A stretch of DNA of 36,183 nt from Lachnospiraceae bacterium (lineage in GTDB: Bacteria; Bacillota; Clostridia; Lachnospirales; Lachnospiraceae): NCBI GenBank assembly GCA_023663945.1, contig JAMPGL010000037.1:1-36183 (forward strand), in the 5' to 3' direction. The translations under genes and the position numbers were made by a program. How positions within the stretch are numbered: position 1 is the first letter of the stretch; every line of letters begins with the position of its first letter. Shown in pieces: positions 1-36,183 of the stretch. Below the pieces are notes generated by a model that was given only the letters and a program-made list of their open reading frames with translations, was not told the DNA's origin and ran no database searches.

Positions 1-44
1 TCTTGAATTTACAGTGAAAGAGAGCTGGCTGTCATTGAAAGAAC

Positions 45-272
45 TTGCGGAGGATGGTTGATCTGGGACTGCGCAATCACATACTGCCAAAGAAGCAATA
101 TGATTTAGGTTTTTCTGTGGAGAATGTTGTATATTTTGAACTGCTGCGCAGGGATTACCGAGTAACGGTTGGAAAATATGGAAATGCCGAGGTGGATTTT
201 GTGGCTCAAAAAAACGGCGCATTAACCTATTTTCAGGTAACGGCGGATATGACTGCGGAGGAGACCTTGTAA
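45..272 (+). pseudogene. DUF4143-type AAA ATPase, C-terminal remnant
   Basis: The translated segment has the pattern of the C-terminal DUF4143 domain of archaeal/bacterial AAA ATPases: a VDLGLRN motif, then GFSVENVVYFELLRRDY, then the nuclease-like core E-V-D-F-V-A and a YFQV strand. Intact members run about 380-450 residues, with a Walker-type ATPase domain before this and about 40 further residues after it. Here the frame has a TGA stop at 36-38 just upstream, and it ends abruptly after AEETL at 272. Both ends are therefore missing and only about 75 residues survive. In another frame, positions 2-61 read as the open tail of a different peptide, so a rearrangement junction near position 45 is possible. 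I infer a decayed gene with no activity. Confidence 0.7.
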
Positions 273-293
273 TCGGGGCAGAAAATTTGAATG

Positions 294-323
294 TTGCGGG
301 AATGCAATGGAAACTGCTATAAT
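294..323 (+). promoter_or_regulatory. Possible promoter for the Fic-domain gene
   Basis: A perfect TATAAT (318-323) lies 18 bp after TTGCGG (294-299). Transcription would begin about 14 nt before the TTG start at 344. The -35 match is only moderate. Confidence 0.4.
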
Positions 324-343
324 AAGAGGTACAGCAGAGGAAA

Positions 344-988
344 TTGGAGGCTAAGGCATTGAGAGACGCAGCAATTGAAATGGCAAAGAGACTGCTGGTA
401 GACAGTATTTGGAAAAGCGCAAATCTTGAAGGGCTGGGAACCACCTTTCCAAAGACGGAAGCGATTCTTGCAAATGCGCCGACTACCACTAAAACAGAAG
501 AGGTGTTATTTGTTATTAACATGAAGCGCGCCTGGCAGTTCTTGTTAGATAATTTTGATTACAGCAATTGTGTTATGCTGTTGAGGGAATATGATAAGAT
601 TGTTGGAGAGCTGTTGTTTCATTATGCAGGGGAAATAAGAACGATTCCCGTGCAGATTGGCGGTACATCGTGGGAGTCTGAGATACCGCATGTAGGCATT
701 ATTATGGATTCAATGGAACAGATTGAACAGATAGAAGATGCAGAATTAAAAGCACTGAAATATTTTTGCTACATTGCGCGGACTCAGATGTTTATTGACG
801 GAAATAAAAGGGTTGCACAATTAATGGCAAATAAGGTGCTTATTGAAAATGATATAGGTATATTTCAAATACCTATTGAAAAGTTAGAGCTGTTTAAAGG
901 AATGCTAATTGAATTTTATGAAACCGGAAATGATGAAAAATTAATTGAATTTATGAAAGAAGACTGCATCAGACGGGTACAGGGTTAA
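344..988 (+). CDS. Fic/DOC-domain protein with degenerate active-site motif
   Basis: This 214-residue protein has the layout of a small Fic protein. Near the N-terminus, SANLEG (residues 25-30) fits the (S/T)xxxE(G/N) inhibitory helix of self-inhibited Fic enzymes. Residues 147-156 (TQMFIDGNKR) form the Fic loop. Canonical Fic enzymes have HxFx(D/E)GN(G/K)R and use the His to activate a target hydroxyl for AMP transfer. Here the His position is Gln148, while Phe150, Asp152, Gly153, Asn154, Lys155 and Arg156 are kept. From family knowledge, loss of this His normally abolishes AMPylation, so the protein may bind nucleotide without transfer or use another chemistry. The start is a TTG with AGAGGAAA just before it; an ATG at 380 would cut into the N-terminal helix. 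A strong terminator follows. Fold confidence is high, activity uncertain. Confidence 0.85.
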   Translation: MEAKALRDAAIEMAKRLLVDSIWKSANLEGLGTTFPKTEAILANAPTTTKTEEVLFVINMKRAWQFLLDNFDYSNCVMLLREYDKIVGELLFHYAGEIRTIPVQIGGTSWESEIPHVGIIMDSMEQIEQIEDAELKALKYFCYIARTQMFIDGNKRVAQLMANKVLIENDIGIFQIPIEKLELFKGMLIEFYETGNDEKLIEFMKEDCIRRVQG

Positions 989-1027
989 AATATTATTTCA
1001 CAAAAGCATCTATTTTAGAAATAAAGC

Positions 1028-1062
1028 GCATTCGGAAGATAAAAATCCGGATGCTCTTTTTT
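1028..1062 (+). terminator. Rho-independent terminator after the Fic gene
   Basis: GCATTCGGA (1028-1036) pairs with TCCGGATGC (1046-1054) with one T-G wobble across a 9-nt A-rich loop. The run TCTTTTTT follows directly. It sits 40 bp after the Fic stop codon. Confidence 0.85.
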
Positions 1063-1085
1063 GAAAAAAATTTTTAATTGTACGA

Positions 1086-1114
1086 TTGACATGTGTAACC
1101 AAAAATGTTATAGT
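1086..1114 (+). promoter_or_regulatory. Near-consensus sigma-A promoter embedded in a tandem repeat
   Basis: TTGACA (1086-1091), a 17-bp spacer and TATAGT (1109-1114) make a near-perfect vegetative promoter. The spacer and -10 box are the first copy of a 24-bp direct repeat, so a repressor binding the repeat would cover the -10 box and start site. It drives the gene starting at 1193. Confidence 0.8.
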
Positions 1115-1162
1115 ATGTGTAACCAAAAATGTTATAGTATGTGTAACAAAAAATGCTGAATG
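1091..1162 (+). repeat. Three tandem 24-bp repeats (probable operator array)
   Basis: Copies lie at 1091-1114, 1115-1138 and 1139-1162. The first two are identical and begin ATGTGTAACCAAAAATG; the third diverges at a few bases. Each contains an imperfect dyad, TGTAAC/GTTATA. The array overlaps the promoter and leader of the next gene. Confidence 0.85.
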
Positions 1163-1192
1163 AATTTTGGCACCGAAGAATGGAGAACTTGT

Positions 1193-1918
1193 ATGAACGA
1201 AGGATTGACTGTATTTTTAAATATTGATAAGGAGAAGCTTGACGAGAATAATGCGCTTATTCGCAGAATAGATGAGTTATTATTGAGCTCCGGAATGAAA
1301 TACGCCGGATTTGCAAATATGTACAATCCGATTGACCCGAAGGACAGAGACCGGGCAGTGTTTGACGCGTGCCGTGCGCTCGGCAATGCCGATTGGCTGA
1401 AAGATAAGCTGGTCAGCACTCCCATTATGAACCGGACCAGCGTGTGCTCCATGGAACAGATACTATTAGACCATATGGCGGAACCCTCCGCGGAGAAGCT
1501 GGAATATTATGAGAACTATTATAAGCAATTCCACGCGCTGGCTCATGGAATTGTGGTGGATGAATCCAGACAGCTGAGAGACGGATACACGTCTTATCTT
1601 ATTGCTTCTAAGTACGGCATTCACGCCGATATTTATGAGGCATTTGCGCATCAGCCGCTTAAAAAGGTTGTGAGAGGACGGCATGTATCAAGGGACAGCG
1701 GTGTCTGGAAAGTGAAATGCGACAAGATTTACGCTTGGAATTATACCTTAAAAGCACCGGTAGTCCCCGGTGATATATTAAAGGTAAAGACAGCAAAGGG
1801 AGAGGCATATGCTTGTGTGTGCCAGATTGATTATGCAGCCGGAAAAGGGTTCTGCGAAGAGCATAGGGGAGTAATAAAGCATATGAATTGCCACATTTCA
1901 TCAATAGAATCCTGTTGA
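1193..1918 (+). CDS. Conserved protein of unknown function (241 aa)
   Basis: I do not recognise a characterised family. From the chosen start (MNEGLTVFLNID) the N-terminal half is an acidic mixed alpha/beta region with motifs such as MNRTSVCSMEQI near residues 79-90, a Tyr-rich helix (EYYENYYKQFHALAHG) and VVDESRQLRDG. The last 70 residues (VWKVKCDKIYAWNY..., PGDILKVKTAKGEAYACV) look like a small beta-barrel, by inference. No signal peptide or membrane helix is seen. I prefer the ATG at 1193 to the one at 1160 because GGAG lies 7 nt upstream of it, while the ATG at 1160 has no ribosome site and sits inside the repeat array. It has its own strong promoter and lies between a Fic gene and a toxin-antitoxin pair, which suggests an accessory role. 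Confidence 0.75.
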   Translation: MNEGLTVFLNIDKEKLDENNALIRRIDELLLSSGMKYAGFANMYNPIDPKDRDRAVFDACRALGNADWLKDKLVSTPIMNRTSVCSMEQILLDHMAEPSAEKLEYYENYYKQFHALAHGIVVDESRQLRDGYTSYLIASKYGIHADIYEAFAHQPLKKVVRGRHVSRDSGVWKVKCDKIYAWNYTLKAPVVPGDILKVKTAKGEAYACVCQIDYAAGKGFCEEHRGVIKHMNCHISSIESC

Positions 1919-1940
1919 TGAAATCAGTCCGGATGAATTT

Positions 1941-1962
1941 ATTCCCGCGAGCAACGAGTCAA
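1941..1962 (+). repeat. Interspersed 22-bp repeat, copy 1
   Basis: The core is CCCGCGAGCAACGAGTCAA. Close copies lie at 6055-6076 and 23353-23374, always outside genes. It is not explained by coding. Confidence 0.75.
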
Positions 1963-1998
1963 GTGGCTGCGTGCAGACATTTGACGACTGCCGCGAGG

Positions 1999-2049
1999 GT
2001 CAATAACCCACATCGAAGATGTGCTATGCTTTGCAGTGGGGTTATTGAC
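1999..2049 (+). repeat. Nested inverted repeat upstream of the toxin-antitoxin pair
   Basis: An outer 11-bp perfect stem, GTCAATAACCC (1999-2009) with GGGTTATTGAC (2039-2049), encloses a perfect inner hairpin, CACATC-GAA-GATGTG (2009-2023). It may terminate or insulate transcription of the 1193-1918 gene, or be an operator of the toxin-antitoxin operon. There is no T-run, so a simple terminator is unlikely. Confidence 0.65.
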
Positions 2050-2063
2050 TTAACAGATGCTTA

Positions 2064-2092
2064 TTGTTGCAGAGGAATGTATATGCTATACT
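2064..2092 (+). promoter_or_regulatory. Possible promoter of the toxin-antitoxin operon
   Basis: TATACT (2087-2092) is a good -10 box, and a weak TTGTTG-like -35 lies 17 bp upstream. It is about 27 bp before the antitoxin start, consistent with an autoregulated operon. Confidence 0.4.
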
Positions 2093-2118
2093 TTGATGAA
2101 AGGAAAGGATGTGATCAT

Positions 2119-2313
2119 ATGTTAGCAGTTAAAATGCAGAAAGCTGTAGATACAACAGATGCTTCAAAGGCAGAATTATATAGATTGATTGGCGAAGGAT
2201 ATAAAGCAATGCAGGATGGAAAAACCAGTACTATCGAGGAAGTGAAGGAAAAACTGGAAAAGAGGAGAAAAGAACGTGACCAAAGTGATGTTTACGGAGC
2301 CGGCGGAGCGTGA
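2119..2313 (+). CDS. RelB/ParD-like antitoxin
   Basis: A 64-residue, highly charged, helical protein directly before and overlapping a RelE/ParE-type toxin gene. The ATG at 2119 is preceded by AGGAAAGGAT at a good 8-nt distance; the longer open frame reaching back to 1888 lacks a ribosome site and runs through repeats, so I reject it. The segment LYRLIGEGYKAMQDGKTSTIEEV is typical of short antitoxins that neutralise a RelE-fold toxin: an N-terminal binding part, then a long charged helix ending in EKLEKRRKER. Such antitoxins usually also repress their own operon. The 38-bp overlap with the toxin gene implies coupled translation. Function is inferred from context more than from sequence. Confidence 0.75.
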   Translation: MLAVKMQKAVDTTDASKAELYRLIGEGYKAMQDGKTSTIEEVKEKLEKRRKERDQSDVYGAGGA

Positions 2314-2590
2314 CTTGTTGGATATTGAGTACTATATTTTTGCTGATTTGTGTAATCCGCAGGCAGCACAGAGAATATCGGACGGCATTTTAGATACTGC
2401 ATTTCGACTGGCTGATTATCCGGAGGGGCATCCTTTAGTGAATGATGAATTATTAAGGCATACAGAGTTAAGGATGACCTATTTTGATAATTACAATATA
2501 TTTTATTACTATGATAAAATAAGTAATGTAGTATACATAGTTAGAATTTTATATAATAAAGCCGATTGGGTGAATATTCTGAAAAGATAA
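2276..2590 (+). CDS. RelE/ParE-family toxin
   Basis: A 104-residue protein with the RelE/ParE fold pattern: VMFTEPAERDLLDIEYYI at the N-terminus (first strand and helix), a central LADYPEGHPLV segment, then RMTYFDNYNIFYYYD and VVYIVRILYNKADW at the C-terminus. The Arg and Tyr residues on the last strands are those that usually line the mRNA- or gyrase-interaction face. Family members are mRNA interferases or gyrase poisons, and which applies here cannot be told from sequence. The GTG start at 2276 lies inside the antitoxin gene and is preceded by AGAGGAGA. There is no obvious terminator before the convergent LysR gene at 2642. Confidence 0.9.
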   Translation: MTKVMFTEPAERDLLDIEYYIFADLCNPQAAQRISDGILDTAFRLADYPEGHPLVNDELLRHTELRMTYFDNYNIFYYYDKISNVVYIVRILYNKADWVNILKR

Positions 2591-2641
2591 AATCAGTATA
2601 TTCAATGTAGAATTGTAGATTCCTTTTATAAATTATATTCG

Positions 2642-3517
2642 TTAGCACATCTTTTCTTTCAAGCTGTCAAGCAGCCGCTCCGCAATCGGAGTGAAAACCT
2701 GGTACTTTTTCCAGACAAGATATATTTTGGTTTCCAGCTTTGGAAACAGGGGACGGAATACAAGACCGCTTTCGGGGCTGGTGTTGATTAAATGGTCAAA
2801 GGTCAAAAGATAACCCAATTTTTCTTTTACAAAAAGGGAAGCATTGTAAGAGAGACGGAAGGAACCCTCCAGATGCAGCTCATCCATCCGGCTTCCGCAC
2901 CAGCGGGGGATATCATGGTTCCACCCCTGTTCGGAGCAGAACAACGGGAGGCCTGTCAGATCATCGATACAAATTGTTTCTTTTAGGGCATGGGGGCAGT
3001 CAGCAGGCATAACAACGCCCCATACGTCAGCGCAGGGGAAATTTAGGTAATTATATTTAGAAGGGTTGGGATCTTCCGCAAGCACTGCAAAGTCTATGAC
3101 GCCTTTGTCCAATTTTTCTGTGACCTGCTCAGTGTCACCGCTGGTGATGTGGTAGCGCAGATCAGGGTATGACTTTTGAAAGGAATTAATCTCTCTTGCA
3201 AGAAAACGAATCTGGCAGGATTCAGCCAGTCCCAAATAAACGTCACCGCCGGTAACATCATCGAGAGCGAGAAATTCACTGGTAATCTTATCAGCCATCC
3301 GCACCAAGTCTTCCGCCCGCTTGCGGAGCAGCATGCCCTCTTCCGTCAGCTGGATGCTGAAGCTGTGGCGCAGGAACAGCTTCTTTCCAAGTTCTTCTTC
3401 CAGAGATTTCAATTGTTTAGAGAGTGTGGGCTGGGTAACGTGGAGTATCTGCGCAGCCCGTGTCATGTTTTCTTCTCTGGCGACAGCCAGAAAATATCTT
3501 AAAGTCCGTATCTCCAT
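2642..3517 (-). CDS. LysR-family transcriptional regulator
   Basis: A 291-residue LysR-type regulator, the usual family length. The N-terminal winged helix-turn-helix is clear: IRTLRYFLAVAREENMTRAAQ, then VTQPTLSKQLKSLEEELG and LFLRH. The rest is a periplasmic-binding-like effector domain (from about residue 90, DVYLGLAES...). The start at 3517 is chosen because GGAGG lies 5 nt upstream and MEIRTLRYFLAVA is the typical LysR start; a longer frame to 3670 would add a non-family leader. It is divergent from an alpha/beta hydrolase gene, the classic LysR arrangement, so it probably controls that gene and itself. Its effector is unknown. Confidence 0.93.
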   Translation of the reverse strand: MEIRTLRYFLAVAREENMTRAAQILHVTQPTLSKQLKSLEEELGKKLFLRHSFSIQLTEEGMLLRKRAEDLVRMADKITSEFLALDDVTGGDVYLGLAESCQIRFLAREINSFQKSYPDLRYHITSGDTEQVTEKLDKGVIDFAVLAEDPNPSKYNYLNFPCADVWGVVMPADCPHALKETICIDDLTGLPLFCSEQGWNHDIPRWCGSRMDELHLEGSFRLSYNASLFVKEKLGYLLTFDHLINTSPESGLVFRPLFPKLETKIYLVWKKYQVFTPIAERLLDSLKEKMC

Positions 3518-3544
3518 GAGAGCCTCCATTTTTGCACTCGATGA

Positions 3545-3561
3545 TATTCCGAAAAGGAATA
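3545..3561 (-). promoter_or_regulatory. Candidate LysR operator (T-N11-A dyad)
   Basis: TATTCC-GAAAA-GGAATA is a perfect 6-bp dyad and contains the T-N11-A pattern typical of LysR sites. It lies just downstream of the lysR -10 box, where binding would autorepress. Confidence 0.6.
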
Positions 3562-3572
3562 ATGTGATATAA

Positions 3573-3601
3573 ATTATAACCATTAGCAGGGTATGAGTCA
3601 A
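3573..3601 (-). promoter_or_regulatory. Promoter of the LysR regulator
   Basis: On the minus strand TTGACT (3601-3596), a 17-bp spacer and perfect TATAAT (3578-3573) form a strong vegetative promoter. A second TATAAT on the plus strand (3607-3612) could serve the divergent hydrolase but has no clear -35, which fits activator dependence. Confidence 0.75.
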
Positions 3602-3723
3602 TGGGATATAATGTATTTGGGATAGAAGAGCCGGAATAGGGTGGACTGTCTCGATTATCTGGTCTATCAATTGGAAAAGGAATTAAGAGAAAACGCGATA
3701 TTAAATTGAGAAAGGATGGGATT

Positions 3724-4719
3724 ATGGCTATGAAACTCGAATTGACAAAGGAATGGGATAAGGTGTTTCCCCAAAGTGAAAAGGTAAACCACCAAAAGGT
3801 AACTTTCCATAACCGCTATGGCATTACGCTTGCGGCGGATCTGTATGCACCGAAGAATGCAGAGGGAAGGCTTGCGGCAATTGCAGTATGCGGTCCTTTT
3901 GGAGCAGTGAAGGAACAGGCGTCAGGGCTGTACGCCCAGGCAATGGCGGAACGAGGCTTTCTTACGATTGCTTTTGATCCTTCTTATACCGGAGAAAGCG
4001 GCGGAGAACCCCGTTACATGGCATCTCCCGACATTAATACGGAGGATTTTCAGGCGGCGGTGGATTTTCTTTCGGTGCAGGAGAATGTGGATCCCGAAAG
4101 GATTGGAATTATCGGTATCTGCGGGTGGGGAGGCATGGCGCTGAACGCTGCGGCGCTGGACACCCGTATTAAGGCATCAGTAGCTTCTACCATGTATGAC
4201 ATGACCCGCGTCAATGCCAACGGGTACTTTGATTCTGAGGACTCTGCGGAAGCAAGATACCAAAAGAAGGAGGCTGTGAATGCTCAGAGGATTGTCGATT
4301 ATAAAAACGGCAGTTATGCGTTAGGCGGCGGTGTCGTGGATCCGCTTCCGGAGGACGCGCCCTTTTTTGTAAAGGATTATTATGATTATTACAAAACAGA
4401 CCGCGGTTATCATAAGCGTTCCTTAAATTCTAACGGAGGATGGAATGTGGTTGGATGCATGTCTTTTATGAATCAGCCGATCTTAAAGTACAGCAATGAG
4501 ATTCGCAGCGCCGTGCTGATCATGCATGGAGAAAAGGCGCATTCCTGCTATTTTAGCCGTGACGCCTATGCGGATATGGTGAAAGACAATCCTTATGCAG
4601 ATAATAAGGAATTATTGATTATTCCGGATGCAGTTCATACCGATCTGTACGACGGCGGCGGAAAGGATGCAATTCCTTTTGATAAGCTGGAACAATTTTT
4701 TGAGAAATATCTGAAATAA
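3724..4719 (+). CDS. Alpha/beta hydrolase with Cys nucleophile (YcjY/DLH-like)
   Basis: A 331-residue cytosolic alpha/beta hydrolase. The nucleophile elbow reads GICGWGGM, placing Cys133 where most members have Ser, as in dienelactone hydrolase. A C-terminal His is at about residue 305 (DAVHTDLYD), and HGEKAHS at about residue 273 contributes the remaining active-site loop. The FDPSYTGESGGEPR segment resembles the oxyanion-side loop of this family. Conserved features such as ASTMYDMTRV and YHKRSLNSNGGW suggest an uncharacterised acyl- or ester-hydrolase subfamily. I place the start at ATG 3724, with AAAGGATGG just before it, rather than the TTG at 3706. It is divergent from the LysR gene that likely controls it. 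Substrate unknown. Confidence 0.85.
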   Translation: MAMKLELTKEWDKVFPQSEKVNHQKVTFHNRYGITLAADLYAPKNAEGRLAAIAVCGPFGAVKEQASGLYAQAMAERGFLTIAFDPSYTGESGGEPRYMASPDINTEDFQAAVDFLSVQENVDPERIGIIGICGWGGMALNAAALDTRIKASVASTMYDMTRVNANGYFDSEDSAEARYQKKEAVNAQRIVDYKNGSYALGGGVVDPLPEDAPFFVKDYYDYYKTDRGYHKRSLNSNGGWNVVGCMSFMNQPILKYSNEIRSAVLIMHGEKAHSCYFSRDAYADMVKDNPYADNKELLIIPDAVHTDLYDGGGKDAIPFDKLEQFFEKYLK

Positions 4720-4758
4720 GCGCAAGTTAAAATTTGAAATAATGCAAAATAAAATATT

Positions 4759-4790
4759 ATGGAGGGTATCGTCAAAACGAGACCCTCCAT
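4759..4790 (-). terminator. Terminator between convergent hydrolase and flavin-reductase genes
   Basis: A 14-bp stem with one mismatch (ATGGAGGGTATCGT against ACGAGACCCTCCAT) has a CAAA loop. On the minus strand it is followed by AATATTTTATTTT, so it best terminates the minus-strand gene and may also stop the hydrolase transcript. Confidence 0.85.
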
Positions 4791-4797
4791 CAATGGT

Positions 4798-5376
4798 TTA
4801 CGATTTCTTTTTCATGATTTCAGCACCGGCATTCCATGCCTGAGCAGCCTTTTCGCCCGTTAAGTAATAACCATGCTGGAATTGATCAAATTGAAGTGCT
4901 TTTAATTTTACAGGGTCAACTTTACCGTTTTCGCTAAGTACCGTCTCTTCCGCTTTTACATTGACGATTTTGCCTACAATCCCGGAGACATATTCAGTAT
5001 TGAGAAACTCAAGAAGTTCGCATTCCATAACAACCGGAAATTCTTCAATGATGGGAGCATGGACTTTATCGCTTTTTACGGCATGGTATCCGGTCCGCTC
5101 AAATTTATCATCAATTTTGTTGCCGGATGCGATGCCAAAAAAGTCTGCCACATCAACATGGGCTTCATCAGCAAGCGAAACAGTGAATGCTTTGCTTTCT
5201 TTAATATTGAGCCATGTCCTTTTTCCTTCGCCGATGAAAAGTATAATTTTATCCTCATCGCAAATTTGTCCCCATGCAACATTCATCACATTGACCTTTT
5301 CATTTTTGTCATATGCAGCGACCATCAGCACGGGCATTGGATAAACTGCTTGCACTAATCCTAAATCTTTTTTCAT
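4798..5376 (-). CDS. Flavin reductase-like (FMN-binding split barrel) protein
   Basis: A 192-residue single-domain protein with the flavin-reductase split-barrel pattern. The N-terminal YPMPVLMVAAYDKNEKVNVMNVAWG is the FMN-phosphate-side segment, followed by FIGEGKRTWLNIKESKAFTVSL and ADFFGIASGNKIDDKF. A C-terminal FDQFQHGYY closes the barrel. Relatives bind FMN and reduce flavin with NAD(P)H, or act as small flavin-dependent oxidoreductases in stress responses. The start at 5376 is preceded by GCGAGGAAT at a good distance; the longer frame to 5439 is discarded. It lies 77 bp after the TetR gene on the same strand and is probably under its control. The real substrate is unknown. Confidence 0.88.
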   Translation of the reverse strand: MKKDLGLVQAVYPMPVLMVAAYDKNEKVNVMNVAWGQICDEDKIILFIGEGKRTWLNIKESKAFTVSLADEAHVDVADFFGIASGNKIDDKFERTGYHAVKSDKVHAPIIEEFPVVMECELLEFLNTEYVSGIVGKIVNVKAEETVLSENGKVDPVKLKALQFDQFQHGYYLTGEKAAQAWNAGAEIMKKKS

Positions 5377-5453
5377 TTTGATTCCTCGCTTTCCTGCATT
5401 GTTATTTGGTTCACGGTAAAATTGTAGCATCACGCCCAAATATTTACAAGTAT

Positions 5454-6041
5454 CTACATTTTGGCTGGATACTTACCTGAGAGAAAGTTACCTCCTTTCA
5501 TGGAGGCAAACACGTAACAAAGGTCATTCCTGCACGCTTCCGGGTCATATTTCAGCGCATTGTTTGCATATAAGCTTGCATATCCGTGTGCCATAATAAA
5601 TATTTTCCGGAAAAGCTCCTTCACCGATGAGGAATCGCACTTTGCGGCATCGGCAGTCATATTGAGCAGTTCGGTCAATGAACGGTCAGAAATCAAGGCA
5701 TCTAAATCCAGCCCCGAAAATTGATTTGTCTGAAACAAAAACCGGAACAGATTCTTTTCTTCATGTCCAAACCGGATGTAATTCAGTCCGACAGCCAAGA
5801 GAGGCATAAGCTCCTGGCCGTCAAGGTTCATCAGGTAATCCGTGTGGTATTGGTCTGCAATCTTGTATACTTCCTGTTTAAGCTCCTCGATGGTCTTGAA
5901 ATTATACATGATTGGCTGGGTGGAGCAGTTTAACCGTTCGGCTACGGTTCTGGCGTTGACTGTCTCATGCCCCTCTTCCCGGACAATTTGAAAAGCGGCA
6001 TCTAAAATATGTTCCTTTGAAATTTTAATTTTAGGCGGCAT
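5454..6041 (-). CDS. TetR/AcrR-family transcriptional regulator
   Basis: A 195-residue TetR-type repressor. The N-terminal helix-turn-helix is ISKEHILDAAFQIVREEGHETVNARTVAERLNCSTQPIMYNFKTIEELKQEVY, with the signature recognition helix before YNF. The remaining 140 residues are helical and would form the ligand and dimer domain. The start at 6041 (MPPKIKISK) is preceded by AAAGGA; the longer frame to 6086 runs through an interspersed repeat and is rejected. It lies between an MscS channel gene and a flavin-reductase gene on one strand, so it likely regulates the latter. Its ligand is not evident. Confidence 0.9.
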   Translation of the reverse strand: MPPKIKISKEHILDAAFQIVREEGHETVNARTVAERLNCSTQPIMYNFKTIEELKQEVYKIADQYHTDYLMNLDGQELMPLLAVGLNYIRFGHEEKNLFRFLFQTNQFSGLDLDALISDRSLTELLNMTADAAKCDSSSVKELFRKIFIMAHGYASLYANNALKYDPEACRNDLCYVFASMKGGNFLSGKYPAKM

Positions 6042-6054
6042 TGTAAGTCCTTTC

Positions 6055-6076
6055 ATTCCCGCGGGCAGCGAGTCAA
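6055..6076 (+). repeat. Interspersed 22-bp repeat, copy 2
   Basis: The core is CCCGCGGGCAGCGAGTCAA, 2 changes from copy 1 (1941-1962). Like copy 3 (23353-23374) it continues AGT(T/C)ATGC. It sits in the leader of the TetR gene. Confidence 0.75.
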
Positions 6077-6094
6077 AGTTATGCAAAATTCATG

Positions 6095-6105
6095 TCGTTT
6101 AACGA
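6095..6105 (-). promoter_or_regulatory. Small dyad upstream of the TetR gene
   Basis: TCGTT-T-AACGA is a perfect 11-bp palindrome in the 76-bp gap between the MscS and TetR genes. It is a plausible but unproven autoregulatory site. Confidence 0.35.
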
Positions 6106-6117
6106 TAGAAAGAAAGT

Positions 6118-6924
6118 TTATGCATCAGCCTCATCCTCGCCGGAGGGGTTATAATTGGATATGGTCACGGTCTGATAAGGAATCTCTATGCCCTGTTTGT
6201 TAAATTCCCGGACCAGGGCAATCCGAATATCGCTGCACGCACGAAAACTGTCGTTGAGGTTCTGCGTCCAGATAATCGTTTTCAGGATAACGCCGTTTTG
6301 GGTATATCCGCTTGCGGTGATGGAATTTGCCTCCGTGTTTAATGTCAGCTCATGTTCTGTGCATAGTTTCCGCATAATGCTGATTGCCTTTTCAATGTCG
6401 GCTCCAAAGCCAATCTCTATTTCTACATAATTACCGATATTTTCCGTAAAGTTTGTGTTGATGATAACAGAAGAATCCATAACGGAATTGGGTACAATGC
6501 AGGTTTCGCCGTTAAACTGGCTGATAAGCGTGTGCCGCAGAGTGACATCCTTGACAAGCCCTTCTGCAATTACGGTGCCTCCCTGAATCACCCGGATTTT
6601 TTCGTCTACGTTATAAGGTCTGGACATGGACAGGGAAATTCCGCTTATCACGTTGCCCAGCGCCTGCTGGGCGGCAAAGGTTGCGATTGCCAGAATCAGG
6701 GATCCGCTTTGGAGCAATACCTTACTAATGTCCTTGGTCAGCTCAAACTGCTGTGCCAGACTGTAAAATGCAACAATATTAACAACCACGTTGAGGGCAC
6801 ATTTGGTAATGCGCAGATGAACCGCTTTAGTCTTCTTGGAAAGATATTTGAAAACCAGACTGATTAAATAATTGGAAACAGCAATCACTGCGACAAAAAT
6901 GCCAATCTTTGTTAAAAAATCCAT
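6118..6924 (-). CDS. Small-conductance mechanosensitive channel (MscS family)
   Basis: A 268-residue protein close in size to E. coli MscS. Membrane helices appear near residues 5-25 and 42-60, and the pore helix TM3 is the Ala/Gly-rich SGSLILAIATFAAQQALGNVISGI (about 92-115). The beta domain follows (RPYNVDEKIRVI..., LRHTLISQFNGETCIVPNSVM) and then an alpha/beta C-terminal vestibule domain ending PYQTVTI. Such channels open under membrane tension and release solutes on hypo-osmotic shock. The ATG at 6924 has GTGAGGAAT upstream. It is the first gene of a minus-strand group with the TetR and flavin-reductase genes, but function links them only loosely. Confidence 0.92.
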   Translation of the reverse strand: MDFLTKIGIFVAVIAVSNYLISLVFKYLSKKTKAVHLRITKCALNVVVNIVAFYSLAQQFELTKDISKVLLQSGSLILAIATFAAQQALGNVISGISLSMSRPYNVDEKIRVIQGGTVIAEGLVKDVTLRHTLISQFNGETCIVPNSVMDSSVIINTNFTENIGNYVEIEIGFGADIEKAISIMRKLCTEHELTLNTEANSITASGYTQNGVILKTIIWTQNLNDSFRACSDIRIALVREFNKQGIEIPYQTVTISNYNPSGEDEADA

Positions 6925-6948
6925 TTCGATTCCTCACTAATAAATTGT

Positions 6949-7001
6949 GCCTTCCGGCTCTTATACAATCTCTCTATATAAGTTTTGTATGTGCGGAAGG
7001 C
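6949..7001 (-). promoter_or_regulatory. Promoter and dyad upstream of the MscS gene
   Basis: On the minus strand TTGCCT (7003-6998), a 17-bp spacer and TATATA (6980-6975) form a promoter. It is bracketed by an interrupted inverted repeat: GCCTTCCG (6949-6956) with CGGAAGGC (6994-7001), and inside it ATACAA with TTGTAT. A regulator could bind the dyad. Confidence 0.5.
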
Positions 7002-7092
7002 AATTCCTTATGTTGTTAATTCCACATATAAAAATATCACAAAAAGAAATGATTGTACAGAAATGTGCAGGCAAAACAGGAAAAATTGTAAA

Positions 7093-7133
7093 ATGATGCA
7101 ACTATGATGCAAAAATGATGCAATTATGATGCA
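7093..7133 (+). repeat. Four ATGATGCA iterons at exact 11-bp spacing
   Basis: ATGATGCA occurs at 7093-7100, 7104-7111, 7115-7122 and 7126-7133, each followed by a variable 3-nt A/T-rich spacer. A perfect TATAAT lies at 7143-7148 with no recognisable -35 because the last iterons occupy that position. This fits an activator array for the downstream LRR operon. Confidence 0.8.
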
Positions 7134-7142
7134 TTTGCCTTG

Positions 7143-7148
7143 TATAAT
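7143..7148 (+). promoter_or_regulatory. Candidate -10 element for the LRR operon
   Basis: Perfect TATAAT 9 bp after the iteron array and about 190 bp before the first LRR gene. The -35 region holds iterons instead of TTGACA, suggesting activator dependence. The 6925-7336 gap otherwise contains only the MscS promoter, this array and a MITE-like repeat. Confidence 0.45.
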
Positions 7149-7159
7149 CAGTTTAACAA

Positions 7160-7257
7160 AGTAAATGACATTAGAAATGTCCTTTTCGCTCCTACAAAAG
7201 CCATATGTGCAAGCTTTTACAAGACTAAAATGGCAATTATTAATGCCGTTAACTATA
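7160..7257. repeat. MITE-like interspersed repeat, copy A
   Basis: About 98 bp, closely matching 23471-23571, especially the last 65 bp (AAAAGCCATATGTGCAAGC core). The ends are inverted: AGTAAATGACATTA on the left against TAGTTAACGGCATTAA (reverse complement) on the right. An internal dyad pairs CAAAAGC with GCTTTTACAAG. It is non-coding and sits in the LRR operon leader. Confidence 0.8.
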
Positions 7258-7336
7258 GATTACATACAGGGAAGAAAATGTTATGTCCAGTCAAATTACG
7301 CGCAGAGAAAGAAAAGAAGAGAGGCAGGGAGATTCC

Positions 7337-9133
7337 ATGGCAAGGTATTTTTCTGCTTTTTTTGAGGCGCTGTTGAAACGGGTGCTTCGGGCGCTTATTT
7401 TGGCGGTAATACCGATGGGCATCATCTGTTGGGAAAAAGGGGCGGCTGCCAAAGCGGTACAGGAGGAGCAGAGCAGTGATGACAAATCTTTTGACCTTGA
7501 CTTTGGAGTAGAAGAGCTTTCCATGCTCATGGAGGAGGCGGTTTCCGCCAAGGGGAAAGAGGGCGAGAATCTTAGGCTGGAAAAGAAGGTTTTGGATGAC
7601 AGGGTATCTTTGCTTTTTTCGGATGAAACGGAGACGGTTGCAATCCATATCTTTTCGGCGGAGGCGGAGCAGAAGCAGGAAGACCCGCATCCGGCGGAGC
7701 AAAGCAAATGGGATGAATTTGAGGCTTTATGGAAGCAGTGCGATGCAATTCTTAAGGAGGAGGGTTCGGATCAGTTTGAACGTTTCAGCTGGCATATGAC
7801 GGATGCGTTTAATAGGGAGGAGGAAACCTTAGGGAAATTTATTCTTTACGGGACGGAAGAGGGAAAGCAGGGATTTTTCAGACAGTATGAAGGGGCGCTG
7901 TATCAAGTTGAGCGTCAGAACGTGCCGGAGGAGGATGTGCCAGAGGGGGATGTGCCGGAGAAGGATATGCCGGAGAAGGATGTGCCAGCGGAGGATGTGC
8001 AGAAGGAGGAGGTATTACCGGGAAAAGAACAGGAAGAAGGCGGCAGAGGAGATATTCAGGAAAGGAAGGAGCAGATTGAAAGGCTTTCTGCCACGAAAAA
8101 ATACAAGGAGGAGCAGGAGAAATGGGAAAAACCGAAAAGCGGGCTGTATGAGATAATGCTCTGGAATCTTTGGAAGGGGCGTATGCCTGCAAGGGGCGTT
8201 GGCTTTGACAGTAGTGAAGTGCGGAATGCCGCTTACGGCAGTTATTTATCCACCGAAATAAAAATGCCTTCCTGGGAGGAAATTATGGAGAAGGAGGAGC
8301 TTTGGGTTTTTGCAGGAGGACAGGTTGAGACGCTTTCCGATTTGAAGAAGTTTCCCCATTTAAAGTGGCTTCACTTTAGCGGAGCAAACCATGGTCATAT
8401 CAATTTTGACCTGACAGGAGATATGGTTCCTGAACTGGAGGAATTACACCTTTTAGAAATTGATTTGGAGAATTTATATTTTTTGGAGAAGTTTCCCCAG
8501 TTAAAAAGCTTGACTGCTGCGTACTGCGGACTTCAGGATATTTCGGGGTTAGAGTATCAGAAGGAGCTTCAGAGAATTAACCTTCAGGATAACCAAATTA
8601 CAGATTTGCCCTTCTTAAGGAACAGGGGGAATCTGATAGCTTTATATATATCCGACAATCTGATCAGTGATATAGCTCCTTTGGAAGAACTGACAGGGCT
8701 TGAGACTCTGTATTTAGAAGGCAATGAGATACAGGATATTGATCCTTTGGAAGGGCTGAGGGAGCTTAGGAATTTGAATTTAAGTAACAATAAGATACAG
8801 GATATTACTCCTTTAGAAGGGCTGAGGGAGCTTAGGACTCTGGATTTAAGTAACAATGAGATACAGGATATTGATTCTTTGGAAGGTCTGGCAAAGCTTA
8901 GAAATCTGGATTTGGGTTATAACAAAATACAGAATATTCGCGTGGTTGAAAATTTGCAAATGTTGTGCCATTTAAATCTTTATCATAATCAGATCAAGGA
9001 TTTTTCACCGGCATTGGAGCCTGCATCGCTTACGTATATCAGTGTGGGGGAAAATCCGGGACAGAATCAGATTGGAGACTTGGTCTTTTTGCCGGACTGT
9101 TGTTTGACAGCGGTTTTTCCGAGGATGAAGTGA
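7337..9133 (+). CDS. LRR surface protein 1, N-terminal part (frameshifted copy)
   Basis: 598 residues from the ATG at 7337 (AGGGAG ribosome site 6 nt upstream; ATG 7283 is a less likely start). The N-terminus has a basic stretch and one hydrophobic helix (RALILAVIPMGIICW), so it is a signal peptide or membrane anchor. A module with FEALWKQC (about residues 70-190) is shared with the third LRR protein. A low-complexity acidic linker of VPE(E/K/G)D pentapeptides follows (196-226), then about ten 22-residue internalin-type leucine-rich repeats (about 322-585) such as LETLYLEGNEIQDIDPLEGL. The frame ends after GDLVFLPD, exactly where the third protein continues into its C-terminal domain, so a one-base loss near 9096 split this gene. 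LRRs of this type bind proteins or glycans; the ligand is unknown. Confidence 0.8.
   Translation: MARYFSAFFEALLKRVLRALILAVIPMGIICWEKGAAAKAVQEEQSSDDKSFDLDFGVEELSMLMEEAVSAKGKEGENLRLEKKVLDDRVSLLFSDETETVAIHIFSAEAEQKQEDPHPAEQSKWDEFEALWKQCDAILKEEGSDQFERFSWHMTDAFNREEETLGKFILYGTEEGKQGFFRQYEGALYQVERQNVPEEDVPEGDVPEKDMPEKDVPAEDVQKEEVLPGKEQEEGGRGDIQERKEQIERLSATKKYKEEQEKWEKPKSGLYEIMLWNLWKGRMPARGVGFDSSEVRNAAYGSYLSTEIKMPSWEEIMEKEELWVFAGGQVETLSDLKKFPHLKWLHFSGANHGHINFDLTGDMVPELEELHLLEIDLENLYFLEKFPQLKSLTAAYCGLQDISGLEYQKELQRINLQDNQITDLPFLRNRGNLIALYISDNLISDIAPLEELTGLETLYLEGNEIQDIDPLEGLRELRNLNLSNNKIQDITPLEGLRELRTLDLSNNEIQDIDSLEGLAKLRNLDLGYNKIQNIRVVENLQMLCHLNLYHNQIKDFSPALEPASLTYISVGENPGQNQIGDLVFLPDCCLTAVFPRMK
7922..8011 (+). 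repeat. 15-bp coding tandem repeat (VPEED linker)
   Basis: Six 15-bp units of the type GTGCCGGAGGAGGAT encode (V/M)PE(E/G/K)D pentapeptides between the N-terminal module and the LRRs. Slipped-strand changes could alter linker length without shifting frame. Confidence 0.85.
8723..8986 (+). repeat. 66-bp DNA repeats inside the LRR domain
   Basis: A 66-bp period (22 codons) starts at 8723, 8789, 8855 and 8921. The first three units are almost identical at DNA level (e.g. GAAGGGCTGAGGGAGCTTAG), so these LRRs were duplicated recently. Confidence 0.85.
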
Positions 9134-10146
9134 TGCAGCGGGCGGCGCAGGCTGTTTTGGACAGGTTTTATCCGGATGAAGCACTTATGGCGGTGGATAT
9201 GACGGCAGGCGACTTAAACGGAGACGGAATGATGGATCTGGCAGTTACAGGGCTTGATGAGACGGCAGACCAGTATGACGGCGGGAAGAAGGTTTATTCT
9301 TTTATCCGGCAGGCAGACGGAAATCTTCGGGCGTTAAATCCTATCGGCATATTGGGATCTGTCTACGGAGAAATGCGCAGCGGAATACTGATCACGGATG
9401 GAAGATTGGCAGTGAGAGCCGAGGACCGTGGCGGCAACATGTGTAGGAAGGTTACGAATATCTATCAGTATGAAGACGGGGAGATGAAGGAAAAATGGAG
9501 GGTTGGACTCGGCGGATATGACTATTACGGAGATGAGTTTACCATAACCAATATGGAGGACGGCTCTTACCGCAGTTATGTGATAGCGCAGGATAATAAA
9601 GAGGAAAGGCAGAGACTGCTTTTGTATGAGCATTCAGGAGGCAGTTTTTCCCCGATGGAAAGGGAGTTTCTCGATGATTATGCAAAGTATCAGGAAAGAA
9701 GGGGAATTGTGCTCAAAGAATTTCCGCTTGACTTAGGGATAGGAAGAATGGAAATCAGCATAGACTCGTATGATTACCAAATCCATAATGTGCCTTATGA
9801 CACCAAATGGACTCCTGACGAGGTGCTTCTGGAGGCGGCAGAGAAGTATTTGAGGGATTATTGTGGTCTTCCGGTGCCTTATTATGCCTCAGATGAGATT
9901 TGGGAAAATTATAAGACACTGACAGGCGTGGAACCGCCGAAGTTTCTCTGGATTGGTCAGGATAAGAAGGAACCGGACAAAATTAAGATGTTAAGCTATG
10001 ACAGCTGCGAGGAGCAGGAAGACGGAAGCTTTCAGCATAAACTCTCTCTCTGGCAGGTGCGGTATGCGGAGGAGGAAGCGGAGATTTGGGAAGATGGGAA
10101 GAGCATTTATTTTGATGAAAGGGATGAGAGGTTTTATGCTGAATAA
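9133..10146 (+). CDS. LRR surface protein 1, C-terminal part (DLNGDG domain)
   Basis: This frame continues the homology of the upstream ORF to the third LRR protein: QAVLDRFYPDEALMAVDMTAGDLNGDGMMDLAV matches RILDLFYPDDELIAQDMVKGDLNHDGILDTVI there. DLNGDGMMD resembles a Ca-binding EF-hand/FG-GAP loop. The C-terminal 110 residues (GLPVPYYASDEIWENYKTLTGVE) also match the end of protein 3. Homology reaches upstream to about 9097, inside the previous ORF but shifted by one base. The TGA of the upstream ORF overlaps an ATG here (TGATG at 9131-9135) with GAGG 8 nt upstream, so separate translation by reinitiation is possible. It is either a broken half-gene or a coupled subunit. Alone it has no signal peptide, which favours a broken gene. 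Confidence 0.7.
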   Translation: MQRAAQAVLDRFYPDEALMAVDMTAGDLNGDGMMDLAVTGLDETADQYDGGKKVYSFIRQADGNLRALNPIGILGSVYGEMRSGILITDGRLAVRAEDRGGNMCRKVTNIYQYEDGEMKEKWRVGLGGYDYYGDEFTITNMEDGSYRSYVIAQDNKEERQRLLLYEHSGGSFSPMEREFLDDYAKYQERRGIVLKEFPLDLGIGRMEISIDSYDYQIHNVPYDTKWTPDEVLLEAAEKYLRDYCGLPVPYYASDEIWENYKTLTGVEPPKFLWIGQDKKEPDKIKMLSYDSCEEQEDGSFQHKLSLWQVRYAEEEAEIWEDGKSIYFDERDERFYAE

Positions 10147-12622
10147 AAGAACCAAAAAGAAATCAATCTTACGTTTTTGGCTGTTTCTGGCAGCGGCAGG
10201 AAGCATTCTGGCTGTGACGGTTCTTTTTATCCGGCAGCAGTCAGGAGGGCTTACGATGAGGGACGGCTGGTGCGAGATTTATACGCCGGAGGACTACCAA
10301 TTGTTCTGGGAGATGGTATCAGAGGGACAGGCTGATTTGAAAGGACGGCTGATGGGGGACATCAAACTGAATCATCTAGGGAACAAGGAAAACTGGCGTG
10401 AAAACCCGCCCTCCAATGTTTCTGCGGAGGTAACTGTTTTCACGGGCATTTTTGACGGAAACGGATATACCATCTATGGGCTTTACAGCGAAAACGGGTA
10501 TGGTCTGGTGAGGGAAAACATGGGGACGATTCAAAATGTGAACATCAGCGATTCCCTGATTTATGGGGAATATTTTGCCGGGGGCATCTGCTATCAAAAC
10601 GATGCGGTAATTACCGGATGCCGGATGTCCGGAGACCTCTGCCATCAGAAGGAGCAGACGGCGCGGATGGCAGGAGTCTCCATTGTGAACACCGGGCTGA
10701 TTGAAAAGTGTACTTATAACGGCAGGATGGAGTGCATGGAAAGGGACGGCGACAGGGCGGGAATCTGTCCGGAGAACAGGGGAAAGATTAAAAACTGCAG
10801 TAACATAGCCGGACCGGATGAGGGAGGAAGGACAGGATATTTTTCACATGCTTATGATCATGTGTACGCCATAGCGGATGAGGGAATGGAAAATTGCTAT
10901 GCGAGAGAGTATTACCAATGGTCTATCCCGGAGGGCGCTCAGGTGATCCGGGTTCCCCGCAGCCAGCTTTATATGCTGTTCCTTCTGATGGAGGAAGACT
11001 GCTATCCGCTGATTGCCAAAGAGGATCCCATGGTTGTGAAGCAGGCGCCGGAAGAAATTTTGGAGGCAGGCAGAGATCCCTTTATCTTCCGCATGGTGTG
11101 GGAGCTTTGGGAAAAGGGATATTTGGAGGAATCCCAGATTGAAATGCAGACGGCGCAAAAGGAGGAGGACTGCTCTTTTGCCGTGCAGTTTACGGTGGAA
11201 GAACAGGTATTGGAGGTCAGGGCTTATCCGGCGGAAAGGAAAGATGAGGATTATAAAAGCCTTGTGGAGCACCTTGCCGTAATCCTTGGGGAACCGGAAG
11301 CAGACTGGACGCACAGGACTTATCAGCTTACCGCCCTGCCAAAGCGGCAGGGAAGCCGGATGGATCAGATTGAGGAGACAGAGCCGGAATGGCTGGTATT
11401 TTATCAGACAAAGTCGGAAGCCGGATTTTGGTATCTGTGGGGAGAGATGCTTTATCGGGTGATTCTGCCGGAGCGGAACGAAAAAGCGTTTGATGAGATT
11501 TTAAAGCGGTTTTGCGAGAAAAGGGAATTGTCGGAGGGGATTGACTGGGAGGATAAAGTAATTCAAAGGGCGGTCTACCGGGAATTGCAGGGAGACGATA
11601 GGGCAGGGGAGAGAATCTTTTCCCGGGAAGAGATTGAGGAGGTTAAGAGGCTGGCAATTGAAGATGCAGAGTCTGTAGAGAGCTATCTGGACTTGGAGCA
11701 TCTGCCGGGGCTTACCAAGCTGAAGCTTTGCGGAGGAAGGATACGGGTAGGGAGGGTGAATGCACCGCTTACCAGCTTAAAGCTTGAAAACTGCTATGTG
11801 GAGGATCCGGAATCCATCAGCGGGCTTTTGGAGCTTGCAGAATTGGAAATGATTCGCGTAAGGGGAGTGGATGATTATAGTTTTTTGAAGGAGCTTAAGG
11901 GGCTTGAAAGGCTGTCCCTGCGCTCGAACGGACTGTCCGATTCGGATGTGAAGGAGCTGAAAAGCTTATCTCATTTGAAGAAACTGGATTTATCCTTTAA
12001 CCGGATTGAGGATTTTTCGTTCCTGCAAAAACTGCACGGATTGAGCAGCCTTTGGGTAAACGATAATCCCGGAAAGGAGCTGGGGGAATTAGTCTATGTT
12101 CCGGATCTGCGGATAGGAAATTATGTCAAAAACGCGGACGAGCTGGAAGATCTGCATAATGCGCAGAAGATGCTTGATGAGTGGTATCAGCGTAAAGAAA
12201 ACGTGCCGGAAGGGAAAAATAATCGGAATATAGAAGCAAAAGAGCTGGCAAGAGGAGACTTAAACGGCGATGGAATGGGAGATTTTGCGGTGATTGGTGA
12301 GAGCAGGGAGGAGATTGACCGGGAAGGAAACCTTATTTCACCAAGGCAGAGGAAGGTTTATCTGTTTTTGGGAACGCCGGACGGTTATCAGCAGGTGCAG
12401 ACGATTTTTCTGCCGAATCCCATCCTATCAAAAGATAAGGAGCAGGAGGCGGGACCGGTCAGCCAGATTGCCATATCGGAGAACCATCTGCTGGTTCAGA
12501 CCACAGGGAAGTCTGACGAGACAGGGGGAAACTGGAGCAGTATCAGTATTTATACATGGACGGGAGAAAGAATGGAGCCTGAGTTAAGAAATGAAACAGA
12601 TTATGAAGAACAAGAAAACTAA
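10136..12622 (+). CDS. LRR surface protein 2 (GLUG-like, LRR, DLNGDG)
   Basis: 828 residues. ATG 10136 is chosen over the longer frame because GAGAGG lies 5 nt upstream; it overlaps the previous gene by 11 bp. The N-terminus is basic with a membrane helix (about 11-32, FWLFLAAAGSILAVTVLFI) and no later helix, so the body should be outside the cell. Residues about 104-235 form a GLUG-like beta-helix: GIFDGNGYTIYGLYSENGYG, ENMGTIQNVNISDS, then turns with Cys. A unique middle region follows, then four or five LRRs (519-648) and RGDLNGDGMGDFAVIG (about 708). The C-terminus stops about 180 residues earlier than in proteins 1 and 3. The start of the next gene lies inside its last codons, so the three are translated together. 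Role unknown. Confidence 0.85.
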   Translation: MLNKRTKKKSILRFWLFLAAAGSILAVTVLFIRQQSGGLTMRDGWCEIYTPEDYQLFWEMVSEGQADLKGRLMGDIKLNHLGNKENWRENPPSNVSAEVTVFTGIFDGNGYTIYGLYSENGYGLVRENMGTIQNVNISDSLIYGEYFAGGICYQNDAVITGCRMSGDLCHQKEQTARMAGVSIVNTGLIEKCTYNGRMECMERDGDRAGICPENRGKIKNCSNIAGPDEGGRTGYFSHAYDHVYAIADEGMENCYAREYYQWSIPEGAQVIRVPRSQLYMLFLLMEEDCYPLIAKEDPMVVKQAPEEILEAGRDPFIFRMVWELWEKGYLEESQIEMQTAQKEEDCSFAVQFTVEEQVLEVRAYPAERKDEDYKSLVEHLAVILGEPEADWTHRTYQLTALPKRQGSRMDQIEETEPEWLVFYQTKSEAGFWYLWGEMLYRVILPERNEKAFDEILKRFCEKRELSEGIDWEDKVIQRAVYRELQGDDRAGERIFSREEIEEVKRLAIEDAESVESYLDLEHLPGLTKLKLCGGRIRVGRVNAPLTSLKLENCYVEDPESISGLLELAELEMIRVRGVDDYSFLKELKGLERLSLRSNGLSDSDVKELKSLSHLKKLDLSFNRIEDFSFLQKLHGLSSLWVNDNPGKELGELVYVPDLRIGNYVKNADELEDLHNAQKMLDEWYQRKENVPEGKNNRNIEAKELARGDLNGDGMGDFAVIGESREEIDREGNLISPRQRKVYLFLGTPDGYQQVQTIFLPNPILSKDKEQEAGPVSQIAISENHLLVQTTGKSDETGGNWSSISIYTWTGERMEPELRNETDYEEQEN

Positions 12623-15600
12623 AATCATAGTTCCGTTAATTCCGGCATGGCTGCTTTTGATGGGAGCCGGATGGATTTTGTACCAAAATATCAAAGAGAT
12701 GCCGGGAAGGGAACTGCCTCTGACAGCAGATGGATACTATAAGATTGCATCGGCGGATGATTATTTTCTTTTTTGGGATGAGCTCTGTGTGAAGAATCGT
12801 CATGCCAAGGCACGTCTTGTGGCGGATATTTCTTTAAACGAAGTTCATGCGCAGATGATGAAACATGCCAAGGAGGGCACTCTCAGGCAGAGCAGTAATA
12901 TACGCAGTTTTTCCGGGGTTTTTGACGGAGACGGGCATACCATATACGGGTTATATCATGACGAAGGATTTGGCTTAGTCGAAAGAAATTGCGGAGAGAT
13001 ACGCAATCTTTCCATACGGGATTCTCTGGTCTATGCAGATAATGTTTTTGCGGTAAAGATAGGGGGTATTTGTAAGGAAAACCACGGAGTAATCGAGGAA
13101 TGCGACTTTGGCGGGAAATTATGCAGCACGGATGACAGCGGCAGTGTTACGCTGGCGGGCATTTGCACGCGGAATCTGGGAACGATTGTCCGGTGTGGGT
13201 TTTCCGGAACCGTTGATGTATCCGGAAAGGAAAAAGATTTTGATGCACAGATTTTCGGTATCTGCACAAGGAATGAAGGAGAAATCGTTAATTGCTATAA
13301 TCTGGCTGATTTAAGCGATATCACATGGGATGGATACCAGCTGAGGAGTGCAAGTGCAATTACCGATCAGGGAGAAAAACATTGCTTCACTGTGTCAAAC
13401 CTGAGCTGGAACTTTTCTGACAACGGACAAACGGTAGCAATCGACTATCGGCAGGCAGAACACATTCCGGCGCTTATCCATGAGGATTTTTATGACTTGT
13501 TTGTGAAAGATAAGAAACCGGAGGAAGAGGAGGAGATTCGGGAAGCGTTAAAAGAGGAGACGGTGTCGGATTTGATCATGGATTTAATCGCCGCAAAAGG
13601 AAGAAAATGGGACGATCTCAGCTTGGAGGCAGAAATTTCAGAGGAGTCTGTTCTCTTGATTTTCTCCGACGGGGAGGAAGAGATTACCATGAAAGCCTGC
13701 TCCGGGCAGGAGGAGGCTGAGCCTGTGCCCGGTTTATTTATGGGCAGGTCTGCGGCAGGGGAAGAAGATGAGGAAGAAGATGGGAACTCTTCTTGGCAGG
13801 ATGATTTTGAAGGATTATGGAAGCAGTGCGCAGAAAATCTCGGAGAGAAGGATGCGGACAGCTTTGAACATGCCAGCTGGCAGATAGCGGACGGTTTTGA
13901 TGAGGAAGAGACGGTATTCGGGAATCTGGTGCTTTTTGAGACTGCCGGAGGACGGGAGGGATTCTTTTTGCAAAAAGACCGGAAGCTGTATCAGGTGGAA
14001 AGCAGAAAAGCCAAAGAGGAACCTGAGATGTATCGTGGGATGCTGAGGCAGATTTGGAAGTGCCGGCGGCCGTCAGTGGGAATCTTGTGGGAATCTGAGG
14101 CGGTACGGGACGCTGCTTTGTCGGCGATTGAAGAGGGCAGAGAGAAAGCGGAAGATTTGAAACAAAACATTAATTCAACAGGGGAGGAACAAAAGCCGGA
14201 TGTATGGGAGACTGCTCCGTCCAGAGAAGAATTGTATTATCTGGAAACGCTTTCCGTTAAAGGCATTGATGATACATATGATCTAAGCGATCTGGCGAAG
14301 ATGCCCCATTTGAAATCACTTTTTCTGTCCGGAAAGCGGCAGTGGGTTTCTGACATGAACTCGTATTTGGAAAAGGCGGCAGTTCCGGAGCTTGAAGAAT
14401 TAGAGGTTTATGGAATGAGGCTTACAACATTGGATTTCTTGGAGCAGTTTCCGCAGTTGAAAAGGCTGGCGGTTCGAAACAGCGGATTAAAAGATATTTC
14501 GGGGCTTAAACATCAAAAAGAACTTACGGAGATATCATTTTATCATAATAAGATTCAGAATATCTGGGCGCTTCGGAATTGTAAGAAACTGGAAAGACTG
14601 TCAGTTGAAAGAAATCAGATAAATGATATTTCGGTTCTTGCCTCCCTGACAGAGCTTAGGGAGATTGATGTTTCACATAATGAGATTGATTCGGCAGAAC
14701 CGCTGCAATGGCTTGGAAAACTGAAAAGCTTGTCATGCTGCTATAATGAAATTCAAAATATTGATGTGCTTAAGAATTTGACTCAATTACAGGATTTGGA
14801 TCTTTCCCACAATGAAATCGAAGATTTTGAACCGATTACCGGGCTTGCCGGACTGCGTTATCTGGATATTAGCTATAATCCCGGGCAAAATATTGGAGAT
14901 TTGGTTTTTGTGCCGTGGCTTCACTTAGGCAACGGCGTTTGGGATGCGCAGGGGGAAAAATGGGAGGAGGCGCAAAGGATTCTTGACCTTTTTTATCCGG
15001 ATGATGAGCTGATTGCACAGGACATGGTAAAGGGAGATTTAAACCATGACGGTATTTTGGACACGGTTATTACCGGTTTAAATGAAGAAAACCCGGAATC
15101 CTTTCTGGATGACACCAGAAAAATATATATCTTCCTTGGAAAATCGGATAATACGCTTCAGAAAATTGCGCCCATTGACGAATTTGGACCCGGATATGAC
15201 GGAGGCGATTTCGGAGGAGATTACAGAGGGATGCTGATAACGGATGGCAGGCTTGTTTTACAGATTGGCATAGGCGGCACGGATGGCAGACAACATACGA
15301 CATGGATTTATGAATACAAACAAGGAAGCATGCAGGAAAAATGGAAATTTAAGCTTACTTATTACGGTGATGAAGAGGGAGCCGGGTATATCGTTACGGA
15401 TAAAGAAAACCAGCGGGAGCAGTATTATGTGATTACCGATGACGGACAGCTTTTTATGGGGGAAGACAATGGGGAACCGAGTGCAGTGGAAAAAGATTTT
15501 CAGGAAAAGTATTTACAGTTTCAAAAGGACATTGGACGAAAGCTTCCGGCAATTGGCGGTTCAGTATATCCGTTTTTAATAGGAGATTATGATTCGTACA

Positions 15601-15956
15601 GTTTTCCCATTTATGATACCTTGTATGACACGGCGCATCGGCCCTGCGAATTGCTTTCGGAGGCTGCGGGGATATTTTTAAGTGAATATCAGGAATTTCC
15701 CGTCCCCTGTTATGCTTCGGAGGAGATTCTGCACAATTGTGAAACGATTGCAGGCGTGGAACTGCCTCAAACCTTCTTTATAGGATTTCGGAAAAAGGAC
15801 GGGGAAATAGTCAGCCTGTCCTATGATATGTGCCGGAAGAAAGCGGATGGCAGCCTGGAACACACAATTGCCGTATGGCATGTGGTTGACGGAAAATGGG
15901 CGTGGAAAGAGGACATTACTTATAACGAAGCGGATATGATGTTTGCCGCCGGGTAA
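12591..15956 (+). CDS. LRR surface protein 3 (full-length member, 1121 aa)
   Basis: The complete version of the family. A signal anchor spans residues about 12-31 (IIVPLIPAWLLLMGAGWILY). A GLUG-like beta-helix follows (about 109-250: GVFDGDGHTIYGLYHDEGFG, ENHGVIEECDFGG, CTRNLGTIVRCGFSG). Next come an acidic region with the FEGLWKQC module also found in protein 1, eight or nine LRRs (about 547-767; LQDLDLSHNEIEDFEPITGL), KGDLNHDGILDTVITG (about 813) as an FG-GAP/EF-hand-like loop, and a C-terminal domain shared with protein 1. The ATG overlaps the end of gene 2 by 32 bp and only a weak GAG precedes it, implying coupling. The combination suggests a large adhesin or sensor on the outer face of the membrane. 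I know of no named function for this architecture. Confidence 0.87.
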   Translation: MKQIMKNKKTKIIVPLIPAWLLLMGAGWILYQNIKEMPGRELPLTADGYYKIASADDYFLFWDELCVKNRHAKARLVADISLNEVHAQMMKHAKEGTLRQSSNIRSFSGVFDGDGHTIYGLYHDEGFGLVERNCGEIRNLSIRDSLVYADNVFAVKIGGICKENHGVIEECDFGGKLCSTDDSGSVTLAGICTRNLGTIVRCGFSGTVDVSGKEKDFDAQIFGICTRNEGEIVNCYNLADLSDITWDGYQLRSASAITDQGEKHCFTVSNLSWNFSDNGQTVAIDYRQAEHIPALIHEDFYDLFVKDKKPEEEEEIREALKEETVSDLIMDLIAAKGRKWDDLSLEAEISEESVLLIFSDGEEEITMKACSGQEEAEPVPGLFMGRSAAGEEDEEEDGNSSWQDDFEGLWKQCAENLGEKDADSFEHASWQIADGFDEEETVFGNLVLFETAGGREGFFLQKDRKLYQVESRKAKEEPEMYRGMLRQIWKCRRPSVGILWESEAVRDAALSAIEEGREKAEDLKQNINSTGEEQKPDVWETAPSREELYYLETLSVKGIDDTYDLSDLAKMPHLKSLFLSGKRQWVSDMNSYLEKAAVPELEELEVYGMRLTTLDFLEQFPQLKRLAVRNSGLKDISGLKHQKELTEISFYHNKIQNIWALRNCKKLERLSVERNQINDISVLASLTELREIDVSHNEIDSAEPLQWLGKLKSLSCCYNEIQNIDVLKNLTQLQDLDLSHNEIEDFEPITGLAGLRYLDISYNPGQNIGDLVFVPWLHLGNGVWDAQGEKWEEAQRILDLFYPDDELIAQDMVKGDLNHDGILDTVITGLNEENPESFLDDTRKIYIFLGKSDNTLQKIAPIDEFGPGYDGGDFGGDYRGMLITDGRLVLQIGIGGTDGRQHTTWIYEYKQGSMQEKWKFKLTYYGDEEGAGYIVTDKENQREQYYVITDDGQLFMGEDNGEPSAVEKDFQEKYLQFQKDIGRKLPAIGGSVYPFLIGDYDSYSFPIYDTLYDTAHRPCELLSEAAGIFLSEYQEFPVPCYASEEILHNCETIAGVELPQTFFIGFRKKDGEIVSLSYDMCRKKADGSLEHTIAVWHVVDGKWAWKEDITYNEADMMFAAG

Positions 15957-16035
15957 CACTATAACAAACGAAGTGGAAAGAAAAGACAAAAAGAACATTG
16001 GCGCGGAGGAAATATGCCGAAGAAAGGGAGAAAAG

Positions 16036-16179
16036 ATGATGGACGGATTTGGATTTGCAAAAGATGAGAAGCGCAGGGAAAGGAAAAAGCTGATGAGGGC
16101 AGGATATGTTCTGGCTTGGACAGTATTGATATTGATGTGGGCGGTGCTGGCGGCAAGATCCACTGTGATGATGGGGTAA
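16036..16179 (+). CDS. Small single-pass membrane protein (47 aa)
   Basis: A short gene with a clear ribosome site (AAGGGAG 5 nt before ATG 16036), 80 bp after LRR protein 3 and on the same strand. The N-terminal half is strongly charged (KDEKRRERKKLMR) and is followed by one hydrophobic helix (AGYVLAWTVLILMWAVLAA). The charge distribution predicts the N-terminus inside. It may be an accessory or assembly partner of the anchored LRR proteins, but this is inferred only from position. The open frame extends upstream to 15943, but no ribosome site supports that start. Confidence 0.65.
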   Translation: MMDGFGFAKDEKRRERKKLMRAGYVLAWTVLILMWAVLAARSTVMMG

Positions 16180-16224
16180 CTTCTCTGTCGTAAAAGCATA
16201 TTTTATAGAAAAAAGGATTCTTTT

Positions 16225-16698
16225 ATGTCGTATAAAAATTATGTTTCGATTCTTGGCACGGTGGTAAGCAATAACCGGGGGAATGACTGCTGTAGTCAAA
16301 TGATGACCTTGAGGACGGAAGACGGAATTGTAAATTTTGTGATAAGCCCGCAGACACAGATTATTGACAGCAGACAGCTCCGCGTGGGAATGCGCGTGGC
16401 GGCGTTTTATGACAGCAGCCTTCCCATGCCCCTTATCTTTCCGCCTCAGTACCGGGCGCAGTTAATCACCACGACAGGCAGAAACGAGCAGGTGATGCTG
16501 AGCAGGTTTGACAGGAATCTTCTTTCGGAGGATGGCTCCCTGAAGCTTAATATTGCCGGGAATACCATGATAAGAACGGCGAACGGGCAAAGCTTTAACT
16601 GCAATCCGGCAGACCGGACGCTGCTGGTTTATTATACTGTGACAACCAGAAGCATCCCTCCCCAGACAACACCGTCCAGAATCATCGTATTCTGTTAA
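16225..16698 (+). CDS. Conserved clostridial protein of unknown function (157 aa)
   Basis: A mostly beta-strand protein with no signal peptide or membrane helix. It starts MSYKNYVSILGTVV, contains GIVNFVISPQTQIIDSRQLRVGMRV, and has a Pro-rich LPMPLIFPPQYRAQL segment that I recall from small uncharacterised proteins of Clostridia. The pattern suggests an OB-like barrel (inference). AAAAGGAT precedes ATG 16225 by 6 nt. It lies 45 bp after the small membrane protein gene and ends at a strong bidirectional hairpin, so it may be the last gene of the LRR transcript or have its own unidentified promoter. Function cannot be assigned. Confidence 0.75.
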   Translation: MSYKNYVSILGTVVSNNRGNDCCSQMMTLRTEDGIVNFVISPQTQIIDSRQLRVGMRVAAFYDSSLPMPLIFPPQYRAQLITTTGRNEQVMLSRFDRNLLSEDGSLKLNIAGNTMIRTANGQSFNCNPADRTLLVYYTVTTRSIPPQTTPSRIIVFC

Positions 16699-16704
16699 GT
16701 AAAA

Positions 16705-16742
16705 CAGCGCCGGCTGTCTGAGGTTACGGACAGCCGGCGCTG
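16705..16742. terminator. Bidirectional terminator, 14-bp GC-rich stem
   Basis: CAGCGCCGGCTGTC (16705-16718) pairs perfectly with 16729-16742 over a 10-nt loop. TTTTACTT follows on the minus strand; the plus side has only a weak T-rich stretch. It separates convergent genes ending at 16698 and 16763. Confidence 0.85.
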
Positions 16743-16762
16743 ATGCTTCGTTATTCTAGAGA

Positions 16763-17464
16763 TTAGTGAAAGATTGCATTCTCCACATCTTCCGAAAAAT
16801 CTGTCATATCGGAAGGCAGCCATGCAACCACAGCCTTGTCGTTTACTTCCACAGCCAGCTTTTCGCAGTTAACTGTCATTTCAACGGGTTCAGAGCTGAC
16901 TTCCAATTCATTAAGACCGTTAAGGAAATCATTGAGGAATGACTTCATGTAAGCAGTGAAAAGCTCCGTATCTCCGTTTACGATTGCAAGGGAATCCTCT
17001 TCCGTAAGGCTTTCCTGCATGGAGGTCATTGCATCCATCATGACGGTTTCTAAGTCAGACGCCTGATAACCGTTTACCTTTAAGGTTACGACGGTGGTGT
17101 CCTTATCGGAGGAGGTAATCTCCGCTGTATAAGTAATCTTATTCAGCATGGATGCCATGGAGTCGGAAAGCTCCTGAATGTCCTCGTCTGTCATTTCCAC
17201 ACCGGCATCAGTCAGGATGCCCTTCATCTCTTCTGCCAGTTCCACATCGGAACCCTCTTCAAAAAATGCACTGCGGACAGCCTCATCGGAGTCAAATCCA
17301 AGCAGCTGCTTCATGGGTGCCGTGTTGTCTTTGGCGGCAAGCTCAAACAGTGCGCCTACGGTTTCGTCTGCGGGAGCCATCTTGGAACCGCATCCGGTCA
17401 ATGTCATGCATAGAACCGCCATAACTGCCGCAACGGCTAATAATTTCTTTGTTACCCTCTTCAT
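16763..17464 (-). CDS. Lipoprotein of unknown function (DUF5105-like)
   Basis: A 233-residue lipoprotein. The N-terminus is KRVTKKLLAVAAVMAVLCM followed by the lipobox LTGC, so Cys25 would be lipidated and the protein held on the outer face of the membrane. The mature part is acidic and helical at first (DETVGALFELAAKDN..., DVELAEEMKGIL), then has a strand pair (KITYTAEITSSDKDTTVVTLKVNGY) and a final strand region. This resembles DUF5105/NTF2-like lipoproteins of Firmicutes with no known activity. The start at 17464 has AAGAGGAAA upstream. A monocistronic unit with its own promoter and terminator. Confidence 0.85.
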   Translation of the reverse strand: MKRVTKKLLAVAAVMAVLCMTLTGCGSKMAPADETVGALFELAAKDNTAPMKQLLGFDSDEAVRSAFFEEGSDVELAEEMKGILTDAGVEMTDEDIQELSDSMASMLNKITYTAEITSSDKDTTVVTLKVNGYQASDLETVMMDAMTSMQESLTEEDSLAIVNGDTELFTAYMKSFLNDFLNGLNELEVSSEPVEMTVNCEKLAVEVNDKAVVAWLPSDMTDFSEDVENAIFH

Positions 17465-17513
17465 AATACTTTTCCTCTTCTTTCAAATAATTTTGTAGAA
17501 ATATACGTAGGGA

Positions 17514-17542
17514 ATTATAACCTAAAAAAGTTATAATGTAAA
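17514..17542 (-). promoter_or_regulatory. Promoter of the lipoprotein gene
   Basis: Minus strand TTTACA (17542-17537), 17-bp spacer and TATAAT (17519-17514). The spacer and -10 box include the inverted repeat TTATAAC-N8-GTTATAA, a possible operator. Confidence 0.7.
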
Positions 17543-17677
17543 TATGCGGTTTTCTCTTTTTTTCATAAGTCTGATTAATTTAAAATCTTATGGCTGGTTT
17601 ACAGTTCTTTAGCACGTGGAAGACAGAAAGCAATATTTGAGAAACATTCCGTTTAAAATGAAAAGAAAATTGAGTGG

Positions 17678-17714
17678 AAATATCCTATACTGGCATTAGC
17701 GGTATAGGATATTT
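17678..17714 (+). promoter_or_regulatory. 13-bp perfect inverted repeat just before the esterase RBS
   Basis: AAATATCCTATAC (17678-17690) pairs perfectly with 17702-17714 across 11 nt and is followed by TT, about 6 nt before the ribosome site AGAGGTG. TATACT (17686-17691) inside it could be a -10 box. It could act as an operator or, as RNA, a leader hairpin that terminates or masks translation. Confidence 0.6.
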
Positions 17715-17733
17715 TTGGGGAGAGGTGATGGAG

Positions 17734-19656
17734 ATGAACAAATGGAAACTTCCACGAATGATCAGCGACGGGATGGTCTTACAGCAGAAGAAACGAATCC
17801 GCATCTGGGGATTTGACGAACCGGGGCGGAAGGTTCTGGTCTCCTTTTTGGGTGAGGAAGCTGTTGCAATTACAGATAAAGAGGGAATCTGGGAGACCTG
17901 GCTGAGTGAGAAGGAGCCGGGCGGGCCTTATATGATGTATTTCCGCGATGACGCCGGAAATGAAACGGCGGTGGCGGATATTCTGGTGGGGGACGTGTGG
18001 ATTTGCGCCGGGCAGTCCAATATGGAACTGCCCATGGAGCGGGTAAAAGACCGTTACCCGGAGGAGATTGCAGACTGTGCCAATTCCGCAATCCGGACTT
18101 TTAAGGTTGCGGAGCACGGGGAGTTCCGCGCCCCTCTTGCGGATCATCTGACCGGGGAGTGGAAGCAGGCTCAGCCGGATACTATTTTGCAGTTCTCGGC
18201 GGCGGCATACTTTTTTGCAAAGGAGATGTACCATCTGACCGGAGTGCCTATCGGGCTTGTTAATACCAGCCTGGGCGGTTCCAGGATTGAGTCCTGGATG
18301 AGCAGGGAAATGCTTGCAGGCTGCGAGGAGGAGCTTAAAAAGGCGGATAAGTACGGCGACGAAGAATTTGTAAGCGGGGTTCTTCGGCAGAATGAACGGC
18401 AGGCGGCAGACTGGCATCAAAAGCTGGATGAAAGGGATGAGGGCCTTGCCGGACATTGGGAGCAGAAGGATGTGGATGCAGCCGGTTGGAAACCGGTGGA
18501 GATTCCCTTCTTTTTCCGGGATACGGAGCTGAAGGATTTTATAGGGAGCGTCTGGTTCCGGCGCAGTTTCAAGGTGTCAAAGAAGATGGCGGGACAGAGA
18601 GCAAAGCTTTGGCTGGGAACCATTGTGGACAGTGACAGGGTTTACGTTAACGGCGTGCTTGTGGGGCATACGGATTATCAGTATCCGCCCAGAAAGTATC
18701 CCATCCCGGAGGGGCTTTTGCAGGAAGGGGAAAATACCATCGTCATCCATGTTAAATGCGAAAACGGAAAAGGAAGATTCACCCCGGATAAGATTTATGC
18801 AGTCTGGAACGAGGATGAAGAGATTGACCTGCGGGGAGAGTGGCTCTATCGGATTGGAGCTTCCTGTGAGCAGATTCCGCCGACGGATTTTGTCAACTGG
18901 AATTATACGGGGCTGTTCAACGGAATGCTGGCGCCCTGCCGGAAGTATACCATAGCCGGATTTTTATGGTATCAGGGTGAGTCCAACACCCATGAACCGG
19001 ATACTTACTTGGAACGGATGCAGAAAATGATCGAGGGATACCGCAGGGACTGGCAGGACGAAACGCTTCCTTTCTTTTATGTGCAGCTTCCCAACTTTTC
19101 GATTGATATTTATGACAGTGATACGGACGAGACCGGAAAGGGCTGGCCGGTGCTGCGGGAACTGCAAAGGCAGGCGCTTTCCATACCGGAGACCGGGATG
19201 GTGACCGCCATAGATTTGGGGGAGGACAATGACCTTCATCCCTTAAACAAAAAGGAGATTGGCAGAAGACTTGCGCTTTTGGCGGCAAAGAAGCTTTACA
19301 AGACGGAGTCGCAGTGCGAAGGCCCCCTCATCCGTGAGATTGCGGTCAAAGAGGGAAGCTGGGGCGGAGTATGTGTGGAGATTTCCTGCGCGAACTGCCG
19401 GGGCGGAATGTATGCTGACGGAAAAGAAAAGGGCAGTGTTATTTTGGACTTTGAACTGGAAGGGCAGGGTCAGGATGACAGGCTGTGCTGGCTCCCGGCT
19501 GAGGCAGAATTAAAGGATGATAAGATTATCCTGCAAAGCAGGGGACTAAAGGGGCGTCCTTTGGCAGTCCGCTATTGCTTTGCCAATACCAATAAGGGAG
19601 CATTGATTTACAATAGAGACGGATTTCCCATGAGTCCCTTTCAGAGTTCTTTTTAA
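17734..19656 (+). CDS. SGNH-family sialate O-acetylesterase-type carbohydrate esterase
   Basis: A 640-residue esterase of the sialate 9-O-acetylesterase/acetylxylan-type family. The SGNH motifs are clear: GQSNME with nucleophile Ser95, NTSLGGSRIESW, WYQGESN with Glu416, and DLHP with Asp500 and His502 completing the active site. Between about 250 and 352 a jelly-roll insert (WFRRSFKV..., DSDRVYVNGVLVGHTD) resembles the sugar-binding domain of GH2 enzymes, as is normal for this family. No signal peptide is seen, so it should deacetylate imported glycans in the cytoplasm. The start at 17734 (MNKWKLPRM) fits AGAGG 8 nt upstream better than ATG 17728. The next gene, GH2, follows after 86 bp and is likely co-transcribed. 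Exact substrate unknown. Confidence 0.9.
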   Translation: MNKWKLPRMISDGMVLQQKKRIRIWGFDEPGRKVLVSFLGEEAVAITDKEGIWETWLSEKEPGGPYMMYFRDDAGNETAVADILVGDVWICAGQSNMELPMERVKDRYPEEIADCANSAIRTFKVAEHGEFRAPLADHLTGEWKQAQPDTILQFSAAAYFFAKEMYHLTGVPIGLVNTSLGGSRIESWMSREMLAGCEEELKKADKYGDEEFVSGVLRQNERQAADWHQKLDERDEGLAGHWEQKDVDAAGWKPVEIPFFFRDTELKDFIGSVWFRRSFKVSKKMAGQRAKLWLGTIVDSDRVYVNGVLVGHTDYQYPPRKYPIPEGLLQEGENTIVIHVKCENGKGRFTPDKIYAVWNEDEEIDLRGEWLYRIGASCEQIPPTDFVNWNYTGLFNGMLAPCRKYTIAGFLWYQGESNTHEPDTYLERMQKMIEGYRRDWQDETLPFFYVQLPNFSIDIYDSDTDETGKGWPVLRELQRQALSIPETGMVTAIDLGEDNDLHPLNKKEIGRRLALLAAKKLYKTESQCEGPLIREIAVKEGSWGGVCVEISCANCRGGMYADGKEKGSVILDFELEGQGQDDRLCWLPAEAELKDDKIILQSRGLKGRPLAVRYCFANTNKGALIYNRDGFPMSPFQSSF

Positions 19657-19742
19657 AAAGAAATGAAGGGTAAGGGGAACAACAAATTTTTCCCATGAGG
19701 CTTTGAATCTGCGGTTCAAGGTTTATAGGCTGTGGAAAGGGT

Positions 19743-22700
19743 ATGGTTATTCGGATGAAAACATTATGGAACGAGGGCTGGTCTTTTTTAAGACTAGGAA
19801 CAGAGGCGGCACTTTCCGATGCACAGGAGCGGGAGGAGGAGTTTGCTCCGGTAGATATTCCCCATGACTGGCTGATTTACGATTCTGAGCGTCTTTATGA
19901 GAACGGAACCGGCTGGTATCTCAAAAAATTCCAATGGCAGGAGAGTGGCAGGGAAAGGGCTTTTCTCACCTTTGAAGGGATTTATATGGACAGCACGGTC
20001 TATGTAAACGGGCAGACTGCCATGGAATGGAAATATGGATATTCTACCTTTACCGTAGAAATTACGGATTATCTGCATCCCGGCGAAAACCGGGTGATGA
20101 TCCGCGCCTGCTTTCGATCCCCAAACAGCAGATGGTATTCCGGAGCGGGAATTTACCGGGATGTGTGGCTGAAGGTTACCGAAAGCGCTTATATCAAAGA
20201 AAACGGAATTTATGTCAGCACTAAGAAGCAGGGGGAGGATTTTCTGCTTCGGATAGAGACTCAGGTGGAGCCGTCAGGCGGACAAGGGGCATATGAGGTT
20301 GTCCACCGGCTGTTTCTGGAACAGGAAGAGATTCCCCTGCAAAAGGAAAAGAGCGGAGCCGGATTTGTAGAATATCTGGTGGAAAAGCCCCGGCTCTGGG
20401 ATGTGGAGGAACCGGCGCTTTATGTCCTTGTCACGGGGCTTATGATAGATGGAAAGCTCTGCCAGCAGGAGTGCACCCGTTTTGGATTCCGCTATACGGA
20501 ATTCAGCCCGGAAAAAGGCTTCTTTTTAAACGGACGCCATTTAAAGTTAAAGGGCGTCTGCGAACACCATGATTTGGGCGCGCTGGGGGCGGCGTTCCAC
20601 CGCCCTGCAATGAGACGCAGGCTTCAAAAGCTGAAAGAGATGGGCGTCAATGCCATCCGGGGCTCCCATAATATGATGGCGCCGGGATTTGTGGAGCTTG
20701 CTGATGAAATGGGATTTTTGCTGATTTCTGAAGCTTTTGATATGTGGGAGCGACCCAAAAACCCTTATGATTACGGCAGATTTTTTCCGGAGTGGCATGA
20801 AAAGGATGTGCAGTCCTGGGTGTGCCGTGACCGGAATCATCCCAGCGTGATTCTTTGGAGCATTGGGAACGAAATCTATGATACCCACGCAGATGAGCGG
20901 GGGCAGGAGCTGACCCGCAGGTTAAAAGATCTGACAGAAAAGTACGACCCTTACGGAAATGCCAGAGTTACAATTGCCTCCAATTATATGCCCTGGGAAA
21001 ATGCGCAGAAGTGCGCGGATATTGTCAAGATAGCCGGTTATAATTATTCCGAAAAGTATTACGAAGAGCACCACAAGGAACATCCGGACTGGGTGATATA
21101 CGGCAGTGAGACTTCGTCCATCGTGCAGAGCAGAGGGATTTATCATTTTCCCTTAAAAGCAGGGATTCTGGCGGAGGACGACCTGCAATGCTCTTCCCTT
21201 GGAAACAGCATTACAAGCTGGGGAGCCAGATCTCTGGAAAACTGTGTTGCCATTGACCGGGATACCGATTTTTCCATGGGGCAGTTTTTGTGGTCCGGAT
21301 TTGACTATATCGGAGAGCCGACCCCTTACCACACCAAAAACTCCTATTTTGGGCAGATTGACACGGCAGGATTTCCCAAGGATTCTTATTATGTCTGGCA
21401 GGCGGCGTGGACGGATTACCACAAGAAGCCTATGGTGCATGTGTTTCCCTATTGGGACTTTAATCCGGGACAGATCATTGATGTGAGAATCTGCTCTAAT
21501 GCGCCGGAAGTCGAGCTCTTTCTCAATGGAAAAAGCCTGGGGAGACAGAAGCTTTCTCATGAGCCGGGGAGCGGAAATAAGATTCTGGCGGATTATCAGG
21601 TGCCTTATGAGGAGGGCGTGCTTACCGCCGCGGCATACGATGAGAACGGAAAGGAACTGGCAAGGGAAGAAAGACGTTCTTTTGGAAATTCCCATGCCAT
21701 CCGGATAACTCCGGAAGCAGATACCGTGAATGCGGATGGACGGGATCTGCTGTTTGTGGAGATTGGAACTCTGGACGCGGAAGGAAACCCGGTTGAAAAC
21801 GCCTGTGACCGCGTAACGGTGGAAGTGACAGGAGCCGGAAGACTGGTGGGTCTGGACAACGGAGACAGCACCGATTACGACAGCTACAAGGGAACAAGCC
21901 GCAGGCTTTTTAGCGGTAAACTGCTTGCAATCATCCAGGCGGAGGAAGAGCCGGGGGAAATCAAGATTAAAGTCAGCGGAAAAGGGCTTGCGGAGGCGGC
22001 TGTTACCTGCCATAGCATTTATTGCGACAGTTACAATGACGGCAGTCAGAACATTTATTGCGACCGTTGCAATGGCGATGGTCAGAACAGTTGCTGTGAC
22101 CGTTGCAATGACGGCGGTCAGAACAGTTACGGCAACAGTTGTCACAGTAAAGAGACGGAAGGCTGTAGGGAAGAAAATATTCCCCGCCCCATTGTTACGG
22201 GAACGGAAGAAGAGATTCCCGTGCGGAAAATCACATTGAGCGCAGAGGAGGGGAGACAGTTTGGAACGGAGAAGAGAGTACTCACGGCGACAGCGAAGAT
22301 TGACCCGCCGGATGCCTCGGATAAAGAGCTGATTTTCCGTGCAGTCAGTGACAACGGCGTGGATTCCAATCTGGTTACTCTTGCAAAAGACGGAAACAGA
22401 GTGGTCATGACCGCGGCAGGGGACGGAGAATTTCAGCTTCGCTGTATGTCCAAAAGCGGAACCGAGACTGTCCGGCTGATCTCCCAACTGGAATTTCGGA
22501 TACAAGGATTGGGAACTGCTTATCTCAATCCCTATGATTTTATTTCCGGGAGCCAATACACGGCTGTGCGCGGAGAAGCCGGAAACGGAAACGAGCGGGG
22601 AGTCGCAACGGCAAGAGACGGGGAAACAGTGGTTTCTTATCAGGGGATTGACTTTGGCAAAGTGGGATCCGATGAGATTACAATACCAATCTTTGCGTTG

Positions 22701-23279
22701 GACAGCAGGGAATATCCCATACAAATTTGGGAGGGCATTCCGGGGGAAGAGGGAAGTGAACTAATCGGAGATGTGGTATACCAGAAGCCCTCAATCTGGA
22801 ATGTTTATCAGCCGGAAACCTATCGGCTCCGGAAAATGTTGACTGGAATTACCGCAGTCAGCTTTCTGCTCCGGCAGAAGGTTCATATCAAAGGATTCTC
22901 TTTCACCCGCTATGAAAAGGCATGGATGAAGCTGTGCGCAGCCAATGCGGATGCTGTTTACGGGGACAGCTTTGTGAAAAAGGAAGACCGGGTAGAACAG
23001 ATTGGAAATAATGTGTCTCTGGAATTTAAGGATATGAACTTTGGCGGGAAAGGAATAGAAAAACTGACTGTCTGGGGACGGGCACCAAAGGGGAACAACA
23101 CCATTCACGTCCGCTTCTTTGACGGGAATAACGAGAGCAAACAAATTGTGGAATTTCCCCAAAGTGAAGAAAACACCCAGAAGACCTTCCCCCTTGCACC
23201 GGTGATGGGAGAGGTGACGGTGACCTTTGTATTTATGCCGGGAAGCTGCTTTGATTTTGAGGCGTTTTTGTTTGAGTAG
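19743..23279 (+). CDS. GH2-family glycoside hydrolase (beta-galactosidase-like), 1178 aa
   Basis: Domains in order: N-terminal GH2 sugar-binding domain (about 1-150, WYLKKF, VYVNGQ, WYSGAGIYRDVWL), immunoglobulin-like domain (150-270), TIM barrel (270-560), DUF4982-type domain (about 575-640), an Ig/Big-like domain, a Cys-rich repeat linker (759-802), another Ig-like domain and a C-terminal CBM6-like domain (FGKVGSDEITIPIF, IQIWEGIPGEEGSELI). The acid/base is Glu377 in WSIGNE and the likely nucleophile Glu456 in YGSETSS. Retaining exo-beta-glycosidases of this layout act on beta-galactosides or related sugars. No signal peptide, so probably cytosolic. ATG 19755 (MKTLWNEGW) is an alternative start and aligns better with the family; AAAGG is very close to 19743. 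It acts with the upstream esterase on acetylated glycans. Confidence 0.9.
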   Translation: MVIRMKTLWNEGWSFLRLGTEAALSDAQEREEEFAPVDIPHDWLIYDSERLYENGTGWYLKKFQWQESGRERAFLTFEGIYMDSTVYVNGQTAMEWKYGYSTFTVEITDYLHPGENRVMIRACFRSPNSRWYSGAGIYRDVWLKVTESAYIKENGIYVSTKKQGEDFLLRIETQVEPSGGQGAYEVVHRLFLEQEEIPLQKEKSGAGFVEYLVEKPRLWDVEEPALYVLVTGLMIDGKLCQQECTRFGFRYTEFSPEKGFFLNGRHLKLKGVCEHHDLGALGAAFHRPAMRRRLQKLKEMGVNAIRGSHNMMAPGFVELADEMGFLLISEAFDMWERPKNPYDYGRFFPEWHEKDVQSWVCRDRNHPSVILWSIGNEIYDTHADERGQELTRRLKDLTEKYDPYGNARVTIASNYMPWENAQKCADIVKIAGYNYSEKYYEEHHKEHPDWVIYGSETSSIVQSRGIYHFPLKAGILAEDDLQCSSLGNSITSWGARSLENCVAIDRDTDFSMGQFLWSGFDYIGEPTPYHTKNSYFGQIDTAGFPKDSYYVWQAAWTDYHKKPMVHVFPYWDFNPGQIIDVRICSNAPEVELFLNGKSLGRQKLSHEPGSGNKILADYQVPYEEGVLTAAAYDENGKELAREERRSFGNSHAIRITPEADTVNADGRDLLFVEIGTLDAEGNPVENACDRVTVEVTGAGRLVGLDNGDSTDYDSYKGTSRRLFSGKLLAIIQAEEEPGEIKIKVSGKGLAEAAVTCHSIYCDSYNDGSQNIYCDRCNGDGQNSCCDRCNDGGQNSYGNSCHSKETEGCREENIPRPIVTGTEEEIPVRKITLSAEEGRQFGTEKRVLTATAKIDPPDASDKELIFRAVSDNGVDSNLVTLAKDGNRVVMTAAGDGEFQLRCMSKSGTETVRLISQLEFRIQGLGTAYLNPYDFISGSQYTAVRGEAGNGNERGVATARDGETVVSYQGIDFGKVGSDEITIPIFALDSREYPIQIWEGIPGEEGSELIGDVVYQKPSIWNVYQPETYRLRKMLTGITAVSFLLRQKVHIKGFSFTRYEKAWMKLCAANADAVYGDSFVKKEDRVEQIGNNVSLEFKDMNFGGKGIEKLTVWGRAPKGNNTIHVRFFDGNNESKQIVEFPQSEENTQKTFPLAPVMGEVTVTFVFMPGSCFDFEAFLFE
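22017..22148 (+). repeat. 36-bp coding tandem repeat, Cys-rich linker in GH2
   Basis: Units at 22017-22052, 22053-22088 and 22089-22124, plus a partial fourth to 22148. Each encodes 12 residues of the type YCDRCNDGGQNS. The frame stays open throughout. Cys content is far above the rest of the enzyme. Confidence 0.85.
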
Positions 23280-23309
23280 AATCATTCAAATAGGATTTTG
23301 AGAGTGCAG

Positions 23310-23354
23310 ATAAACAGCGTAAAATTGTGCCCGTGCCAATTTTGCGCTGTTTAT
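23310..23354 (+). terminator. Terminator-like hairpin after the GH2 gene
   Basis: ATAAACAGCGTAAAATTG (23310-23327) pairs with 23337-23354 with one mismatch over a 9-nt loop: an 18-bp stem 31 bp after the GH2 stop. There is no T-run after it; its right end merges with a 22-bp interspersed repeat. Confidence 0.65.
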
Positions 23355-23374
23355 TCCTGCGAGTAACGAGTCAA
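23353..23374 (+). repeat. Interspersed 22-bp repeat, copy 3
   Basis: The core CCTGCGAGTAACGAGTCAA differs from copy 1 (1941-1962) by two C-to-T changes and continues AGTCATGC as in copy 2. Confidence 0.75.
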
Positions 23375-23446
23375 AGTCATGCTTAGAACCAACTAAGGCT
23401 GGTTTAGGTATTTGATTTTGGGTGAACTTTCAATTATAGTAAAGGA

Positions 23447-23470
23447 CAATTATTAATGTCGTTAACTATA
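23447..23470 (+). repeat. Solo right end of the MITE-like repeat
   Basis: The segment (AATTATTAATGTCGTTAAC core) is identical to the right end of copy B at 23548-23571 and abuts copy B. It is either the scar of a nested insertion or half of a tandem array. Confidence 0.75.
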
Positions 23471-23571
23471 TAGTAAACGACATAACTAATTGCTCATTCC
23501 GGCTCTTGCAAAAGCCATATGTGCAAGCTTTTACAAGACCAAAATGGCAATTATTAATGTCGTTAACTATA
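23471..23571. repeat. MITE-like interspersed repeat, copy B
   Basis: 101 bp with terminal inverted repeats TAGTAAACGACATAA and (reverse complement of the right end) TAGTTAACGACATTAA. An internal 11-bp dyad pairs CTTGCAAAAGC with GCTTTTACAAG. It matches copy A (7160-7257). It ends 8 bp from the stop of the Rpn-type nuclease gene. Together with copy 3 and the solo end it accounts for the 23280-23578 gap. Confidence 0.82.
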
Positions 23572-23578
23572 AAACCTC

Positions 23579-24496
23579 TTATAGATCAAATTCCTCAAAA
23601 AGGCTTTCCTGGTATGTTTTATCCAGAGCAACCTTTACAATATCATCCGTACGTCCGGCTTCGTTCAGCTTAACAATCAACAAATTGACTCTATCTTGTC
23701 CGCTGTCATAGCCTTTATCATAGCCGCCTTCATAGCCCTCGGCATAGCCTTCGTCCCGAACCATCTTTTCTATTTCCCATGACTTCATATGATTAATGCC
23801 AACCTCCTTTTTCCGCTTCACCTTTTCCACAAGCTGTTGAATGGATTTAATGTCCGGATCGGTTACATTATTATCCGTTGTCTTTTCTATGTATTTTAGC
23901 ATATCTGAGAGCTTTTGGCTAGGGTTTCCTGCTGTTCCGCGCGTATAAAGAAAAATTTTCTTGGCTCCGTCGTCATAGGGGACGGACAAATCATCGATGC
24001 AGCTGTTTTTGATGGTATACATCATCCTGTTTTTCCCAAAAGGGTCATAGGGCAGGATAACGATAATAACTACGTTTGGCAGTTTGGCATAATCTGTGCC
24101 TGCTGATAAAAACTGCGTGTCAATTAATCCATGATAATATCGCATACGCTTAGGAAGGCTTTCCTTTTCGTAAGTATTATTTGGTTCAATGTCGTAAATA
24201 TCGGAAATGACTTCAGCGTTTGCGGCAGTTGCATCCAGTTCATCGGAAACGTCCTCAATATATGCATCCAGTCGGATTCCGTGCAGGTTTGTGTCCGCTC
24301 CTAATATGTTTTTCTGAGGAATAATTTTTACCTTTCGGATATTTTTTTCTAAAATAGTGCTCAGGAGTATTCGGACAAATTCCTCTCCTTCCTCCTTATG
24401 GGAAAGCATTTCCTGAAATAAAAAGTTGTCAATCAGGTTCAATTCCTCCAATTTCCGGAACCGCCTGATTCCAGAAGCGTTTGTTTTTGGGTTCAC
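23579..24496 (-). CDS. Rpn-type PD-(D/E)XK nuclease family (putative transposase)
   Basis: A 305-residue protein of the Rpn/PDDEXK transposase-like family common in Lachnospiraceae. The N-terminus (FRKLEELNLIDNFLFQEML) is typical. The nuclease core is visible as LHGIRLDAYIED followed by DIYDIEPN (Asp, Asp-Glu) and KRMRYYHGLIDTQFL. The C-terminal region carries repeated GY motifs (YAEGYEGGYDKGYDSG) and ends AGRTDDIVKVALD. Relatives promote RecA-independent recombination, so this is a recombination or defence nuclease rather than a classical transposase. I choose the GTG at 24496 because AAAGGAG lies 8 nt upstream; the ORF also permits TTG 24502. It is adjacent to a MITE-like repeat and 0.9 kb from a degraded relative. 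Confidence 0.85.
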   Translation of the reverse strand: MNPKTNASGIRRFRKLEELNLIDNFLFQEMLSHKEEGEEFVRILLSTILEKNIRKVKIIPQKNILGADTNLHGIRLDAYIEDVSDELDATAANAEVISDIYDIEPNNTYEKESLPKRMRYYHGLIDTQFLSAGTDYAKLPNVVIIVILPYDPFGKNRMMYTIKNSCIDDLSVPYDDGAKKIFLYTRGTAGNPSQKLSDMLKYIEKTTDNNVTDPDIKSIQQLVEKVKRKKEVGINHMKSWEIEKMVRDEGYAEGYEGGYDKGYDSGQDRVNLLIVKLNEAGRTDDIVKVALDKTYQESLFEEFDL

Positions 24497-24567
24497 CAGC
24501 AAAACTCCTTTCGTAAAAATATGATTATTGTGTTAATGAAATCAGTCGATGTCCGTTAGAATTACGA

Positions 24568-24588
24568 AATCGTTTCATTATAACGATT
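24568..24588 (-). promoter_or_regulatory. Dyad with -10 box upstream of the Rpn-type gene
   Basis: AATCGTT-N7-AACGATT is a perfect 7-bp dyad that contains TATAAT on the minus strand (24582-24577). The -35 is unclear. Candidate operator and promoter for the gene starting at 24496. Confidence 0.4.
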
Positions 24589-24689
24589 AGAAATGTAAAA
24601 GAATTTACAAATGCCATAAAATAACATAGCATATAGAAAGCCTTTTGTCATGCGCAATCTTCGATGCTGAAAATTGCCGTGTAAAAACT

Positions 24690-24710
24690 GCACAATACAA
24701 AATATTGTGC
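24690..24710. terminator. Short hairpin in the gap after DUF3795
   Basis: GCACAATA-CAAAA-TATTGTGC, a perfect 8-bp stem with no T-run on either side. Its role is unclear; it may be a second part of the terminator region. Confidence 0.35.
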
Positions 24711-24730
24711 GGGAGAGGCAGTAAATGAAA

Positions 24731-24758
24731 AAGAGAATACATTATTTTGTATTCTCTT
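24731..24758 (-). terminator. Rho-independent terminator of the DUF3795 gene
   Basis: A perfect 10-bp stem (AAGAGAATAC with GTATTCTCTT) over an 8-nt loop. On the minus strand it is followed by TTTCATTT, and it lies 33 bp beyond the DUF3795 stop. Confidence 0.75.
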
Positions 24759-24790
24759 GCGTGGTATGATGATTTAAAAGTCAAAAATTT

Positions 24791-25168
24791 CTACAAATAG
24801 ATATTATGTTCTTTGTTGAAAAATGCCTTTTCCAATATCAGATATTCCTCCGATGAGCATACTTCTCTGCATTTTTCCATATATTTATTGGTGCGGTTTA
24901 ACATTTCGGAAATTTTATCACATGGAAACATAATACATTGATTGCATTTATCAACATGATGTTCGCGTATGCATTCAATTAAGTGATAGGTGCAGTCTTT
25001 GTGAGAAGAACAGCCTGTGCACCGAATTTCTTCATTGGAGACAATTTTATCCCGCCAGCCGACTTTATGCCATAATTCTGCAGCCGCTCTTAATTCGTCT
25101 TCGCTGCGTGCATTGTATCTTGGACAAGCAGTGCAGTTGTCACCGCATAGTGTAATCATTTCTTTCAT
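24791..25168 (-). CDS. DUF3795 Cys-rich protein
   Basis: A 125-residue protein with the DUF3795 pattern: an N-terminal CGDNCTACPRYNA, a central CTGC..CTYHLIEC and then CNQCIMFPC, about a dozen Cys in C-x(2-4)-C pairs likely to bind zinc or an iron-sulfur cluster. It has no signal peptide. GGAGGA lies 8 nt before ATG 25168. The family function is unknown. The promoter region has a strong LexA-box-like palindrome, which suggests induction by DNA damage. It has its own terminator and so looks monocistronic. Confidence 0.9.
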   Translation of the reverse strand: MKEMITLCGDNCTACPRYNARSEDELRAAAELWHKVGWRDKIVSNEEIRCTGCSSHKDCTYHLIECIREHHVDKCNQCIMFPCDKISEMLNRTNKYMEKCREVCSSEEYLILEKAFFNKEHNIYL

Positions 25169-25265
25169 GGATAATTCCTCCGTAAATTTTGTCGGCTTTT
25201 TGTCGGTCTCTTTGATAAGTTGTTTTCTTAATAGGCTGCTCTTTGCTGAGCATTAATTTTCTGAT

Positions 25266-25277
25266 GAACATATGTTC
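25266..25277 (-). promoter_or_regulatory. LexA (SOS) box-like palindrome
   Basis: GAACATATGTTC is a perfect 12-bp palindrome and matches the Gram-positive LexA core GAACRNRYGTTC. It lies about 8-20 bp downstream of the predicted transcription start of the DUF3795 gene, a position where LexA would repress. Confidence 0.65.
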
Positions 25278-25291
25278 TTTTCTTTCGTTCT

Positions 25292-25320
25292 ATTTTAACA
25301 TTTGACTATATTTATTACAA
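25292..25320 (-). promoter_or_regulatory. Promoter of the DUF3795 gene
   Basis: Minus strand TTGTAA (25320-25315), 17-bp spacer, TAAAAT (25297-25292). It yields a leader of about 115 nt containing the LexA-like box. Confidence 0.6.
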
Positions 25321-25393
25321 TATATTTTCAACAAAATTTCGGTTTAATGTGGTAAAGGGAGTTTAGAAAACGGACGCTTGTATGGAGATTTAT

Positions 25394-25504
25394 TTCTACG
25401 TTGCCACGCTCTCGCTCACTAAAAAGCACAGCAGTACTAGGTTCGAAAATACCTCACCAAGTACTGCTGCGCTTTTTAGTGAACGAGAGTGGGGCGACGT
25501 AGAA
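25394..25504. repeat. Long palindrome, 45-bp arms
   Basis: Arms 25394-25438 and 25460-25504 are complementary at 40 of 45 positions, with a 21-nt loop that holds a small AGGT/ACCT stem. The right arm and following 54 bp recur inverted at 36086-36183. Confidence 0.88.
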
Positions 25505-25558
25505 GTTATTCTTGATACGAGTGGTCGTTTTGATAATACGCCTAATCAAACTAAACCG
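25461..25558 (-). repeat. 98-bp inverted repeat, left copy
   Basis: The reverse complement matches 36086-36183 with three mismatches. The two copies face each other and enclose the xylan/aldouronate locus, about 10.6 kb apart. Confidence 0.88.
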
Positions 25559-25898
25559 GAATTTAAGGCACTTTCCGGTGACACGGACATAGAAAATATC
25601 GAACAATGGGCAGGGGAACAGGGGATCAAGGAGGAGGAAGAGATTATGGTATGTGAATTATTTGACCAGTACGAAAGAAAAGGAGAAGCAAGAGGAAAAA
25701 TTGCCGGTGAAGACCGCTTTGCCAGTCTGGTGCAGATACTTATGGATGCCGGAAGAAACGATGATTTAAGGAGAGCAGCCACGGATCGGGAATACAGAGA
25801 ACAGTTGTATATGGAAGCTCATATTGCGTAGACAGGGAATATCCGGCGGAAATTGTGTCTGCACAATGTTCACAGGCACAATTTCCGCTGAATGTATT

Positions 25899-26765
25899 TT
25901 ACCGTTCAAGCCGGTTCAAATTCTTATATTCCGAGGGCGTGCAATTTTTGGCAGCCTTGAAAATTCGATTAAAAGTAGAAAGGCTGTTAAATCCGGACCG
26001 CATCGCAACTTCCGTAATGGACAGATTCGGTTCGATCAAAAGCCGTTCGGCGTGCGCAATTCGCTTTTGCGTCAAATATTCGTAGCAGGACATATTGGAG
26101 AACTGCTTAAACAGGCGGGCAAAGTGGAATTTGGAGAATCCTGCCAGGTCAGCCAGCTGTTCGATGGTAATATTTTCGGTGCAGTGGTCGGTAATGTAGT
26201 TGCATACCATCATAAACTTTTCCACATATTCATGCTGCTTGTTGCGGGTGATTCCGGGAAACTTTGCGGTGGCGTTGAAATTGGCGCGCCCCAAGCTCAC
26301 AAAAAACCGGATCATCAGCGAATAGACGCATGCCTCGGTGAAGGGCATGGGATTATCGTACTCCCGGACGACCTCGTTTAAATAAAACTGCAAACGGCTG
26401 TTCAGGTCAGGATATTCTTCCTTGGTAATCAGAGTATAAGGAAGAAGCGTATGGAGCAGAGAATCCATGGCATTTACATTGCAAATCAGGCTGTAGTCAA
26501 AAAGCATGATCAGCCGTTCCCCTGCAGGCGGTGCAATTAATTCATGCAGCGTTCCCGGGGGAGTGATCCAAATGTCTCCCTCCTGAAAAGTGTGGGAGTC
26601 GCCGTCAATAATTACGGTGTATTCCCCGTGAACCGGCATAATAATCTCCAAAGCAGTGTGCCAGTGCACCGGATAATTTTCTGCTTCTGTGTTGTGATAC
26701 AGTTTTAAACCGCTTATGGCGTCATAAGCCACGGTTTCGTGGATTCCGTTCAATATTTTAATCAT
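25899..26765 (-). CDS. AraC-family transcriptional regulator
   Basis: A 288-residue regulator. The N-terminal half is a cupin-type sugar-sensing domain (VHWHTALEIIMPVHGEYTVIIDG, then FQEGDIWITPPGTLHEL). The C-terminal 100 residues are the AraC double helix-turn-helix: ITIEQLADLAGFSKFHFARLFKQFSNMSCYEYL and RIAHAERLLIEPNLSITEVAMRSGFNSLSTFNRIFKAAKNCTPSEYK. AAGGAAA precedes ATG 26765. It is divergent from the GH3 gene and most likely senses a xylose- or aldouronate-type sugar to activate that operon. Its promoter has a palindrome on the -35 box, consistent with autoregulation. Confidence 0.93.
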   Translation of the reverse strand: MIKILNGIHETVAYDAISGLKLYHNTEAENYPVHWHTALEIIMPVHGEYTVIIDGDSHTFQEGDIWITPPGTLHELIAPPAGERLIMLFDYSLICNVNAMDSLLHTLLPYTLITKEEYPDLNSRLQFYLNEVVREYDNPMPFTEACVYSLMIRFFVSLGRANFNATAKFPGITRNKQHEYVEKFMMVCNYITDHCTENITIEQLADLAGFSKFHFARLFKQFSNMSCYEYLTQKRIAHAERLLIEPNLSITEVAMRSGFNSLSTFNRIFKAAKNCTPSEYKNLNRLER

Positions 26766-26804
26766 AATGTATTTTCCTTATTTCTTTTGCCGATACCCTT
26801 TTTA

Positions 26805-26833
26805 ATACTAAGTCCAATCTTGCATTTTGGCAA
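26805..26833 (-). promoter_or_regulatory. Promoter of the AraC regulator
   Basis: Minus strand TTGCCA (26833-26828), 17-bp spacer, TAGTAT (26810-26805). The -35 overlaps the palindrome TTGGCA-AG-TGCCAA (26827-26840). Confidence 0.6.
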
Positions 26834-26840
26834 GTGCCAA
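26827..26840. promoter_or_regulatory. Palindromic operator TTGGCAAGTGCCAA
   Basis: A perfect 6-bp dyad around AG, overlapping the araC-type -35 and touching the 15-bp inverted element at 26841. A related half (TTTGCCAA) lies near 27116-27122 before GH3. Confidence 0.5.
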
Positions 26841-27035
26841 ATCAAATATTGCTAATGTTTTTGATGGTAAAAATGTACAAAATCCACTTTCAAAAACAGA
26901 AAATAGTCCAAATAATGCAAAAGAATCTTGAAGAATCAGCATAAAATCTTGAAAAAACCGGAAAAAAATGATGAAAAAAGAATAAAGAACTTTTTGGATG
27001 AAATTGTCAAAAGAAATACTTTAGCAATATTTGAT
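26841..27035. promoter_or_regulatory. Paired 15-bp inverted elements in the AraC-GH3 gap
   Basis: ATCAAATATTGCTAA (26841-26855) recurs exactly as its reverse complement at 27021-27035, 180 bp apart. Between them, AATCTTGAA occurs twice in direct orientation at 26924 and 26945, a 21-bp period typical of AraC half-sites. A DNA-loop arrangement as in araBAD regulation is plausible. The rest of the 385-bp gap is A-rich; TATAAT at 27080-27085 is the candidate GH3 -10, with no good -35. Confidence 0.6.
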
Positions 27036-27150
27036 GAAAGAAAAACAAAATATAAGAAGTAAAATATAGCAGATTGAAATATAATTTAAATAGAATGTGG
27101 GGAAAAGTGTGCAATTTGCCAATTAAATAATTATTGACGGGAGAATGAAT

Positions 27151-29307
27151 ATGGAACTTGTGAGAAACGAAGCGAAAATTCAGGAGTACAGGGAAAGAGC
27201 CGGGGAGCTGGTCGGACAGATGACTTTGGAGGAAAAGGTATTTCAGACAGTGAACGGCGCCGCAGAGATTAAAAGGCTGGGTATCAAAGCGTATAACTGG
27301 TGGAATGAAGCACTTCACGGGGTAGCAAGAGCCGGAGTGGCGACCGTATTCCCTCAGGCAATTTCAATGGCGGCAAGTTTTGACGAGGATTTTATAGAAC
27401 AGGTTGCAGATGCAATCTCTACAGAAGGCCGTGCTAAGTTCAATATGCAGCAAAAATTTGAAGATACAGACATTTACAAGGGGCTTACCTTCTGGTCGCC
27501 CAATGTTAATATTTTCAGAGACCCTAGGTGGGGACGCGGGCATGAGACCTTTGGGGAAGATCCCTATCTGACCTCCCGGTTAGGCGTCAGATTTGTGGAA
27601 GGTCTGCAGGGGCATGATGAGGATTATCTGAAGTCCGCAGCCTGTGCCAAGCATTTTGCCGTACACAGCGGTCCGGAGGATCTGCGCCACAGCTTTAATG
27701 CCGTGGCAAGCAGACAGGATATGTATGAGACTTATCTTCCGGCGTTTAAGGCGTGTGTTAAGGAAGCTAAAGTAGAGGCGGTTATGGGCGCTTACAATCG
27801 TACCAACGGGGAGCCCTGCTGTGGAAGCAGGACATTACTTCAAGATATTTTGCGGAAGGAATGGGGCTTTCGGGGGCATGTGGTTTCCGACTGCTGGGCA
27901 ATCAAAGATTTTCACGAGGGTCACTGCGTTACCGGCGGAGCACTGGAATCCGTGGCAATGGCAATGAATAATGGATGCGATTTAAACTGTGGTCAGTTGT
28001 TTACATATTTGAAAGAAGCTGTTGAGCAGGGCATGGTGTCCGAAGAAAGACTGGATGAGGCACTGGTGAACCTGTTTACAGCCAGAATGAAGCTGGGCGT
28101 ATTCGATGAAAAGGGAAGCACGCCTTATGATGATATTCCATATACGGTAGTGGATTCCGCTGAAATGAGGGCGCTAAACCTGAAAGCGGCGGAGAAATGC
28201 ATCACCTTATTAAAGAATGAAGACCATATGCTTCCTCTCGATAAGTCTAAGCTGAAAACCATCGGCGTGATTGGTCCTAATGCAGATAACCGCAAGGCGC
28301 TTGTAGGGAATTATGAGGGGACGGCTTCCAGATATTACACGATTTCCGAAGGCATTCAGGATTATGTTGGAGATGAGGTTAGGGTTCTGGTTTCAGAAGG
28401 CTGTCATTTATATAAAGATAAGCTCAGTGATTTGAGCCAAGGAAGCGACCGCCTTTCCGAGGTAAAGGGCATCTGTGAGGCGAGCGACGTAGTTATTATG
28501 TGCTTAGGTCTTGACGCAGGGCTGGAAGGCGAAGAGGGAGACGAGGGCAATCAATATGCCAGTGGCGACAAACCGGGGTTAGACCTGCCGGGCAAACAGC
28601 AGGAGCTTCTGGAAACCGCTTATGAGAGCGGAAAGCCGATTGTGCTGGTTCTCTTATCGGGAAGCGCGCTTGCGGTTACCTGGGCGGATGAGCACATTCC
28701 GGCTATCGTTCAGGGCTGGTATCCCGGAGCACAGGGCGGAAACGCAATTGCAAGAGTTTTGTTTGGAGATAAGAACCCGGAGGGAAGGCTTCCGGTAACT
28801 TTCTACCGTTCCACACAGGAGCTTCCGGAGTTTGCCGATTATTCCATGAAGGGCAGAACTTACCGCTACATGGAGCAGGAAGCGCTTTATCCTTTTGGAT
28901 ATGGTTTATCTTATACGGATTTTACATACAGCGAGGCAACAGTGTCCTCAGATTTGATTAAGGAAGAGGGGATTTTGGTCAGTGCGGTTTTGACAAATTC
29001 CGGAACAATGAAAGGGACAGAGACGGTACAGATTTATGTAAAAGCATGCAGAGAGGGAACGCCCAATCCTCAGCTTAAGGGCATCCGTAAGGTGACCTTA
29101 AAGCCGGGGCAAAGCAAGAAGGTTGCTGTGGCACTTCCTTTGGAAGCGTTTGCACTGTATGATGAGCAGGCGGTAAACCGCGTGCAGGCAGGTACATACA
29201 GCGTTTATATCGGCGGAAGCCAGCCGGATAAACGGAGCTGTCTGCTGACTGGAAAGAAACCGTTAGAACTACAGCTTAGTGCAGAAAAGGAATATATTTT
29301 GAAATAA
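27151..29307 (+). CDS. GH3-family beta-xylosidase/beta-glucosidase
   Basis: A 718-residue GH3 enzyme. The N-terminal TIM-like domain has YNWWNEALHGVAR, NIFRDPRWGRGHETFGEDPYL, KHFAVHSGPE and the nucleophile Asp247 in VVSDCWAI. A flavodoxin-like C-terminal domain follows (VIGPNADNRKALVGNYEG..., CLGLDAGLEGEEGDE, with the acid/base Glu expected in this stretch), then a fibronectin-III-like domain (TVQIYVKA, LKGIRKVTLKPGQSKKV). The WWNE signature is common in beta-xylosidases of this family. No signal peptide, so it would cleave xylo-oligosaccharides in the cytoplasm. ATG 27151 is preferred over 27145 because GGGAG lies 7 nt before it. First gene of the locus, next to GH67, which supports xylan use over cellobiose. 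Confidence 0.9.
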   Translation: MELVRNEAKIQEYRERAGELVGQMTLEEKVFQTVNGAAEIKRLGIKAYNWWNEALHGVARAGVATVFPQAISMAASFDEDFIEQVADAISTEGRAKFNMQQKFEDTDIYKGLTFWSPNVNIFRDPRWGRGHETFGEDPYLTSRLGVRFVEGLQGHDEDYLKSAACAKHFAVHSGPEDLRHSFNAVASRQDMYETYLPAFKACVKEAKVEAVMGAYNRTNGEPCCGSRTLLQDILRKEWGFRGHVVSDCWAIKDFHEGHCVTGGALESVAMAMNNGCDLNCGQLFTYLKEAVEQGMVSEERLDEALVNLFTARMKLGVFDEKGSTPYDDIPYTVVDSAEMRALNLKAAEKCITLLKNEDHMLPLDKSKLKTIGVIGPNADNRKALVGNYEGTASRYYTISEGIQDYVGDEVRVLVSEGCHLYKDKLSDLSQGSDRLSEVKGICEASDVVIMCLGLDAGLEGEEGDEGNQYASGDKPGLDLPGKQQELLETAYESGKPIVLVLLSGSALAVTWADEHIPAIVQGWYPGAQGGNAIARVLFGDKNPEGRLPVTFYRSTQELPEFADYSMKGRTYRYMEQEALYPFGYGLSYTDFTYSEATVSSDLIKEEGILVSAVLTNSGTMKGTETVQIYVKACREGTPNPQLKGIRKVTLKPGQSKKVAVALPLEAFALYDEQAVNRVQAGTYSVYIGGSQPDKRSCLLTGKKPLELQLSAEKEYILK

Positions 29308-29323
29308 GACAATTGTCTGTTTT

Positions 29324-29353
29324 CAGCTTTTCCGGCACAGGACGGAAAGGCTG
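29324..29353 (+). other. Intercistronic hairpin between GH3 and GH67
   Basis: CAGCTTTTCCG pairs with CGGAAAGGCTG (10 of 11) over an 8-nt loop. No T-run follows, so it is more likely a processing or stability element in one transcript than a terminator. Confidence 0.5.
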
Positions 29354-29395
29354 GGAATGAGTTGGCGGGGATTACAAATGGGCAGGAGGAACAGC

Positions 29396-31378
29396 ATGGG
29401 ATTTGAACAGGCGTGGCTTTCTTATCGGCTGAATGAGGGAGTTAGTGAGTGGAGCGGAATCAGCAGGATTGATGCAGATTCTCAGAGCCAAATTATGACA
29501 AACGCGGTGAGCGAGCTGCAAAAGGCATTTAGAGAGATTACAGAAACAGATCCCGTGCTGTGTTCTGACTCCTCAAAGGGCGGCGGATGCATTTATTTCC
29601 GGACACAGCCGGAACTGAAAGCGGAAGGGTATCATGTATTTGAAAGAGATGGAAATGTATTTATTGAAGCTCCCGATGACGCCGGTAAGCTGTACGGCGC
29701 GTTTGAGCTGATCCGGCAGATGCAGTTGAAGAGCCCCCTTAAGGGGCTGGATCTGCAAAAGGAGCCGGTGATGCCTCTGCGCATGTTAAACCATTGGGAC
29801 AATATGGACGGCAGTATTGAAAGAGGATATTCCGGAAATTCTTTTTTCTTTGAAGATAACGAAATCATCGTAAACGAGAGAACCCGTGATTATGCAAGGC
29901 TGCTTGCATCGGTGGGAATTAACGGGACGGTGATTAACAATGTAAATGTGAAGGATGCCGCTACATGGCTGATCACGGACCGCTATTTTGCAAGGCTTAA
30001 GGAGCTGTCGGAGATTCTGGCAGGCTGCGGAATCAAGCTGTTCCTTTCGCTGAACTATGCGGCACCGGTGGAGCTGGGTGAGCTTGACACCGCCGACCCT
30101 TTATCGGAAGAGGTGAGAAGCTGGTGGAAGGAGCGGATGAAGCTGGTTTTTGCACAGGTTCCCAATTTGGGCGGCTTTTTGATCAAGGCGGATTCCGAGG
30201 GGCGCCCGGGTCCCTTTACATACGGAAGGACCCACGCGGACGGAGCCAATATGCTGGCGGAGGCGGCGGAGCCTTATGGAGGACTAATCATCTGGCGCTG
30301 TTTTGTCTATAACTGCAAACAGGACTGGAGAGATTATAAAACTGATCGCGCAAGATCAGGCTATGACAATTTTATAGAGCTTGACGGCACTTTTCGCGAA
30401 AATGTGATATTGCAGATCAAGAACGGACCGATGGATTTTCAGGTCAGGGAACCGGTACACCCTCTGTTTGGCGGGCTTAAAGCTGTCAATCAGATGCTGG
30501 AGGTACAGATTGCACAGGAATATACAGGACAGCAGAGGCATGTATGCTATCTGATTCCTATGTTTAAAGAGGTTCTAGGCTTCCATACTTATGTCACTGA
30601 GACTGCCGATACGGTGGAGGATATTGTATCAGGCAGGACTTTCGGACAGTCAAAATGCGGTATGGCGGCAGTGGCAAATACTGGAAATGACGAGAATTGG
30701 ACCGGACATGATCTGGCAGCGGCTAATCTTTACGGATTTGGAAGGCTTGCTTTTGAACCCTCTGCGTCAGCGCAGGAGCTGGCAGAGGAGTGGATCATCA
30801 GAACCTTTGGTGGGGATGAGCAGGTTCGCGAGGTTCTGTTATTCATATTGATGAATTCCTGGAGGGCATACGAGATGTACAATGCACCTCTTGGAATTGG
30901 CTGGATGGTCAACCCCAATTATCATTACGGTCCGAATGTTGATGGCTACGAGTACGACCGCTGGGGCACCTATCACCGCGCCGACCATTATGGAATAGGG
31001 GTTGACAGAAGTCACCACGGAACAGGATACGCCGGACTTTACAGAGAACCGAATGCTTCTATGTATGACAGTCCGGAAAGCTGCCCTGACGAGCTTTTAC
31101 TTTTCTTTCATCATATGCCGTATGAGCACAGGCTTAAGAGCGGCAAGACGGTAATTCAGCATATCTATGACACTCATTTTGAGGGAGTAGAGCTGGCAGA
31201 CGAGATGATAAAGCGTTTTGAGAGTCTGGAAGGAAAGCTTCCGGAACATGCCTACCGGAGAATGCTGGAGAGATTTCACCATCAACAAGAACATGCAAGA
31301 GAGTGGAGAGATCAGATCAATACCTATTTTTACCGCAAGAGCGGTATTGAAGATGAAAAGAAAAGAAAGATTTTTTAG
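29396..31378 (+). CDS. aguA: Alpha-glucuronidase, GH67 family
   Basis: A 660-residue intracellular GH67 enzyme of the usual length. Family landmarks are all present: HWDNMDGSIERGYSG, FLIKADSEGRPGPFTYGRTHADGANML with acid Glu268, IELDGTF with Asp330, and QIKNGPMDFQVREPV with Glu352 (the Asp/Glu pair acts as general base). The later YTGQQ-H-CYL segment and the C-terminal helical domain are also seen. GH67 removes the 4-O-methyl-glucuronic acid from the non-reducing end xylose of aldouronates imported from glucuronoxylan. The start at 29396 is set by AGGAGG 6 nt upstream; ATG 29357 is rejected. It is followed 59 bp later by permease genes, an arrangement like aguA with aguEFG in Geobacillus. Confidence 0.96.
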   Translation: MGFEQAWLSYRLNEGVSEWSGISRIDADSQSQIMTNAVSELQKAFREITETDPVLCSDSSKGGGCIYFRTQPELKAEGYHVFERDGNVFIEAPDDAGKLYGAFELIRQMQLKSPLKGLDLQKEPVMPLRMLNHWDNMDGSIERGYSGNSFFFEDNEIIVNERTRDYARLLASVGINGTVINNVNVKDAATWLITDRYFARLKELSEILAGCGIKLFLSLNYAAPVELGELDTADPLSEEVRSWWKERMKLVFAQVPNLGGFLIKADSEGRPGPFTYGRTHADGANMLAEAAEPYGGLIIWRCFVYNCKQDWRDYKTDRARSGYDNFIELDGTFRENVILQIKNGPMDFQVREPVHPLFGGLKAVNQMLEVQIAQEYTGQQRHVCYLIPMFKEVLGFHTYVTETADTVEDIVSGRTFGQSKCGMAAVANTGNDENWTGHDLAAANLYGFGRLAFEPSASAQELAEEWIIRTFGGDEQVREVLLFILMNSWRAYEMYNAPLGIGWMVNPNYHYGPNVDGYEYDRWGTYHRADHYGIGVDRSHHGTGYAGLYREPNASMYDSPESCPDELLLFFHHMPYEHRLKSGKTVIQHIYDTHFEGVELADEMIKRFESLEGKLPEHAYRRMLERFHHQQEHAREWRDQINTYFYRKSGIEDEKKRKIF

Positions 31379-31437
31379 CGGAGGATTTTCCCGCGCGAAC
31401 CACAAAAATAGGAAGGATTTTGGGAGGTGTTGAAGTA

Positions 31438-32391
31438 ATGGCTAAGGCGAAAACAACGAAACCGGCCGCCGGAAAAAAAGAAAGTACCCGTTCGTATCTG
31501 AAAAGATACTGGCAGCTCTATCTGCTGCTTGCTCTACCCCTATTGTACCTTTTGGTCTTCAAGTATATGCCTATGGTATATATTCAGATCGCATTTAAGA
31601 AGTACAGCATTGTGCAAAGTGTATGGGAAATGCCCTGGGCAAAAAATCATGGTTTTGAATATTTTATCCAGGCATTCGGAAACAACGATTTCCGCCGCGC
31701 ACTGCGCAATACGATATTCCTGAACCTGCTGGATCTGGTAGTCGGTTTCCCGGCACCGATTATTTTCGCATTGATTTTAAATGAATTATGTTTTAAGCGC
31801 TTCAAGAAAGTAGTACAGACGGTTGCATATATGCCCCACTTCCTTTCATGGGTCATCATTGCCAGCCTGGCACTGCAGCTTTTTGCACCCGGCGACGGTC
31901 TGGTAAATATGGCAATCGAGCGCATGGGAGGTTCTTCCATTCCGTTTTTGAATGACGCGGCTCACTGGGTAGGCACCTACATCGGCATGGGCGTATGGCA
32001 GAACTTTGGATGGGGTTCCATCGTATATTTGGCGGCAATCGCCGGCATTAATTCGGAGCTCTATGAGGCGGCTTCCGTAGATGGAGCGGGACGTTTCCGC
32101 AAAATGTGGCATATTACCCTTCCGGGAATTAAGCCCACTATTGTCGTTCTGCTGATTATGAATTTAGGTAATATTTTAGGAAGTAACTTTGACCGTCCTT
32201 TCGCATTCCAGAACAATCTGGTCATGAACGTGGCGGACGTAATTTCTACTTACGTATATCGAACCGGTATTAAGGGACTGCAGTTCTCTCTGACGACTGC
32301 GGTTGGACTGTTCCAGTCTGTAGTAGGCGTAATCTTCCTGCTGGGAGCTAACTGGCTGTCCAGAAAGCTTGGAGAAAGGGGGATCTGGTAA
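31438..32391 (+). CDS. ABC transporter permease, LplB/AguF type
   Basis: A 317-residue permease with six predicted membrane helices after a basic N-terminus (LYLLLALPLLYLLVF..., LNLLDLVVGFPAPIIFALIL, and so on). The EAA loop, EAASVDGAGRFRKMWHITLPGIKPT, would dock on an ATPase. It is the LplB-type half of a CUT1 importer for oligosaccharides. GGGAGGTG precedes ATG 31438 by about 9 nt. Its stop shares one base with the next permease start (TAATG). By position beside GH67 it most likely carries aldouronates. No ATPase is encoded here, so a shared MsmK-type ATPase elsewhere must be used. Confidence 0.92.
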   Translation: MAKAKTTKPAAGKKESTRSYLKRYWQLYLLLALPLLYLLVFKYMPMVYIQIAFKKYSIVQSVWEMPWAKNHGFEYFIQAFGNNDFRRALRNTIFLNLLDLVVGFPAPIIFALILNELCFKRFKKVVQTVAYMPHFLSWVIIASLALQLFAPGDGLVNMAIERMGGSSIPFLNDAAHWVGTYIGMGVWQNFGWGSIVYLAAIAGINSELYEAASVDGAGRFRKMWHITLPGIKPTIVVLLIMNLGNILGSNFDRPFAFQNNLVMNVADVISTYVYRTGIKGLQFSLTTAVGLFQSVVGVIFLLGANWLSRKLGERGIW

Positions 32392-33263
32392 TGAAAGTAA
32401 AATCAACCACTGCCAAAGTCGGCGATTGGATTTTTGTTATAATTTGTGTTTTTATTAGCATTATCTGTATCGTGCCGATGCTGAACCTGCTTGCCAAATC
32501 CTTAAGTTCTACGGATTATCTGGTTAGAAATGCAGTTTCGCTCTGGCCCAAGGGATTTAATCTGGACGCTTACAAGACGGTTTTGAGCGATCCCAAGTAT
32601 ATCCGTGCATTCTTCTGGACTGTATTCTTGACGGTAGTCTGCACGCTGGTTTCCTTGACCATGACGGTTCTGTGTGCTTATCCGCTTATTTTTGAAAAGC
32701 TGAAAGGCCGCGGGGTGATCAATATTATCATCACTATCACCATGTTCTTTAACGCAGGTACGATTCCGAACTACCTGCTGATGCAGAAGCTTGGATTTTT
32801 GGATAATCCTTTAGTACTGATTGTGCCGAGCTGTCTGAGCGTGTATAATATGATTATCATGAGAAGCTTCTTCTACGGCATTCCCGAAAGTTTGAGGGAG
32901 TCTGCGGAGATAGACGGAGCAAGCTTCATTCAGATTATGATGAAGATTTACGTACCGCTGTCCAAACCGGTTATGGCAACTCTGGCGCTGTTCTACGCAG
33001 TAGGCCGCTGGAACGGTTATTCGGATGCTTTGCTGTACATGAAGAAAGCGGAGTTTTACCCGCTGCAGTTATTGCTGTATAATATTATAAACAATATCAA
33101 CTCTGTAGAAGTTGCAACCCAGGAGGGATTCTCGTCACCGGGACTTTCGGCATCCTTAAAGGCCGCAATCGTTATGTTTTCAACGATACCGATCCTGTGC
33201 GTATATCCTTGGCTGCAAAAATACTTTATCCATGGCGTGACTATGGGAGCTGTAAAGGAATAA
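32391..33263 (+). CDS. ABC transporter permease, LplC/YtcP/AguG type
   Basis: A 290-residue second permease, partner of the preceding one. It has six hydrophobic segments (WIFVIICVFISIICIVPM, FFWTVFLTVVCTLVSLTMTV, IIITITMFFNAG...) and the EAA-type loop RESAEIDGASFIQIMMKIYVPLSKPV. The C-terminus FIHGVTMGAVKE is typical for the YtcP/LplC family. The one-base overlap with the upstream gene enforces 1:1 translation. A small stem (CGAATC/GATTCG at 33265-33286) follows before the binding-protein gene and could protect the 3' end of the upstream mRNA. Confidence 0.92.
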   Translation: MKVKSTTAKVGDWIFVIICVFISIICIVPMLNLLAKSLSSTDYLVRNAVSLWPKGFNLDAYKTVLSDPKYIRAFFWTVFLTVVCTLVSLTMTVLCAYPLIFEKLKGRGVINIIITITMFFNAGTIPNYLLMQKLGFLDNPLVLIVPSCLSVYNMIIMRSFFYGIPESLRESAEIDGASFIQIMMKIYVPLSKPVMATLALFYAVGRWNGYSDALLYMKKAEFYPLQLLLYNIINNINSVEVATQEGFSSPGLSASLKAAIVMFSTIPILCVYPWLQKYFIHGVTMGAVKE

Positions 33264-33323
33264 TCGAATCTTTTTATTAGGATTCGTTCATTCAAAATAT
33301 AACCTAAATAGGGAGGTAAAAAG

Positions 33324-35060
33324 ATGAAGAAAAAATTAATTTCCATCCTGCTGGCAGGCGCGATGATCGCTCTGACAGCATGTGGAGGCGGCAACGCAGA
33401 TACTCCTTCTACTCCGAGTGATTCTTCTGCAAGCGATACTCAGAAGACAGAAGCGGCACAGGATGCCAGCAGTGCAGAGGAGAGCGGAAGCGAAGAAGAA
33501 GCGGCGCCTGCCGGCGAACTGACAGATGGCAAGTTCGCAGAAACCAGACACATTACAGTTGAGGTTTATGACCGCGGAAACGATGGCGGTTCCGATCCTA
33601 CCAACAATATGTACACAGAGTACATTAAGAAAGGTATGCTGGAAGACCACAACGTAGAAGTTGAATTTGTAAAGGTTCCCAGATGGACTGAGGTTGAAGA
33701 GGTTAATAACCTTCTTGCAGCAGGAACAGCTCCTGACATCTGTGTAACTTATAGTTATCCTACCATCCTCACATATGCAGAGATGGGGGGGGTTCTTGAT
33801 CTGAGCAGTTACGTAGAAGACTATAAGGCTGAGCTGCCTCATCTTTGGGATTGGCTTGGCGAAACCAATATTTATTGGGATAAAGACCCTGTAAACGGCA
33901 CAATTTGGGCAATCGAAGGGAAACTGGCTGTTAACAACCGTGTAAATACCTTCGTTCGTAAGGACTGGCTGGATGCATTAGGACTGGCTGAGCCTACCAC
34001 AACCGAAGAGTTTGAAGCAATGCTGATTGCTTTTGACGAAAATGCGGATACCCTTCTTGGCGCAGATGCAGACAAGATGATTCCTTACTCTGTAAGCTAC
34101 GATGTGGGCTGGAGAGCAGCTACTCTGATCGAGTCCTTCATCGACCCGGATATTACAGACAAAGAATATTACATCAACGGATATGATGACCGTAAATTAA
34201 CCCAGAACGGAACCAAGGAAGCAATAAGACTTCTGAATAAGTGGTACAATCAGGGACTTTTGTGGGATAACTTCGCACTGTACGGCAGCGGAGATTCAAC
34301 CGAAGATGATATGATGAAGGCTGGTTATGTAGGAGCTTTCTCTCACAACTGGGATTATCCTTTCCGTAATGGTGATGACAGCATCAATGTAAACCTGCAG
34401 AGAACTGTAGGAGAGAATGCATGTTATGTAGTAATCGATCCTTTTAACGATTCCAAGGGAACACATACCAAGTACGTGTCCAGCACGGCTGGAGATCGTA
34501 AGATCTTCTTCCCACTCACCAATGATGAGCCTTTAGCTTCTATGCTGTACCTTGACTGGATCAGCGATCCGGAACATATTCAGTATCTGCAGATTGGTGA
34601 CGAGGGCGTGACTCATAACGTATTAGAGAGCGGCGCTATCCAGACTATCGCAGCAACCGGCGATCCGATCATGAACTCCGGTATGAATATCGACTATACA
34701 ATTACCTGTAACGGATTACACTTAGCTACTGATGAACTGACAAAGCTTTCTCAGGCATACAACTATGCTGGTATTGACCCGGATATCGTTGCACATGCAG
34801 ACGTAGTTGCACAGACCGATGCAGTTCCGGCTAAGAACGTTAACGTAGGTGCTATTGAAGCAGAAGCTAACATTGGCGATACCTTAAGCGCTAAGCGTGA
34901 TCAGGCTTATGATAATGCTGTAATTGCTGCTGAAAGTGATTTCGACAGCGTTTGGGACAGCATGATTGCTGATTACTTAAATTCAGGCGGTCAGGCAATT
35001 ATGGATGAGCGTGCTGAAAAGTGGGAGGCAGTATTTGGCAGTTCAGACATGCTTCCTTAA
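33324..35060 (+). CDS. Extracellular solute-binding lipoprotein, LplA/AguE type
   Basis: A 578-residue sugar-binding protein, long like other LplA-type proteins. The signal peptide KKKLISILLAGAMIALTAC ends in a lipobox, with Cys20 lipidated. An acidic Ser/Ala-rich spacer (about 24-66) lifts the binding domain from the membrane. The two-lobe body includes LAAGTAPDICVTYSYP, VNNRVNTFVRKDWLDALGLAEPTTTEEFEAML and GDRKIFFPLTNDEP. It captures oligosaccharides, here probably aldouronates from glucuronoxylan, and delivers them to the two permeases. GGGAGGT lies 7 nt before ATG 33324. Codon choice appears stronger in preferred codons than in neighbours, as expected for an abundant protein. A good terminator ends the operon. 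Confidence 0.93.
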   Translation: MKKKLISILLAGAMIALTACGGGNADTPSTPSDSSASDTQKTEAAQDASSAEESGSEEEAAPAGELTDGKFAETRHITVEVYDRGNDGGSDPTNNMYTEYIKKGMLEDHNVEVEFVKVPRWTEVEEVNNLLAAGTAPDICVTYSYPTILTYAEMGGVLDLSSYVEDYKAELPHLWDWLGETNIYWDKDPVNGTIWAIEGKLAVNNRVNTFVRKDWLDALGLAEPTTTEEFEAMLIAFDENADTLLGADADKMIPYSVSYDVGWRAATLIESFIDPDITDKEYYINGYDDRKLTQNGTKEAIRLLNKWYNQGLLWDNFALYGSGDSTEDDMMKAGYVGAFSHNWDYPFRNGDDSINVNLQRTVGENACYVVIDPFNDSKGTHTKYVSSTAGDRKIFFPLTNDEPLASMLYLDWISDPEHIQYLQIGDEGVTHNVLESGAIQTIAATGDPIMNSGMNIDYTITCNGLHLATDELTKLSQAYNYAGIDPDIVAHADVVAQTDAVPAKNVNVGAIEAEANIGDTLSAKRDQAYDNAVIAAESDFDSVWDSMIADYLNSGGQAIMDERAEKWEAVFGSSDMLP

Positions 35061-35096
35061 TCAATAATAAATAGATAAATTGAATTAGCTACTCAG

Positions 35097-35147
35097 AGGA
35101 GCCGTTGCGGGGCAGATGGATTGTCTGCCTGAGCAATGGCTCCTTTT
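35097..35147 (+). terminator. Rho-independent terminator of the xylan operon
   Basis: A long interrupted stem: AGGAGCC with GGCTCCT (35097-35103 and 35138-35144), inner TTGC with GCAA and GGCAGA with TCTGCC. It ends in TTTT. Confidence 0.88.
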
Positions 35148-35216
35148 GTGCGCACGGTATGGAGTTATTATAGGTTTATGCACCTAATGGCTGCCGAAAT
35201 GGAACGTATAAGTAGA

Positions 35217-35245
35217 TTGTTTATGGGGCGATGATACAGTATAAT
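35217..35245 (+). promoter_or_regulatory. Promoter of the XRE regulator gene
   Basis: TTGTTT (35217-35222), 17-bp spacer and TATAAT (35240-35245). Leader about 16 nt before the AGGAGG site. Confidence 0.65.
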
Positions 35246-35267
35246 TATTCGTCAGGAGGAAATACAA

Positions 35268-35942
35268 ATGGAATTTAAGGAAAAATTACAGCTGCTAAGG
35301 ACAAATATGAAATTATCCCAAGAAGAATTGGCGAACAAATTAGCTCTATCCAGACAATCCATAACAAAATGGGAAAACGGGCAATCATTTCCCGATATTC
35401 AAAATTTGATACAGCTTAGTGAAATATTCAAAGTTTCCATTGACAGGCTTGTAAAAGAAAATGATACTTGCATGGTAAATCTTTTAGGTGATGAAAATTA
35501 TCCAAAACAGGATATTTGCACTTTTTTAGTCAGGGCAAAAAGTAATACATATGCCGTAGGAGAAAATGAAGTTTTACCGTCAAAGCCTGATTCGCGTGAT
35601 TTTCGATATGAAGAAGGCAATTATTTATATATGGACAGCTATTTGGGAAACCAAAAGTTTATAGGCGAAGAATGTATTTGGGTAAAGAATAATGCAGTGT
35701 GGGCAATGAACTATCACGGACAGAGCTTAAATGAGAATTTCAATACCGCATTTTTAAAAGAAGTGCTTTCCCATGTATCGGTGTCCATGCCGTTCCGAGG
35801 ACCGGAGTTCTATCAAAAAGGTGATTATATATATCAGTGCCAGATACAAGGTGATTTTGATGATTTCACTGGAGAGGAAAAAATATATTGCAAGCAGGAA
35901 AAAACATATATCTGTACTTTTCATGGAGGGGTAATTATATAA
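35268..35942 (+). CDS. XRE-family regulator with DUF5680 domain
   Basis: A 224-residue protein. Residues 1-60 form a Cro/CI helix-turn-helix (LRTNMKLSQEELANKLALSRQSITKWENGQSFPDIQNLIQLSEIF). The remainder resembles DUF5680: CTFLVRAKSNTYAVGENEV, DFRYEEGNYLYMDSYLGNQKFIGEECIWV, VWAMNYHG. DUF5680 domains are found alone or behind such HTH domains and have no established function. The ATG at 35268 has AGGAGGAAA upstream. It has its own promoter after the xylan operon terminator, so it is not part of that operon. After it (35943-36085) I see only A/T-rich sequence before the inverted repeat. Confidence 0.9.
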   Translation: MEFKEKLQLLRTNMKLSQEELANKLALSRQSITKWENGQSFPDIQNLIQLSEIFKVSIDRLVKENDTCMVNLLGDENYPKQDICTFLVRAKSNTYAVGENEVLPSKPDSRDFRYEEGNYLYMDSYLGNQKFIGEECIWVKNNAVWAMNYHGQSLNENFNTAFLKEVLSHVSVSMPFRGPEFYQKGDYIYQCQIQGDFDDFTGEEKIYCKQEKTYICTFHGGVII

Positions 35943-36085
35943 AATTTCTTAAAATTTCCTGAATCACAAAGATTTTCACAAAGATACTGATTTTTTTAAA
36001 TTCGGTAAAATGTTAAAGAAGAATCCTGACAGTAGGTGGACGTTCAAAAAGCGATAGTATTACCGCAGATAGGAGTTTTAAGTTT

Positions 36086-36183
36086 CGGTTTAGTTTGATT
36101 AGGCGTATTATTAAAACGACCACTCGTGTCAAGAATAACTTTTACGTCGCCCCACTCTCGTTCACTAAAAAGCGCAGCAGTAC
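36086..36183 (+). repeat. 98-bp inverted repeat, right copy (cut by window end)
   Basis: Matches the reverse complement of 25461-25558 with three mismatches. On the minus strand it keeps an open frame (VILDTSGRFNNTPNQTKP) like that of the left copy. The other arm of the hairpin presumably lies beyond the window. Confidence 0.88.

Follow-up and report, generated by a model that had tools for sequence, protein, structure and literature searches.

A fast-evolving array of predicted membrane-anchored beta-helix and leucine-rich repeat proteins behind an 11-bp repeat promoter element in Lachnospiraceae

What might the giant, related proteins encoded side by side in a Lachnospiraceae genome do, and how could they be diversified and switched on? 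To our knowledge, the surface biology of this family has been little explored. Lachnospiraceae are described as one of the most abundant bacterial groups of the human gut (PMC10989990). The window analysed here, the whole stretch of 36,183 nt (contig JAMPGL010000037.1), carried on its forward strand, in this order, the gene-1 region, gene 2, gene 3 and the gene of a 47-aa membrane protein.

7337..9133 (start at 7283 or 7337), + strand: gene 1, first part, with TM anchor, middle domain and leucine-rich repeats (LRRs), without beta-helix
9100..10146, + strand: gene 1, second part, in another frame, with FG-GAP-like and C-terminal domains (A3 profile, E 4.4e-144)
10136..12622, + strand: gene 2, with TM anchor, beta-helix, middle domain, short LRR and FG-GAP-like domain, without C-terminal domain
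12591..15956, + strand: gene 3, full architecture, 1121 aa
16036..16179, + strand: 47-aa protein with one TM segment (W4), conserved putative partner

A sequence-only reading had described three consecutive, overlapping genes. An array of related genes was indeed present, but gene 1 was broken into two ORFs: the LRR part stopped at 9133, and the FG-GAP/C-terminal part was read in another frame from 9100. Comparison with relatives placed the frame change between about 9095 and 9138. In the relative G031, three gene-1-type copies were single frames (971, 1147, and 1177 aa), as was the complete gene-1-type copy of G032 (1138 aa), the other G032 copy being cut by the contig end. Since the source genome is a 107-contig assembly, the break in gene 1 is possibly an assembly error. 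The LRR units of gene 1 at 8655-8938 had a 66-bp spacing and 77–79% DNA identity, hinting at recent unit duplication.

The complete architecture was displayed by gene 3 as follows.

12720..13487 (residues 44-299), + strand: GLUG/IgA1-protease-type beta-helix
13488..14060 (residues ~300-490), + strand: middle domain, conserved in 17 aligned members, with weak Foldseek matches
14229..14903 (residues ~547-771), + strand: leucine-rich repeats (Pfam LRR_4, E 4.8e-26)
14958..15470, + strand: FG-GAP-like domain with GDLNHDG loop, assigned by homology to gene 1
15603..15953, + strand: C-terminal alpha/beta domain, from a predicted model

Alignment showed that one architecture was shared by 17 family members, with the C-terminal domain absent in several copies. 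The earlier claims of common modules and of module shuffling were thus borne out: gene 1 lacked the beta-helix, gene 2 lacked the C-terminal domain, and gene 3 was complete. The C-terminal domain model had blocks at pLDDT 69–89, except for 53–56 over fragment residues 281–300. The middle domain is possibly PsbP/Mog1-like, as its weak Foldseek matches [1vr8: E 0.046, TMt 0.49; PsbP 2xb3: E 0.065; Tsi3: E 0.072] suggest. The Pfam FG-GAP match of gene 1 (E 0.0023) was below the cut-off (18.2 against 22.1 bits), as was that to FG-GAP_3 (19.1 against 26.9 bits), and gene 3 itself had no match in the Pfam FG-GAP search. A profile of this part matched integrin alpha-IIb at E 0.006, and its model was poor (mean pLDDT 59). 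The array proteins resemble FG-GAP/integrin-alpha repeats in having a GDLNGDG loop in a similar setting; however, they have one weak unit below the Pfam cut-off, and a propeller is only putative.

The array proteins share the GLUG beta-helix domain with the M26 IgA1 proteases (3n6z, 7uvk, 6xja), but here the helix is joined to LRR and FG-GAP-like parts, and the HExxH protease motif was found in none of the 15 array proteins or parts. The label "internalin-type" held for the LRR fold only. The LRR run has a repeat type similar to that of class 1 internalins (InlA, InlH), and the NCBIfam InlA model matched gene 1 (E 5e-31), gene 2 (E 3.2e-7) and gene 3 (E 9.5e-25). However, the curated full-length internalin models, with cut-offs of 1050–1700 bits, were missed widely (108.1 against 1275, 107.8 against 1600, and 92.6 against 1050 bits; best array score 108). 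An LPxTG wall anchor defines InlA-type internalins; the array proteins have instead an N-terminal TM anchor and a beta-helix before the LRRs, and LPxTG was found in none of 15 proteins or parts. A single TM segment was present in all 13 available N-termini. Among the PADLOC anti-phage defence models, no family matched the five proteins searched at E≤1.

The sequence-only reading proposed an adhesin or a surface-sensor system, both of which stay hypothetical. Host-directed adhesins, with the array binding to mucus or to glycans or proteins of the epithelium and with copies that differ in specificity, are a rather unlikely account of these features. The missing sorting signal speaks against it, and the first domain would lie inside the wall, because the single TM anchor is at the N-terminus; in addition, several of the putatively co-regulated genes described below act on the cell wall.

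At E<1e-30, the family was found in 22 of 37 genomes of the genus and in none of 61 others. The best match outside the genus was 1.5e-23, and the matches listed there were mostly LRR stretches. In a sample of 299 Lachnospiraceae genomes, the C-terminal profile matched two, namely the source genome and one weak case (E 2.8e-7); G028, a genus member in this sample whose large protein is a short form, gave no match. Eight carriers (G002, G006, G008, G013, G019, G023, G030, and G035) had a single gene of 1104–1227 aa in the locus read, and in the remaining carriers the forms were shorter, there were at least two genes, or a contig end truncated the gene. Arrays of at least three genes occurred in the window, G031 (six) and G032 (at least three, up to the contig end), and gene pairs in G015, G014, G004, and G009. 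Named records are CAMWJC010000011.1, JAUNGK010000043.1, JAAVAA010000049.1, and CAMWFQ010000010.1. Judged from the sequences, the family is a new, genus-specific combination of known building blocks.

The region before gene 1 contained three elements.

7094..7133, + strand: promoter element of four TGATGCA repeats in 11-bp phase (repeat pairs at 7093-7133)
7143..7148, + strand: -10 hexamer TATAAT, at exactly 9 nt downstream of the last repeat
7160..7260, no strand assigned: dispersed palindromic repeat (MITE/REP-like), between the promoter and gene 1

Three repeat pairs were found upstream of gene 1, against 0.05 expected from shuffles. This promoter element, like the frame break in gene 1, had escaped the sequence-only reading. 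In 19 of the 22 carriers, a family gene had a repeat pair of at least 13/14 no more than 300 nt away; when 300-nt stretches were drawn at random from the same loci, 27 of 3000 reached 13, true sites included. In G028 and G029 the pair was about 1–1.4 kb upstream, and in G030 it lay 5' of a small-protein fusion gene, itself just before the large gene. In five non-carriers (L084-L088), the element preceded the small protein. In G031 and G032, genes inside the array carried their own copy, but genes 2 and 3 of the window did not. Of 64 clusters, 47 had TAnnnT at exactly 9 nt downstream of the last unit, as did 42 of the 49 clusters with at least three units; in some of the others, the script had counted the -10 itself as a unit.

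Direct repeats in 11-bp phase next to the -10 are a hallmark of OmpR/PhoB-type activated promoters, and the element had such repeats at a fixed distance from the -10. PhoB-type pho boxes likewise have 11-bp-phased direct repeats about 10 nt before the -10, but the window element has another sequence, commonly has four units, was genus-restricted in the genomes searched, and has a putative regulator only. The dispersed palindromic repeat (roughly 100 bp) had 38 matches in the source genome including itself (E≤1e-3), with a second window copy at 23502-23571, or 23470-23575 when delimited more widely. Elsewhere in the window, two copies of about 106 bp in inverted orientation (95% identical) were located at 25455-25566 and 36072-36183, the second at the contig end, and 25334-25564 was partly palindromic.

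Comparison of the window with G031 and G032 revealed a common order of array, small protein and 157-aa protein, with SASA and GH2 genes further on. The neighbourhood was therefore conserved in two relatives; neither unrelated modules nor unconserved neighbours, the two outcomes that would have refuted the sequence-only reading, were observed. Between the window and G031, the three flanking proteins were 79–84% identical, the best-matching array proteins 50–54%, and the small protein 62%. Between G031 and G032, dN/dS was 0.22–0.25 for three array pairs (dS 0.28–0.53) and 0.03, 0.09, and 0.11 for three flanking genes (dS 0.25–0.34). Between the window and G031, it was 0.13–0.20 for the array versus 0.07–0.08 for flanking genes, with dS near saturation. 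Since every dN/dS was well below 1, positive selection was not shown. The pair G31_c/G32_b had a synonymous difference of 0–2% over about 400 codons and of 19–68% over the first 500. Mismatch stayed at ≤1% over at most 1436 nt (14 mismatches), and the first 720 nt were 50–82% identical. This mosaic indicates recombination, unless one assembly is chimeric there. Evolution of the array was fast and mosaic.

It is very unlikely that the locus is the relic of a decaying array with gene 1 broken and modules lost. The frame break of gene 1, the repeat element between promoter and gene 1, and the several copies without a C-terminal domain are in keeping with decay; however, genes 2 and 3 are open, the promoter element is intact, and dN/dS was 0.13–0.25 in six array comparisons, which did not include gene 1 of the window.

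Profile search found the small protein in 22 of the 37 genomes of the genus, at 21 loci and in the window. Of the 22 carriers, 17 had it, against 5 of the 15 non-carriers (Fisher p 0.016, kinship ignored), and in all 17 carriers it was in the same locus as the large gene, which agrees with the earlier suggestion that it belongs with the set. A tblastn search at E up to 10, in which the loci read were those found or already fetched, gave no small-protein match in the carriers G008, G015, G016, G019, and G023. In the five non-carriers, the small protein lay beside a polysaccharide deacetylase lipoprotein (one was scanned and was PdaB-like, below the cut-off with 213 against 237 bits), and in two of the five also beside an FAD oxidoreductase. 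An FAD oxidoreductase with a Rieske-like C-terminus (by eye) was located directly 5' of the small protein in L043, L045, L046, L049, L050, L084, and L085. The MmpB small membrane protein model (NCBIfam NF047320) was rejected as an identity for the 47-aa protein (16.1 bits, cut-off 34).

Such co-location would also suit a sensor complex, in which a wall or peptide ligand would be bound by the large protein and the signal relayed to the small TM protein or to a kinase. In G030, a small-protein-like TM segment was fused to a domain that forms the N-terminal module of the G035 large protein (E 2e-16), and in two genomes (G000 and G031) the gene directly 5' of a response-regulator/kinase pair bore the element and encoded an FG-GAP-like protein. 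Nevertheless, Pfam and NCBIfam searches recognised no signalling domain in the large or the small protein, and the small protein was missing from 5 of 22 carriers; a sensor complex is considered unlikely.

The source genome contained 43 exact repeat pairs at 15 places and, with up to two mismatches, 93 pairs versus 1 for the reversed control. The three-unit pattern (up to two mismatches) was present in 31 of 37 genus genomes versus 6 of 61 others, the control giving 1 match in 98 genomes. The six outside genomes had one match each (one exact and three with two mismatches among the matches listed). All 22 carriers had the pattern, versus 9 of 15 non-carriers (p 0.002); the Fisher tests treated genomes as independent throughout.

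Among the products of genes 3' of the source-genome elements were an LRR_5/NADase_transloc lipoprotein, RCC1- and WG-repeat proteins, an amidase_3-deacetylase, a TM/LysM pair and a VIT-VWA protein with exosortase K. Another such gene, for an FG-GAP_3-like protein (26.5 bits against a cut-off of 26.9), stood ahead of those of a response regulator and kinase. The downstream set also comprised an apiosidase-like protein, a Na/Pi cotransporter and, at a distance of 414 nt, a DUF1846 protein. The amidase-deacetylase, VIT-VWA/exosortase K and a membrane sulfatase recurred under the element in G008 and G030, where the G030 amidase-deacetylase was recognised by eye only and the sulfatase looked LtaS-like by eye; the LysM protein was present in G008 and GH25 in G030. 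A VIT-VWA protein with exosortase K stood under the element in three genomes (L140, L220, and L230). An N-terminal hydrophobic stretch was present in 25 of 30 first genes (L138 and L224, with no clear gene, were dropped) versus 115 of 227 background genes, the latter being called genes of at least 150 aa in the fetched neighbourhoods, family members included. The gene set looks like an undescribed envelope regulon of the genus.

The amidase-deacetylase, LysM protein, membrane sulfatase and GH25 would fit array proteins that are structural or protective components of the envelope, serving as a cover or as inhibitors of lytic enzymes and not as receptors. The same applies to an alternative N-terminal domain of the family, which we take, by eye, to resemble the lysozyme inhibitor LprI; Pfam gave no LprI match for it. 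However, fast divergence, copy number change and recombination would be unusual for structural proteins, and such a role is improbable.

The reading towards which we lean, with restrained confidence, is that the locus encodes an array of ligand-binding proteins, anchored in the membrane and facing outward, which was diversified by duplication and recombination and lies behind an activator-driven repeat promoter. Duplication of a genus-specific ancestral protein would have produced the array, and point change, module loss and recombination would have diversified the copies. One predicted N-terminal helix would insert each protein in the membrane, and the beta-helix and LRR surfaces would cross the wall and bind a putative ligand. 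The 47-aa protein is perhaps an accessory, possibly a membrane partner, as co-location and one case of domain sharing suggest. The promoter from which transcription would start has its four TGATGCA repeats, in 11-bp phase, 9 nt upstream of the -10. An activator, probably of OmpR/PhoB type, would bind these repeats and switch on the operon together with peptidoglycan- and surface-remodelling genes. A bolder version is doubtful: the four-times-11-bp promoter would define an undescribed envelope regulon with the array as its variable arm of recombining surface receptors, whose genes could each have a promoter of their own, and these receptors, together with a dedicated 47-aa membrane partner, would link the sensing of other cells, phages or host factors to remodelling of the wall.

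A genus-wide promoter element with readable geometry thus marks a set of envelope genes, of which one highly variable member is named, so that regulator and ligand become directly testable. The candidate activator is the PhoB-type response regulator of L134: at E≤1e-58, matches to it occurred in 26 of the 31 genomes with the element and in none of the 6 without it. Among 28 loci read (that of L180 for 159 nt upstream), an exact element preceded the L134-type regulator operon only in G000 and G031, and in L176 and L195 a 12/14 pair lay 3.4–3.8 kb upstream of this operon.
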